Origin: a virus
Strand: one strand, 5' to 3'
Virus record (IMG/VR): IMGVR_UViG_3300043409_000145
Location: 1-39,947 of that record
Length of the DNA stretch: 39,947 nucleotides
Part shown: in pieces, positions 1 through 39,947 of the stretch
Layout: each line of letters starts with the position of its first letter
Position numbering within the stretch: the stretch's first letter is position 1
Notes under the pieces: generated by a model
Seen by the model: only the letters and a program-made list of their open reading frames with translations
The model's database searches: none
Told to the model about the DNA's origin: nothing
Translations under genes and position numbers: made by a program

Positions 1-209
1 CCGTTACGGAATGCTTGCTGGTCTTAACCCAGCTCAAGGTCTTATCTTTATGCTACAAGCACTTGGTGGTGGATTAATCTCGAAGGATATGGCAATGCGT
101 GAACTTCCATTCACAGTCAACGTCACGTCAGAACTAGAGAAAATTGAAATCGAGAATATGCGTCAAGCGTTACTTGGTTCACTTACCGCCTACACTCAAG
201 CAATTCCAC
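1..209. repeat. Terminal overlap, left copy
   Basis: Bases 1-209 match 39739-39947 except at position 82 (g here, c at 39820). The difference is a synonymous Ser codon change, TCG versus TCC. The repeat lies wholly inside one coding gene, so it most likely reflects circular or permuted assembly rather than a true packaging repeat. Confidence 0.97.
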
Positions 210-520
210 AGATGGCTAGTCAAGGCCAGGATGCTTCTGATGTAGTGCGTAAAATTGCTGCTGTCATAAAGGCACGCCAAAAGGGACAGGCACTTGAGGA
301 TGCAATTGAAGCAACCTTTGCCCCTCAGCAGCAAGCGGTTCCTCCTGCTGGAGCACCACAAGCGGTTGAGCAACCGTCCCCTGCTCCCGTTGGAGCCCCA
401 GTAGGAGGCACTACTCCTCCAGAAATTCAAGCTGGTCCACCAGATATTATGAGTTTACTTTCAGGAATTACTGGAAGCGGAACACCTACAGCAAGCGTTC
501 GTAGCACAAGAAAACTTTAA
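2..520 (+). CDS. Portal protein, C-terminal part (gene continues from the window end)
   Basis: This is the 3' part of the gene that starts at 38489. Joining the window ends through the 209-base overlap gives one open frame of 1,770 bases (589 residues), a usual size for a portal. The portal is the dodecameric ring at one capsid vertex through which DNA is packaged and ejected. This part begins in the 209-base repeat and ends in a Pro/Ala/Gln-rich tail (about the last 70 residues) that is probably flexible. The in-frame ATG at 11 is internal and should not be taken as a start. The portal call rests on the length, the place after the terminase and the character of the N-terminal part; there is no single catalytic motif to confirm it. 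Confidence 0.75.
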   Translation, partial: RYGMLAGLNPAQGLIFMLQALGGGLISKDMAMRELPFTVNVTSELEKIEIENMRQALLGSLTAYTQAIPQMASQGQDASDVVRKIAAVIKARQKGQALEDAIEATFAPQQQAVPPAGAPQAVEQPSPAPVGAPVGGTTPPEIQAGPPDIMSLLSGITGSGTPTASVRSTRKL

Positions 521-537
521 ACTAAGGAGGGGACAAA

Positions 538-1080
538 TTGACAACGATAATTGGTATCGAGCATAAAGACGCTGCAATTATTGTTGCTGATAGTCAAACT
601 ACTGATAGTAGTGGCTTTATATATTCACATCCTAATGTTCAAAAGATTGCGGACCGAGGTCCATATCTAATTGCTGGCTCAGGTGAGGTTCTTCCTTGCG
701 ATGTAGCGCAACATATATGGGAACCACCAGTTCCAACTAAGCTAGAGAAAAAAGATTTATATCACTTTATGATTGCAAAGGCTATGCCTTCGCTTCGCAA
801 GTGTTTATCTGATAGCGGATATAACTTTGATGAGGACAATAAGGAACTTAGGTTCCAATTTATTATTGCACTCAATGGAGAAATATTTGATGTAGACCAA
901 GATTGCTCAGTATCTAAATCTGAACACGGAGTCTACGCTGCAGGTTCTGGAGCCGCATACGCACTTGGTGCATTACACGCTGGTGCTGATGCTTATCAAG
1001 CAATGGAGATTGCAAGCAAACTTACAGCATTTACAGCAGGACCTTATCTATCTAAAATTCAACCTAAACATATTAAGTAG
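538..1080 (+). CDS. HslV/proteasome beta-like Ntn hydrolase
   Basis: The 180-residue product looks like an N-terminal-nucleophile hydrolase of the proteasome beta/HslV fold. It starts MTTIIGIEHKDAAIIVADSQ. If the initiator Met is removed, Thr1 is exposed, Asp falls at position 17 and a Lys (K36 of the precursor) falls close to the Lys33 position of proteasome subunits. Two glycine turns, AGSGE (46-50) and AAGSGAAYALGA (134-145), match the family's SGSG-type strand turns. The start is TTG at 538, with a strong AGGAGG Shine-Dalgarno just upstream; this start leaves Thr directly after the Met. The gene lies straight after the portal gene, where phages usually keep the prohead protease, and I see no classical S14, S49 or S78 protease. 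A role in capsid maturation is therefore the main inference; host protein degradation is an alternative. Confidence 0.8.
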   Translation: MTTIIGIEHKDAAIIVADSQTTDSSGFIYSHPNVQKIADRGPYLIAGSGEVLPCDVAQHIWEPPVPTKLEKKDLYHFMIAKAMPSLRKCLSDSGYNFDEDNKELRFQFIIALNGEIFDVDQDCSVSKSEHGVYAAGSGAAYALGALHAGADAYQAMEIASKLTAFTAGPYLSKIQPKHIK

Positions 1081-1088
1081 GAGATACT

Positions 1089-1553
1089 GTGGCAATTACT
1101 GAAAATAGAGGCGGAGACCGCCCTACTGCTTCACAAAATAATCCTAATAATATTGGTGCTGGTGGAGGAAATACTCAAAGCGGTAAAGCTTCAGGCTTTG
1201 CATATGGTATGAACAAATCAATTAACGAGCAATCATCTCAAGGCAATGCTGCAGTAGCAGCTATGACTCCTAGTGGTGGAGCAGCTCCTGCGTTGCCTCA
1301 AGTGACTCCTATCACAGCACCGACTGAACTCCCAAACCAACCAGTAACCGATGGCGCTGCACTTGGACCTGGAATGAATACAATTCCTGGATTACCTCAA
1401 CCTCCAGTAGCTGACAATACAATATTTAATCAAAACATTGAGGCTTATCGCCCAGTATTAACTTACATTGCTAATCAACCTTCCACTTCAACAGATACTC
1501 GTAAGGTTATATCGTTACTTTTAACAACGACACCTACTGAAAATATGGCTTAA
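1089..1553 (+). CDS. Low-complexity virion-associated protein of unknown function
   Basis: I do not recognise this 154-residue protein. It starts at GTG with GGAG close upstream. The sequence is rich in Gly, Ala, Pro, Asn and Gln with no predicted membrane segment. The first 60 residues look disordered, the middle is Pro-rich, and only the last 40 residues (around NIEAYRPVLTYIANQPSTST) look as though they could fold. Its stop TAA shares a base with the ATG of the giant virion protein (TAATG), so the two are probably translationally coupled and work in the same head/ejection module. Confidence 0.7.
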   Translation: MAITENRGGDRPTASQNNPNNIGAGGGNTQSGKASGFAYGMNKSINEQSSQGNAAVAAMTPSGGAAPALPQVTPITAPTELPNQPVTDGAALGPGMNTIPGLPQPPVADNTIFNQNIEAYRPVLTYIANQPSTSTDTRKVISLLLTTTPTENMA

Positions 1554-4500
1554 TGAACGTATGGAATCGATTAGGCGACCTTGGTAAAGGCGTATTTGAC
1601 TGGACAAGAGATGTCGGCTTAGCAATAGCTTCGCCTGCAAAATTTGCCTGGGATATTACAACAGCTCCTTGGAATGACCGAGAAGAATTCAATGGTTTTC
1701 TAAGCACATTCAAACAAGCAACAGTTGACCTTGGAAAAAATGTAGGACGTCCACTAGGTGGAGTTATTGGTGCTATAGAAGCAACTAATAGAAACTTAGT
1801 TCGTGAACCTCTTAGCGCACTTGCACTTGCTGCGGGGACTGACGCAGGATGGCAAAAGGCTTGGGACAATAGAAATAAGATTTCCGTAGGTCAAGCATAT
1901 ACAAATTTACTTGGTCAAGGACTAGGAGAAATCCTACCTGATGAGCTGACTCCAAAATTTATGGATTCAGATTTTGATATTTATGATGAGAAGCAACGCA
2001 ATGAAGCTTTTAAGAAAAGCCTTTACGGTAAAGTTATTTCTGGTAGCTTTGATACTATAGCACAATTTGTTGGCGATGTTAGCATCGTCGGTGGTAAAGC
2101 TATGGTTGCATATAAAGCTGCAGACAAATCTGCAGATGCAATTGTTGCACTACGACAAGTTCGTGGTGGTATGCTAGATGATAAAGTTGCACAGAGATAC
2201 GACGCTCTTGCTGACGACTTTGCAAATAACGATATTGCTTGGGCCCTTGCTCATCCTTGGGTCAAGGCAAGTAATAACGAAGCCTCAGTTGGATACCTTC
2301 TTGGTGTAACTGCAACCAAAGAAGAAGCTATTGAAACTATGCTTGCAGTAATGGGTGATAAAAGTGGTATCCAGAGACTAGAAGATATTTCTAGACCAGA
2401 TATCGCAGCACCACTTCGTGTTGCAAATGGAGAATTAACTCGAAGCGAACTTAAAATTGTTCTTTCAGAAGAATCAAAAATTGCATCTGGTTTAGATGAT
2501 GATATGCTTCCATTTGGAACAAGAAGCCCAGAAGAAATTACAGCAGATAGAGAATATCTAGCAGCTTGGGCAAAGCACGACAAGTATGTTGACCAACTAT
2601 TTAACGTATCAGTAGAAGCTCCAGTATCTGAAGGCATTGGTCGCTTTGGACAGAGCATCGGCAAAGAAGTTGCTACTGCTAGAACAGTTCCGTTCCACGC
2701 CAAAGAAGTTGGCGAAGGAAGTATTGTCGCGTATCAACCTACATCCCTACATAAACTTTATTATAAAATTAGTTGGGGAGAAAAAGAACGCCCAGGCGGA
2801 GTTGTTAACCTAAACGAAGGTGACTCAATCCGTGAGGTTATGGCGATTACTGATAGACTTATTCAGTTGTCAAAACGCAAAGTCTTATCATCAGATAACG
2901 CACTTGTTACTAAATTTATTGTTAATCCTTTACAAAAACCAGCTAGTGCTTTGGCTCGCCCATTCCTTGGGGACAACGTATTCACTGAAATCCAAGCTCA
3001 GTCAGTTATTGAACGATATGCTGCTGCTGGAACACCAGAAGCTAGAGCTAAAGTAATTAATGACTTAGAAGCTATCGGTTATAATCTACTTGCAAAGAAA
3101 CATAACATCAGCGCAGATAATGCCCGCAAGATGTTTGATTATCATAACCAAATGCGTAGTGGTAAACTACGTGAAGCCAAAGAAGAAGGCTTTATGTGGG
3201 ATAATGAAGCTAGAGCTATGGTTAAAGTTCCAATGTTTGAATCTCAAACAGCAAACTTCCTGCCAGTTGCAGACTTTGATAAGATAGATGATGTTCTTTA
3301 CCGCAATAACAATGCAATCTCAGCAGCCTTGGGCCGTGGACACGACATCATTGGTGCAACAAGCGACCTTTGGAAGGCAGCCGTTCTACTTCGTTTAGGT
3401 TATCCTATCCGTAACGCAGCTGACTCTCAACTTCGTATCTGGGCTACTGTTGGAGCTATGGCTTCACTACGCCACGCAGGAGAAGGTGCTCGCCACTTAA
3501 GAGACAATCTATTCCCTGAGGGACAACGTCTTGTTGATAACTATAAGACAATTAAAAAGCTAAACTATGGTGAAATCAAAGCTGACCTTCAATTAACTGG
3601 TAAAGAAATTGCTACACTAGAAAAAGAAATGCCAGGATTAGAAGCAAGACTTCTTGCAGACCCAGAGAATCCAGATTTAATCGGTGAGATTGTAAACAGA
3701 AAGACCTCGCTTCGGGATAAGTTAGCACTATATGAAGCTAACAGCAATACTCTTACAAAGATTGAACAATCTAAAGTTCCTTCTCGCAAGAAGCGTATTG
3801 GAACAGATGATGTTCAACTAACATCATCCTTCCCTGGTGTAGATGGTGCTGACCATACAGTCTTTGGTGCTTTTGGTGGACCAAATGGTGGGCTGTTTAG
3901 AGAATTAAACTCATCCCAAAGAACATTTTACTCTTTACTTGAAGACTACTCCACCATATATGGTGCTAATGTAGCAAGTAAGGGACGTGGAGCTATCCGT
4001 CCTGAAGATGTTAACTATTATCAAGAGTGGTCGAATGCTATCAACGAGGTTTTTGGTAACTCAGTTGTAGCTAGAGAGCTTATGTCTGGTAAATCAATAC
4101 AAGATGTAGCTAAAGACCTAGCTGATAACCAACAACTACGAGCACGCCTTGGCTTAGCTCGTCACGAAACAGTTGAGTATGTATCTAATGCTAAACGTTT
4201 CGTTGACCAGTATGTTCCAGATGGTTATGGTTTGCGTGAAGAACTACTCGGCTCAAATATTAAATTAAAAAATCAACACCCGAATTTAACTGATTATAAA
4301 GATGGTGGTATGGGTGGATTACCAGGAACTAGAAGCGTAGTTGGATTTGTTGATACTGCTTATCTTGCTAAGATGCCTGGCAATGTTGTTGACAAAGAAG
4401 GCGTAGATTTTTATAAAGCAAAAATTCGTTCAGGTGAAGGCTTTGATAATCCAATAACTGTTTGGTATGACAATGATACTGGTCTTGCATATGTTGGAGA

Positions 4501-6706
4501 AGGAAATCATAGACTTCAAGCTGCTTTAGAAGAAGGCGTATCTGCAGTTCCCGTTAGAGTTGTTCGTGGCAGAGTAGATGCAGAAAAGAAATTAGATAGC
4601 AAAGGTATTGGTTTTTTTGCAGAAACTGTTGGCCGTGAGCCAATGCAGATTAAGAATGGAAAGACACTTCCATTCACAACACAAGGACCAACTGGCCCTG
4701 TAGAATATATGCCAACAGATGTCCACCCATCATTTATATTTGATAAAGAATTTATTGTAGACCCAAATAGTGTTGGCTCTAAGGTATCTGAAGCTAAATT
4801 GCGTGATGCAATCAAAGACCCAGGTAAACTTCCTATTGTTCACGGCCATTTGATTGATGAGAATATGGGTATGAAGACCCGTAATATGTCACGACGTATG
4901 ACAAGCTTCCTATTCAAATATCTCGCTACAATACCTGAAGATAACTGGGCACGACACCCATTGTTCATTGACCTATACCAGAAGTCAATCCAAAAGCGTT
5001 TTGAGACAGCAGAGTTCCTAAATAAGAAAGCATTTACTCGTGAAGAGTTTGCTAAGATTCAATATGATTTAGAGAAGTCAGCTAGAGCTGATGCTATGAA
5101 GGGTGTTAAAGCTACACTTTATAACGTAGAGCGCAGAACAAATGCCGCACATATGCTACGCTTCATATCACCATTCTTCTCTGCACAAGAGAATGCTGTA
5201 AAGACTTGGTTTAAGATTGCTACTGAAAAGCCAGTGATGCTTAGCCGTGCTAATATTATCTGGAATGCTCCTAACCGTCTAGGGCTAATTACTAACCCTG
5301 AGACTGGAGAACCAGTAGGTCCAGGAGACCCATTAAGTCCTAATGATACTATGTGGCTTGAAGTCCCTAATGCTATCAAGAAGCTTCCAATTATTGGAGC
5401 AGGATTATCCTCTCTTGACCAGATAGGTATAAGCAAGCGAAGCCTAGATGTTATCTTCCAAGGTAACCCATTTGGCGTTAGCGTAGGCCCATTGGCCGCT
5501 ATACCAGTATCTAATATCCTTAAGGCTAAGCCAGAACTATCAGAGATACTTGGCTTTGCATTCCCTTATGGACCAGATGCATCGATTAAACAGTTCTTGC
5601 CTACCTGGATGCGTAGAGGAACCGAACTCATCCAAGGCTTAAATAGTGATGACTATGCCAAAACATATCAATTGATTTGGATAACAGAACAACATAAAGC
5701 CCGTGATGAAGGACGTCCTTATCTAACAGATAAAGAAGTTCAAGATAAGACTAAGGCATACTACTCAATGCGTGTAGCAGCCAACATTATACTACCTTTT
5801 GCTCCACAATTCCAGAGCCCATATCGTTTCTATATGGACAAGTGGAAGGAATACAGCAAGACTTATGGTCTAGATGCTGATACAAAGTTCCTTCAAGATT
5901 ACCCAGATTACTTTGATTTTGCTACTACCCTATCAAAGAACCCTACAAACTCACAGGCAACTATGACTGATGTTGAGAACGCTAAGCGTTACTCTGGTTT
6001 GATTGGGGAAATATCAAGCGACAATGCTTCACTAGTAGGTTTGATTACTAAGGGTTCTGGTGCTGCAAAGTTCAGTCCTACAGCATACTGGTGGCAGTCA
6101 GAAACATCTATATCTGCAGGAACACCTGAGAAGTTTAGAGGTCGTCAAGACCCTAAGGAAGCTCAGGCACAGAATCAAGCTCGCCAAGGTTGGGCTAAGT
6201 ATCGCCAAGCTATGGTAATCATTGATGCTCACCTAGCACAACGTGGGCTAACATCACTGAGCCAAAACGGAGCTGAAGACTTAGCTGCTGCAAAACAACT
6301 AGTTATTCAAAGCCTTGCTTCAGAAGTTGACCCAGTATCTGGTAAATCAACTGGAACTCCTAGTGCCTGGTATCAAGCCTATAAAGATTTAGATGGAACT
6401 AAAACCATAAGAACAATAGATGGATTTAGAAAAATCATATCTGATGATACCTTTATGGCTGACAATGGAGAAGACCCTACTTGGAAGTCAGTTGCTGTGT
6501 ATATAAAATTAAGAGATGAGCTAGCGGCAACGCTAAGAAATCGACCATCAAACAATATAGACGCTCAAGAGAACTCCGATATCAAAGGAATCCTTGATTA
6601 CTATGTTAACCAATTGAAGACAGGCGATGTTGAATTCGCTACTATCTATGACAGATTCTTATCACAAGATAAGGTCTATGATAAATATCTAGGTATGGGA
6701 ATATAA
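1553..6706 (+). CDS. Giant internal virion / DNA-ejection protein with a ParB-like motif
   Basis: At 1,717 residues this is the largest gene in the window. It lies between portal and capsid genes, and no tape-measure gene is evident elsewhere, so an internal virion protein ejected with the DNA, as in short-tailed phages, is the most likely role (inference). The protein is mostly mixed helical. Around residues 945-1010 there is a ParB/Srx-like segment: a buried-strand pattern (NPITVWYDND) followed by VGEGNHRLQAALEEG (about 981-995), resembling the family's D/E-G-x-H-R box but with Asn before the His. A positively charged helical region (about 1,120-1,230) ends in RFISPFFSAQENAVKTWF, which may be amphipathic. 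I see no transglycosylase motif. A long polyvalent protein is an alternative description. Confidence 0.65.
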   Translation: MNVWNRLGDLGKGVFDWTRDVGLAIASPAKFAWDITTAPWNDREEFNGFLSTFKQATVDLGKNVGRPLGGVIGAIEATNRNLVREPLSALALAAGTDAGWQKAWDNRNKISVGQAYTNLLGQGLGEILPDELTPKFMDSDFDIYDEKQRNEAFKKSLYGKVISGSFDTIAQFVGDVSIVGGKAMVAYKAADKSADAIVALRQVRGGMLDDKVAQRYDALADDFANNDIAWALAHPWVKASNNEASVGYLLGVTATKEEAIETMLAVMGDKSGIQRLEDISRPDIAAPLRVANGELTRSELKIVLSEESKIASGLDDDMLPFGTRSPEEITADREYLAAWAKHDKYVDQLFNVSVEAPVSEGIGRFGQSIGKEVATARTVPFHAKEVGEGSIVAYQPTSLHKLYYKISWGEKERPGGVVNLNEGDSIREVMAITDRLIQLSKRKVLSSDNALVTKFIVNPLQKPASALARPFLGDNVFTEIQAQSVIERYAAAGTPEARAKVINDLEAIGYNLLAKKHNISADNARKMFDYHNQMRSGKLREAKEEGFMWDNEARAMVKVPMFESQTANFLPVADFDKIDDVLYRNNNAISAALGRGHDIIGATSDLWKAAVLLRLGYPIRNAADSQLRIWATVGAMASLRHAGEGARHLRDNLFPEGQRLVDNYKTIKKLNYGEIKADLQLTGKEIATLEKEMPGLEARLLADPENPDLIGEIVNRKTSLRDKLALYEANSNTLTKIEQSKVPSRKKRIGTDDVQLTSSFPGVDGADHTVFGAFGGPNGGLFRELNSSQRTFYSLLEDYSTIYGANVASKGRGAIRPEDVNYYQEWSNAINEVFGNSVVARELMSGKSIQDVAKDLADNQQLRARLGLARHETVEYVSNAKRFVDQYVPDGYGLREELLGSNIKLKNQHPNLTDYKDGGMGGLPGTRSVVGFVDTAYLAKMPGNVVDKEGVDFYKAKIRSGEGFDNPITVWYDNDTGLAYVGEGNHRLQAALEEGVSAVPVRVVRGRVDAEKKLDSKGIGFFAETVGREPMQIKNGKTLPFTTQGPTGPVEYMPTDVHPSFIFDKEFIVDPNSVGSKVSEAKLRDAIKDPGKLPIVHGHLIDENMGMKTRNMSRRMTSFLFKYLATIPEDNWARHPLFIDLYQKSIQKRFETAEFLNKKAFTREEFAKIQYDLEKSARADAMKGVKATLYNVERRTNAAHMLRFISPFFSAQENAVKTWFKIATEKPVMLSRANIIWNAPNRLGLITNPETGEPVGPGDPLSPNDTMWLEVPNAIKKLPIIGAGLSSLDQIGISKRSLDVIFQGNPFGVSVGPLAAIPVSNILKAKPELSEILGFAFPYGPDASIKQFLPTWMRRGTELIQGLNSDDYAKTYQLIWITEQHKARDEGRPYLTDKEVQDKTKAYYSMRVAANIILPFAPQFQSPYRFYMDKWKEYSKTYGLDADTKFLQDYPDYFDFATTLSKNPTNSQATMTDVENAKRYSGLIGEISSDNASLVGLITKGSGAAKFSPTAYWWQSETSISAGTPEKFRGRQDPKEAQAQNQARQGWAKYRQAMVIIDAHLAQRGLTSLSQNGAEDLAAAKQLVIQSLASEVDPVSGKSTGTPSAWYQAYKDLDGTKTIRTIDGFRKIISDDTFMADNGEDPTWKSVAVYIKLRDELAATLRNRPSNNIDAQENSDIKGILDYYVNQLKTGDVEFATIYDRFLSQDKVYDKYLGMGI

Positions 6707-6707
6707 T

Positions 6708-7772
6708 ATGGCATTGACACAAAAGCAACAAGACCAAATTAGTAATCTTCAAAAGAAGCAGAACAGCCTTAAATACCAAATCCGTGGCTTACAAGACATT
6801 GAATTTGAATTATCTGCAGATGCCAAAGTTGGCAACCAAGCTCAAATAAAGAAACTCAAAGAACAACTTAAGCAACTTCCTAAGCAAATAGATGATGTTA
6901 GAAATGCTGAGAAATATAAAGCTGAAGGCAAAGACTCTGCTGGTAAAATAGTAGTAGCTTCTAATGCCCCTGCTAATATATCTGCAAGCGTCCTGGCTGA
7001 CCTTGTATCAACACTTGGACCTAGCTTTAATCCTGGTGAAACTTCAACCTGGTTTGCTAATGGTATCGGTAGCAATGCTTTAGTTTATACTGGTCAATTA
7101 GCAGGAGAAGCTGCCACTCGCACTATCCCTTCTGGCAAAGGTATTGGCAAGGTTTCTATAGCAACAACTGGGGCTCCCAAAGATAATATCCAAGCTGTCA
7201 CTACTTTAACTGCTAGCTTCTGGACTGATACTGCATTACAAAATAAAATTATAAACTCATACGCAGCTAAGGGTCAAACAATAAGTAAGATTCAAGCTTC
7301 TGTAGTATGGGGTGAGTTAGTAACCAAGGCTGGTCAAATCTACGCAGGTGGCCGTGGGCCAAAGATTACTCCTATGGATTTGTTCGCTGACCAGATGGCT
7401 TCTATGAAGGGCGATGAAGCTGCTCTTCCACAAAGGTCAATTCAAAAGATTGACCCAATTGTAATCAAAGACTTTGTTAGTGGTATTTACGAAAAGACTC
7501 TTGGTCGCGTTGCGACTGATGATGAAAAGAACCAATGGTATTCGCAACTGAAGCCAGCCATTGAAGGTGGAACTGTCACCGAAACAAAGAAGATTAAGAA
7601 CAAGAAGACTGGCAAACTGGAGAATGTTTCAACTACTACTCCTGGGTTTAACCAACAAGCTACTCAAATTAGTATTGAACAAAAACTTAAAGAAGCTAAT
7701 CCAGATGACTATGACCGTCAAAAGCGTATGGACTTCTCAACGTGGTTATCACAGAATGTGGCAGGTGCATAA
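6708..7772 (+). CDS. Probable virion protein with N-terminal coiled coil and DUF4214-like segment
   Basis: This 354-residue protein starts one base after the previous stop. Residues 1-70 form a strongly heptad-patterned coiled coil (QKQQDQISNLQKKQNSLKYQ onward). Residues about 90-230 are a soluble mixed region. Near residues 255-275 the segment FVSGIYEKTLGRVATDDEKN resembles the DUF4214-type helical repeat often found in phage structural proteins. A Lys-rich charged stretch follows (KKIKNKKTGK). The three consecutive genes from here to 10096 are tightly packed and probably encode components of one internal head or tail complex. The exact function is unknown. Confidence 0.65.
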   Translation: MALTQKQQDQISNLQKKQNSLKYQIRGLQDIEFELSADAKVGNQAQIKKLKEQLKQLPKQIDDVRNAEKYKAEGKDSAGKIVVASNAPANISASVLADLVSTLGPSFNPGETSTWFANGIGSNALVYTGQLAGEAATRTIPSGKGIGKVSIATTGAPKDNIQAVTTLTASFWTDTALQNKIINSYAAKGQTISKIQASVVWGELVTKAGQIYAGGRGPKITPMDLFADQMASMKGDEAALPQRSIQKIDPIVIKDFVSGIYEKTLGRVATDDEKNQWYSQLKPAIEGGTVTETKKIKNKKTGKLENVSTTTPGFNQQATQISIEQKLKEANPDDYDRQKRMDFSTWLSQNVAGA

Positions 7773-8645
7773 GTGACCCCAGAAGAAATAGCTAACGCTG
7801 GTATAGAGGCTGCTGCTGGATATGGTATATCCGAAGCTTTACTTGCTATGCATCCAGAACTTAATTATGTTTATCAGTTGTTTAAATCTGGTCAAAAGAC
7901 TAAAGCAATTGAAGAGTTATTTAAAACCCCATTCTATAAGAACACAAATAGTGTTGTCAAAGCCCGCGAGAAGATGCGTCTTGAGCAGGAACCAGCTTAC
8001 CAGAACGAAGTTAGTAAGTATAAATTAGCTGCTAGAAAAAGACTTGTCACCTCTGGTGTAAAGATAGATGAAGCAACATTTAATACCCTTGCTGAGAAAG
8101 CTTACAAGGATGGATTAGATGATAATCAATTCGACCAAAGCGTTATGGCTACTGGAAAGATTACTGGCTATGGTGGTAATGTCCTTGGAGATACCTCAAC
8201 ATTAAAATCTTTTGCTAATTCATTTGGTGTATCTGGTCTTTTGAATCAAGCTTACTGGAGCGGAAAGTCAAGTCAGTTATTTGCTGGCACAACAACAACT
8301 GAAGATATTGAACAAGAAATTAAAATCTTAGCAGCCAGTGCTTTCCCAGGTTATGCTGAAGGTATTATGAATGGCGTATCCTTGGATGTTCAAGCATCAA
8401 ACATTATACAAACTGTATCTACATACCTAGAACTAGACCCTAACGGTCTATCATACCAGGATGAGACAGTCAAAAAGATGTTACAATACATTGACCCAGC
8501 TACTGGCAAGCCAGGCAAGATGCCACAATGGTTAGCTGAACAAACCGTTAAGTCTGACCCAAGATGGGGCAAGACTAAGAATGCACAGAATACAATTGAT
8601 AGTTTAATTACTAAAGTTGGAAGAGACTACGGATTGGTTTACTAA
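7773..8645 (+). CDS. Probable internal virion protein, helical
   Basis: The 290-residue product starts at GTG immediately after the previous TAA and ends in TAATG overlap with the next gene, so the three genes are translationally coupled. It is helical and soluble, with no signal peptide. It contains LFKTPFYKNTNS (about residues 48-59), followed by a helix with QEPAYQNEV. The next gene has an analogous element (QETPEYKQRFSA), suggesting a shared helical module. The last 40 residues contain an aromatic, basic end (DPRWGKTKN). No catalytic motif is visible. Function unknown; head or ejection-complex component by position. Confidence 0.6.
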   Translation: MTPEEIANAGIEAAAGYGISEALLAMHPELNYVYQLFKSGQKTKAIEELFKTPFYKNTNSVVKAREKMRLEQEPAYQNEVSKYKLAARKRLVTSGVKIDEATFNTLAEKAYKDGLDDNQFDQSVMATGKITGYGGNVLGDTSTLKSFANSFGVSGLLNQAYWSGKSSQLFAGTTTTEDIEQEIKILAASAFPGYAEGIMNGVSLDVQASNIIQTVSTYLELDPNGLSYQDETVKKMLQYIDPATGKPGKMPQWLAEQTVKSDPRWGKTKNAQNTIDSLITKVGRDYGLVY

Positions 8646-10096
8646 TGGCAACTCCTAAAATTTATGGTCCTCTAGCTGATGTAGGTTTTAGTGCTGCGGC
8701 TGCAAAGCCAAAACCTAAAACTGTAGCAGAACTTAAGGCAGACATAGCAGCTACGCAAAAAATAGCAGAAGCGGCTGTAGCAAAGGCAGAAGCATCTGTT
8801 GTAAAAATGGACCCAGCATATGGTGTTGATTTAGCAAAGCAAGTTTTAGCTGCAACATCGCCAGGCTCAGCAGAATACACTGCTGCATTAAGAGCTAAGA
8901 CTTTGGCTCAAACAAACTTAGACCAAACCAATGCAGTTAAGCCTCAATTAGATGCTGTCAGCCAAGCCCGCGGAGATAGCTATTCTTGGGATACAGCAAA
9001 TAAAAAATGGAATGTTATTAAAGGTCCTAACCAGGTATCAACTACTTGGGACAGTGTAAATAATAAATGGGTTATTTCAAGCGGTGGAATAGGTGGTAGC
9101 GGCACTCCTCCTGGTGGTGGCACAGGTGGTGGAACTCCTCCTGGTAGTGGAAACTTAAACACTGGTTTAGACTCTGCTACACAAAATTTAATTAATTCAT
9201 TACAGCAACAAGTTGAATCTTTAACTGCAGCTCAGAACAATACAATTGCTGCTGACACAGCTATGAAAGAATCAGCTCGTCAAGATGCTTTAGCAGCATT
9301 GACTGATAGATTTGCTAAGTTTGGATTGTCAAGTCTTGTATCTAAGATTAAAGAACTAGCTATCACTGGAGCATCAGAAGCTACAATCTCTTTGCAACTT
9401 CAAGAGACTCCTGAATATAAGCAACGCTTTAGTGCTAATGAGATTCGTTTGAAGAAGGGCCTAACAGTTCTTTCTCCAGCAGAATATCTAGCTAATGAAG
9501 ATAGATACCGTCAAGCACTACGTGCTTACGGATTGACTCAGTTTGACAATGATGCTTATGTTTCTCAGTTTATTGCTAACGATGTATCACCAACTGAATT
9601 ATCAAATAGAATTGTTACAGCAGTGCAGCGCGTTCAGAATGCTGACCCAGCAGTTGCTAAGCAACTTAAAGATTATTATAATATAGGACAGACAGACCTT
9701 GTAGCCTACGTGCTAGACCCAGAACAACAATTCCAAAAGATTGAACGTCAAGTTGCTGCAGCTGAAATTGGTGTAGCTGCTGGAAGACAAGGACTACAAG
9801 CTGGAGTCGGTGTAGCTGAGCAACTAGCAGCCCAAGGTGTCACTCAAGCAGAAGCTCAAAAGGGCTATGCAACTATCGCAGATATTCTACCTACAGCTGA
9901 AAAGCTGAGTGGTATTTATGGAACAACCCTAGAGGGTTATAACCAAGCCTCTGCAGAACAAGAAGTATTTAACTCTCTTGCATCTGCGCAACGTGCTCGT
10001 CAGAAACTGACAGCTCGAGAGCTTGCACAATTCTCTGGTTCAACTGGAACAGGGAAAGCTTCCCTAGCCCAAGGAAAGACAGCAGGACAAATATAG
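8645..10096 (+). CDS. Probable internal virion protein with Gly-rich linker
   Basis: This is a 483-residue protein of three parts. Residues 1-105 are an Ala/Lys-rich helical region. Then come two WD-type short repeats (YSWDTANKKWNVI and TTWDSVNNKWVIS) that resemble each other, probably small beta units. A Gly/Pro linker follows at about 148-170. The C-terminal 310 residues are helical, Ala/Gln-rich and end in QFSGSTGTGKASLAQGK. It shares a TPxYK-type element with the preceding gene. By position just upstream of scaffold and capsid genes it may be a minor head or ejection protein. I know no specific family for it. Confidence 0.6.
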   Translation: MATPKIYGPLADVGFSAAAAKPKPKTVAELKADIAATQKIAEAAVAKAEASVVKMDPAYGVDLAKQVLAATSPGSAEYTAALRAKTLAQTNLDQTNAVKPQLDAVSQARGDSYSWDTANKKWNVIKGPNQVSTTWDSVNNKWVISSGGIGGSGTPPGGGTGGGTPPGSGNLNTGLDSATQNLINSLQQQVESLTAAQNNTIAADTAMKESARQDALAALTDRFAKFGLSSLVSKIKELAITGASEATISLQLQETPEYKQRFSANEIRLKKGLTVLSPAEYLANEDRYRQALRAYGLTQFDNDAYVSQFIANDVSPTELSNRIVTAVQRVQNADPAVAKQLKDYYNIGQTDLVAYVLDPEQQFQKIERQVAAAEIGVAAGRQGLQAGVGVAEQLAAQGVTQAEAQKGYATIADILPTAEKLSGIYGTTLEGYNQASAEQEVFNSLASAQRARQKLTARELAQFSGSTGTGKASLAQGKTAGQI

Positions 10097-10216
10097 AATC
10101 CTGACACGGACCTATCGGCCCTGTGCAGCGTATAAGACCGAGAGTAGGAGCCAGCCAGTTTCCCCGAACTGAACTGAGGCCTGCGACTAAACAAACGAAT
10201 AGAAGGGTGGGTTGCT
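10097..10216 (+). other. GC-rich leader of the scaffold gene, candidate structured RNA
   Basis: This 120-base gap is more GC-rich than the genes around it and has no start codon with a plausible frame. It contains a perfect 5-bp hairpin CAGTT-tccccg-AACTG (10156-10171) and a longer imperfect pairing of ctatcgg with ccgagag upstream. It leads into the GGGTGGG ribosome binding site of the scaffold gene. The late operon is otherwise tightly packed, so an untranslated stretch this long is unusual. The RNA role is inference only. Confidence 0.3.
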
Positions 10217-10696
10217 ATGAGCAACAACTACTGGGATGAAGACGAAGACGACTTAGATATCGAGTCAGATGCACCGATGGATGGAAGTGACTTACTTAAA
10301 AAGTTACGTAAAGCCAAACGCGCAGATGAAAAGCGTATCAAAGAACTCACTGAGCAACTTGAGGGTTTCTCCAAGGAGCAGCGTGAGCGGACCGTCAAAG
10401 AAGTCCTAGAAAAGAAGGGTGTAAATCCTAAAGCAGTTAGACTAATCCTTAAAGACTTAGATACTGTTAACGAAGAATCAGTTAATAACTGGCTCGACGA
10501 TAACGGAGATTTGTTTGGGTTAACTCAATCGCAGGAAGCATCTAAGGTAAGTGACATTGACCGTGCTGCATTACGCCAGCAAGACAGTGTTACACAAGGT
10601 GCACTTACACCTGACAAAGCCGAAGACTTGAATATGAGACTCAACAATGCTGAATCAGCAGAAGAGATTATATCACTTCTTCGCTCACAACAATAA
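10217..10696 (+). CDS. Capsid scaffolding protein
   Basis: The 159-residue product is highly charged: an acidic N-terminus (NNYWDEDEDDLDIESDAP), a Lys/Glu/Arg-rich helix (about 24-75) with coiled-coil character, and a short helical C-terminus ending LLRSQQ. The size, charge, helicity and location directly before the major capsid gene are typical of internal scaffolds that direct procapsid assembly and then leave or are degraded. The C-terminal helix would be the capsid-binding end by analogy. If the HslV-like enzyme is the head protease, this is its likeliest substrate (inference). Confidence 0.8.
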   Translation: MSNNYWDEDEDDLDIESDAPMDGSDLLKKLRKAKRADEKRIKELTEQLEGFSKEQRERTVKEVLEKKGVNPKAVRLILKDLDTVNEESVNNWLDDNGDLFGLTQSQEASKVSDIDRAALRQQDSVTQGALTPDKAEDLNMRLNNAESAEEIISLLRSQQ

Positions 10697-10712
10697 TCAT
10701 AGTTTAACTTAA

Positions 10713-10727
10713 TCACCTTGGAGGTGA
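10713..10727 (+). promoter_or_regulatory. Hairpin that encloses the capsid gene's ribosome binding site
   Basis: TCACCT-TGG-AGGTGA is a perfect 6-bp stem with a 3-base loop, and the GGAGG Shine-Dalgarno (10720-10724) lies in its loop and right arm, seven bases before the capsid ATG at 10732. The structure could tune or delay translation of the most abundant virion protein. Confidence 0.5.
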
Positions 10728-10731
10728 CGCA

Positions 10732-11685
10732 ATGGCTAACACCTACGTAACAACAGGTTCGTCCTCACTAGGAGGAACCGCTGGTAGTGCTGGTCTGGTC
10801 CAGAAGGCGTATGACCGTCTTCTAGAATTCGCTCTCCGCTCTGAACCACTTATTCGTTCAGTCGCAGATAAGCGCCCAACCAATCAATCTACTCCTGGCT
10901 CAACAGTCGTTTTACAACGCTATGTTGACCTATCCGCTGCAACTACAGCTCTCACAGAAGATGCTGACCCAGATGCAGTAGCAATGTCCACACCAACAAC
11001 AGTAACTATTACTCTTAACGAGTATGGTAACTCAGTGTTGGTAACACGTGCGTTGGAACTATTCAGCCTGGCTGATGTAGACCCAGCAATCGCTAACATT
11101 ATTGCATTCAACCTTGCAGATTCAATTGACTCAGTCGCGATGACAACTCTTCGCGGTGGAACAAACGTAATCTACTCAGGTTCAACAGCAACATCAACAG
11201 CAACAATTACTGCTGCTGCAACAATTTCTTCTGCTAACATCCGTAAGGCTGTTGCGAAGTTACGTGCAGGTAAGTCAGTTGCCCGTAAGGGTTCACTATA
11301 CTGGGCTGGTATCCACCCAGAAGTTTCACACGACCTTCGTGCTGAGACAGGTTCTGCTGGCTGGTTGCTTCCAAACCAATATGGTTCTGCACAAGACCGT
11401 ATCTGGGCTGGAGAAATCGGACAATATGAAGGTGCATACTTCGTAGAATCTCCACGTCTTTACAACGCAACAGATGGTGCTTCATCAGCACGCAACTACC
11501 GCACAATTATTGCTGGACAACAAGCACTTGCAGAAGCAGTTGCTGAAGAGCCACACGTAGTTATCGGACCAGTTGTCGATAAGTTGATGCGTCACCGCCC
11601 AATGGGTTGGTATGGCGTTCTAGGGTTTGCTCGCTACCGCGAAGAAGCACTATACCGAATCGAATCAGGTTCATCAATCGCTTAG
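10732..11685 (+). CDS. Major capsid protein, N4-gp56-like
   Basis: The 317-residue product fits the N4-gp56 family of HK97-fold major capsid proteins. Visible family features are an N-terminal arm rich in Gly/Ser/Thr, a beta stretch VVLQRYVDLS, the helix region LELFSLADVDPAIANIIAFN, and the C-terminal WAGEIGQYEGAYFVESPRLY block followed by GQQALAEAV. Codon use is more biased towards C-ending codons than in neighbouring genes, as is common for a highly expressed gene. It follows the scaffold gene with its own strong ribosome binding site, and a large hairpin follows its stop. No N-terminal delta domain is visible, in keeping with a separate scaffold protein. Confidence 0.88.
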   Translation: MANTYVTTGSSSLGGTAGSAGLVQKAYDRLLEFALRSEPLIRSVADKRPTNQSTPGSTVVLQRYVDLSAATTALTEDADPDAVAMSTPTTVTITLNEYGNSVLVTRALELFSLADVDPAIANIIAFNLADSIDSVAMTTLRGGTNVIYSGSTATSTATITAAATISSANIRKAVAKLRAGKSVARKGSLYWAGIHPEVSHDLRAETGSAGWLLPNQYGSAQDRIWAGEIGQYEGAYFVESPRLYNATDGASSARNYRTIIAGQQALAEAVAEEPHVVIGPVVDKLMRHRPMGWYGVLGFARYREEALYRIESGSSIA

Positions 11686-11695
11686 TTGATTGAAG

Positions 11696-11735
11696 GTTGA
11701 GCAGTGAGAACGGCGAACACGACTCACTGCTTAAC
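11696..11735 (+). terminator. Strong hairpin downstream of the capsid gene
   Basis: GTTGAGCAGTGAG pairs with CTCACTGCTTAAC over 13 bp with one G-U pair and a 14-base loop. There is no T-run after it, so it may act as an mRNA 3' stabiliser or processing site for the capsid transcript rather than a complete terminator. Confidence 0.6.
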
Positions 11736-11758
11736 ATTGAGTTCACTAAGGAGAACTA

Positions 11759-12028
11759 ATGGCAGATTACATCTTTAAGACACCTATAGTCCGAGAAGGA
11801 CCAGCAGGTGGTGGTAGATTGTTCCATTTCTATAAACTAAATGTAGCCGTCAGTATCGCTAAGAGTGGCGGAGTGTATTCTCAAGTTCGTTATGTTCTTG
11901 ATGACACAATGGATGACTATCAAGAATTTTATATTGGTGGACGTAACCATATAGTTAATGATGCTACTAAAGCAGCACTAATTGCTGGTGGCGTAGGAGT
12001 AACAGAAGCAAACTTTACAGCAGTATAA
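11759..12028 (+). CDS. Small conserved-type head protein, function unknown
   Basis: This 89-residue protein begins MADYIFKTPIVREGPAGGG and ends GVTEANFTAV. It is predicted to be mostly beta with an aromatic core (FHFYKLNV, YQEFYIGG) and no Cys. Genes of this appearance are common after the capsid gene of actinobacterial phages, but I know no function. The start has a GGAG site (ctaaggagaact) seven bases upstream. Candidate roles are head decoration or head completion; the evidence is position only. Confidence 0.65.
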   Translation: MADYIFKTPIVREGPAGGGRLFHFYKLNVAVSIAKSGGVYSQVRYVLDDTMDDYQEFYIGGRNHIVNDATKAALIAGGVGVTEANFTAV

Positions 12029-12037
12029 GGGGACAAT

Positions 12038-12346
12038 ATGAAACATTGGGAATATCACCCAGTCTATGATGAGACTTGCTTCGGATGTAAAGCGGGAACG
12101 CTGCAAATGAACGCAGGAGATGCAACAAGAGATATACCAGATAAGAAATGGAACGCAGAACTGCAAGCCTACAGAGATGCTAGGGACCAGGGTATGCAAC
12201 CAGCAGGAACAAGTATGCGTCACATTCGTGAAGCGCATACAGCATCAGAACATTTAGGTAAAGCGTATAACTCAGAAACTATGCCTAAAGCAAAAGATAT
12301 AAACAAAAAATCCGTAGAAGTTCTCAAAGAGATAGGACAAATATAA
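12038..12346 (+). CDS. Hypothetical protein with one CxxC motif
   Basis: The 102-residue product is hydrophilic and aromatic at the N-terminus (MKHWEYHPVYDETCFGCKAG). It has one CFGC pair plus His residues at 7, 62 and 66, which could bind a metal. The rest is helical and charged. The start follows AGGGGAC and the stop overlaps the next ATG by one base. Function unknown. Confidence 0.6.
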   Translation: MKHWEYHPVYDETCFGCKAGTLQMNAGDATRDIPDKKWNAELQAYRDARDQGMQPAGTSMRHIREAHTASEHLGKAYNSETMPKAKDINKKSVEVLKEIGQI

Positions 12347-12510
12347 TGCCAATGGTTAATGGAAAGAAGTTCCCATACACATCAAAAGGTAAGGCTGCCG
12401 CTAAGAAGGCTGCTTACAAAGCAGGCGAAAAGATGGAATCAAAGTCTATGAAAGCCAAAGAAACTAAAATGGGTATGAAGAAGATGGCAAAGATGGGCAA
12501 GAAGAAGTAA
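12346..12510 (+). CDS. Small Lys-rich basic protein
   Basis: A 54-residue protein starting MPMVNGKKFPYTSKGKAAAK and ending in a run of Lys, Met and Gly. About a third of its residues are Lys. The ATG overlaps the TAA of the gene before it, and its stop abuts the next ATG. The N-terminal VNGKKFPYT phrase looks conserved-like rather than random, and the protein probably binds DNA or the acidic virion interior. Function unknown. Confidence 0.65.
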   Translation: MPMVNGKKFPYTSKGKAAAKKAAYKAGEKMESKSMKAKETKMGMKKMAKMGKKK

Positions 12511-12765
12511 ATGGCTGCTGGTAAACAAAAGCCTGCTCCGCAGAACGCTAAAGAAAAAGCAAAATTACAAAAGATTTTTGACAAAAAAGTTTATACTCCT
12601 AAACTTAATGAAAAGAAAATTCAAGATATGCTTACTGGCAAGACTCGTGTATCACCACTTGATACTAAGGCTCGTCAAAAGCAGATGTCTGATTTTGAAA
12701 AAGCAGAAGCATTAAAGGCAGCCATTCTTAAGAAGACTGGCGTATACCCAAATACTGCGAACTAA
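12511..12765 (+). CDS. Small basic protein, function unknown
   Basis: An 84-residue, strongly basic helical protein (MAAGKQKPAPQNAKEKAKLQ onward, with KKVYTPKLNEKKIQDML). There is no recognisable domain. It begins at the base after the previous stop and its TAA overlaps the following ATG, so four small genes here form one coupled block. They may be packaged basic proteins. Confidence 0.6.
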   Translation: MAAGKQKPAPQNAKEKAKLQKIFDKKVYTPKLNEKKIQDMLTGKTRVSPLDTKARQKQMSDFEKAEALKAAILKKTGVYPNTAN

Positions 12766-13022
12766 TGAAAGATTCAAGACTAACCAGAGCAGGGGTGTCA
12801 GGCTTTAACAAGCCTAAGCGCACCCCTAATCACCCTAAGAAGTCACACGTAGTTGTAGCCAAAGAAGGTAGCACTGTAAAGACTATCCGCTTTGGACAAC
12901 AAGGTGTAACTGGTGATAAGCAACCAACTGCTAGACAGGCTTCATTTAAAGCCCGTCACGCAAAAAATATAGCAAAAGGAAAAATGTCTGCAGCCTATTG
13001 GGCTGACAAAGTTAAGTGGTAA
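12765..13022 (+). CDS. Small basic protein, function unknown
   Basis: The 85-residue product is Lys/Arg-rich (isoelectric point clearly basic by inspection). It has a beta-like centre, HVVVAKEGSTVKTIRFGQQG, followed by a helical segment RQASFKARHAKNIAKGKMSA and an aromatic end AAYWADKVKW. This pattern, a short beta hairpin then a basic helix, is often seen in small phage head proteins. No function can be named. Confidence 0.65.
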   Translation: MKDSRLTRAGVSGFNKPKRTPNHPKKSHVVVAKEGSTVKTIRFGQQGVTGDKQPTARQASFKARHAKNIAKGKMSAAYWADKVKW

Positions 13023-13036
13023 GAAAGTAGGGGACA

Positions 13037-13756
13037 ATGGAAGAAACAGTATCAATCGCTTGGTGCGATAATGGTATGGTGGACGGTAAGTTTATGCAAG
13101 GTGTTACAGATGTGATGCTCCATTCAGGAGTTCCATTTGCTACTACCTTGCGCAGTCAAGGCAACCAGATAGGCAGACAACGAGAGACTATTGTCAACTA
13201 TTGGTTTAACAACAAGAAGTCTGATTGGCTACTATGGGTAGACTCAGATGTAGTTATAAGCCCAGAGGTATTCCTAAAACTCTGGAAGAAGAAGGATGCT
13301 CTAACTAAGCCACTTCTTACTGGCGTATACTTCACCACAGATACCCCAGAAGAGCCTTTAATGGTCCCAATGCCGACTGTATTTGAGTTCGTCAATGAAG
13401 AGAACAGCGTAGGAATCAAACGCCTACATCCCCTCCCTGAGAACCAATTCTTGAAGGTAGGAGCAGCAGGTATGGGATTCGTCCTAATGCACCGCAGCGT
13501 GGTTGAGAAGATTAAGGAAGCAGTTCCTGGAGCACCACTCTTTACAGAGATTGGTGTAGATAAATCCTTTATGGGAGAAGACATCTACTTCTTTGCTCTA
13601 TGCGATAAGGCTGATATCCCCGTATGGTGTGATACCTCAGCACTTGTTCCGCATATGAAACGCTTCTCATTTGATGAGCATTACTACAAAGCATTTATGG
13701 GTGCTCCTGCAAAGGAACAACCTAAGTCAAAGATTATTACGCCTAACAGAAAATAA
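13037..13756 (+). CDS. Glycosyltransferase family 2-like (GT-A fold)
   Basis: This 239-residue protein has the layout of a short GT-A glycosyltransferase. There is an N-terminal nucleotide-binding strand region, a helix with the RQRETIVNYWF phrase, the metal-binding DxD motif in LLWVDSDVV (D69 and D71), a Gly-rich acceptor turn (KVGAAGMGFVLMHR) and a late GEDIYFF motif (about 177-183) that matches the usual catalytic E/D-D position. It is encoded among head and connector genes, so it may glycosylate a virion protein; modification of the host surface is the alternative. It has no signal or membrane segment. Sugar donor and target cannot be read from sequence. Confidence 0.82.
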   Translation: MEETVSIAWCDNGMVDGKFMQGVTDVMLHSGVPFATTLRSQGNQIGRQRETIVNYWFNNKKSDWLLWVDSDVVISPEVFLKLWKKKDALTKPLLTGVYFTTDTPEEPLMVPMPTVFEFVNEENSVGIKRLHPLPENQFLKVGAAGMGFVLMHRSVVEKIKEAVPGAPLFTEIGVDKSFMGEDIYFFALCDKADIPVWCDTSALVPHMKRFSFDEHYYKAFMGAPAKEQPKSKIITPNRK

Positions 13757-13765
13757 GGAGTTACA

Positions 13766-14020
13766 ATGGCACTAGGCAAAGAAGGTAGCAGTTTTAACGC
13801 AGAACTTAATCGTCTTGCGGGAACAACTGGTAAGGCAGACCAAGGTGCGGCTAATACATATGCAGGAACATCTGGTAAAGGAATCCTTGGTGCTCTTAAT
13901 ATAAAGGCTAGCGCCTCACGCCAACCTAATAACTTTAAGGGTCTTAATGCTATATGTAACGAACTCGCTGGCACAACTGGTAAATCTGCACTTGCTGCCT
14001 TAAGGAGCATAAACGTATGA
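13766..14020 (+). CDS. Small structural-type protein with duplicated LAGTTGK motif
   Basis: An 84-residue Gly/Ala-rich protein. It contains ELNRLAGTTGKADQGAAN (about 14-31) and, near the end, CNELAGTTGKSALAAL, an internal near-repeat. Its last bases overlap the ATG of the adaptor gene by four (ATGA type). AAGGAG precedes the start. I do not know a function; its place before the adaptor suggests a connector or tail-joining component. Confidence 0.6.
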   Translation: MALGKEGSSFNAELNRLAGTTGKADQGAANTYAGTSGKGILGALNIKASASRQPNNFKGLNAICNELAGTTGKSALAALRSINV

Positions 14021-14937
14021 CAACTACATTAACGGACATTATTGATGAAGTCCAACTAAACCTTTCAGGTTATACCTTTAATCAAGACAGAGCCACTTAC
14101 CTTCGCACTGCTGTTACTGGAACAACATCATCTAGTGCTTCACCTACCATCCTTGAACTAGGTTCTACTGAGAACGTAGGTAAGGGTGTAATTGAAATTG
14201 AAGAAGAGTTGATGTGGATTGATTCATTTGACCGTATCTCTAACACTGCAACTATCTCTCCATTCGGTAGAGGATACCTAGGAACTACTGCTGCTACCCA
14301 CGCCGCTGACCTTAAGGTTACTATCTCACCAACATTCCCACGCTATGTAATTAAGAAAGCAATCAACGATACTATTAGAGCCACAGGCTCTAGCATCTTT
14401 GCTGCTAAGTCAACTACCTTTGTCTTTAACCCTGCTAGAACAACCTATGATTTTGATGGATTAAATATCCAAAATGTTCTAAGTATTATGTGGCAGTCAG
14501 TTGGTCCTTCTCAAGAATGGATTCCTGTCCGCCGTTGGTCTTGGGATTCAGTAGCAGATGCTACAACCTTTGGTGCTGGCTCTCAGACAGTTACTATTGG
14601 TGATTACATCACTGCTGGTAGAACTGTAAAGGTTATCTACGCTACAGACCCAGAAGCATTTACAACTAACGCTCAGGACTTCTCAACACAAACTGGACTA
14701 CCAGAGTCTTGCAAAGATGTTGTAACTCTTGGTGCTGCTTATCGTTTGCTTACCTACCTTGACCCAGCCCGTGCTGCACAAGTTAGTCCACAAGCAGATG
14801 AAACAGATACTAAGCGACCATACGGTTCATCTCAATCTGCAACTAAACAACTTTACGCTCTATATATACAACGCTTAAACGAAGAAACAAAACGCCAACA
14901 ATCGCTCTATCCAATCCGCGTCCATTACAGCCGATAG
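14017..14937 (+). CDS. Head-to-tail adaptor / connector-like protein
   Basis: The 306-residue product begins with a short helix (TTLTDIIDEVQLNLSGYT), which resembles the start of phage adaptor proteins, then has an inserted beta domain (about 40-105, with VIEIEEELMWIDS), a helical part (YVIKKAINDTIRATGSS), another beta region with the aromatic WIPVRRWSWDS, and a final helix around ETKRQQSLYPI. The arrangement and the place between capsid and tail genes suggest the protein that attaches the tail to the portal. Assignment is by position and general fold only. Confidence 0.55.
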   Translation: MTTTLTDIIDEVQLNLSGYTFNQDRATYLRTAVTGTTSSSASPTILELGSTENVGKGVIEIEEELMWIDSFDRISNTATISPFGRGYLGTTAATHAADLKVTISPTFPRYVIKKAINDTIRATGSSIFAAKSTTFVFNPARTTYDFDGLNIQNVLSIMWQSVGPSQEWIPVRRWSWDSVADATTFGAGSQTVTIGDYITAGRTVKVIYATDPEAFTTNAQDFSTQTGLPESCKDVVTLGAAYRLLTYLDPARAAQVSPQADETDTKRPYGSSQSATKQLYALYIQRLNEETKRQQSLYPIRVHYSR

Positions 14938-14945
14938 GTAAATAA

Positions 14946-16373
14946 ATGACAACTAGAAAATATTCCTCAAAAGCCCAGCAAACAACACTGAGCGCCCCTA
15001 TTACTTCTACGGCTACAACAATGTCCGTAGTCAATGGTTCAGCAGTTATGGGTGGTAAGACACTCACTGGAACACAGACCTATACAGTGGTGATTGACCC
15101 TGATACAGCCCTTGAAGAAATTGTAGACGTTACGGTATATGCCTCTGGTAACACACTAACAATTGCTAGAGGTATTGACTCAGCATCTCCTGGCACTGGT
15201 TCTGCTCACTCTGCTGGCGCAGTAGTGCGACATATGGCAATTGGTAGAGATTACCAAGAAGCCAATGACCACATTGAAGCAAGCGCAGCAGTTCACGGAT
15301 TAGCAGGAACTGTAGTTGGAACCACTGATACTCAGACTTTAACTAACAAGACTATCGTTGCTGGAAGCAACACAATTACTGGCATTACCTCAGCAATGAT
15401 TACTGATGGCACAATTGTAAACGCTGACATCAATGCTTCTGCTCAGATTGCTTACAGCAAAACTAACCTTACCAATAGCATCGTAGATGCAGATGTTAAT
15501 GCTTCTGCTGCGATTGCTTGGACTAAGATTGCTCCATCATCCACAGTATCTACAACAGAACTTGGTTATCTTGATGGCGTTACATCTGCTATCCAAACTC
15601 AACTAGATGCTAAGTTGGCTACTGCTACAGCGGCAAGCACCTATGCTCCACTGGCTAGCCCAGCCTTGACAGGAACACCTACTGCACCTACTGCTACTGC
15701 TGGAACTAATACTACTCAGGTAGCAACAACAGCGTATGTAGGAACTGCAATATCTAACCTTGTTGCTGGCGCACCAGCCACTCTTGATACTCTTGATGAG
15801 ATTGCTGCTGCTATTGCAGATACAGGAAACTTCTCAGATACTGTAGTCCTTAAGACTGGCTCTACAATGTCTGGCGCTCTTGCAATGGGAACCAACAAAG
15901 TAACTGGCTTGGGAACTCCTACAGTATCTACTGATGCTGCTACTAAAGGTTATGTAGATACAGTAACAGTTGCTCCTAGCAACTTAACAGGTCCAATTAC
16001 ATCTGTTGGTCCAGCAACATCTATTGCTTCTCAAACTGGAACTGGAACTAAGTTTGTAGTAGATACTAGTCCAACTCTTGTTACCCCAGTTCTTGGCGTA
16101 GCAACAGCGACTAGCATCAATGGAACTACTATTCCATCTAGCAAGACATTAGTTGCTACTGATTCAACTACCTATGTAGTTCCTTCTCAGGGTGGTAACT
16201 CTGGCAAGTATCTAACAACCAATGGAACTGTATCTTCTTGGGGAACAGTAGATGCTCTTCCAAGCCAGACAAGCAATGCAGGAAAATACTTAACGACAGA
16301 CGGAAGCGCAGCATCTTGGGCAACCGTAACAACTGACCCAACGGCTGACATCTTTATGATGATGGGCGCATAA
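14946..16373 (+). CDS. Tail fibre / shaft protein
   Basis: A 475-residue Thr/Ala/Ser/Gly-rich protein. The first 110 residues form a beta-rich attachment-like domain. Residues about 120-210 contain short repeats (TLTNKTIV, INASAQIAYSKTNL, VNASAAIAWTKIA). The shaft carries the well-known fibre repeat PLASPALTGTPTAPTA plus TTQVATTAYV, typical of trimeric phage fibres. Further repeats near the end, SGKYLTTNGTVSSWGTV and AGKYLTTDGSAASWATV, are tandem copies. It ends FMMMGA. There is no chaperone domain. It is the first gene of the tail/receptor cassette running to about 19775. Confidence 0.82.
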   Translation: MTTRKYSSKAQQTTLSAPITSTATTMSVVNGSAVMGGKTLTGTQTYTVVIDPDTALEEIVDVTVYASGNTLTIARGIDSASPGTGSAHSAGAVVRHMAIGRDYQEANDHIEASAAVHGLAGTVVGTTDTQTLTNKTIVAGSNTITGITSAMITDGTIVNADINASAQIAYSKTNLTNSIVDADVNASAAIAWTKIAPSSTVSTTELGYLDGVTSAIQTQLDAKLATATAASTYAPLASPALTGTPTAPTATAGTNTTQVATTAYVGTAISNLVAGAPATLDTLDEIAAAIADTGNFSDTVVLKTGSTMSGALAMGTNKVTGLGTPTVSTDAATKGYVDTVTVAPSNLTGPITSVGPATSIASQTGTGTKFVVDTSPTLVTPVLGVATATSINGTTIPSSKTLVATDSTTYVVPSQGGNSGKYLTTNGTVSSWGTVDALPSQTSNAGKYLTTDGSAASWATVTTDPTADIFMMMGA

Positions 16374-16393
16374 TAAACTAAGGAGCAATACAA

Positions 16394-16714
16394 ATGGCAA
16401 AAAAAGTTCTTGGGCAATTAAACCCATCAGCAACAACAGCAACAACCCTTTACACTGTGCCTTCTGCAAAGAGCGCAGTTGTTTCATCTTTAACTATCTG
16501 TAACCAGACCGCTACTGCTGCAACGTTTCGTATAGCAGTTCGCCCTGCTGGTGCTACATTGGCAGCACTGCACTATGTGGCTTATGATGTCACCGTAGGT
16601 GCATCAGATACAACTGCTCTGACACTAGGTATCACATTGGCAACAACGGATGTCATTACTGTTTACGCATCAACTGCAACACTTTCATTCCACGCTTATG
16701 GAGATGAGTCCTAA
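16394..16714 (+). CDS. Small beta-sandwich tail protein
   Basis: This 106-residue protein is Thr/Ala-rich and alternates as beta strands (AVVSSLTICNQTATAATFRI, LHYVAYDVTVGASDTTALTL, DVITVYASTATLSFHAYG). The opening MAKKVLGQLNPSATTATTLY is a pattern I associate with small phage tail proteins. AAGGAG lies upstream. It probably forms a tail-tip or fibre-associated oligomer; no enzymatic motif is present. Confidence 0.65.
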   Translation: MAKKVLGQLNPSATTATTLYTVPSAKSAVVSSLTICNQTATAATFRIAVRPAGATLAALHYVAYDVTVGASDTTALTLGITLATTDVITVYASTATLSFHAYGDES

Positions 16715-16717
16715 ACA

Positions 16718-17308
16718 ATGGCAACCTCCCGCGTAAAGACATCTTCTATACTGCAGGGATTTCCCAAGAGTAGGTCTTTGCTTGCGGGGAATGCTGCTTT
16801 TAATCCGTCATCCTATGAATCTATTGCAACTTCTACGCCAAGCGGAGTTTCAACAATAACTTTTTCGTCAATTCCTGCAACTTACTCATCGCTGCAAATT
16901 CGTGCAATAGCAAAAAGAGATACGGCAGGGGCTAGTGGCTCAACAAATTTGCGTTTTAATGGCGATACGGCTGCAAATTATGTTCGCCACTATTTAAGAG
17001 GCGATGGCGCAACCGTAAGTATTGGTAATTCTCTTAGTCAAACCTCAATTGAATGTTTTGAACACACAGGAAATTCAGGAGTGACAAATATGATGGGCGT
17101 TCTTATCTTAGATATACAAGACTACGCCAGCACCACAAAATATAAAGTAATTAGGTCAGCAAGCGGCAATGACCAAAACGGAGCAGGAAACATTTATCTA
17201 ACAAGTGGTTTATGGCTTTCTACTTCTGCTGTTACAAGTATCACTTTATTTTCAAGCGCAAACTATTTGCAAACAACCTTCGCCCTATACGGAATTAAGG
17301 GAGCATAA
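16718..17308 (+). CDS. Tail-tip/receptor-binding paralog 1, with N-terminal anchor module
   Basis: The 196-residue product has two parts. Residues 1-30 (MATSRVKTSSILQGFPKSRS, then LLAGNAAFNP) form a short module shared with the Gly-rich protein at 18324. Residues 31-196 are a beta-rich domain, ITFSSIPATYSSLQIRA through FALYGIKGA, shared with the next two genes. The stop overlaps the next ATG (TAATG). A role in host recognition is inferred from its place in the fibre cassette and its modular shape. Confidence 0.7.
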   Translation: MATSRVKTSSILQGFPKSRSLLAGNAAFNPSSYESIATSTPSGVSTITFSSIPATYSSLQIRAIAKRDTAGASGSTNLRFNGDTAANYVRHYLRGDGATVSIGNSLSQTSIECFEHTGNSGVTNMMGVLILDIQDYASTTKYKVIRSASGNDQNGAGNIYLTSGLWLSTSAVTSITLFSSANYLQTTFALYGIKGA

Positions 17309-17808
17309 TGGCTGCTGGCGCAACTTACGAACCGATAGCAACAAATACAGTTAGTGGTGGTTCAACTTCAACAATAACCTTTTCTAGTATTTCTGGTAGT
17401 TACACAGATTTAGTTTTAGTGTGTTCTGGAAACTCTAATAGTGGAACTGATTATCCACGTATAAGGGTAGGTAATGGCAGCGCAAGTGCAACTGGCTACT
17501 CTAATACTCAACTCTACGGAACAGGCACAACTGCAACAAGTTATAGAGAAACCAGCCAAACTGGTTTTATCTTTGCAACTTATCCTGCTACATCAGCAAG
17601 AGTTAGCACTATATTTAATATTATGAACTATTCAAATACAACAACTTACAAAACAGTTTTGATGCGTGATAACAATTCTGCTGGAAATGTTACTGCTGCG
17701 GTTATGTTGTGGCAAAGCACAAGTGCAATAAATTATATTGAATTATTTATTACTAATAACTTTGTTGCAGGTTCAACCTTTACCCTTTACGGAATTAAGG
17801 CGGCATAA
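17308..17808 (+). CDS. Tail-tip/receptor-binding paralog 2
   Basis: A 166-residue beta-rich protein that is a diverged copy of the domain in the genes on both sides. It carries STITFSSISGSYTDLVLVCS near the N-terminus, NYSNTTTYKTVLMRDNNSAG in the middle and TFTLYGIKAA at the end. It lacks the N-terminal module of paralog 1. The variable middle segments and conserved ends are what one expects of receptor-binding domains under diversifying pressure (inference). Confidence 0.7.
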   Translation: MAAGATYEPIATNTVSGGSTSTITFSSISGSYTDLVLVCSGNSNSGTDYPRIRVGNGSASATGYSNTQLYGTGTTATSYRETSQTGFIFATYPATSARVSTIFNIMNYSNTTTYKTVLMRDNNSAGNVTAAVMLWQSTSAINYIELFITNNFVAGSTFTLYGIKAA

Positions 17809-18317
17809 TGGCTAATACATATACTTTAATTGAAGCAAAAACATTGGCTACAACAACTGCTTCAATTACATTTTCTAGTATACCTGCTACTTATACAGAT
17901 TTATTGGTCAAATTTTCAAGCCGTTGCAGCGCTACTTCGGTTCAAAATATGGCTATAACTCTTAATGGCAGCACCGCAAATTTTACTTTTAAAAACCTTT
18001 ATGGCGGTGGTTCGCCTTCAAATAATTACGGCTCTTCAAGCGGTAGCACTAATCTCATTGGTATTGCAGAAGGAAATGATTACACTGCTAATACTTTTGA
18101 TAATGGTGAAATCTATATTACTAATTACGCAAGTGCAAATTATAAATCTATAAGCGCCGATTCAGTTACAGAAACAAATGCGGCGGTGTCTTATATGGAA
18201 CCATTTGCAAGTTTGTGGAGTAATACCGCCGCAATAACTTCAGTCGGATTGGCAACTACATCTGGAAGTTTTTTGCAATACTCATCATTCTATTTATACG
18301 GCATCAAGAATAGTTAG
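17808..18317 (+). CDS. Tail-tip/receptor-binding paralog 3
   Basis: A 169-residue member of the same tandem family: ASITFSSIPATYTDLLVKFS near the start, ITNYASANYKSISADSVTET in the middle, and SSFYLYGIKNS at the end. The stop of paralog 2 overlaps its ATG. The gene is more AT-rich than the fibre gene upstream. Function by context: tail-tip adhesin or accessory fibre domain. Confidence 0.7.
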   Translation: MANTYTLIEAKTLATTTASITFSSIPATYTDLLVKFSSRCSATSVQNMAITLNGSTANFTFKNLYGGGSPSNNYGSSSGSTNLIGIAEGNDYTANTFDNGEIYITNYASANYKSISADSVTETNAAVSYMEPFASLWSNTAAITSVGLATTSGSFLQYSSFYLYGIKNS

Positions 18318-18323
18318 GACACT

Positions 18324-19241
18324 ATGGCAATCACTAGCATAAAGACAGGTTCTAGTTTTACTAACCTTAAGAAATACAGTTCATCATTGGTAGGTAATGC
18401 TGCCTATATTCCACTCACAGTTGAATATCTTGTTGTTGCTGGCGGCGGCGGCGGTAACAATGGTCGCTCAGGCGGCGGCGCAGGTGGTTATCGCACAAAC
18501 ACTTTAACAACTATTGCAAAAAGCACCAATTACACTTGCACAATCGGCGCAGGTGGTGCAGGTGGTGCACAAAATCCTTCAAGTTATTTATCAGGAGTTA
18601 AAGGTTCAAACTCAGTATTCTCTACAATAACTTCAACAGGTGGTGGTAATGGTGTTGCTGGCGCGGCTGGGGCAACAGGTGGTTCAGGCGGTGGTGGGCA
18701 AAGTGGAAACGCGGGCGGCGCGGGCAATGAAGGTGGATATTCTCCAGTAGAAGGTTTTGCAGGCGGTTCAGCAAGCACTTCTGCTTCGTATTTTGGTGGT
18801 GGCGGCGGTGGTGGTGCATCAGCAGTTGGTAATAATGGTTCAGGTTCAGGTGGCGGCGCGGGCGGCGCAGGTTCTAGTTCATCAATTACTGGTTCAGCCG
18901 TAACTCGTGGCGGCGGCGGTGGTGGTTCTGGATACAATGGCGGTAGTGGTGGTGGTAGCGGCGCGGGCGGCGCGGGCGGTGGCGGCGCAGGTGCGGTAAG
19001 TGCTTCAGTCGCTGGCACAAGCGGAACTGTTAATACAGGCGGCGGCGGTGGTGGTGGTTCTACATCCGATACAAACATTTCAGGCGGCGGAGCAGGCGGT
19101 TCAGGTGTCGTAATCCTTCGCTATCCAACTTCTGCGGGCACAATAACAATTGGCGCAGGTTTAACGGGTTCAACAGCAACAGATGGTTCATACAAAGTAA
19201 CAACCCTAACTGCTGGCACAGGAAATGTGAGTTGGGCATAA
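18324..19241 (+). CDS. Glycine-rich tail adhesin-like protein
   Basis: The 305-residue protein starts with a 30-residue module (MAITSIKTGSSFTNLKKYSS, then SLVGNAAYIP) similar to that of paralog 1, followed by VEYLVVAGGGG and long Gly-rich stretches from residue 38 to about 270. These are separated by short Ser/Ala/Asn turns and finish with GVVILRYPTSAGTITIG. Gly-rich domains of this kind occur in phage tail-tip adhesins, where polyglycine helices pack side by side and loops contact the receptor (established for T-even gp38-type adhesins; homology here is not shown). The GGC/GGT runs make the DNA repetitive and recombination-prone. Confidence 0.75.
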   Translation: MAITSIKTGSSFTNLKKYSSSLVGNAAYIPLTVEYLVVAGGGGGNNGRSGGGAGGYRTNTLTTIAKSTNYTCTIGAGGAGGAQNPSSYLSGVKGSNSVFSTITSTGGGNGVAGAAGATGGSGGGGQSGNAGGAGNEGGYSPVEGFAGGSASTSASYFGGGGGGGASAVGNNGSGSGGGAGGAGSSSSITGSAVTRGGGGGGSGYNGGSGGGSGAGGAGGGGAGAVSASVAGTSGTVNTGGGGGGGSTSDTNISGGGAGGSGVVILRYPTSAGTITIGAGLTGSTATDGSYKVTTLTAGTGNVSWA

Positions 19242-19540
19242 TGGCACATTACGCATTTCTTAATGAAGAAAACATAGTTACTGAAGTCATTACAGGTATT
19301 GACGAAACAGAACTTATAGAAGGTTTAGATACTGAAACTTGGTATGGGAATTTTCGCAATCAAATTTGCAAACGCACTTCATACAACAATAACATTCGCA
19401 AGAACTACGCTGGTATTGGATATACTTATAATGAAAGCATTGATGCTTTTGTTCCTCCTAAATGCCACAAAGAAGCAATTTTAGATAACAACACAGCCCT
19501 ATGGGTCTGTGCTAACTCAGACCATAATAGGGAGATATAA
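19241..19540 (+). CDS. Small conserved-type tail-region protein
   Basis: The 99-residue product starts MAHYAFLNEENIVTEVITGI. The ATG overlaps the TAA of the Gly-rich gene, which supports this start over the in-frame TTG at 19232. It contains TWYGNFRNQICKRTSYNNNI and YAGIGYTYNESIDAFVPPK, a pattern I recognise as a small protein shared by many marine and freshwater phages but without a known role. Four Cys are present (two near the end, CHKEAILDNNTALWVC). It may be a fibre-assembly or tail-tip protein. Confidence 0.7.
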   Translation: MAHYAFLNEENIVTEVITGIDETELIEGLDTETWYGNFRNQICKRTSYNNNIRKNYAGIGYTYNESIDAFVPPKCHKEAILDNNTALWVCANSDHNREI

Positions 19541-19541
19541 A

Positions 19542-19775
19542 ATGACTGACACACCAAAGGCAATTGAAGTCAATTGCGAAACAGGCGTTGTAACAGAACG
19601 CGACCTGACAGCAGAAGAGATTGCACAACGTGCAGCAGATGCTGAAGAAGCACAACGCAAGCGTTGGGAACAAGAAGCAGCAGATGCAGCAGCCCTAGTA
19701 GTCAAAGAAGCAGCCCACTCTAAGTTGGCAGCACTAGGTCTAACTGCAGAAGAAATCGCTGCATTAAGCAAGTAA
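19542..19775 (+). CDS. Small coiled-coil protein after the fibre genes
   Basis: A 77-residue, acidic, Ala/Glu-rich protein beginning MTDTPKAIEVNCETGVVTER. The start has AGGGAGA six bases upstream, better than the in-frame GTG at 19509. From residue 20 on it is one long helix (EEAQRKRWEQEAADAAAL) with a C-terminal LGLTAEEIAAL turn. The place behind fibre genes is typical of fibre-assembly helpers, but it has no recognised chaperone family. Confidence 0.65.
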   Translation: MTDTPKAIEVNCETGVVTERDLTAEEIAQRAADAEEAQRKRWEQEAADAAALVVKEAAHSKLAALGLTAEEIAALSK

Positions 19776-19808
19776 GTAATTCCCAAAACTATTTGATGGA
19801 GGTGTGCC

Positions 19809-21815
19809 TTGGCGGGTAGAGATATAACCGAAGGTCGTGGTTCGTCCACAGATGGCGTAGGCTTAGCAGTTGCAGTTGATATTGGTATCGTATCTGACGG
19901 AGGAATCTGGCAGAATACAAATGAGTCCTATGACGTTGCACTTGGCGGCTTGCCATTCTTCTATGCCATCAATGATGCTCGCCCTTACATTAGACAGACT
20001 GCTCCATTCCGTAAAGAACAATTTGATAATCAGACTGAGCCAGGAGAGCAATCGTTAACTGGTTGGTGGATTAGAAGTCAGATGTCTTTTCACTCTGGCT
20101 CAGGTATCAACTTTTATGACCCTGCTACTACTGATGAAGTAGGACACTATCGCTTTGCTGATAGCAAGGGCGTAAACGTATGGACTAAGGGACAAGTTAC
20201 TTTACTTAAGTCTTGCACTTCTGGACACGTTACAACGGGACCTATTGCAAGTAATGGCACACCTCAACAGCATTTACGCTCTATTAAGTGGAGCACTAGT
20301 CAAGGTGTGTTACTACACGATGAGTATGACGTTGACAAGATTGATAGCAATGGAACTGTAACCCACTTCATTGACTACTTAACCGCTGGCGCTGAGCCAG
20401 TGCGTGCTATCTGTGATGATGGAACAAATGCCTACTGGATTACTAATGCAGTAGCAGGTGGTGCTAATAAACTTCATATGTTTAAGAAGCCGTTGACTGG
20501 TTCTTCAGCAAGCACAGCAGATGAAACAACTATGTTCACAGCAACAGGTGTTGTTATCTCTAATGCAGTGATGGAGTATGTTAAAGAACGTATTGTAATG
20601 GCTGTCAATAACTCTGTCTATGAACTATCTAGTTCAGCATCAGCCCTACCAACAGCCTTGTATACTCACCCAGCAACTGGATATGTGTATACATCCATAG
20701 CAGCATCAGGTCCCGCTATCTACATTGCTGGATACAACGGCATTCAATCAACCATTCAGAAGTTCACACTATCCACAGCAGGTGTAATGCCTACGCTGAC
20801 ATCAGCAGTTGTGGCAGCAGAACTACCAGTTGGTGAGATAGTTCACAGAATTTATTACTACCTTGGTTATATGATGATAGGAACCAATAAGGGTATCCGT
20901 GTTGCAGCAGTATCAGACCAAGATGGCTCACTTAACTATGGTCCACTTATTGTAGAAACAACTCAACCTTGCTATGACTTTGCAGCACGTGACCACTATG
21001 TATGGTGTGCTACTAGCGTTGATGGAGCACCAGGAACTATACGTATTGATTTAAGTAATGAACTAGAAACGCTACGCTTTGCTTACGCTAACGATGTTTA
21101 CTACTCAGGTGTCAGTGGACACGTAACTACTGCCTGTGCTTTTATAAATGGAACAACCCAACTAGCCTTTGCCACTGCTTATGCAAGTGCAGCCGATGGT
21201 GCAACCTATATAGAGTCAGCAACTAACTTAATTGAATCTGGCTATTTAACTACAGGTAACATTCGCTATGGAACACTAGAACCTAAGAACTACAAGCGCC
21301 TTCTAGCGCGTGGAGATTACACTTCTGGTTCAATGACTCTTGAAACTGTGGACAAAGATGGGGTTGAGTATGACCACATCACATATGATGCTGGTATTTC
21401 TCCAATTGAAATTGAAACCAGCCAACCTGGCACAGCCCAAGAGTATGTAGCCTATAAATTTATTCTTACTCGTGATGCAACAACCACATCAACTGGTCCT
21501 ACATTCAAGGGCTATCAGGCTAAGGCAACAATCGCAACACCACGTCAACGCGTTATGCGTTTTCCAGTCTATTGCTTTGATGTTGAAACAGATAGATTCA
21601 ATGTTCAAGTTGGTTACGAAGGTAAAGCACAAGCCCGTCTTTTGACTCTTGAAGAGTTAGAAGGCAATGGAGATGTTGTTACCTGGCAAGACCTAACTAC
21701 TGGCGAACAACGCCAAGTTATTATTGAACAAATTTCATTCACTCGTATGACACCACCTGATAAACGCTTTGATGGTTTTGGTGGCGTAATAGATATAGTT
21801 ATTAGGACCGTATAA
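19809..21815 (+). CDS. Large tail protein, nozzle/hub-like, beta-rich
   Basis: A 668-residue protein with TTG start preceded by GGAGGTG. The sequence is dominated by beta strands with repeated blade-like segments in the middle (for example IYIAGYNGIQSTIQKF, YMMIGTNKGIRVAAVSD, YVWCATSVDGAPGTIRI), consistent with a propeller-like core. A C-terminal domain (about 560-668) contains RQRVMRFPVYCFDVETDRFN and the end block GVIDIVIRTV. This is the last tail gene before lysis, and no tape-measure, sheath or tube genes are seen, so a podovirus-type nozzle or hub is the favoured reading. Direct homology cannot be shown here. Confidence 0.6.
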   Translation: MAGRDITEGRGSSTDGVGLAVAVDIGIVSDGGIWQNTNESYDVALGGLPFFYAINDARPYIRQTAPFRKEQFDNQTEPGEQSLTGWWIRSQMSFHSGSGINFYDPATTDEVGHYRFADSKGVNVWTKGQVTLLKSCTSGHVTTGPIASNGTPQQHLRSIKWSTSQGVLLHDEYDVDKIDSNGTVTHFIDYLTAGAEPVRAICDDGTNAYWITNAVAGGANKLHMFKKPLTGSSASTADETTMFTATGVVISNAVMEYVKERIVMAVNNSVYELSSSASALPTALYTHPATGYVYTSIAASGPAIYIAGYNGIQSTIQKFTLSTAGVMPTLTSAVVAAELPVGEIVHRIYYYLGYMMIGTNKGIRVAAVSDQDGSLNYGPLIVETTQPCYDFAARDHYVWCATSVDGAPGTIRIDLSNELETLRFAYANDVYYSGVSGHVTTACAFINGTTQLAFATAYASAADGATYIESATNLIESGYLTTGNIRYGTLEPKNYKRLLARGDYTSGSMTLETVDKDGVEYDHITYDAGISPIEIETSQPGTAQEYVAYKFILTRDATTTSTGPTFKGYQAKATIATPRQRVMRFPVYCFDVETDRFNVQVGYEGKAQARLLTLEELEGNGDVVTWQDLTTGEQRQVIIEQISFTRMTPPDKRFDGFGGVIDIVIRTV

Positions 21816-22012
21816 TGACAGCAGTAGAATGGGCTGGATTAGCAGTCGCAGTTACAACTATAGCAGCAAGTTTTGTAGGTTCAGTTAGATGGTTGGTAAA
21901 ACATTATCTAAGTGAACTTAAAATAAATGGGGGCAGTTCAGTCAAAGACCAAGTGAATCGATTGGAAACCCGCGTTGACCAAATTTATCTCCTTCTTTGC
22001 GAGAAAGAATAG
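21815..22012 (+). CDS. Small membrane protein with C-terminal coiled coil (holin-like)
   Basis: A 65-residue protein with one hydrophobic N-terminal segment (AGLAVAVTTIAASFVGSV, about residues 7-24) and a charged helical tail (KDQVNRLETRVDQIYLLL). The layout suits a small single-span inner-membrane protein in a lysis cassette. Its first base overlaps the stop of the tail gene and its end overlaps the next gene's TTG start by 38 bases. Holin, antiholin or membrane anchor are all possible. Confidence 0.6.
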   Translation: MTAVEWAGLAVAVTTIAASFVGSVRWLVKHYLSELKINGGSSVKDQVNRLETRVDQIYLLLCEKE

Positions 22013-23276
22013 CCGTCTATTATTAGTATTATTTTTAACATTCACTAGTCTACTTTTTGTGCCAAATATGGCAAGAGCAGACGACATAGTAATTGAACTA
22101 ACTCAAGAAGTTCCTTACATAGATACAATCGTTGAGGTTGTAGCAACAAGTGAATATGTAATTGAAACTGCCAATGGTCTACGGTTTGAAACATTAGCCG
22201 ATGGAACTAGGGCTGTGCGTGCTGGTTGGGTAGACTCTTGGATTGAACTTCGCCAAGGCGAAACAATTCTTAGGGCAGATGATGATAGTAACCACGTTAC
22301 TGGTGTCAATGAATATGCTTCTAAAATAACTGGAACTATTGATGCTGGCACATATACAATTCGTGCTACTTCATATTTGAATAGGGTTGCTGGTGCAACA
22401 CCTACTGGAACTTATACTCTGTATAGCAACTTAATCCCACCTGCGCCTCCTGCGATTGTGGTAGACCCAGTTGTTTCACCTCCTGTGGAGCCACCTCCTG
22501 TGGTAGAACCTCCCGTAGTGGAGCCAGTAACTCCACCACCTCCCCCTCCAGAACCTCCTATTGTTATTCCTGACCCTCCACCTATTCCTGAACCACCTAC
22601 TTATGAACCACCTGTGGTAGAACCAGAACCCCCTGTGGTTGAACCTGAGCCACCCATTGAAGAGCCAGAGCCTCCAGTAGTGGAGCCTGAGCCACCAGCA
22701 CCTGTTGAAGAACCTCCTGCGGAAGCAGAGGAACCTCCAGTAGAAGTAGAAGAACCGCCAGTAGTGGTTGAGGAGCCACCAGTTGAGGCTGAAGAACCTC
22801 CAGCGGTGGAAGAAGAAGCACCCACTCCAGTAGAAGAGCCACCTTTAGTGGCAGATGAAGAATCTACTGATGAGGAAAGAGAAATTATTGCTGAGGCTTT
22901 GATTGAACAAGCCGCAGGTAATGCAGTAACTGCTGAAGCAATAGCGGAAGCAGGTCTTACATATGCTGACTTACCACCACAACAAGCAGTTGAAGTTCGT
23001 CAAGATGAGAACGGCAACGAAGTAATTATTACTGCTGAAGTAGCACAAGCACTAACAGTTCTTGAGAACCCAGCAGAATTAGTAAACGCAATCTTCACTG
23101 ACCCAGCACAAGCATTGCTTGCATTAACAAGTATCGGTGCTGATATGTCAGAGGAAGAACGCGAAGAGTCAGAAAAGACAATCGTTGCAGCAATTATCGT
23201 AGGTGGCATAGCCACACAATCTGCACTAACTGTAGCAGCATCAGCGGGGACCGTAGCATATAGGAGAAAACCATAA
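21975..23276 (+). CDS. Secreted, membrane-anchored Pro/Glu-rich surface protein
   Basis: The 433-residue product starts at TTG with an N-terminal signal sequence (RKNSRLLLVLFLTFTSLLFV, ending NMARA-DD as a signal peptidase site). Residues about 35-150 form a beta domain resembling secreted sugar- or envelope-binding modules. Residues about 150-300 are a Pro/Glu/Val spacer of repeated EPEPPVVEP/EEPPVEVEE units. A helical, acidic domain follows (about 300-400), and a C-terminal hydrophobic segment (IVAAIIVGGIATQSALTVAA) then Arg/Lys-rich end suggests membrane anchoring. A spacer this long could span the cell wall. It sits in the lysis cassette; its function is unknown and could be in lysis or superinfection exclusion. 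Confidence 0.7.
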   Translation: MTKFISFFARKNSRLLLVLFLTFTSLLFVPNMARADDIVIELTQEVPYIDTIVEVVATSEYVIETANGLRFETLADGTRAVRAGWVDSWIELRQGETILRADDDSNHVTGVNEYASKITGTIDAGTYTIRATSYLNRVAGATPTGTYTLYSNLIPPAPPAIVVDPVVSPPVEPPPVVEPPVVEPVTPPPPPPEPPIVIPDPPPIPEPPTYEPPVVEPEPPVVEPEPPIEEPEPPVVEPEPPAPVEEPPAEAEEPPVEVEEPPVVVEEPPVEAEEPPAVEEEAPTPVEEPPLVADEESTDEEREIIAEALIEQAAGNAVTAEAIAEAGLTYADLPPQQAVEVRQDENGNEVIITAEVAQALTVLENPAELVNAIFTDPAQALLALTSIGADMSEEEREESEKTIVAAIIVGGIATQSALTVAASAGTVAYRRKP

Positions 23277-23443
23277 TGAAACATTGGTTATCAGACTTCT
23301 TAGCTCAGGCTTGGACCTTGCTAGGAATGTTCGTGGCTTGGGTCGTCCTTGACGGTTCAGCTAAAACTGTTGTCGGCTATGCCATTGTGTTCACAATGGT
23401 TATGTGGTCAGCAACTTATTGGTTACGTAATCCAAAGGAGTAA
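23276..23443 (+). CDS. Small two-span membrane protein, candidate holin
   Basis: A 55-residue protein: MKHWLSDFLAQAWTLLGMFV starts with a short amphipathic helix, followed by two hydrophobic segments (about 13-25 and 32-50) separated by a DGSAK turn, and a short charged tail (RNPKE). The ATG overlaps the preceding TAA. Two-span hairpin topology, a charged C-terminus and the position directly before the endolysin point to a class II-like holin or an antiholin partner of the protein at 23931. Confidence 0.65.
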   Translation: MKHWLSDFLAQAWTLLGMFVAWVVLDGSAKTVVGYAIVFTMVMWSATYWLRNPKE

Positions 23444-23445
23444 GT

Positions 23446-23934
23446 ATGAGTCAAGTCGAAACTTTTTTAGAGATAGCCCAAGCTGAAATCGGTGTAGCCG
23501 AAGCTGAAGGCAACAAGGTTAAATACAATAAGAACAACGGCCAACCTTGGTGTGGTTACTTTGTTAACTGGTGTGCTACAAAAGCCAAGATAAAGATTCC
23601 TAACTGCGTTTATACCCCTGCTGGCAAGACAGGATTCCAAGGCTTAGGCACTTGGTTTAATGCAGCGACAGAAAAACCACAGCCTGGTGATATAGTTTTC
23701 TTCGACTTCCCTGGAGGCGAGAAGGTAGACCACGTTGGCATTATCCTAAAGGATAACGGCGACGGAACAGTTACCACTATCGAAGGTAATACCAGTCCAG
23801 AGAAGAAACCTACTGGCTCACAAGCCAATGGTGGAGAAGTTGCCCAACGCATCCGTGCTTACAAGGCAGACAATAAACGCAAGCTCGGCGTATATATCGT
23901 CGGGTTTGGCAGACCGAAATGGAGTAAGAAATGA
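23446..23934 (+). CDS. CHAP-domain endolysin
   Basis: The 162-residue product is almost wholly a CHAP amidase/endopeptidase. The nucleophile is in QPWCGYFVNWC (C36), the catalytic His in KVDHVGIIL (H96), and IEGNTS supplies E113 and N115 that complete the site. It cleaves amide bonds of peptidoglycan peptides or the amide at muramic acid. No cell-wall-binding domain follows, only a short basic tail (GRPKWSKK). It has no signal peptide, so holins must let it out. The two flanking membrane proteins fit that task. Confidence 0.9.
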   Translation: MSQVETFLEIAQAEIGVAEAEGNKVKYNKNNGQPWCGYFVNWCATKAKIKIPNCVYTPAGKTGFQGLGTWFNAATEKPQPGDIVFFDFPGGEKVDHVGIILKDNGDGTVTTIEGNTSPEKKPTGSQANGGEVAQRIRAYKADNKRKLGVYIVGFGRPKWSKK

Positions 23935-24122
23935 ACAAAGATAAACTAAAGGCTATTGCAACCACATACCTACGTGCTGCTATTGCCTCAGTGATTGCTC
24001 TCTACTTAGCTGGCGAGACTAATCCAAAGAATCTACTCGTAGCTGCCGTGGCTGCAGTGGCAGGTCCAGTCCTAAAGGCTATCGACCCTAAAGAAACAGC
24101 ATTCGGAAGAGGCGCTGAATAG
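23931..24122 (+). CDS. Holin, r1t-like
   Basis: The 63-residue protein has a short charged N-terminus (MNKDKLKAIATTYLR), two hydrophobic segments (AAIASVIALYLAG and LLVAAVAAVAGPVLKAI) joined by a polar turn (ETNPKN), and the terminal DPKETAFGRG phrase that is usual for the r1t-type phage holin family of Gram-positive hosts. It makes the membrane lesion that lets the endolysin reach the wall. Its ATG overlaps the endolysin stop (ATGA). It is the last gene of the late operon. Confidence 0.8.
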   Translation: MNKDKLKAIATTYLRAAIASVIALYLAGETNPKNLLVAAVAAVAGPVLKAIDPKETAFGRGAE

Positions 24123-24137
24123 CCCTTTAAACGGGCT
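24121..24137 (+). terminator. Small hairpin after the holin gene
   Basis: AGCCC-TTTAAAC-GGGCT is a 5-bp stem with a 7-base loop, starting at the second base of the holin stop codon. There is no T-run, so it is more likely an mRNA end stabiliser upstream of the main terminator. Confidence 0.4.
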
Positions 24138-24154
24138 CTAACGCCCCATAGAAC

Positions 24155-24206
24155 GACAAAACCCCCTTACCTTAGTATCTCTACTAGGGCGAGGGGGTCT
24201 TTTGTC
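24155..24206. terminator. Strong bidirectional terminator of the late operon
   Basis: gacaaaacccccttacc pairs with gagggggtcttttgtc across a short loop (24173-24184), with small bulges. The stem is GC-rich in the centre and has A-run/T-run edges on both sides, so it can stop the rightward late transcript and the leftward transcript of the 24385 gene. Confidence 0.85.
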
Positions 24207-24211
24207 ATCTC

Positions 24212-24385
24212 TTAGGGGTTAACTTCGTCTAAAAAGTCTTCCCATTCTTCATCATCAGTGAACGCCCACCTGCGGTTGTTGTTAACAGCACGTCGGTATC
24301 GCCAGGCTTGGGCCCAGTTGATGACCTCATAGAATATATCACGAACAGCTAGTGCTAGCAAGGCTAGCAAGAAGGTTTGCAACAT
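24212..24385 (-). CDS. Small membrane-associated protein, function unknown
   Basis: A 57-residue leftward gene preceded by an AGGAGA site six bases from its ATG. The N-terminus is hydrophobic (MLQTFLLALLALAVRDIFYE), then a basic part (AWRYRRAVNNNRRW) and an acidic end (TDDEEWEDFLDEVNP). The layout suggests a membrane-anchored protein with a charged cytoplasmic tail. It is transcribed away from the replication operon by its own promoter. The good ribosome binding site, the promoter and the terminator make it a real gene. No function is known. Confidence 0.7.
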   Translation of the reverse strand: MLQTFLLALLALAVRDIFYEVINWAQAWRYRRAVNNNRRWAFTDDEEWEDFLDEVNP

Positions 24386-24433
24386 TGTATTTTCTCCTGT
24401 ATAATATATATTATAGTTGTATATATTATATAT

Positions 24434-24452
24434 AGAACCCCAGAGGGGTTCT
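24434..24452 (-). promoter_or_regulatory. Leader hairpin of the 24385 gene in an AT-rich tract
   Basis: AGAACCCC-AGA-GGGGTTCT is a perfect 8-bp stem with a 3-base loop, flanked on both sides by TATA-rich sequence that nearly extends the palindrome. It lies in the untranslated leader between the leftward promoter and the gene, so it could be an attenuator or an mRNA protector. Confidence 0.6.
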
Positions 24453-24474
24453 TATATAGTATATATTATATCCA

Positions 24475-24502
24475 AGTATACACAGGATTTTTATACTTGC
24501 AA
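24475..24502 (-). promoter_or_regulatory. Leftward promoter of the divergent pair
   Basis: On the minus strand: TTGCAA, 16-bp spacer, TATACT. The 29-base minus-strand sequence matches its rightward partner at 23 positions, including GTGTATACTT. Predicted start about 24468, giving an 83-base leader for the 57-residue gene. Confidence 0.65.
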
Positions 24503-24524
24503 GCTTAACTGATTCTAACTAGGC

Positions 24525-24552
24525 TTGCATATATAAAGAAACAGTGTATACT
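24525..24552 (+). promoter_or_regulatory. Rightward promoter of the replication operon, leaderless
   Basis: TTGCAT, 16-bp spacer, TATACT. The start site expected seven bases after the -10 box falls on or beside the ATG at 24560, and there is no Shine-Dalgarno. The first gene is therefore probably translated from a leaderless mRNA, as is common in actinobacteria. Confidence 0.7.
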
Positions 24553-24559
24553 TACACCA

Positions 24560-24754
24560 ATGAGCATACAACTAGGAGAATACGTATTACCTGAGCACAT
24601 AAGTTACTCAGCCTTTACCACTTATATTGACTGTGGGTATCAATACTATTTAGGTCGACTGATGCAGTTACCCGAGGAGCCATCAGTCTGGTCCGTCGGA
24701 GGGTCAGCCTTCCACCGAGCCACAGAATTATGGGACTTAGAAAATGCAGAATGA
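24560..24754 (+). CDS. RecB/Cas4-like PD-(D/E)XK nuclease, N-terminal part (split gene)
   Basis: The 64-residue frame carries the N-terminal motif of RecB/Cas4-family nucleases: HISYSAFTTYIDCGYQYYLG, with the first Fe-S Cys at about 26, and GGSAFHRATELW (about 47-58), which gives the helix His and Glu. The continuing domain lies in the +1 frame starting at 24744. The two frames overlap by 11 bases. Residues at the junction (ELWDLENA then LWIRAWAE) read naturally as one protein. This is either a split enzyme made of two coupled chains, a programmed +1 shift near GAAAAT, or a one-base assembly error. Confidence 0.75.
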   Translation: MSIQLGEYVLPEHISYSAFTTYIDCGYQYYLGRLMQLPEEPSVWSVGGSAFHRATELWDLENAE

Positions 24755-25349
24755 CCTATGGATTAGAGCCTGGGCTGAAGAGCTTGGCGATAAAGATTTA
24801 ACCAACGCAAGAGTTGGTGGCAAGAAAACAAAAGAAAATCCAAACAAGGAAGATGTTATCTTCTGGCATAAGACTGGACCTCGATGGGTCCAAGCTTATA
24901 TTGACTGGCGTAATGCTAATCCTTCTTGGAAGATATGGCGGACACCTGCTGGTGCTCCTGCTATTGAACTTGCTATGATGCCTGAGTTTGCTGGCGTGCC
25001 TGTCAAGATGATACTTGACCGAGTGTTTGAAGTCAACGGTGAGTTGGTCATAGTTGATTTGAAAACCTCTCAACAAACACCTGCCAATACATTACAACTT
25101 GGCTTCTATAAAGTTGGCTTACAAAAAGTCTTCGGTATAGATGTTAAGTGGGGGACATATTGGATGGCACGTCAGAACGGTGTATCCGACTTAGTAAGTC
25201 TTGAGTCATACACCGAAGAGAAGTTAGAATATCTTGTGAGTGGTTTTGATAAGGCTCGCAAGGCTGGAATCTTTTTACCTAATACAAACAACTGCCAATA
25301 TAAATGTGGATTGACAGCACACTGTCAGTTCTCAACAAAGATAGGATAA
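24744..25349 (+). CDS. RecB/Cas4-like PD-(D/E)XK nuclease, C-terminal part
   Basis: The 201-residue frame supplies the catalytic core: VKMILDRVFEVNGELVIVDL has the first Asp (ILDR) and the second acidic residue, followed by the K of DLKTSQ. This is the D...D/E-x-K triad of 5'-3' exonucleases. The end has three more Cys (NNCQYKCGLTAHC) that with the N-terminal Cys would hold a 4Fe-4S cluster. It lies at the head of the replication operon; a role in recombination or DNA end processing fits. No strong ribosome site precedes its ATG, so it depends on coupling or frameshifting. Confidence 0.8.
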   Translation: MQNDLWIRAWAEELGDKDLTNARVGGKKTKENPNKEDVIFWHKTGPRWVQAYIDWRNANPSWKIWRTPAGAPAIELAMMPEFAGVPVKMILDRVFEVNGELVIVDLKTSQQTPANTLQLGFYKVGLQKVFGIDVKWGTYWMARQNGVSDLVSLESYTEEKLEYLVSGFDKARKAGIFLPNTNNCQYKCGLTAHCQFSTKIG

Positions 25350-25352
25350 CAA

Positions 25353-25769
25353 ATGGAAGAATGGAAACTGCAAGTATCGTATAAGACACCCGCTGGTGAT
25401 ATGATTAACATCAGGGCTCATACCGCTGACGAGTTAAGTGTATTGCTAGAAGGTATTGGTGATTACTCTGCGCAAGTTGCAGCAGTGCAACGTCTGGTCG
25501 TTGGTGCATACAATGCTGCCCCTTTGGGGACAGTAGCTTCAACTCCAAGCACCGCGCCATCTGGGTTCTTCGCTCCCAGCCAGGGTCAGGGTCCGTCCCT
25601 TACCTCTCCACCAAGCGCGATAACACCAACAGGGCAAGCGAGCCCGACCTGCACACACGGAGCAAGGATATTCCGAAGCGGAACGAGCAAGACAACTGGG
25701 AAGCCTTACGCTTTCTGGGCCTGCCCGACACCGCAGGGAACACCCGACCAATGTAAACCAGTAAACTAA
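25353..25769 (+). CDS. Zinc-finger DNA-metabolism protein, function unknown
   Basis: The 138-residue product has a short helical/beta N-terminal domain (MEEWKLQVSYKTPAGDMINI), a Ser/Pro/Gly linker (about 60-98) and a C-terminal finger with Cys and His at CTHGARIFRSGTSKTTGKPY, followed by AFWACPTPQGTPDQC. The spacing suggests a C-x-H...C...C metal site. Similar modules occur in actinophage replication operons. It sits between nuclease and ATPase genes, so single-strand DNA binding is a plausible role, but that is inference. Confidence 0.65.
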   Translation: MEEWKLQVSYKTPAGDMINIRAHTADELSVLLEGIGDYSAQVAAVQRLVVGAYNAAPLGTVASTPSTAPSGFFAPSQGQGPSLTSPPSAITPTGQASPTCTHGARIFRSGTSKTTGKPYAFWACPTPQGTPDQCKPVN

Positions 25770-25850
25770 ATTAAATATGATGGAGCGTAGCTACCCAACA
25801 CCTAATGAAAGGTGGCTACGTTCTTTCTTTAGAGAAGGGAATGAATCAGG

Positions 25851-26633
25851 ATGCGCACACTTGTCCGCTCAGTTGGTCGTCCCAGTATTGGTGGAGAACC
25901 ACTCCCGAGTTGCTTTAAAGCCTTCGAGAACAACAAGATTATCATACGTCGTTCTGAAGTATCAATGTTTGCAGCAGCACCAGGGGTAGGTAAGTCAACA
26001 CTAGCACTTGCACTTGCTTTGAAGATGAAAGTTCCAACGCTTTATATCTCAGCAGATACCAACGCACATACTATGGCTATGCGTTTAGCCTCAATGATTT
26101 CAGGTAAATCACAATCAGATGTAGAACATATGCTAACAACAGATGTAGGCTGGACCAAAGCCACGCTAGCAAAAGGAAGTCACATTGTTTGGTCATTCGA
26201 ATCAGCACCATCACTTCAAGATATTGATGAAGAGGTGCAAGCCTTTGAAGAATTATGGGGCTGTCCACCAACTCTTATTGTAGTAGATAACTTAATGGAC
26301 GTAGCCACTGATGGTGGCGAAGAGTTTGCATCAATGCGTGCGATTATGAAGGAGCTGAAGTATCTTGCCCGTGCTACGAATGCTGCCGTTGTTGTCCTTC
26401 ACCACACAAGTGAAGCGGTCCAAGGCACGCCGTGCCAACCACGCTCAGCGATTCAAGGTAAGGTCGCTCAACTACCTGCTCTTATATGCACCCTTGGTGT
26501 TGTTGGCACTTCTATGGGTGTCGCACCAGTTAAGAATAGATACGGAAGAGCAGACGCGAACGGGACGTTAATGACTTGGGTTGCGTTTAACCCAGAGTAT
26601 ATGTTTATAGATGACATACCAGAGAATGTTTAA
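25851..26633 (+). CDS. RecA-fold ATPase, DnaB-type helicase or RepA-like
   Basis: The 260-residue ATPase has a Walker A motif in AAAPGVGKSTLALALAL (about 41-57), a Walker B in TLIVVDNLMDV (about 140-150) and a sensor-type His pair in AVVVLHHTSE (about 175-184), followed by GTPCQPRSAIQGKVAQLPA. This is the order of DnaB/RepA-like core domains. It lacks the N-terminal primase-binding domain of full DnaB. With the split primase downstream it probably forms the replicative helicase-primase set. No DNA polymerase is present, so it must engage the host replisome. Confidence 0.85.
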   Translation: MRTLVRSVGRPSIGGEPLPSCFKAFENNKIIIRRSEVSMFAAAPGVGKSTLALALALKMKVPTLYISADTNAHTMAMRLASMISGKSQSDVEHMLTTDVGWTKATLAKGSHIVWSFESAPSLQDIDEEVQAFEELWGCPPTLIVVDNLMDVATDGGEEFASMRAIMKELKYLARATNAAVVVLHHTSEAVQGTPCQPRSAIQGKVAQLPALICTLGVVGTSMGVAPVKNRYGRADANGTLMTWVAFNPEYMFIDDIPENV

Positions 26634-26642
26634 GGAGAGAAT

Positions 26643-26837
26643 ATGATTCAAGAAGAAGAAGATATGACTCAAGAGATACGTGCTCTTGTTATGTTAGAGA
26701 CAGCTAAAGAAGTTAGAAAGTTTATTGAGAAGATTGAATCATCTAGGATTGAAGAGAAAGATGAATGGTCTATCGGATTAAATCAGGGCTTGGATTGGGC
26801 TGTTCGTATCCTTAACAAGGATAAGAGCGCATCTTGA
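26643..26837 (+). CDS. Small helical protein, function unknown
   Basis: A 64-residue, Glu/Lys-rich protein (MIQEEEDMTQEIRALVMLET) that is one or two helices. AAGGAG lies upstream of the start. Its stop overlaps the TTG start of the resolvase-like gene (TTGA). There are no motifs. A possible start at the second Met (residue 8) would shorten it. Confidence 0.55.
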   Translation: MIQEEEDMTQEIRALVMLETAKEVRKFIEKIESSRIEEKDEWSIGLNQGLDWAVRILNKDKSAS

Positions 26838-27202
26838 CAACACGAAAATCACACAAACAAAGGGGTGCTAGTTTTGAAACAGACATCAGAGATTGGTTTA
26901 GAACAAATGGATACGATGCTGAACGACTTGCAAGAACTGGTGCAAGAGACGAAGGAGATGTTGCAGTCCGCAGCGACTTCCTTGGAAGCATTGGTGTCAT
27001 CGAGTGCAAAGCTCCTGGAGCAGGCAACAGTATCGACCTCAGTGGTTGGTCCAAAGAAGCCCAAGTCGAAGCCAACCATTACGCAACAGCAAGAGGATTA
27101 CCACAAGAAGCAGTCCTCGCGGCACTCATCATTAAGGCCAGGGGAAAGCCCATATCAGAGTCGTATCTGGTCTTCAGACTAGGTGATATCTTTGGCGAAT
27201 GA
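26834..27202 (+). CDS. Holliday-junction resolvase-like PD-(D/E)XK nuclease
   Basis: A 122-residue protein with TTG start. The opening HKQRGASFETDIRDWFRTNG gives the early Glu of the family, AERLARTGARDEGDVAVRSD the central Asp, and GVIECKAP the E-x-K pair. This order and length match archaeal/phage Hjc-like endonucleases and related recombination nucleases. It would resolve branched DNA or trim ends during replication. Its end overlaps the start of the primase gene. Confidence 0.8.
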   Translation: MTTRKSHKQRGASFETDIRDWFRTNGYDAERLARTGARDEGDVAVRSDFLGSIGVIECKAPGAGNSIDLSGWSKEAQVEANHYATARGLPQEAVLAALIIKARGKPISESYLVFRLGDIFGE

Positions 27203-27560
27203 TTTGCCCTCAGTTAAGGCAGTGCTTGAACATTATGGTGCGGCTATACGCCGAGACCACGGTCAAGTAAACTTGAAGTGTCCGTTCCACGGCGATAGTC
27301 ATCAGTCTGGAACAGCTAACCTAGATGACAATGTATTCGTTTGCTTTGCGTGTGGAGTGCAGGGAAATAGTTTACAACTTATTGCTCAACAAGAAAGGTG
27401 CGACATACGTGAAGCAGCGAGATTCGCAGAAGGAATTACTGGAGTTAGCAGTTCGCAAGTATCAGGACGCCATCTATCAGGCAGAAGATTACCTGCAAAG
27501 CAGGGGTATAACAATAGAAGTAGCACGGCTGGCTCGATTAGGCGTAGTCGCGGAGCCTGA
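27192..27560 (+). CDS. DNA primase, zinc-finger part (split gene)
   Basis: The frame encodes the CHC2-type zinc-binding domain of a DnaG-like primase: LKCPFHGDSHQSG, then FVCFACGVQGNSLQLIAQQE, giving C-x2-H and C-x2-C ligands. I choose TTG 27192 because AGGTG (27181-27185) lies six bases before it; the GTG at 27183 sits within that site. After about residue 80 the frame drifts into Ser/Arg-rich sequence without domain character, and the rest of the primase continues in the +1 frame. The enzyme makes RNA primers for replication. Confidence 0.75.
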   Translation: MANDLPSVKAVLEHYGAAIRRDHGQVNLKCPFHGDSHQSGTANLDDNVFVCFACGVQGNSLQLIAQQERCDIREAARFAEGITGVSSSQVSGRHLSGRRLPAKQGYNNRSSTAGSIRRSRGA

Positions 27561-28035
27561 GGTTGGACACGAACAATTCCTCGGACGATTATCCATACCG
27601 TATATTACCAAGACTGGTGTTGTCGACTTGCGTTTTCGCAGTCTTAATCCTGCTGTTGAACCGAAATATATGGGGATGACAGGCGCAGATACCAAGATGT
27701 ATAATGTCTTAGACATTGACAGAGCAGGTGATTGGATTGGTGTATGTGAGGGTGAGTTAGATACACTCACTATGTCTCGCTGTGTTGGTGTTCCCTGTGT
27801 TGGAGTTCCAGGTGCTAACAGTTGGAAGAAACACTACACTCGTTTACTTGCTGACTTCGAGCGCGTCTTTGTTTTTGCAGACGGTGATGGACCAGGCAGA
27901 GAATTCGCAAACAGTTTAGCTAGAGAATTGCCAGTGACTATTGTTGGATTCGGCGATGGAGAAGATGTTAACTCAGCATATACTAAGTATGGTGCTGCGT
28001 TCGTTAGGGAAAAGATAGGATTGAGTAATGAATAA
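27409..28035 (+). CDS. DNA primase, Toprim catalytic part
   Basis: The frame carries a linker region (QAEDYLQSRGITIEVARLA), the RNAP-like basic domain (GVVDLRFRSLNPAVEPKYMG) and the Toprim core: GVCEGELDTLTMS gives the catalytic Glu, and VFVFADGDGPGREFA the D-x-D pair. GTG 27409 has AAAGG about ten bases upstream and would give a 208-residue second chain; the open frame reaches up to 27325. It overlaps the zinc-finger chain by about 150 bases. Either two subunits, a +1 frameshift near 27443, or an assembly indel. Confidence 0.75.
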   Translation: MKQRDSQKELLELAVRKYQDAIYQAEDYLQSRGITIEVARLARLGVVAEPEVGHEQFLGRLSIPYITKTGVVDLRFRSLNPAVEPKYMGMTGADTKMYNVLDIDRAGDWIGVCEGELDTLTMSRCVGVPCVGVPGANSWKKHYTRLLADFERVFVFADGDGPGREFANSLARELPVTIVGFGDGEDVNSAYTKYGAAFVREKIGLSNE

Positions 28036-28366
28036 AGATAGTGGTAAGTGCCCAGATTGTGGGGAAGAGTTTGAGAATGTATTTGAAACAACAGACCATA
28101 TGCTTGAAGATGATGAAGAGTTTGACCCAGTATTAATCTTGCCTAATGGGTATAGATTATTGGTTGGTTCGTTACTGCGTTGTTTTTATAGATACGCAGA
28201 TGAACCTGAGATGATTAAAGATATATCTCAATCAACTTACCTTACATTATTCACGGCAGAAACAACACCTGAAACATTAGGTGCTGTAATACAGGATATG
28301 ATTGTTGGCTCTAGTATGGTAGGAATAGATGACGAACTTAAGCAGCTCTTGGCAGATGGAGAATGA
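28028..28366 (+). CDS. Hypothetical protein with zinc-binding N-terminus
   Basis: A 112-residue acidic protein. The start MNKDSGKCPDCGEEFENVFE has CPDC and a later His (ETTDHMLED), a likely metal site. The rest is helical (about 35-112) with an acidic end. The ATG overlaps the primase stop by eight bases. It could be an adaptor for the primase or a host-interacting protein; nothing specific is known. Confidence 0.6.
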   Translation: MNKDSGKCPDCGEEFENVFETTDHMLEDDEEFDPVLILPNGYRLLVGSLLRCFYRYADEPEMIKDISQSTYLTLFTAETTPETLGAVIQDMIVGSSMVGIDDELKQLLADGE

Positions 28367-28372
28367 AGAAAT

Positions 28373-28756
28373 ATGGCAACTAACAAACCACTTAACGGAC
28401 CAAGGATTCCAAGTTACCTCGTTAAAGAAGGTGGGAAATACTTTAATCGTAACGTTAGAGATACCATTACTTCTAGGGAAGACAGCCTAGCACCCCATCT
28501 TTATAGTTTAACGGAAGAATTAAATGAACTATTGTTAAGCAAGCATAGGGACTACGGCCCGAAGAACATCTCAGATGCACCTGGGGGTGCACTTAACGGC
28601 CTTCGAGTTCGGATGCACGATAAGTTAGCTCGTATAAATAACTTAGTAGACAGCGACTTAAGTCCTGAACACGAAAGTTTAGAAGATTCATTTAAGGATA
28701 TGGCTAACTATGCAATCATTGGATTGCTAGTGTTAAGAGATAACTGGGATAAATGA
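28373..28756 (+). CDS. DUF1599-type nucleotide-modification-associated protein
   Basis: The 127-residue protein has the order of features of the DUF1599 (Nmad1) family: LLLSKHRDYGPKNISDAPG (about 52-70), then GLRVRMHDKLARINNLVDSD, then ESLEDSFKDMANYAIIGLLV. The family is helical and related to MazG-like all-alpha proteins and is often linked with phage DNA modification or nucleotide metabolism. I see no deoxynucleotide hypermodification enzyme beside it, so the substrate remains open. Confidence 0.75.
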   Translation: MATNKPLNGPRIPSYLVKEGGKYFNRNVRDTITSREDSLAPHLYSLTEELNELLLSKHRDYGPKNISDAPGGALNGLRVRMHDKLARINNLVDSDLSPEHESLEDSFKDMANYAIIGLLVLRDNWDK

Positions 28757-29139
28757 AAGAGAAAGAGTTGTTCGTGTGGCTCAAGGATAATCATTACCCC
28801 GACCTCGAACACTCTCCTGAAGTCTATGATGGTTTCGATTGTGTAACAAAAGAATCTGGTAAGTTCATAGAACTTAAGTCACGCAATACCCACTATGATA
28901 CCTTGTTGTTAGAGAAAAAGAAATTTGATTTCTTGGTAGCCAAGGCAGAAGAGTTGGGATTGAAGGCTTGGTATATTAACTACACGCCTAGTGGTGTATG
29001 GTCATTCCCTTTGAGTGATATGGCTGAGCCAGTATGGGAAGAGAAGTGGTTGCCTGTCACCACAGAATTCAGTAATAAGAACAAGATGATGAAGCAAGTA
29101 ACGTTCTTATCTACTGCTAATGGGATAAAAATAAAATGA
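28753..29139 (+). CDS. PD-(D/E)XK-like protein 1
   Basis: A 128-residue protein with DGFDCVTKESGKFIELKSRN (about 26-45), which places an Asp and an E-x-K pair at nuclease-core spacing, followed by a helix (LLLEKKKFDFLVAKAEELG) and a beta hairpin (AWYINYTPSGVWSFPL). The motif order fits a small restriction-like nuclease fold. The ATG overlaps the previous stop. Its substrate is unknown; it may serve DNA repair or degradation. Confidence 0.6.
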   Translation: MKEKELFVWLKDNHYPDLEHSPEVYDGFDCVTKESGKFIELKSRNTHYDTLLLEKKKFDFLVAKAEELGLKAWYINYTPSGVWSFPLSDMAEPVWEEKWLPVTTEFSNKNKMMKQVTFLSTANGIKIK

Positions 29140-29531
29140 CAAACTTATCCTCATTTGATTTGGATTTTGGGTATGGTCGCCAAGGCGAAACGTTAGTAGA
29201 AGAACTACTAAACGGTGGGCGCACAGTAGAAGTTAAGCGCGATAGAAAATGGCACGTCACTAACAACCTTTATGTTGAGGTTGAGTGTTGGTATATGAAG
29301 TCAGGTTCTTGGCAGCCATCAGGCTTGATGGTAACTGAAGCCTCTCACTGGGCATTCGTGCTAGAGCAGTCGGTGTTTATTATCCCGACACATCTATTGA
29401 AGAAGGGCGTAGCCGAACTTGGTAGGCAAATCTCTTGCGAGATACCACCAAATAAAAGTAAGGGCTATCTAATAACAGTAGAAGATTTACTTACCATAAC
29501 CCGCAAATACAAAGACGAAAAAGAAAGTTGA
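29136..29531 (+). CDS. PD-(D/E)XK-like protein 2
   Basis: A 131-residue protein beginning MTNLSSFDLDFGYGRQGETL. The Glu of GRQGE, then RTVEVKRDRKWHVTNNLYVE with the E-x-K, and the later ECWYMKSGSW form a probable nuclease core of the same general type as the gene before it, though I cannot show direct homology. A C-terminal helical region ends KYKDEKES. The 4-base overlap with the previous gene (ATGA) indicates coupling. Confidence 0.6.
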   Translation: MTNLSSFDLDFGYGRQGETLVEELLNGGRTVEVKRDRKWHVTNNLYVEVECWYMKSGSWQPSGLMVTEASHWAFVLEQSVFIIPTHLLKKGVAELGRQISCEIPPNKSKGYLITVEDLLTITRKYKDEKES

Positions 29532-30211
29532 TGATGGACTGGTCAAGGATTGAGAAGTGGGATTATGTGGTGGTTGCTGTCGCATCTGAATACCATCGTA
29601 AGTTTGAGATGGTTGAACTTGTAGACATAAAGCAAACGCTGTATCAGTGGTTCGCTGAGCACCCAAATAAACTTGATGAGTGGGAGGCTATCGGTGAGAA
29701 GGATGCTAAGAATTTAATCTATCGTTCGCTTCGCAATCAAGCATTAGATTATTGTCAGCGTTGGAAGGCTAAGAGTATAGGTTATGATTACTCTGACCTG
29801 TATTATTATGAAGCAGAAGTTGTAGAAGCACTGCTACCTGCTGTGTTGCGTAGTGAGTGGGGTGTAACCCACAAGTTAAACTTAGGAATACCAGGAAGAC
29901 CAAGCGCACCTGCTGAAGGTGGCAACCTCTCGGTTATGATGATGGAAATAGACTCAGCGTATTGGAAGTTGAGTAAAGAGGATAGAAAGATACTCTTCTT
30001 CCGTTACGCAGAATCTATGGACTACAAAGAGATAGCCAATTATCTATCTCTAGGTAGCGATGATGCTGCCCGAATGAGAGGTAGTCGAGCAGTCAAAAGA
30101 TTAATTAATAAGTTAGGCGGATACCGACCATACTATGACGTAGATACTACGGATGCCACGGAAACAGACGAGTTAGAAACTCAAGAAGAAATAGAATTAG
30201 ATAAAGAATAA
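29531..30211 (+). CDS. Sigma-70-like / HTH transcription factor
   Basis: The 226-residue product has an N-terminal helical region with a sigma region 2-like helix (KNLIYRSLRNQALDYCQRWK), a linker, then a region 4-like helix-turn-helix: LSKEDRKILFFRYAESMDYK followed by EIANYLSLGSDDAARMRGSR. An acidic tail (DATETDELETQEEIELD) follows. This arrangement is common in actinophage sigma-like proteins that may direct host polymerase to late promoters. I take ATG 29531, overlapping the preceding TGA. TTG 29528 and ATG 29534 are alternatives. It is the last gene before the convergent terminator. Confidence 0.7.
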   Translation: MMDWSRIEKWDYVVVAVASEYHRKFEMVELVDIKQTLYQWFAEHPNKLDEWEAIGEKDAKNLIYRSLRNQALDYCQRWKAKSIGYDYSDLYYYEAEVVEALLPAVLRSEWGVTHKLNLGIPGRPSAPAEGGNLSVMMMEIDSAYWKLSKEDRKILFFRYAESMDYKEIANYLSLGSDDAARMRGSRAVKRLINKLGGYRPYYDVDTTDATETDELETQEEIELDKE

Positions 30212-30227
30212 TAGTTATAGAAGTAAA

Positions 30228-30271
30228 GGCTACTACAATTATCAGCGGTAACGCTGGCACTCGTAGTAGCC
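30228..30271. terminator. Convergent bidirectional terminator with nested hairpin
   Basis: GGCTACTAC (30228-30236) pairs perfectly with GTAGTAGCC (30263-30271). Inside the loop sits a second stem, CAGCG-GTAA-CGCTG, whose loop is of GNRA type. It lies between the rightward sigma-like gene and the leftward operon end, so it serves both. Confidence 0.8.
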
Positions 30272-30279
30272 ATCTTAGT

Positions 30280-30420
30280 TTATTCACTTATATCCGCATC
30301 ATCTAGGTATACATCTGCTGCTAGTAGATACTCAACGATATGTTCTACTTCTTCTTCGGTTATATCAGAAACAAAATCGGCTGGCATTTCCTGCCACTCT
30401 ACATCGAACTCTGAGTCCAT
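30280..30420 (-). CDS. Small acidic protein, end of the leftward operon
   Basis: The open frame extends upstream to 30531, but the best start is ATG 30420, one base after the stop of the FmdB-like gene, with a GGGTGGG site before it. This gives a 46-residue, very acidic protein (MDSEFDVEWQEMPADFVSDI). Its negative charge suggests a DNA mimic or protein-binding peptide, but that is speculation. Confidence 0.6.
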   Translation of the reverse strand: MDSEFDVEWQEMPADFVSDITEEEVEHIVEYLLAADVYLDDADISE

Positions 30421-30421
30421 A

Positions 30422-30598
30422 CTACCCACCCGTCGAATAGAATCCGCTACCCTTGAACTGTATTCCAGGGGTATTGTATACACGTGATGATTGATTGCCA
30501 CATACGCAGATAACTTCTTCATCTCTATCATCTACGTGACGGCTAAGAACTTGTAGTGCTAGGCACTTGTTACATCTATACTCATACGTCGGTGTCAT
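30422..30598 (-). CDS. FmdB-like zinc-ribbon protein
   Basis: A 58-residue protein starting MTPTYEYRCNKC, typical of the FmdB family of small regulatory zinc ribbons. The ligands are CNKC and CVCG about 23 residues later; the end block RVYNTPGIQFKGSGFYSTGG is the family's usual C-terminal motif. The function in phages is not known; FmdB proteins are predicted regulators. Its ATG overlaps the upstream gene. Confidence 0.8.
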   Translation of the reverse strand: MTPTYEYRCNKCLALQVLSRHVDDRDEEVICVCGNQSSRVYNTPGIQFKGSGFYSTGG

Positions 30599-30770
30599 TG
30601 GTAACACTCCCTTCGAATCTTGTCGCTAACCAGTCCTCTGCTAGTTGCGTTATTTCTATGTTACCCCAAGGGTCTACGTAGTTAATCCAATCGCTGTTAG
30701 TATTAGCGTTGGTTCTCATATAGGTATCTAGATTATGCTTGCGCACTACATCGTGTAAGAATTCAGTCAC
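30582..30770 (-). CDS. Hypothetical protein of the leftward operon
   Basis: The frame is open from ATG 30785, but GTG 30770 has an AAGGGGA site in front of it and overlaps the preceding stop, so I prefer this 62-residue form. Contents: a helix (EFLHDVVRKHNLDTYMRTN), an aromatic turn (WINYVDPWGNIEI) and a helix (QLAEDWLATRFEG). No known domain. Confidence 0.6.
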   Translation of the reverse strand: MTEFLHDVVRKHNLDTYMRTNANTNSDWINYVDPWGNIEITQLAEDWLATRFEGSVTNDTDV

Positions 30771-30996
30771 AATCTTCCCCTTCATCTATGTCTATTGGTG
30801 TTGGTGCTGTTGCTAAAGTGCCACAATCTGCGCACTCCATATCAAGGAAATACATTTCAATCTCACCTGTATCAGGTTCGAATAGAGTCTTCAAGTTCCA
30901 TATATTACACCCGCAAGGGCATACAGAGGTTGGCTTACCTCTGATATCCATAGCCTTAGTGTAATCAGGTTTTAGTTCTGTAATATGTTTAGCCAT
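30763..30996 (-). CDS. Zinc-ribbon protein
   Basis: A 77-residue protein. The ligands are CPCGC (26-30 approx.) and CADC (about 55-58), separated by a beta hairpin (NLKTLFEPDTGEIEMYFLDM), a classic two-knuckle ribbon. The ATG 30996 overlaps the TAA of the transglycosylase-like gene. The acidic tail (DIDEGEDCD) is unusual. Function unknown; protein- or RNA-binding is possible. Confidence 0.7.
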   Translation of the reverse strand: MAKHITELKPDYTKAMDIRGKPTSVCPCGCNIWNLKTLFEPDTGEIEMYFLDMECADCGTLATAPTPIDIDEGEDCD

Positions 30997-31388
30997 TAGT
31001 GCCACTTTTTCCTCTCGAAGTGTTGCCACGCATTACAAGGTGTATCGTAGCGGTAGTAAATATAATCCAAGCCACGTTCTATCTGTAATGGTGGTGGTGT
31101 GTTAGGGTTAAGCCCTAGTAGTTGGGGTATACCGCCTGCGTTCTTGCCCATAACTTTAATTTTATTGTAAGCCTTGGGATTCCACGCTGACTCTTTACCC
31201 CATAACCTACTAAGGCATAGCCATTGTTTATCTTGCCACTTGTGTAGCATATCACGGGCGTAAGCCCTGCTATCTGCTTCACTCCACGAAGTCTGAACAC
31301 CTGCTTTTTTAGTTTGCGGTTCGCTTGTTGGAGTATCAAATAGAACTAGTGATACCGACACAAATAGTAAGAATAGTAGTGCTCTCAT
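30996..31388 (-). CDS. Secreted lytic transglycosylase-like protein
   Basis: The 130-residue product has a signal peptide (MRALLFLLFVSVSLVLFDT) and a lysozyme-like domain. RLWGKESAWNPKAYNK gives the catalytic Glu (E66), GKNAGGIPQLLGLNP the conserved Gly/Gln loop, and LQIERGLDYIYYRY plus the final aromatic block the end of the fold. This matches actinobacterial secreted transglycosylases more than phage endolysins. Two Cys (58 and 118) may form a disulfide. It is made early and exported by the host, so it may aid wall loosening or block superinfection rather than cause lysis. The start overlaps WhiB's stop (ATGA). Confidence 0.8.
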   Translation of the reverse strand: MRALLFLLFVSVSLVLFDTPTSEPQTKKAGVQTSWSEADSRAYARDMLHKWQDKQWLCLSRLWGKESAWNPKAYNKIKVMGKNAGGIPQLLGLNPNTPPPLQIERGLDYIYYRYDTPCNAWQHFERKKWH

Positions 31389-31771
31389 TTCAATCTCCCT
31401 GCTCTGATTAAGCCAGCGAATCTTACCTTATGTCTTCGATAGTCGCTAGCCCCGACGGCATTGGCACTAGCCAATCTCTCACCCGAGGTAAGCCCACCCC
31501 ATATGCCCCACTCTAAATTCTCAGGGCGCATACCTTCATCAAGGCAAGCAGACTTCGACGGACACCTATCGCATATGCGTAGTGCTAGGCGTGAATCTTT
31601 TATAGACTTATTCATCTCAGCCTTAGTCGCCCTGCCACTAGTTTCAGTATCAGGATAATCATTCCACCATAGGTTAGGGTCGAACTCTTTACTAGAGCAT
31701 AGTCCTACTATGTTAATTGCTGGTATCTCTAGTCTAGGTTTTTTATTAGGTATACCTGCTCGTCTACCCAT
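31385..31771 (-). CDS. WhiB-family iron-sulfur transcription regulator
   Basis: A 128-residue protein with the four cluster Cys of WhiB proteins: C25, C67, C70 and C76 (ICDRCPSKSACLDEG), the GIWGG turn (89-93) and a basic C-terminal helix (YRRHKVRFAGLIRAGRLK). A short basic N-terminal extension (MGRRAGIPNKKPR) precedes the domain. WhiB regulators bind the host sigma factor and DNA and are confined to actinobacteria and their phages, which is the best host evidence in this window. It could redirect host transcription or exclude other phages. Confidence 0.92.
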   Translation of the reverse strand: MGRRAGIPNKKPRLEIPAINIVGLCSSKEFDPNLWWNDYPDTETSGRATKAEMNKSIKDSRLALRICDRCPSKSACLDEGMRPENLEWGIWGGLTSGERLASANAVGASDYRRHKVRFAGLIRAGRLK

Positions 31772-31773
31772 AG

Positions 31774-31929
31774 TTAATCCCTCTCGTTCATAGAATCATA
31801 CAAGGTATCAGGGTCATCATTACTAGCACCACAATCATCTTCTTCGTGGCGTTCATCGCACCTATCACATCGGGGGTAGATTCCCCTAGCAATATCATCT
31901 CCCATTACCCATTGTGGTTCATTAGCCAT
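31774..31929 (-). CDS. Small CCHC zinc-knuckle-like protein
   Basis: A 51-residue protein that starts MANEPQWVMGDDIARGIYPR. It contains C-DR-C-DER-H-EEDD-C, a C-x2-C-x3-H-x4-C arrangement close to a zinc knuckle (the retroviral spacing has x4 before His). The rest is acidic. The stop is just before the WhiB ATG, and AGAGG lies upstream of the start. Nucleic-acid binding is possible; otherwise unknown. Confidence 0.65.
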   Translation of the reverse strand: MANEPQWVMGDDIARGIYPRCDRCDERHEEDDCGASNDDPDTLYDSMNERD

Positions 31930-31989
31930 ATCATATCCTCTCTATAATATTGTGAGTAGTTTAGTCGCGACTTGCTCAGGTCGAGCCAG

Positions 31990-32253
31990 TTATCCTTGAA
32001 AGATTACTTCAGTATATCCGTCAAGGCGTGAGTGGGTAGCGACTAATCCCTTGCTACCTGTAATGTGCTTGTAAGTTCCGTCGCCTAGTGATACCCACAT
32101 AGACTTAGGCTTGAAGCGTGTCTGTGAAGGTAGTGCCTTGACGATAGTTCCACGAGCGTGAAAGTCTGATGATACATCATACGCGTTGTATGAAATTTCA
32201 TCGGCGATAACTCGCAATTCTTCTGCGAGGTTTAGTATTGTGCTGTTGGTCAT
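31990..32253 (-). CDS. Hypothetical protein of the leftward operon
   Basis: An 87-residue protein: an N-terminal helix (STILNLAEELRVIADEISYN) followed by a beta-rich part (MWVSLGDGTYKHITGSKGLV) and a short end (LDGYTEVIFQG). AGAGAGG lies upstream of its ATG. No metal ligands or known domain. Function unknown. Confidence 0.6.
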   Translation of the reverse strand: MTNSTILNLAEELRVIADEISYNAYDVSSDFHARGTIVKALPSQTRFKPKSMWVSLGDGTYKHITGSKGLVATHSRLDGYTEVIFQG

Positions 32254-32277
32254 TATTGCCTCTCTGTTATTGGTTAA

Positions 32278-32300
32278 TCCGTAAGCAATTTACCTACGGA
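32278..32300 (-). other. Short inverted repeat between leftward genes
   Basis: TCCGTA and TACGGA (6 bp) flank an 11-base loop in the gap between the amidotransferase and the 32253 gene. It may be a weak processing or attenuation hairpin. Confidence 0.35.
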
Positions 32301-32306
32301 ATTCTA

Positions 32307-33140
32307 TTAGTAGAAGTCTGCTAGACTTCGTTGGCTCTTCCACATACCCTTAGGGGTATAGCATAAGCAATCCACTAACACCGACTCGCAATCGAAGCAG
32401 GTGTCGCATAGTTCGCAAAAGTATTCACTCTCGTTAAGGTCGATGAGTGCTTGACAAAACGGGCAGAAGTCTAAGGCTTCCGAAGTTTCATCTATCACAT
32501 CTAACACGGGATAATCTTTATATTCTTTAGCCCAATACTCGTTATCATAGAAGGCGATAGGGGGTGGGGTGTAAGCAACACGCTTGTGGGAACTGTTACT
32601 CCACCACACGCCGTCGCTATCCCAACTACCTAAGTTCTCGTTGATGATATACATCTGGCTACCCGCACTAGGGTCTAGGTTAAGCACCGCTATCTTGCTA
32701 CCACTAGCCCACTTGCTAAGCATACTCCATATAGTATCGTCATCTAGCGAAGCAACACCACCTATCTTCGGTAGTATATCTTCGGCTAGGATACGGCTAT
32801 CGCTACGCTTATCACCTTCTGGTATTGCTACATCTAGTATACCATTGTGCGCTAGGTAAGTCAAGTCGCTATCGCCTACCTTGAACGGGTGGCAATTCTC
32901 TTCGTTCTTTACTCCGTGCGTGGCGTATCTTGCGTGCCACATAGCATAGTCATTCGGATATTGCTCACGCAATTCTAAGAAGCGTTTGATAGACTTCTTA
33001 GCCGACATACTACGCTCGGATATAATCTTACCACCTGCTACGATAGCAAAACCATAGCCGTGCGGATTACTACAAGCACCTGCGTGTAGTTCTTCTTGTT
33101 TAGGTATGCCGTTAGGCTCACACACTACAAGTAGACACAT
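32307..33140 (-). CDS. Class II glutamine amidotransferase with C-terminal zinc ribbon
   Basis: The 277-residue protein starts Met-Cys (MCLLVVCEPNG), so removal of Met exposes the catalytic Cys of the Ntn-type glutaminase. Supporting motifs are the oxyanion/glutamine-binding MWHARYATHG (67-76), CHPF (83-86) and the strand YLAHNGIL (95-102). The usual fused synthase or sugar-isomerase domain is absent. From about 228 on there is a Cys cluster (DFCPFCQA, CELCDTCFDC) forming a zinc ribbon. It would release ammonia from glutamine. It lies next to and downstream of the amidoligase, so ammonia may be passed to a ligation reaction. Confidence 0.85.
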   Translation of the reverse strand: MCLLVVCEPNGIPKQEELHAGACSNPHGYGFAIVAGGKIISERSMSAKKSIKRFLELREQYPNDYAMWHARYATHGVKNEENCHPFKVGDSDLTYLAHNGILDVAIPEGDKRSDSRILAEDILPKIGGVASLDDDTIWSMLSKWASGSKIAVLNLDPSAGSQMYIINENLGSWDSDGVWWSNSSHKRVAYTPPPIAFYDNEYWAKEYKDYPVLDVIDETSEALDFCPFCQALIDLNESEYFCELCDTCFDCESVLVDCLCYTPKGMWKSQRSLADFY

Positions 33141-33153
33141 ACTATCACCCCCT

Positions 33154-34440
33154 CTAGGCGTTCATTACTGCTGGTCGGTTAATATCCACGCCACTTATCT
33201 TGTTTAGTCGCGTGTATAGGTCGGGATATAGCCCGTTGTTCTGGGCTACATAGTCGGCGAACCAAGCCCACGATAGTGCGCCACGCTTGACATCATCTAA
33301 GCGTAGGTCGCGGGTATATTCTACCAACGCTTGTGCTAAGTCTAGGGAAGATAGAACACTACTTGTGTTCATAGTTCCCTTAAAGAAGCGCAACTCTAGT
33401 GTGTCGCGGTTATTGGTATTGACCGCACTATATCTTTCGGTGGACTCACCATACTTTACCTTGTGCTTTAGTGAGAACACGGGCTTGTCATACTCATCGA
33501 AGGTATAGACATCGTTGAACCTAGCATAGCGGGACTTGCGACCCGCGAATTTCATCATCATCTCGGAGTTCTTATAGACCATAGATAAGAAGCGGTGCGT
33601 GTGTGCCCCGCCACTAAACCCTGCTCTACTTATATGGATATGAAGCCCGCAGGTTTCGGTATCCCAACTTCTAGCACCATAGTCGGCGCGTAGTGTATCT
33701 ATGGTATCCCATAGTATCTTAGAATTATCTCGGTATTCTAGGTGTGAGTGCGGTTCGGTAACTATCTCGAAGCCTTGACTACCTATACTGCCATCTTGTT
33801 TAAGCATAGCGATACCTTGTAGGTTAGTCGAAGCATAGTTAGAAGCACCACTATAATCACCCTTACTACCACCTTCGATTACTGTTTCCAACTCGAAGCC
33901 TAGATAGACTCCGTGTTTAGACACACCCTTGAAAGTAACAGGTGGCTTACAATTATAGTCGTGAACTACACTACGGCAACGGCAAGGGCGACCACTTACA
34001 CCCTCTCGACATTCGCAAGGGTCTTCATCGTAGTAACTCTCATCGCACTCATCGCAGTAGTAGCAATACCTACTGAAGCAATGCTCGCAAACAGTATCAT
34101 CGCCTACACAAGAGTAATCATTGTCATTACTATAACTATTCTCGCATTGGCTACAATGAAAGGTGTTATACTCATAGCAACTACGACACCATTGTTCATC
34201 ATCTACACTATAAGTATCATCTCTATCTATACCGCTATCGCAACGCTGGCACTCGGTAGAACACTCTTCACACCATAGTTCTTCACTAACCCACCGAAGT
34301 CTATCGGTGGAGTGAACGCCTCTACAATTACCACAAGCATTAGCACAATCTTCACAATAATAGTCGCCGTTCATCTCTAAGTTCATATCGGCAGGATTAC
34401 TACAATCGTGGCACTCTATCTCGTTCTCATCATCTTCCAT
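33154..34440 (-). CDS. Amidoligase with N-terminal array of zinc ribbons
   Basis: The 428-residue protein has two halves. Residues 8-165 hold about 30 Cys in successive CxxC pairs (CHDC, CEDC, CGNC, CEEC, CQRC, CRSC, CSQC, CEHC, CYYC), a LIM-like or ribbon array. Residues about 175-428 match the phage amidoligase family (Amidoligase_2, glutamine-synthetase-like fold): GVYLGFELETVIEGG (E183, E185), KQDGSIGSQGFEIVTEP (214-230), CGLHIHISR (264-272), FAGRKSRYAR, and the ELRFFKGT strand. These give the metal- and ATP-binding Glu and His set. It should form an amide or peptide bond at ATP cost, acceptor unknown; the Cys array may bind the target. Confidence 0.85.
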   Translation of the reverse strand: MEDDENEIECHDCSNPADMNLEMNGDYYCEDCANACGNCRGVHSTDRLRWVSEELWCEECSTECQRCDSGIDRDDTYSVDDEQWCRSCYEYNTFHCSQCENSYSNDNDYSCVGDDTVCEHCFSRYCYYCDECDESYYDEDPCECREGVSGRPCRCRSVVHDYNCKPPVTFKGVSKHGVYLGFELETVIEGGSKGDYSGASNYASTNLQGIAMLKQDGSIGSQGFEIVTEPHSHLEYRDNSKILWDTIDTLRADYGARSWDTETCGLHIHISRAGFSGGAHTHRFLSMVYKNSEMMMKFAGRKSRYARFNDVYTFDEYDKPVFSLKHKVKYGESTERYSAVNTNNRDTLELRFFKGTMNTSSVLSSLDLAQALVEYTRDLRLDDVKRGALSWAWFADYVAQNNGLYPDLYTRLNKISGVDINRPAVMNA

Positions 34441-34468
34441 ATCTACACCCCCTCTCTTTCATAGTTGT

Positions 34469-34497
34469 AGTATAGCATATCTCTATGCCCTTGTCAA
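34469..34497 (-). promoter_or_regulatory. Leftward consensus promoter of the amidoligase gene
   Basis: Minus strand: TTGACA, 17-bp spacer, TATACT (plus-strand boxes 34492-34497 and 34469-34474). The start would be near 34462, 22 bases before the ATG at 34440, with an AGAGAGGGGG ribosome site between. Confidence 0.85.
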
Positions 34498-34668
34498 GTT
34501 CCGTTGGTTATCTATCACGGCGTTGGATATATGAGAGCGAAGTTCTTGTGCTTCTATCTCTAATACCTTGAAGCCGTTGCGCTTGTGCGCTTCTTCTTGT
34601 AGGCGTAGTGCTTGTCGCACTATCTCCACTTGTCTAGGAGTTAGGTCGAGTAGTAGGTTATCTCCCAC
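34483..34668 (-). CDS. Small helical protein, function unknown
   Basis: A 61-residue protein with GTG start (MGDNLLLDLTPRQVEIVRQA). It is two helices with a charged turn (LQEEAHKRNGFKVLEIEAQE). The 3' end contains the -35 box of the amidoligase promoter. The start overlaps the end of the next upstream small gene. No known function. Confidence 0.6.
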   Translation of the reverse strand: MGDNLLLDLTPRQVEIVRQALRLQEEAHKRNGFKVLEIEAQELRSHISNAVIDNQRNLTRA

Positions 34669-34756
34669 GATACTCGCGCCTTCCCATTAGCCTATTGACT
34701 CGCGCCGTTAGGGCGATAATCGCTAGCGTTTCCACTAGGATAATTACTTCTAGCAT
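34658..34756 (-). CDS. Very small membrane peptide
   Basis: A 32-residue gene with a strong GAGAGAGG site before its ATG. The N-terminus is hydrophobic (MLEVIILVETLAIIALTARV) and the end basic (RLMGRREYRGR), so it is probably a single-span membrane peptide. Its stop overlaps the GTG of the next gene. The good ribosome site and tight packing support it despite its size. Confidence 0.6.
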   Translation of the reverse strand: MLEVIILVETLAIIALTARVNRLMGRREYRGR

Positions 34757-34774
34757 ATCCTATCCTCTCTCTGG

Positions 34775-34912
34775 TTAGTGGGTTACTTCACAAGCACCGC
34801 ATAGAGGGCTAGTATCTCTAGCCTTCTTCGGGCACTTACAAGCACACTCACAATATCGCTTATCTTGTCGGATTAGATAGCCGACTAGCGCGGTATAATC
34901 TCCGTAATCCAT
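34775..34912 (-). CDS. Small Cys-rich protein
   Basis: A 45-residue protein starting MDYGDYTALVGYLIRQDKRY. The Cys pattern is CECACKC then CGAC near the end, enough for a zinc site. The frame is open further upstream, but ATG 34912 has GAGAGG just before it and lies after its promoter, so I choose it. Function unknown. Confidence 0.65.
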   Translation of the reverse strand: MDYGDYTALVGYLIRQDKRYCECACKCPKKARDTSPLCGACEVTH

Positions 34913-34937
34913 TCGCCTATCCTCTCTAACTTGCGTA

Positions 34938-34966
34938 AGTGTATCACACCTACGGCTAGAAGTCAA
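34938..34966 (-). promoter_or_regulatory. Leftward promoter of the 34912 gene
   Basis: Minus strand: TTGACT, 17-bp spacer, TACACT (plus-strand boxes 34961-34966 and 34938-34943). It directly precedes the GAGAGG site of the Cys-rich gene. Confidence 0.7.
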
Positions 34967-35048
34967 GTTGCCTAGACTCCCGCGTGTCGCGTGTCGGACT
35001 CGCACCGACCACTATCCGTGCCACTATGGGCGCGACTACTACTGCTTG

Positions 35049-35420
35049 TCAATCCGTGTGGATACTCGGTAGCGACTTGTTAAACGCTTCGCGGCGTTCT
35101 TCGAGTCGTGCGAGCCTACTATCCCTACCTTCTATCCCGTGCGTTCTTGCCATAACTATATCTACTTCTTCCCGATTAAGGGTGGATATAATCGTGTCGG
35201 CTTCCTTATCACTAAGGCGCGCCATAATCATATCGGCTTCTTCATCGCTAAGGGTAGGCAGTATCCTCTCACCCGCACGAGCCGTGCGCTTACGGCGCAT
35301 AGCCTTGCCGTGCGTAGTGTCGGTTAGTCGCCACCCGCGAGAGCCTAGCCGTGTGCTAGTTCCTCTCACCTGTCTAGGTGGCACTACTATACTGCCCGAA
35401 CCCCCGTAGGGGTTACTCAT
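35049..35420 (-). CDS. First gene of the leftward operon; triplicated LSDEEADxIMAR motif
   Basis: A 123-residue basic protein. After a Gly-rich start (MSNPYGGSGSIVVPPRQVRG) and an Arg-rich part (GKAMRRKRTARAGER) it has three 12-residue repeats: LSDEEADMIMAR, LSDKEADTIIST and LNREEVDIVMAR. A basic helix follows (RDSRLARLEERREAFNKS). The repeats alternate acidic and hydrophobic positions like a short helical solenoid. It is the gene nearest the promoter array and probably the first phage protein made. Function unknown. Confidence 0.65.
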   Translation of the reverse strand: MSNPYGGSGSIVVPPRQVRGTSTRLGSRGWRLTDTTHGKAMRRKRTARAGERILPTLSDEEADMIMARLSDKEADTIISTLNREEVDIVMARTHGIEGRDSRLARLEERREAFNKSLPSIHTD

Positions 35421-35450
35421 AATCTATTCCTCTCTCTAGTTCTTGCCCGT

Positions 35451-35479
35451 ATCTTACACTATTGAATTCTGTTTGTCAA
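35451..35479 (-). promoter_or_regulatory. Leftward promoter, proximal to the 35420 gene
   Basis: Minus strand: TTGACA, 17-bp spacer, TAAGAT (plus-strand boxes 35474-35479 and 35451-35456). Start near 35444, with an AGAGAGG site before the ATG at 35420. Confidence 0.8.
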
Positions 35480-35483
35480 GTTA

Positions 35484-35561
35484 GGCTTGAAGTTCGGGCG
35501 AGTCGTGATACCCACGGGCGACCCGCTTCTTCTAGGTAACTAATCAAGCCACCCGAACTTC
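35484..35561 (-). other. Interleaved inverted repeats, possible pseudoknot in the early leader
   Basis: GGCTTGA (35484-35490) is the reverse complement of TCAAGCC (35544-35550), and AAGTTCGGG (35490-35498) that of CCCGAACTT (35552-35560). The order A-B-A'-B' does not nest, so pairing both arms needs a pseudoknot, or the two are alternatives. It would be transcribed from the distal promoters. Confidence 0.5.
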
Positions 35562-35586
35562 TTGCCGTTTATTAACTTGTAACCGA

Positions 35587-35615
35587 AGGATAACACATTC
35601 ACTTGAACTTGTCAA
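35587..35615 (-). promoter_or_regulatory. Leftward tandem promoter 2
   Basis: Minus strand: TTGACA, 17-bp spacer, TATCCT (plus-strand boxes 35610-35615 and 35587-35592). The sequence after the -10 box, TATCCTTCGG, is repeated at the next promoter. Confidence 0.75.
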
Positions 35616-35676
35616 GTCTGCCTATCCTACGGCGTGTCGCTTGTGAAGGATTAACCCTTCCTTAATTGACACCCGA

Positions 35677-35705
35677 AGGATACCACGCTCACACACCCTT
35701 GTCAA
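35677..35705 (-). promoter_or_regulatory. Leftward tandem promoter 3
   Basis: Minus strand: TTGACA, 17-bp spacer, TATCCT (plus-strand boxes 35700-35705 and 35677-35682). A TGTGA-N6-TCACA palindrome starts 10 bases beyond its -35 box. Confidence 0.8.
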
Positions 35706-35715
35706 GTCCTAGCGA

Positions 35716-35731
35716 TGTGATGTCCATCACA
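35716..35731. promoter_or_regulatory. CRP/GlxR-type operator 1
   Basis: TGTGATGTCCATCACA matches the TGTGA-N6-TCACA consensus of CRP-family regulators perfectly. Its centre is about 53 bases upstream of the predicted start of promoter 3, and it also lies just downstream of the predicted start of promoter 4. Confidence 0.6.
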
Positions 35732-35745
35732 CTATTACGGCGGGC

Positions 35746-35774
35746 ATTATATCACACGCTCACCCGCTTGTCAA
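35746..35774 (-). promoter_or_regulatory. Leftward tandem promoter 4, perfect consensus
   Basis: Minus strand: TTGACA, 17-bp spacer, TATAAT (plus-strand boxes 35769-35774 and 35746-35751). This is an exact match to the consensus of the primary sigma factor in both boxes and spacing. Confidence 0.9.
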
Positions 35775-35784
35775 GCACCGAAGG

Positions 35785-35800
35785 TGTGATGTCTGACACA
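35785..35800. promoter_or_regulatory. CRP/GlxR-type operator 2, one mismatch
   Basis: TGTGATGTCTGACACA matches TGTGA-N6-TCACA with one mismatch, shares the TGTGATGTC core with operator 1, and begins 10 bases beyond the -35 box of promoter 4, exactly the offset seen at promoter 3. Confidence 0.5.
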
Positions 35801-36065
35801 CGAACACCTGTTCGATTACTCGCTAGTAACTTATTATTATGCTACCCGTCAGTAACTTATTTAACTAAGTTACCCGCGAGTAAGTTACCCTTCGGTAGAT
35901 AGTCGGCTAAGCGATATATCTATGAATAACTAAATCACCTTGTCAATAAGTCGATAAGTCGACAATTCTTTGACCCCACATACTTAATATGCGTCAGTTT
36001 GGGTGTATATAGTATCCACAAATAATTTTCTGTTATATTGTAATAGCCCCCTATATACTTAAAGA

Positions 36066-36085
36066 TAGCCCTGACCAGGGCTTTT
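36066..36085 (+). terminator. Hairpin with T-run
   Basis: AGCCCTG-AC-CAGGGCT followed by TTTT: a 7-bp perfect stem with a very short loop, reading as a rightward terminator. No annotated rightward gene precedes it, so it may end a small transcript or insulate the control region. Confidence 0.5.
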
Positions 36086-36157
36086 AAAGATTTTTCCGTA
36101 TCTTCTGTTCGCTTTTGCACTTTGAACAGGTTATCTATAGTATATAAATATATATAT

Positions 36158-36182
36158 ACGGAGTCGCTCCGTTTAAGACTCC
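36158..36182 (+). promoter_or_regulatory. Alternative hairpins in the terminase leader
   Basis: ACGGAG-TCG-CTCCGT (36158-36172) and GGAGTC (36160-36165) with GACTCC (36177-36182) share bases, so only one can form at a time. AT-rich tracts flank them on both sides. Confidence 0.5.
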
Positions 36183-36273
36183 GCTCCTATATAGTATATA
36201 ATAATATATATAATGGGACATCTATGCCGTTAAGCGGCTAGCGCTAAATGACTGTAAATGATGGGACAAACTG

Positions 36274-38142
36274 ATGGGTAGAAAGCCTGGGATTCAAAAC
36301 ATCCCAAAGCGCGAGGCCCAGGAAAAGGTCCTCCAGGTCCTAGCTCAGGGCCAGACTATAACGGCCGCTATGGCCACCGTGGGACGTTCTGACGTAGCAT
36401 TCCGCCAATGGGTAGCATCTGACCCTGACTTCAAGGAACGCGCCGAGGGCGCCCGCCTAGAGGGTAAAGGCATCAAGACTGACTTGAAAGAGTTAGCTGA
36501 CATTTCCTTCCCCGACTTCTCCGAACAGTTTTTAGATACCAAGCTCTTTGACCATCACCTCGACTGGGTTGATTTAATCGAGGGCCGCGAGCCGCGATGG
36601 CTACATCCATCTATGACATATGAACCAGGAGCGGCGAACCGTGTCCTCATCAACGTTCCCCCAGAACACGCCAAGTCAACGGTCATCACGACGAACTACG
36701 TCGTCTACAAAATCGTCACTAATCCTAACGCTCGAGTTATCGTCGTATCCAAAACTCAAGGTATGGCTAGAAAGTTTCTCGGAGCAATCAAGACCAGACT
36801 CTCACACCCAGCCTACACAAAGCTTCAAGTAGCCTTCGGACCAAACGGAGGATACAAGGCTGACGCCACACAATGGTCAGCTGATATGATTTACCTAGGC
36901 ACAGGCCGTGACTCAGGTGAGAAAGACCCTACCGTCCAAGCCCTTGGCTTTGGCTCCCAGATTTACGGAGCCCGTGCTGACTTGATTATTCTTGATGACG
37001 TGGTTATGGGCTCTAATGCTCACGAGTGGGAGAAGCAGATTGAGTGGCTCCAGAAGGAAGTTATCACCCGTCTAGGACGGCACGGTAAACTTCTTGTTGT
37101 AGGAACTCGTGTATCCCCAATTGACCTTTATAAGATGATTCGTGACGGCGACCAATGGACAGGTGGCAAGTCACCCTTTACTTATTTTTCACAGCCAGCA
37201 GTTTTAGAGTTTGATGAGAAACCAGATAACTGGAAAACTCTCTGGCCTAAGACTACGATGCAGGAGAACCAGATTGATGAAGTTGGAGAAGACGGACTCT
37301 ACCCTAAGTGGGATGGACCCAGCCTCTTTACTCGAAGGTCTGAGGTTGCTCCGTCGGTCTGGGCTATGGTCTACCAACAGGAAGACGTTCAAGAAGATTC
37401 AATCTTCTCCCCAAGCCTCGTCGCAGGTTGCGTCAACGGAATGCGTAAGCGCGGTCCCCTTAAGGAAAATACTGCAGGACATCCACGGCACATCGAGTCG
37501 ACCTATACTGTAATAGGATTTGACCCTGCTGTAACTGGACGAAGCGCCTTCGTCGCTGTTACTTACAATAGAGCTGATGGAAAAGTTTATGTTTTGGATT
37601 GTGTCAATATGGTTGACCCAACTCCACAGAAAGAAACTGCGCTCATTCACGAATGGGTTGAGAGGTATAAGCCTCAAGAGTTTCGAGTCGAAATCAACGC
37701 ACATCAAAAATACTACGCTATGGATGATGACTTGCGGAACTTCTTGGCTCAATACGGATGCCAGTTAAATTCACACTTCACTGGCAAGAACAAGTGGGAC
37801 GTATCATTCGGTGTAGCCTCTATGGCTAGCCTCTTTGGAAGTCTTCGTGATGGACGCTTCCAAGATAACAACATCATAGAAATGCCAAGCAATGAAGGCT
37901 CTGAAGGACTTAAGTCTCTTACACAGCAACTCATTACTTGGAAGCCTGATACCAAGAACCCAACAGACTGTGTTATGGCTTTATGGTTTGCAATCATCCG
38001 CGTTCGCGAATTGATGCAACAATCTTCAAGAGTAGGTCAGTATCAAACAAACCGTTGGGCCACTAGAGCACAGAAGTCTTCTAGAGGTTCACTCAATCTA
38101 GACGAAGCCTTTGCAGAGCAATGGGCTGAACAACACGGATAA
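36274..38142 (+). CDS. terL: Terminase large subunit with N-terminal HTH
   Basis: The 622-residue packaging motor. Residues about 14-60 hold a helix-turn-helix of the small-terminase kind (TITAAMATVGRSDVAFRQWV), so DNA recognition may be built into this chain; I find no separate small terminase gene. The ATPase has a Walker A-like VPPEHAKSTVITT (about 127-139) and Walker B LIILDDVVMG (about 236-245). The nuclease domain begins at IGFDPAVTGRSAFVAV (about 413-428) with its first Asp, then FRVEINAHQKYY and a late CVMALWFAII. It cuts concatemers and drives DNA through the portal. The 5' part has C-ending codons unlike the structural genes after it. Confidence 0.92.
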   Translation: MGRKPGIQNIPKREAQEKVLQVLAQGQTITAAMATVGRSDVAFRQWVASDPDFKERAEGARLEGKGIKTDLKELADISFPDFSEQFLDTKLFDHHLDWVDLIEGREPRWLHPSMTYEPGAANRVLINVPPEHAKSTVITTNYVVYKIVTNPNARVIVVSKTQGMARKFLGAIKTRLSHPAYTKLQVAFGPNGGYKADATQWSADMIYLGTGRDSGEKDPTVQALGFGSQIYGARADLIILDDVVMGSNAHEWEKQIEWLQKEVITRLGRHGKLLVVGTRVSPIDLYKMIRDGDQWTGGKSPFTYFSQPAVLEFDEKPDNWKTLWPKTTMQENQIDEVGEDGLYPKWDGPSLFTRRSEVAPSVWAMVYQQEDVQEDSIFSPSLVAGCVNGMRKRGPLKENTAGHPRHIESTYTVIGFDPAVTGRSAFVAVTYNRADGKVYVLDCVNMVDPTPQKETALIHEWVERYKPQEFRVEINAHQKYYAMDDDLRNFLAQYGCQLNSHFTGKNKWDVSFGVASMASLFGSLRDGRFQDNNIIEMPSNEGSEGLKSLTQQLITWKPDTKNPTDCVMALWFAIIRVRELMQQSSRVGQYQTNRWATRAQKSSRGSLNLDEAFAEQWAEQHG

Positions 38143-38152
38143 GGATAAACAA

Positions 38153-38461
38153 ATGGCAGCAGTTAGAAAAGATGGCGGAAACGTTCATAAGGCTAAGACA
38201 ATTAACCCAATTTACAAGGCAGCAAAATCTGTAACCAACTATGTTGGCGGCGCAGCTCGCGAAATTCGTGATATTCCTACAGCAATTGGCGCATCACTTA
38301 CACCAGGTGGTCAAGGTTTTACTTCTTACAAAGGAAGAAAATCAACACTTGTGGACCAAGTTAAAGAAGCAGCGGCAGCAATCACTGCTGGACAAAAAGG
38401 TTCATCTGTTGCACATAAAACTGCAGTAGGAGATTTTAAAGATTCCAAGCGCCGTAAATAA
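38153..38461 (+). CDS. Small basic protein between terminase and portal
   Basis: The 102-residue protein starts at ATG 38153 after AAGGATA; the open frame reaches 38111, but that start lies within the terminase gene without a ribosome site. It is Lys/Ala/Gly-rich (MAAVRKDGGNVHKAKTINPI) with two short helices and a basic end (DFKDSKRRK). Probably a small head or packaging protein; no known family. Confidence 0.65.
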   Translation: MAAVRKDGGNVHKAKTINPIYKAAKSVTNYVGGAAREIRDIPTAIGASLTPGGQGFTSYKGRKSTLVDQVKEAAAAITAGQKGSSVAHKTAVGDFKDSKRRK

Positions 38462-38488
38462 TTTTTCCCTTTAATCGTTAGGACAACA

Positions 38489-39947
38489 ATGGCATTAACA
38501 ATGGAACAGGTAACAGCTAGAGTTGAATCTCTACGTTATCGTAATCACGAACGTGATTCTCGCAACCTTGACGTCCTTGCTGTCCGTAAAGGCAAAATTG
38601 CTGAGGTATACCCAGACTTCTTTCCAGATGGTGTAGATGCTAACGTAGTAGCTAACTTTATTGATATCGTTGCACGCGACCTATCTGAAGTTATGGCTCC
38701 ACTTCCAGCAGTAAACTGCTCCGCAGCTAATCAGGTTTCTGATAGAGCTCGCACATTTGCTGACAAGCGCACACGTATTGCTTCTAATTACTTTGCCCAC
38801 TCAGACCTAGCAGTTCAAATGTATTCAGGTGCTGACTGGTATATCACATATGGTTTCGTTCCGTTTATGATTGAACTGGACGATGAAAGCAATCTGCCTC
38901 GCATCCGCATAGAAAACCCAATAGGTGCTTACCCAGAATTTGACCGCTATGGTCGATGCATTGCTTTTGCAAAACGTTACACAATGTCACTTGGCGAACT
39001 TGTTTCACAATTCCCTGACTACGAGCGTGAACTACTTGGTGGCTACGGCTACAAGCAGGACCTCAACACTCAGGTTGAAATGATTCGCTATTACGATAAA
39101 GACCAATCAATCATCTACATCCCAAACAAGCAGAATCTTGTATTATCAAGAGCTGCTAATCCACTTGGAAAGATGATGGTTATTGTTGCACGTAAGCCAT
39201 CCATTGATGGAGAGCTTCGTGGACAGTTCGACGACATTTTAGGAATTCAACTTCTTCGTAACCGTTTTGCTTTACTAGCTATGGAAGCTGCAGAGAAATC
39301 TGTTCAGGCCCCTATAGTTCTTCCACAAGATGTTCAAGAACTACAACTTGGTGGAGATGCGGTTATTCGCACATCTAACCCAGCTGGTGTTCGTCGTGTA
39401 GATTTGAATATCCCAGCAGGCGCATTTACTGAACAATCATTATTAAATCAAGAACTTCGTGTTGGTTCTCGTTATCCAGAATCACGCACAGGAAATATCA
39501 ACGCATCAGTTGTTACTGGCCAAGGCGTTCAAGCTCTTATGGGAGCTTTTGATACCCAGGTTAAATCAGCTCAAGCAATCTTTGCTGCAGCTTTGCGTGA
39601 TGTTATTAGCCTTTGTTTTGAAGTTGATGAAACAATCTACCCTGAAGAAAAGACAATTCGTGGTGTTGACTCAGGTTCACCTTACGAAGTAACATATAAG
39701 CCAGTTAAAGATATCAAGCAAGATTACTCAGCTGATGTCCGTTACGGAATGCTTGCTGGTCTTAACCCAGCTCAAGGTCTTATCTTTATGCTACAAGCAC
39801 TTGGTGGTGGATTAATCTCCAAGGATATGGCAATGCGTGAACTTCCATTCACAGTCAACGTCACGTCAGAACTAGAGAAAATTGAAATCGAGAATATGCG
39901 TCAAGCGTTACTTGGTTCACTTACCGCCTACACTCAAGCAATTCCAC
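38489..39947 (+). CDS. Portal protein, N-terminal part (continues at window start)
   Basis: Starts ATG 38489 (MALTMEQVTARVESLRYRNH) with a GGAC-type site upstream and runs off the window end without a stop. It rejoins at base 2 in the same frame. The N-terminal region is helical with RNLDVLAVRKGKIAEVYPDF. A beta-rich wing follows (IRIENPIGAYPEFDRYGRCI). Then comes a long helical part with a conserved-looking SRYPESRTGNINASVVTGQG segment near residue 330, typical of portal stems. The position after the terminase supports the assignment. Confidence 0.8.
   Translation, partial: MALTMEQVTARVESLRYRNHERDSRNLDVLAVRKGKIAEVYPDFFPDGVDANVVANFIDIVARDLSEVMAPLPAVNCSAANQVSDRARTFADKRTRIASNYFAHSDLAVQMYSGADWYITYGFVPFMIELDDESNLPRIRIENPIGAYPEFDRYGRCIAFAKRYTMSLGELVSQFPDYERELLGGYGYKQDLNTQVEMIRYYDKDQSIIYIPNKQNLVLSRAANPLGKMMVIVARKPSIDGELRGQFDDILGIQLLRNRFALLAMEAAEKSVQAPIVLPQDVQELQLGGDAVIRTSNPAGVRRVDLNIPAGAFTEQSLLNQELRVGSRYPESRTGNINASVVTGQGVQALMGAFDTQVKSAQAIFAAALRDVISLCFEVDETIYPEEKTIRGVDSGSPYEVTYKPVKDIKQDYSADVRYGMLAGLNPAQGLIFMLQALGGGLISKDMAMRELPFTVNVTSELEKIEIENMRQALLGSLTAYTQAIP
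39739..39947. repeat. Terminal overlap, right copy
   Basis: Copy of bases 1-209 with one mismatch at 39820 (c versus g at 82). See the left copy. Removing one copy gives a circle of 39,738 bp with the portal frame intact. Confidence 0.97.

Follow-up and report, generated by a model that had tools for sequence, protein, structure and literature searches.

A proteasome-type threonine peptidase gene in an exchangeable slot behind the phage portal gene, probably encoding an accessory rather than a capsid-maturing enzyme

Combining family profiles, a predicted structure and locus comparisons among metagenomic relatives, our work here identifies the open reading frame at positions 538 to 1080 (forward strand) of a 39,947-base virus record, analysed over its full length and called the window below, as a real gene for a proteasome-type threonine peptidase, and places it in a slot behind the portal gene whose content is exchanged between phages. 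We favour the interpretation, to which we assign a probability of about 0.6, that the product is a stand-alone peptidase of the BPH/HslV kind, carried in an exchangeable slot of the late operon and performing an accessory job inside the cell that head maturation does not need. It is the exchangeability of the slot that leads us to an accessory intracellular role and to a head maturation independent of the enzyme, which is thus probably an interchangeable accessory protease rather than one that matures the capsid. The initial annotation of this DNA had proposed the opposite, a threonine-protease fold used for head maturation; its description of the protein and of its genomic surroundings stands, and the maturation role finds no support.

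The encoded Ntn hydrolase has 180 residues and begins MTTIIG from a TTG codon, 5 nt downstream of the ribosome-binding site AAGGAGGGG (524 to 532, forward strand, read directly). That this start sets Thr directly after Met, as first annotated, is upheld by the relatives, which share the start residue (ATG in 182 of 185, GTG in 2 and TTG in 1) and so rule out a wrongly chosen start codon. The family assignment draws on several libraries: PHROG 1040 ("peptidase HslV family") matches residues 1-169 at E 7.9e-29, the Pfam Proteasome model PF00227 scores 23.9 bits against a cut-off of 22.4 with a match confined to residues 2-41, and a profile built from 30 relatives finds BPH (E 1.6e-9) and HslV (E 2e-7) among solved structures; the NCBIfam HslV models give 22.6 and 21.7 bits, below their cut-offs of 137 and 157.75. 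Thr2, Asp18 and Lys36, which correspond to Thr1, Asp17 and Lys33 of the proteasome family, are invariant in all 231 complete homologues (167 of them distinct), confirming the Asp and Lys noted earlier at proteasome-like positions, and the same holds for Gly49, which an alignment with HslV equates with the oxyanion-hole glycine Gly47. A two-residue loop insertion shifts the lysine relative to Lys33, and serine occupies the position equivalent to Ser129 in 196 of the 231, threonine in the other 35. Random pairs of homologues at 80-98.5% identity give a median dN/dS of 0.067 (5-95% range 0.039-0.148; 600 pairs, two saturated pairs left out), indicating strong purifying selection. A chance open reading frame is ruled out by the family match, the predicted fold and this selection taken together. 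Judged from sequence and model, the protein looks active, a predicted threonine peptidase on the HslV/BPH branch of the proteasome family, and Thr2 would be its nucleophile once Met is removed. Were the protein a decoy or a catalytically inactive subunit that disturbs a host proteasome or HslV, neither the invariant triad nor such selection would be needed, and we consider this exceedingly improbable, even though an actinobacterial host, likely from the WhiB-type transcription factor gene in the window (31385-31771, reverse strand; PF02467, E 1.1e-8), would suit such a role. Actinobacteria frequently have a 20S proteasome.

The AlphaFold2 model of the protein (pLDDT 92.9, pTM 0.89) has the Ntn sandwich. 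Foldseek aligns it with BPH 5ovs at E 1.8e-11, and comparison with BPH 5ovt gives a Z of 19.1 and an rmsd of 2.7 over 164 aligned residues at 25% identity, with model residue 2 falling on chain residue 1; HslV structures reach a Z of 18.0, so that the HslV/proteasome-like fold proposed from the sequence is reproduced by the prediction. Helices are modelled at residues 51-60 and 70-92, and the loop that leads from the second of these to the next strand (about residues 93-106) measures 14-18 residues and carries a net negative charge in all 231 homologues. For BPH, section 3.3 of PMC8665760 describes a pore loop that is long and acidic, alongside the apparent absence of an unfoldase, and for HslV a very short one. 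An unfoldase of the AAA_2 (HslU/ClpX) type, PF07724, was found in none of eight phage records, as against 14 of 14 controls, and the sole AAA-family match in the window is a DnaB-like ATPase.

The ends of the record overlap by 209 bp at 99.5%, and the portal gene runs across them. It is therefore split in the window into an N-terminal part (38489 to 39947), an open reading frame whose homologues are annotated as portal in Streptomyces phages and which the end overlap connects, and a C-terminal part (2 to 520; PHROG 104 portal, E 3.6e-6), after whose stop the slot begins. Its right-hand border is the gene for a 154-residue phrog_8200 protein (1089 to 1553; E 4.2e-13), a homologue of FlowerPower gp07. 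There follow the gene for a large protein of 1717 residues (1553 to 6706; phrog_10618, phrog_1033) and three genes for proteins of 354, 290 and 483 residues (6708 to 10096), all putative internal virion proteins by their position; a ParB-like stretch (phrog_1033, E 1.3e-5) occupies residues 947-1012 of the large one. Next come a putative scaffolding protein of 159 residues (10217 to 10696), which belongs to phrog_7813, the family that also precedes the major capsid protein gene of FlowerPower, and has a weak DUF4355 scaffold match under the cut-off, and the major capsid protein, of N4 type (10732 to 11685; Phage_capsid_3, phrog_1357). All these genes lie on the forward strand, and the Ntn gene stands, as originally described, between the portal gene and the putative virion genes. 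The late genes also include a glycosyltransferase-like gene (13037-13756; phrog_34859). Far from the slot, on the reverse strand, the window encodes a second likely Ntn hydrolase (32307-33140), a class II glutamine amidotransferase-like protein with a Met-Cys start that scores just under Pfam cut-offs; it adjoins an Amidoligase_2 gene (33154-34440, reverse strand), and the two are possibly a peptide-modifying pair.

Scans of IMG/VR for relatives of the Ntn protein returned 217 and at least 581 matches with two peptide-pattern sets and 144 for a distant branch, the 80 best matches of each being retained. At 55% single linkage they form four groups of 148, 73, 9 and 1 members, and identity to the window's protein falls to about 32% as the preceding portal stays at about 80-98%. 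A profile scan of bacterial and archaeal genome contigs gave no relative, and an origin as a prophage or host copy was set aside accordingly. Among the matches listed, every one of the 173 testable loci selected through the Ntn gene has it within 1.2 kb behind the portal gene; in one of the relatives (L196) it follows a premature portal stop at a distance of 447 nt. Such a selection presupposes the gene, and contigs were therefore also picked by their portal gene. This search gave 80 loci, from which 7 already found through the Ntn gene were left out against bias; of the 73 new loci, some overlapping contigs fetched earlier and kept with that redundancy, 10 were excluded for having less than 900 nt beyond the portal or an open portal gene. 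In the remaining 63, the slot holds the Ntn gene in 46 and an unrelated small gene, s77, in 17, never both and never neither. Three loci (L215, L225, L245) were counted as Ntn-bearing after inspection, and two others (L178, L184), which have the Ntn gene and no portal match, stand outside the counts. On a portal tree, built quickly and weak at many of its forks, the slot takes five states with a minimum of 15 changes among them, at least 3 of these being between the small gene and the Ntn gene.

The small protein that takes the slot in these 17 loci (for example at 11786-12013 of locus L220, and at the equivalent site in 16 others) has 73-79 residues, is probably helical with an acidic C-terminal tail, and has no enzyme features. 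Its structure model is of low confidence (pLDDT 67.6), and searches of Pfam, PHROG, NCBIfam and PADLOC gave no convincing match; a replacement protease in the slot of Ntn-less phages was discarded as a candidate on this ground. In two divergent Ntn groups, an open reading frame of 79-84 codons overlaps the Ntn stop by 4 nt (7444-7698 of L121, 10543-10785 of L173, and 32 further loci). It has no family match, and the overlap suggests translational coupling and a partner protein.

How does the head fare where the enzyme is missing? The Ntn-less phage G001 (also L350) is metagenomic and the only near-full-length record among the Ntn-less relatives searched whole; its 37,481 bp contain no match to the Ntn protein. 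In the major capsid protein G001 shares 97.5% identity over 314 columns with L003, a phage whose Ntn protein is itself 95% identical to that of the window; in the scaffold it shares 96.2% identity over 158 residues with the Ntn phage L132. The N-termini of capsid protein and scaffold are alike in sequence with and without the enzyme, with no difference that would point to a propeptide. In two further Ntn-less phages (L351, L352) the capsid protein, more distant and with a similar N-terminus, has 397 residues against about 315, through an insertion or an extra domain.

The nearest annotated isolates are Streptomyces phages of the Beephvirinae, with portal proteins 42-45% and capsid proteins 53-56% identical to those of the window. 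Their gene order is terminase, portal, a phrog_8200 gene, a very large gene, a phrog_7813 gene and the major capsid protein gene (families checked in FlowerPower), and in FlowerPower several small genes of 52-71 codons lie between the portal and phrog_8200 genes. No Ntn gene was found in the records of FlowerPower, Manuel and Abafar, searched whole, or in any of the 67 testable loci whose portals resemble that of FlowerPower. Abafar is described as a podovirus by electron microscopy (PMC11536984). That the Beephvirinae do without the gene means that the enzyme is dispensable for this type of capsid.

These comparisons decide against a prohead protease that cleaves scaffold, capsid protein or both, which we regard as highly unlikely. 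The position in the head operon speaks for it, as does the finding that no protease of the S78, S14/ClpP or S49 type was detected in 11 records including the window and G001, in line with the initial annotation, which had found no standard capsid protease. Yet the role is unsupported, because the small gene replaces the Ntn gene in 17 of 63 loci and near-identical capsid proteins and scaffolds occur without it; isolates with homologous scaffold, capsid protein and portal lack the enzyme, the N-termini show no difference, and the scaffold is a separate small gene, apart from any protease, in front of a capsid protein of N4 type. As an obligatory head protease, the Ntn protein is ruled out by the portal-chosen loci and the Beephvirinae. 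The missing capsid protease is probably normal for a module of scaffold plus N4-type capsid and not a gap for the Ntn protein to fill. A Salmonella jumbo phage carries two HslV ORFs together with three separate prohead serine protease ORFs (PMC7823757), which again argues against this function, and among open-licence PMC papers we found none that links head maturation to a phage protein of the HslV kind. In the N4-like phage DEV, residues 1-399 of the coat protein are built in the mature head (PMC10925440). As phmmer found no PDB relative of the window's capsid protein at E 0.1, its only tie to DEV is the N4-type name, taken from the Abafar annotation, and DEV was dropped as a direct analogue.

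A role in building the particle other than cleavage of scaffold or capsid deserves closer weighing. The threonine peptidase might take part in the particle building of a freshwater podovirus by trimming internal proteins or by being packaged with them, with the phages that lack it using a small charged protein at that site, and we hold this to be a tentative possibility; if true, no earlier case of a threonine protease acting in virion morphogenesis or ejection is known to us, and a search of open-licence PMC papers gave none. In the specific form that the enzyme processes internal, ejected virion proteins during head assembly, such as the 1717-residue protein or its neighbours, it appears unlikely. 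Among the matches listed, every testable Ntn locus has the gene in a fixed place immediately before those for the putative internal proteins, and the large protein of Ntn-less phages differs markedly from that of Ntn phages; since identity between them is at most 50%, the comparison leaves a possible link between the enzyme and an internal protein intact. Against this, the type of the Ntn protein and that of the large protein are uncoupled: L146 and L155 have Ntn proteins 40-41% and large proteins 59-61% like the window's, and L003, with its Ntn protein at 95%, has a large protein of 22% identity over the piece found. Moreover, full-length homologues of the large protein at 46-50% identity occur both with the enzyme (L091, L017) and without it (L257, L213), and the Beephvirinae keep a gene of similar size in the same order and have no Ntn gene.

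We find it quite improbable that the enzyme is packaged in the virion and ejected so that, early in infection, it degrades a host protein of defence or regulation. Its late-operon place between the portal and the putative internal proteins would fit packaging, and the exchangeable, divergent content of the slot resembles that of genes under host-driven diversification. Set against these points, the Ntn protein matches no PADLOC model, in a library of defence and not of anti-defence systems, and elsewhere the family is found among nucleotide-metabolism or small accessory genes.

We therefore return to an accessory intracellular peptidase and suggest how it may work. Met1 would be removed by the host methionine aminopeptidase, which would free Thr2, and subunits may stack as a double ring resembling that of HslV or BPH. 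The ring might accept peptides or unfolded proteins without ATP, or else borrow a host ATPase; the ATP-free variant is proposed because the phage encodes no unfoldase and its pore loop resembles that of BPH in being long and acidic. The enzyme would be made late, as a passenger of the portal-to-capsid operon, and its job may be to clear or trim polypeptides, of the host or of the phage, during that late phase, with the content of the slot swapped between phages for one of four divergent Ntn types or for the small protein. Two points count against an accessory role: the constant place next to the portal gene is unusual for a free accessory gene, and the small protein could replace the function of the Ntn protein in some way.

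Homologues of the proteasome are already known from phages and widespread there; what is new is the placement next to the portal and the either/or slot. We found no paper, among open-licence PMC papers, on the function of any phage proteasome homologue. The lineage described here provides a natural either/or experiment, with several hundred metagenomic relatives, heads that are nearly identical whether or not the enzyme is present, and one defined gene as the alternative, and thereby makes the role of a stand-alone phage proteasome subunit directly testable; it also removes a tempting annotation as a capsid protease that is probably wrong. Fuchs et al. 2021 (PMC8665760), who describe 22 new proteasome-like subfamilies with PPH and AAH in phages among them, report no actinobacteria-specific phage with an AAH-type homologue, a negative result on which the present group of phages, with both a WhiB gene and an HslV/BPH-like homologue, has a bearing.

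Like the Ntn protein, PPH and AAH are described as phage-borne, stand-alone proteasome homologues on the HslV/BPH side (group I; PMC8665760), AAH being compared here by its published description alone. PPH has about 140 residues and no helix H2, whereas the Ntn protein has 180 and a modelled helix at 70-92 in that place (PMC8665760). Other phage members of PHROG 1040 (in T5-like phages, DSL-LC01, D'Alembert, Geobacillus E3 and others) share the profile family, a similar length and an N-terminal Thr start. In all eight annotated records of unrelated phages that we inspected (DSL-LC01, AAS21, D'Alembert, Pumpernickel, Hum25, EPS7, Vibrio 3.058.O and Geobacillus E3), however, the HslV-like gene lies away from the head genes, in contrast to the window's lineage, where it is fixed behind the portal and alternates with a small gene. 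In four of the eight (AAS21, Pumpernickel, EPS7 and Geobacillus E3; L083, L345, L347 and L349) thymidylate synthase is near, the HslV-like genes adjoining or lying near thymidylate synthase or DHFR. BPH (5ovs, 5ovt, 5ovu) is the best match by structure and by profile, with an acidic pore loop in both proteins, but it is cellular and not of phage origin, and its identity to the Ntn protein, compared as a monomer model, is 25% at most. HslV (ClpQ) of HslUV has the same fold, size and triad; in contrast to it, the Ntn protein falls far under the NCBIfam cut-offs, has a longer, acidic pore loop and meets no HslU encoded in the phage, and a host HslU may be its partner. Known prohead proteases are of the S78 type (HK97), the S14 and S49 types (ClpP- or SppA-like) and the S77 type (T4). 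The Ntn gene resembles them in its position in the head operon, but its product differs from them in fold and catalytic residues, and the near-identical capsids of sister phages dispense with it.

Follow-up and report, generated by a model that had tools for sequence, protein, structure and literature searches.

Genes for an amidoligase of the Amidoligase_2 family and a class II glutamine amidotransferase lie close together in several described phage cassettes, including those of LUZ24, tf and UFV-P2, of RIO-1 and of the phiEco32 type, as they do in the locus studied here. In UFV-P2 these genes are ORF23 and ORF25 (PMC3890496). According to Iyer 2009, as cited in PMC3890496 and PMC5498523, cassettes of the LUZ24, RIO-1 and phiEco32 types also contain an ATP-grasp enzyme, a GGCT/AIG2-like gene and COOH-NH2_lig; related amidoligase cassettes are described in PMC5498523 (RIO-1-type) and PMC3890496 (LUZ24-like). 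The pairing has also been reported for phages of OM43 (Methylophilales), where the amidoligase and GATase genes of MEP401 and MEP402 are adjacent and overlapping (PMC10580990). As to function, cell-wall modification preventing superinfection has been proposed for phiEco32 (Iyer 2009) and a role in secondary-metabolite synthesis in the Marvin paper, both as cited in PMC10580990, while the published descriptions of the pair or cassette in OM43, RIO-1 and LUZ24 phages give no biochemical function for the phage amidoligases. In a directed-evolution study of a Pseudomonas phage, missense changes were found in the amidoligase gp22 and in the glutamine-F6P-aminotransferase-like gp23 of both evolved phages (PMC11450229), and these double changes lend experimental, albeit indirect, support to a joint role of an amidoligase and an aminotransferase-like protein. 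The first-pass annotation of our locus had stated that known amidoligase neighbourhoods include class II amidotransferases; for phages of the phiEco32, LUZ24-like, RIO-1-like, OM43 and Marvin groups, both the pairing and the cell-wall/superinfection idea are in print, and neither is new here. The present analysis adds a measure of how strong the linkage is, the finding of the pair on bacterial mobile elements, a LIM-like fold for the amidoligase N-terminus, the split into a minimal and an extended layout, and the ambiguity of the glutaminase-type protein between GlmS and EgtC.

The pair analysed here, termed AL and GA, lies in a viral stretch of 39,947 nucleotides (hereafter, the window), whose relevant features are the following:

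33154..34440, minus strand: AL, Amidoligase_2 (PF12224) protein of 428 aa (ORF; PF12224, phrog and fold matches)
34030..34413, minus strand: AL N-terminal LIM-like zinc array, ~residues 10-137, with repeated CxxC (sequence, LIM matches, CxxC counts in homologues)
33181..33921, minus strand: predicted glutamine-synthetase-fold catalytic domain of AL, ~residues 174-420 (residues kept in 98-100 of 100 non-redundant homologues; fold matches)
33141..33156, minus strand: AL-GA junction, with the AL stop codon TAG (33154-33156), then the GA ribosome-binding sequence GAGGGGGTGA and start
32307..33140, minus strand: GA, class II glutaminase-type Ntn protein of 277 aa beginning Met1-Cys2 (ORF; GATase, phrog and fold matches)
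32577..33137, minus strand: GA Ntn domain, residues 2-188 (95-100% conserved in 100 non-redundant homologues; aligned with GlmS glutaminase)
32361..32465, minus strand: GA C-terminal zinc-binding-type array, residues 226-260, eight Cys (sequence, CxxC counts in homologues)
31990..32253, minus strand: small conserved protein with no assigned function, 3' of GA, found in this lineage only (same place in 77 of 80 lineage loci)
30996-31388, minus strand: small transglycosylase-like protein with a hydrophobic N-terminus (phrog_12661 'transglycosylase'; SLT below cut-off)
28373-28756, plus strand: DUF1599/NMAD1 gene (PF07659, Nucleotide modification associated domain 1; Pfam match)

Both genes are real, with uninterrupted ORFs on the minus strand, and their order, shared strand and 13-base spacing are as first described. 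A purine-rich ribosome-binding sequence, AGAGGGGGTG, stands ahead of both starts, and that of GA abuts the TAG stop of AL, an arrangement that would favour coupled translation. The junction gaps of homologous pairs in the window's lineage are 8-15 nt. Against the two nearest relatives, dN/dS is ~0.15 for AL and 0.07-0.13 for GA, and both genes are under purifying selection. No Pfam match was found for the small protein 3' of GA. The same minus-strand run also holds a WhiB-type transcription factor gene (31385-31771), present in 74 of the 80 lineage loci, which points to an actinobacterial host. Elsewhere in the window, inside the run of structural genes, an HslV/proteasome-type Ntn protein (538-1080, plus strand) with Thr directly after Met matches phrog_1040 and Pfam Proteasome (23.9 bits, cut-off 22.4); it was found in 16 fetched lineage loci and is possibly a maturation protease.

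AL scores 27.9 bits against Amidoligase_2, above the curated cut-off of 22, and matches phrog_16683, phrog_22302 and phrog_2443 ('amidoligase enzyme'). Its catalytic-type residues are G181-x-E183-x-E185, E225, H267-x-H269, R301 and E349-x-R351. When conservation was counted on 100 non-redundant, divergent AL-GA pairs, G181, E183, E185, D216, S218, E225, P230, G265, H267, R301, E349 and R351 were invariant, and H269 and N341 were kept in 98. By sequence, the only matches of AL to solved structures were LIM zinc fingers, with no convincing match for the catalytic domain. In the predicted model (pLDDT 89.4), the best fold match of residues 174-428 is YbdK (Z 13.1, rmsd 4.1 over 230 residues), and other matches include plant glutamate-cysteine ligase (Z 12.3), glutamine synthetases (up to 12.0) and Dop (10.6). 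The predicted fold of AL is thus of the glutamine-synthetase/gamma-glutamyl-ligase type, and it comes with the ExE, H and R active-site residues of Amidoligase_2, which the homologues keep.

GA falls slightly below the Pfam cut-offs for both GATase_6 (25.7 bits, cut-off 27, E 1.2e-5) and GATase_4 (21.4 bits, cut-off 23, E 1.3e-4), and all three Oscillospiraceae-type GA homologues scanned pass that of GATase_6; it also matches phrog_25883 (1.5e-33). Its motif set consists of C2, H69-x-R71, T74-H75-G76, N82-C83-H84-P85, H98-N99-G100 and D114. Invariant in all 100 non-redundant pairs are C2, N25, G28, H69, R71, G76, H84, H98, N99, G100, D114 and S181, and the Gln-binding/oxyanion set (R71, T74-H75-G76, H98-N99-G100, D114) is 95-100% kept. 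The active sites of both proteins are intact. In the predicted model of GA (pLDDT 88.0), the fold is of the GlmS/EgtC Ntn type, GlmS (Z 14.3, rmsd 3.6 over 170 residues) and EgtC (Z 14.2) being tied, so that a glutaminase and a gamma-glutamyl amidase are not separable by fold. The best PDB sequence matches are GlmS glutaminase domains (5e-10), and at the sequence level GA leans towards GlmS rather than EgtC. The assignment of GA to the class II Ntn type with Cys2 as nucleophile is borne out by the Met-Cys start, by C2 in 100 of 100 homologues and by this GlmS/EgtC-type fold.

Cysteine (CxxC) arrays do occur at the non-catalytic ends of both proteins, as had been noted, at residues 10-137 of AL and 226-260 of GA. 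The AL array gives a profile match to the solved LIM protein CRP1 (E 3.9e-4), its modelled fold resembles the LIM domains of PINCH and LMO2, and its score against Pfam LIM (PF00412) is 15.3 bits (E 0.024), under the cut-off of 22.9; it is LIM-like by predicted fold and by weak profile matches to solved LIM proteins only. At least two CxxC lie N-terminal to the catalytic motif in 97 of 100 non-redundant AL homologues, and the C-terminal region of GA carries CxxC in 60 of 100, four of them in 55. The C-terminal array is absent from the MEP401 and ctgrD200 homologues of GA. A large AL array and a GA array were both present in 55 of the 100 pairs, both absent in 36 and mixed in 9 (91 concordant); since this association follows phylogeny and reflects few changes on the tree, it gives no independent support. 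The suggestion that the two zinc ribbons dock on a common partner is not supported, because 40 of the 100 non-redundant pairs lack the GA array and are still adjacent.

The linkage between AL and GA was measured in several sets. At the viral loci of the window's lineage, obtained by searching viral contigs with AL alignments, GA lies directly behind AL in 79 of 80, and at the remaining locus the contig ends 64 bases past AL. All viral loci and annotated phages were pooled into 198 distinct AL proteins, of which 182 have GA directly downstream (median gap 11; 30% overlap), part of this pool having been fetched with GA and the AL-fetched sets alone agreeing (79 of 80, and in the second set all but two truncated loci). 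GA is directly upstream in three, and lies 0.4-1.7 kb away in eight, three of which are a second AL beside a complete pair. No GA was found for the remaining five; four of these loci reach the contig end, leaving the Clostridioides phage AR1086-1 as the sole viral AL truly without a neighbouring GA. Contact is kept where the gene order is flipped (L203, L209), and no AL-GA fusion was found among the ORFs of the viral loci. Pair-bearing phages include Mycobacterium phage Marvin and relatives, the OM43 phage MEP401, ctgrD200 and Acinetobacter AciJM_313. The two proteins diverge in parallel, their pairwise distances being correlated with r = 0.95 (0.90 among pairs diverged by more than 50%; Mantel 0 of 2000), which means that the genes move together, as is expected of any co-inherited genes, and is in itself no proof of contact.

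Some loci depart from the simple pair. In AR1086-1 (L168:4054-6863), AL is flanked by genes for a DUF1653 protein and an RlaP RNA-repair-type protein, and an RNA 2'-phosphotransferase gene lies close by. In four viral cassettes (L207, L219, L246, L275), a single GA has two amidoligases around it, of which the second is often far longer (436-826 aa). The haloviruses PhiCh1 and ChaoS9 have GA and no detectable AL; their GA homologue directly follows a 355-357 aa protein of unassigned family (L169:2929-4576, L177:2863-4516), and the PhiCh1 gene upstream of GA was rejected as a divergent amidoligase, having no significant match to the AL profile. In a Bifidobacterium phage, the gene upstream of GA has no Pfam match and, with its annotated start, a weak hhalign match, while a longer ORF there matches the AL profile.

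The pair is not confined to phages. When bacterial genomes were scanned, 80 loci came up, chiefly from gut Oscillospiraceae and relatives, of which 78 hold both genes and two hold AL without GA. Many of these pairs stand beside recombinases, relaxases or phage genes. A serine resolvase (30 loci), DUF3846, relaxase, DUF932, YqaJ and integrase recur in the neighbourhood, so that many of the bacterial copies are on mobile elements. A Mycobacteroides abscessus plasmid also carries the pair. The single genome of Butyricicoccus pullicaecorum DSM 23266 has at least six pairs (L337, L339, L341, L343, L345, L349), suggesting repeated acquisition or copies on several elements. Because unrelated phages and bacterial mobile elements alike retain it, the near-obligate adjacency of AL and GA is far beyond chance. 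The first-pass annotation had held that its proposal would fail if the two genes rarely occurred together in relatives; they are together in phage and bacterial loci alike (182 of 198 viral AL with GA downstream, both genes at 78 of 80 bacterial loci), a result that favours linkage. That plasmids and integrated elements carry these two genes as well suggests a benefit common to many mobile elements rather than a virion-specific one.

The composition of the surrounding cassette varies. In the larger cassettes of StenR_269, Rhizobium RHph_N3_13 and the LUZ24-like and RIO-1-like phages, the pair is joined by GGCT, ATP-grasp or further ligases. Phages C75C1 and ctfjg026 have a fusion of a GA homologue with a GGACT gamma-glutamylamine cyclotransferase (L175:5001-5897, L178:5001-6218), pointing to gamma-glutamyl-amine chemistry in some relatives. 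No GGCT/GGACT gene was found in the window or in 20 related records, Marvin and MEP401 included, with a search that matched in control genomes. The window proteins scanned with Pfam gave no ATP-grasp match; COOH-NH2_lig (PF14395) had no match in 17 records, nor in any control. As GGACT is absent from the window and the 20 records and present in larger cassettes, two layouts can be told apart, a minimal pair and an extended cassette, and since the pair occurs without partners such as GGACT, two genes seem enough for a complete function.

Given the near-obligate adjacency in either order, the frequent overlap, the invariant active sites and the mirrored trees, AL and GA very probably act as one functional unit. 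To this extent the original proposal is supported; the docking of zinc ribbons on a common partner is not. A mechanism of ammonia release followed by amidation is no more than plausible, because the predicted fold of GA lies as near to EgtC, a gamma-glutamyl amidase, as to the glutaminase of GlmS. Our preferred reading, to which we give an even chance, takes the two proteins as subunits or partners in a single glutamine-dependent amidotransferase, borne by phages and other mobile elements. We infer a complex in which GA would lose Met1 and Cys2 would attack glutamine and free ammonia, AL would phosphorylate a carboxylate with ATP by glutamine-synthetase chemistry, and the ammonia from GA would attack the activated carboxylate to yield an amide. 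The LIM-like zinc array of AL may bind a macromolecular target or aid assembly. As target, a host carboxylate seems likeliest, one that when amidated would favour the resident element; carboxylates of the peptidoglycan stem or elsewhere in the cell envelope come first, followed by a host protein or small metabolite. Counted against this reading are the predicted AL fold, which is closest to gamma-glutamyl ligases (YbdK, GCL) and not to enzymes that use ammonia, albeit with glutamine synthetases within ~1 Z unit, as well as the tie of GA between EgtC and GlmS, the GA-GGACT fusions, the lack of AL-GA fusions among the viral loci, and AL without GA in AR1086-1 and at two bacterial loci. A narrower and more tentative version, possible although we lean against it, is that AL and GA form, by themselves, a minimal glutamine-dependent amidotransferase of two subunits with an uncommon pairing, in which a class II glutaminase would feed a glutamine-synthetase-fold ligase and a prokaryotic LIM-like zinc array would aim the enzyme at its target; the pair would travel as a two-gene cargo of phages, plasmids and integrated elements and modify a shared host carboxylate. 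Amidoligases are common in phages, and the linkage data make the AL-GA pair a good target for study.

A doubtful alternative, which can be combined with the amidotransferase reading as a hypothesis on the substrate, is a peptidoglycan-modifying, superinfection-blocking cassette of the phiEco32/LUZ24/RIO-1 kind, in which altered wall peptides would stop adsorption or injection by competing phages. It follows a published proposal (PMC5498523 and PMC10580990, in the parts citing Iyer and colleagues) and is consistent with the transglycosylase-like gene found in the same minus-strand run in the window's lineage (74 of 80 loci); an exclusion role also fits the occurrence of the pair on plasmids and integrated elements. 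However, of that cassette's further parts, no ATP-grasp enzyme was found among the window proteins scanned with Pfam and no GGCT gene in the window, and the transglycosylase-like gene is recurrent only in the window's and near lineages, with a Pfam SLT match below cut-off.

We consider it unlikely that the two proteins form a gamma-glutamyl handling pair of the EgtA/EgtC or PuuA/PuuD-like kind, in which AL would couple an amine to glutamate through its gamma-carboxyl and GA, as an EgtC/Dug3-like gamma-glutamyl amidase, would remove or edit the product, as the GGACT cyclotransferase would in some relatives. The proximity of the AL fold to YbdK and plant glutamate-cysteine ligase, the tie of EgtC with GlmS for GA together with its GATase_4 match and N-C-H-P-F motif, the GA-GGACT fusions, and the GGCT genes in StenR_269 and RIO-1-type cassettes (PMC5498523) all speak for such a pair, but where the two genes stand alone (window, Marvin, MEP401) the same bond would be made and broken in a futile manner, GGACT is missing from the window and the 20 related records, and GA is nearer to GlmS in sequence. 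Very improbable is the reading of two independently acting enzymes, with GA a free glutaminase or amidase, AL an amine ligase and nothing but an operon in common: single genes do occur (AL in AR1086-1, the one clear viral case, and at two bacterial loci; GA in PhiCh1 and ChaoS9), yet the linkage is very tight over unrelated phages, plasmids and bacterial elements, with inversion of the order. Amidoligases and amidotransferases also occur in hypermodification pathways and the window holds a PF07659 gene, but that the pair decorates phage bases together with this NMAD1/DUF1599 gene is hardly credible, as the NMAD1 linkage fails across the wider pair-bearing set (5 of 17 pair-bearing records, namely the window's lineage and one further record; none of the 12 others, including Marvin, MEP401, ctgrD200 and AciJM_313), thymidylate-synthase-like genes occur in one of 17 records and not in the window, and the pair sits on plasmids and integrated elements too.

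Returning to the amidotransferase reading, its two proteins can be set beside enzymes of known structure. YbdK (1r8g), glutamate-cysteine ligases, glutamine synthetase and Dop share the predicted fold of the AL catalytic domain (Z 10.6-13.1) at ~10-15% identity, and the LIM-like N-terminal array falls outside the region matched to them. The GlmS glutaminase domain (1xff, 3ooj) and GA have the same catalytic set of Cys, R, HNG and D; unlike GlmS, GA carries a zinc-type tail and lacks a fused synthase domain. EgtC (4zfj-4zfl) is, like GA, a stand-alone Ntn protein, and it acts alongside the gamma-glutamyl ligase EgtA in ergothioneine synthesis; unlike in GA, we know of no zinc array in EgtC. Among the phages, MEP401 resembles the window in having no GGACT and differs in that its GA is without the C-terminal CxxC array and its AL has a long N-terminal extension. 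Marvin gp105/gp106, with related Mycobacterium phages (19 records), shows the same two-gene arrangement in the same order, with 31.6% (AL) and 33.7% (GA) identity to the window over the aligned part and a gap of 79 bases against 13. Its GA has a C-terminal Cys array as in the window, while its AL differs in having a shorter zinc array and a C-terminal extension. As Marvin infects a laboratory strain, M. smegmatis mc2 155, the 2009 proposal of wall or metabolite modification is directly testable.

Follow-up and report, generated by a model that had tools for sequence, protein, structure and literature searches.

Early promoters in tandem, as well as phage promoters under CRP or under LexA control, have each been described before. 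In phage T7, the three strong promoters A1 to A3 for the host polymerase stand in tandem before the early genes with no genes between them, and they are not known to carry CRP or LexA boxes. The classic class I CRP sites of E. coli are centered at −61.5 and further such positions, and the stoperators of cluster A mycobacteriophages are many asymmetric repressor sites that are distributed genome-wide and independently of promoters. The CRP sites of M. tuberculosis are concentrated between −60 and −40 relative to the start sites; those upstream of the start are associated with activation, those close to it with repression (PMC4117774). The related regulator GlxR binds TGTGA-N6-TCACA and activates (PMC7999487). 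In phage GIL01, a host LexA box at +17 of promoter P1 mediates direct repression together with gp7, and the LexA consensus of the Gram-positive Bacillus is CGAAC-N4-GTTCG (PMC4551915). The pir gene of phage T1 is inhibited by host cAMP-CRP (PMC6737242). The papers searched, which covered little of the subscription literature, contained neither a combination of these elements in fixed geometry and with wide occurrence in actinophages nor a description of CRP boxes at actinophage early promoters.

The stretch of DNA that we analyzed here, in the following called the window, is a virus contig of 39,947 bp. Of the larger ORFs that matched a family (portal end, head, tail, lysin, exonuclease, helicase, primase and sigma-like), most run rightward up to 30211, while a leftward operon between about 35.7 and 30.3 kb contains amidoligase-like, glutamine-amidotransferase-like, WhiB-like and transglycosylase-like genes. 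In this operon the amidoligase-like gene (33154–34440) and a class II glutamine-amidotransferase-like gene (32307–33140) lie side by side. The promoter array described below is located between the leftward operon and terL, which starts at 36274. Just upstream of terL, an inverted repeat GGAGCGGAGTC...GACTCC in an AT-rich stretch (36160–36187), which is the same in the two relatives L054 and L007, could be part of cos, an origin or a rightward promoter. A promoter-like plus-strand sequence TTAAGA-18-TATAAT at about 36173–36202, roughly 100 bp before terL, recurs in many relatives. The portal gene is apparently split by the window ends (about 38400–39947 and 11–520); its parts are out of frame with each other when the ends are joined, and no end repeat was found there. 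No integrase or repressor was found among the ORFs scanned, and a terL scan of bacterial genome contigs returned no integrated copies.

The TerL protein is 79% identical to that of phages E7 and F5, which infect ‘Ca. Planktophila’ LanE-43 and whose control elements of the kind reported here are not described in the main text of that study (PMC10202952). The window virus belongs to the same TerL clade and shares WhiB and sigma-like genes with E7 and F5. Due to this kinship, its host probably belongs to the Nanopelagicales, an assignment made by relationship only.

The array consists of six sites on the minus strand, P1 to P6. P1 (TTGACA-17-TATAAT; −35 at 35769–35774, −10 at 35746–35751, predicted start ~35739) agrees with the consensus in 12 of 12 positions and has an extended −10 (TGa). 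P2 (−35 at 35700–35705, −10 at 35677–35682, predicted start ~35670) and P3 (−35 at 35610–35615, −10 at 35587–35592, predicted start ~35580) both read TTGACA-17-TATCCT with an extended −10, and P4 reads TTGACA-17-TAAGAT (−35 at 35474–35479, −10 at 35451–35456, predicted start ~35444). The initial annotation had listed these four leftward promoters with 17-bp spacing at 35451, 35587, 35677 and 35746, one of them perfect, and all are present on the minus strand. Two more had been placed at 34469 and 34938, and both exist: P6 (TTGACA-17-TATACT, extended −10; −35 at 34492–34497, −10 at 34469–34474) is as proposed, but P5 (TTGACT-17-TACACT, extended −10; 34938–34966) is a weaker site with 9 of 12 matches. 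A TGn extended −10 is thus found in five of the six sites (P1, P2, P3, P5 and P6).

The description of the region as gene-free applies to P1–P3, between which only tiny ORFs occur and none is backed by homology. It does not apply to P4, P5 and P6, since each lies directly before a start codon (35420, 34912 and 34440, respectively) as a single-gene promoter. The −10 of P4 sits 30 bp upstream of the ATG of the operon's first gene (35049–35420, minus strand, 123 aa, conserved in 5 fetched loci) with the predicted start 24 bp before the ATG. P5 serves a predicted 45-aa ORF (34775–34912, minus strand, ATG at 34912), and P6 serves the amidoligase-like gene (minus strand, Pfam Amidoligase_2 above cut-off). 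The array belongs to a more densely packed regulatory block, which extends to about 35885.

Exact leftward TTGACA-N17-TAnnnT sites number 5 in the window compared with 0.58 expected, and none of 100 shuffles reached at least 5. Scoring at 9 of 12 consensus positions gave 34 sites in the window versus 27.1 ± 6.1 in shuffles, so that a loose consensus scan is useless alone. The array is set apart by its exact −35 hexamers, its spacing and its conservation. TTGACA, a spacer within 16–18 bp and a TAnnnT −10, which characterize sigma-70-type promoters, were found, and the sequence data support the assignment of P1–P6 as promoters of the host primary-sigma kind. The earlier view of such promoters stacked upstream of one leftward operon agrees with the excess of exact sites, with their conservation and with the likeness to T7 A1–A3. 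Like the T7 promoters, P1–P3 are tandem strong promoters without supported genes between them; unlike in T7, further single-gene promoters follow downstream and the number of sites in the array varies among relatives.

For comparison, 80 relatives were fetched by terL and the 2.5 kb upstream of terL was examined where the sequence sufficed. Including the window and F5, this gave 60 upstream regions with 134 kb; the remaining 643 kb served as comparison. The array recurs in relatives at a similar distance from terL. TTGACA-17-TAnnnT occurred 124 times leftward and 0 times rightward in the 60 upstream regions compared with 24 times on both strands in the 643 kb elsewhere, counts that come from related sequences and are not independent events, a dependence that clustering reduced but did not remove. 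With TTGACN allowed, 161 sites were found in the upstream regions versus 6.7 in Markov shuffles. The spacer is 17 bp in 116 of 123 sites, and the site consensus is gAC-TTGACA-AG ... TGn-TAnnnT. Of 51 non-redundant regions, 18 contain at least three array sites, and the cultivated phage F5 lacks TTGACA-17-TAnnnT upstream of terL. Between the window and L054, the hexamers of P1–P6 are identical save one base in the −10 of P5, with both hexamers of P1 kept, while the spacers are identical in 73 of 102 positions. P6 is identical in L054 and L007, and both relatives have a site homologous to P5. Hexamers that are kept while spacers drift are the pattern expected of selection for promoter function. 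Across the 60 upstream regions (e.g. L080 and L059), TTGACA is mostly followed by A and TTGACT mostly by T, and some genomes have mostly TTGACT at the −35.

Upstream of P1 and P2 lie palindromes of the CRP/GlxR type. An exact box TGTGATGGACATCACA (35716–35731, minus strand) is located 10 bp upstream of the −35 of P2 with its center at about −53.5, and a box with one mismatch, TGTGTCAGACATCACA (35785–35800, minus strand), is located 10 bp upstream of the −35 of P1. No exact box was found at the 10-bp position of P3–P6. When the window is aligned with L054 and L007, TGTGATGGACATCACA becomes TGTGACGCAACTCACA, i.e. the arms are constant and the N6 core is altered. Exact TGTGA-N6-TCACA occurs 58 times in the 134 kb upstream of terL versus once in the 643 kb elsewhere; in the comparison of upstream regions with shuffles, the numbers were 56 versus 0.1. 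After removal of near-duplicates, the gap between box and −35 was 10 bp in 14 cases, 20–22 bp in six and 31–33 bp in four, followed by 76 and 87 bp. From 10 bp upward, the gaps thus increase in steps of about 11 bp, one helical turn, as would suit an activator in contact with RNA polymerase. When viral contigs were scanned independently and any gap of 5–35 bp was allowed, 31 of 93 cases had a gap of 10 bp (p about 4e-23 if gaps were distributed uniformly). Judged from their gene content, the contigs with this gap appear to be mostly actinophages: a WhiB gene scored over the cut-off in 19 of 26 of them compared with 5 of 26 controls, although the controls were hand-picked from other gaps and unmatched for length or group, and many of the gap-10 contigs are short fragments. 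The same layout gave 18 matches in a bacterial genome collection, each a single site without an array.

This arrangement resembles the CRP/GlxR promoters of Actinomycetota, in which TGTGA-N6-TCACA lies upstream of the −35 in the −60 to −40 zone (PMC4117774, PMC7999487), and both the upstream box and the helical phasing that mark CRP/GlxR-controlled promoters were found here. It differs from them in that the DNA is that of a phage, the box is repeated at neighboring promoters, the 10-bp gap is strikingly fixed and the binder is putative. The center at −53.5 also differs from the −61.5 and related positions of class I CRP sites in E. coli. HTH_Crp_2 matches were obtained in 193 of 198 genomes from the phylum of an ‘Actinomycetes’ MAG, among which none was recognized as belonging to the Nanopelagicales. 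Phage F5 (L344) carries two exact CRP-type boxes about 650–750 bp upstream of terL and in this respect resembles the window, but has no TTGACA-17-TAnnnT promoter nearby and no TTGACA array. The boxes are therefore not bound to this promoter type, and in F5 they may be used with another one.

The box of P1 is directly adjoined by a perfect LexA/SOS-type palindrome CGAACAGGTGTTCG (35801–35814), which is the same in L007 and L054 and lies upstream of P1, near −68, and not over it. It matches CGAAC-N4-GTTCG, the LexA consensus of Bacillus. This box was found nine times in the upstream regions versus once in the 643 kb elsewhere and is present in 8 of 51 non-redundant regions, thus being a minority feature. 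As in GIL01, an SOS box of this consensus is found at a phage control promoter; it lies near −68, directly beside a CRP-type box, instead of at +17. Further upstream, TTAC-N6-GTAA palindromes are present at 35816–35829, adjoining the SOS box, and at 35870–35883, with related copies between them. The order TTAC-N6-GTAA, SOS box, CRP-type box is shared by the window, L054, L007 and L080, where the SOS box of L080 has one mismatch; in L048, L055, L056, L060, L061 and L075 the SOS box occurs without an adjacent CRP-type box in the stretch examined. Tandem (G)TTAC-N6-GTAA(C) palindromes as at 35816–35883 of the window are also seen in the control regions of L042, L043, L056, L062, L069, L073, L077 and L080, and DnaA-box-like TGTGGATAA repeats lie near the same control region in L043 and L060.

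We propose, with somewhat more confidence than doubt, that P1–P6 are early promoters of the host primary sigma factor, with activation by a host CRP-family protein at P1 and P2 and additional gating by LexA at P1. The block at about 34470–35885 would then be the control region of a leftward, probably early, operon, in which P1–P3 would stack transcription and P4–P6 would each add one promoter before one gene. At P1 and P2, the boxes near −53.5 may be occupied by a CRP-family protein of the host (GlxR or mycobacterial CRP type), which may help to recruit RNA polymerase from the same helix face. A LexA dimer on the SOS box at P1 might compete with this activator. Under such competition, P1 would be strongest in cells with active cAMP-type signaling and an induced SOS response. 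Several observations count against this model: the SOS box is a minority feature and is placed upstream of P1, not over it, the center at −53.5 departs from the class I positions of E. coli, and F5 has the boxes without TTGACA promoters. The sequences of the elements, their spacing, conservation and helical phasing and their actinophage setting are direct observations, from which we infer the binding protein, activation over repression, LexA occupancy and early timing.

The boxes could also bind a repressor of host or phage origin, or a protein acting against silencing of the Lsr2 type, instead of a direct activator. The inhibition of T1 pir by cAMP-CRP is a precedent for repression, and cooperation with another DNA-bound protein could likewise account for the constant phase relative to the −35. 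We nevertheless consider this improbable, since the boxes are clear of the −35, the −10 and the start, and upstream CRP sites in M. tuberculosis go with activation whereas near-start ones go with repression. T1 and the window virus would be alike in that phage control genes are linked to host CRP, but in T1 one regulator gene is inhibited in E. coli, while here leftward promoters of actinophages are probably activated.

That the array is a constitutive early cluster of strong, stacked primary-sigma promoters without notable regulation, close to the ‘primary-sigma-driven burst’ of the initial annotation, seems to us quite improbable. Near-consensus hexamers, extended −10 elements, 17-bp spacing and gene-free stacking would all agree with it, as would the lack of an exact box 10 bp from the −35 in P3–P6, and strong consensus promoters should need little activation, a counterpoint to the activator model. 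It is opposed by the CRP-type boxes, which are enriched exactly here (58 versus 1) and phased to the −35. The initial annotation was correct as to promoter kind and stacking but missed the CRP-type boxes, the adjoining SOS box and the single-gene nature of P4–P6, so that a purely primary-sigma-driven burst probably omits an activator and a possible repressor.

A role of CTTGACAAG at the −35 as a phage repressor operator of the cluster A stoperator kind, with the array as an immunity region, would agree with the perfect palindrome CTTGnCAAG around the −35, with its four exact copies in the window all lying in the array and with the tendency of TTGACT to precede T and TTGACA to precede A, but we reject it as very improbable, because no integrase or repressor was found among the ORFs scanned and almost every copy is the −35 of a site with a fitting −10. 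Of 72 leftward TTGACAAG in the 60 upstream regions, 66 are followed by a −10 at promoter spacing, and the opposite strand has only 2 copies, which leaves hardly any free-standing operators and differs from the promoter-independent, genome-wide distribution of stoperators. All four exact copies of CTTGNCAAG in the window are the −35s of P1–P3 and P6.

Returning to CRP-family activation with LexA gating at P1, a farther-reaching and doubtful extension would be that a presumably lytic group of actinophages reads two host states at one promoter by three contiguous palindromes, with LexA blocking the CRP-family activator. Full expression of the leftward operon would then be limited to cells that are in a permissive metabolic state or have DNA damage, which would amount to a host-gated pause of infection in the most abundant freshwater bacteria. 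TGTGA-N6-TCACA-N10-TTGACA-N17-TAnnnT seems to be a marker of actinophage contigs in metagenomes and could aid host prediction where CRISPR spacers are missing. In lakes, the freshwater Nanopelagicales rank with the most abundant bacteria, and the way in which their phages begin an infection is poorly understood. The helically phased, conserved CRP-type box provides a testable link between carbon and energy signaling of the host and the start of infection, and suggests a virus that reads the condition of its host before starting its genes.
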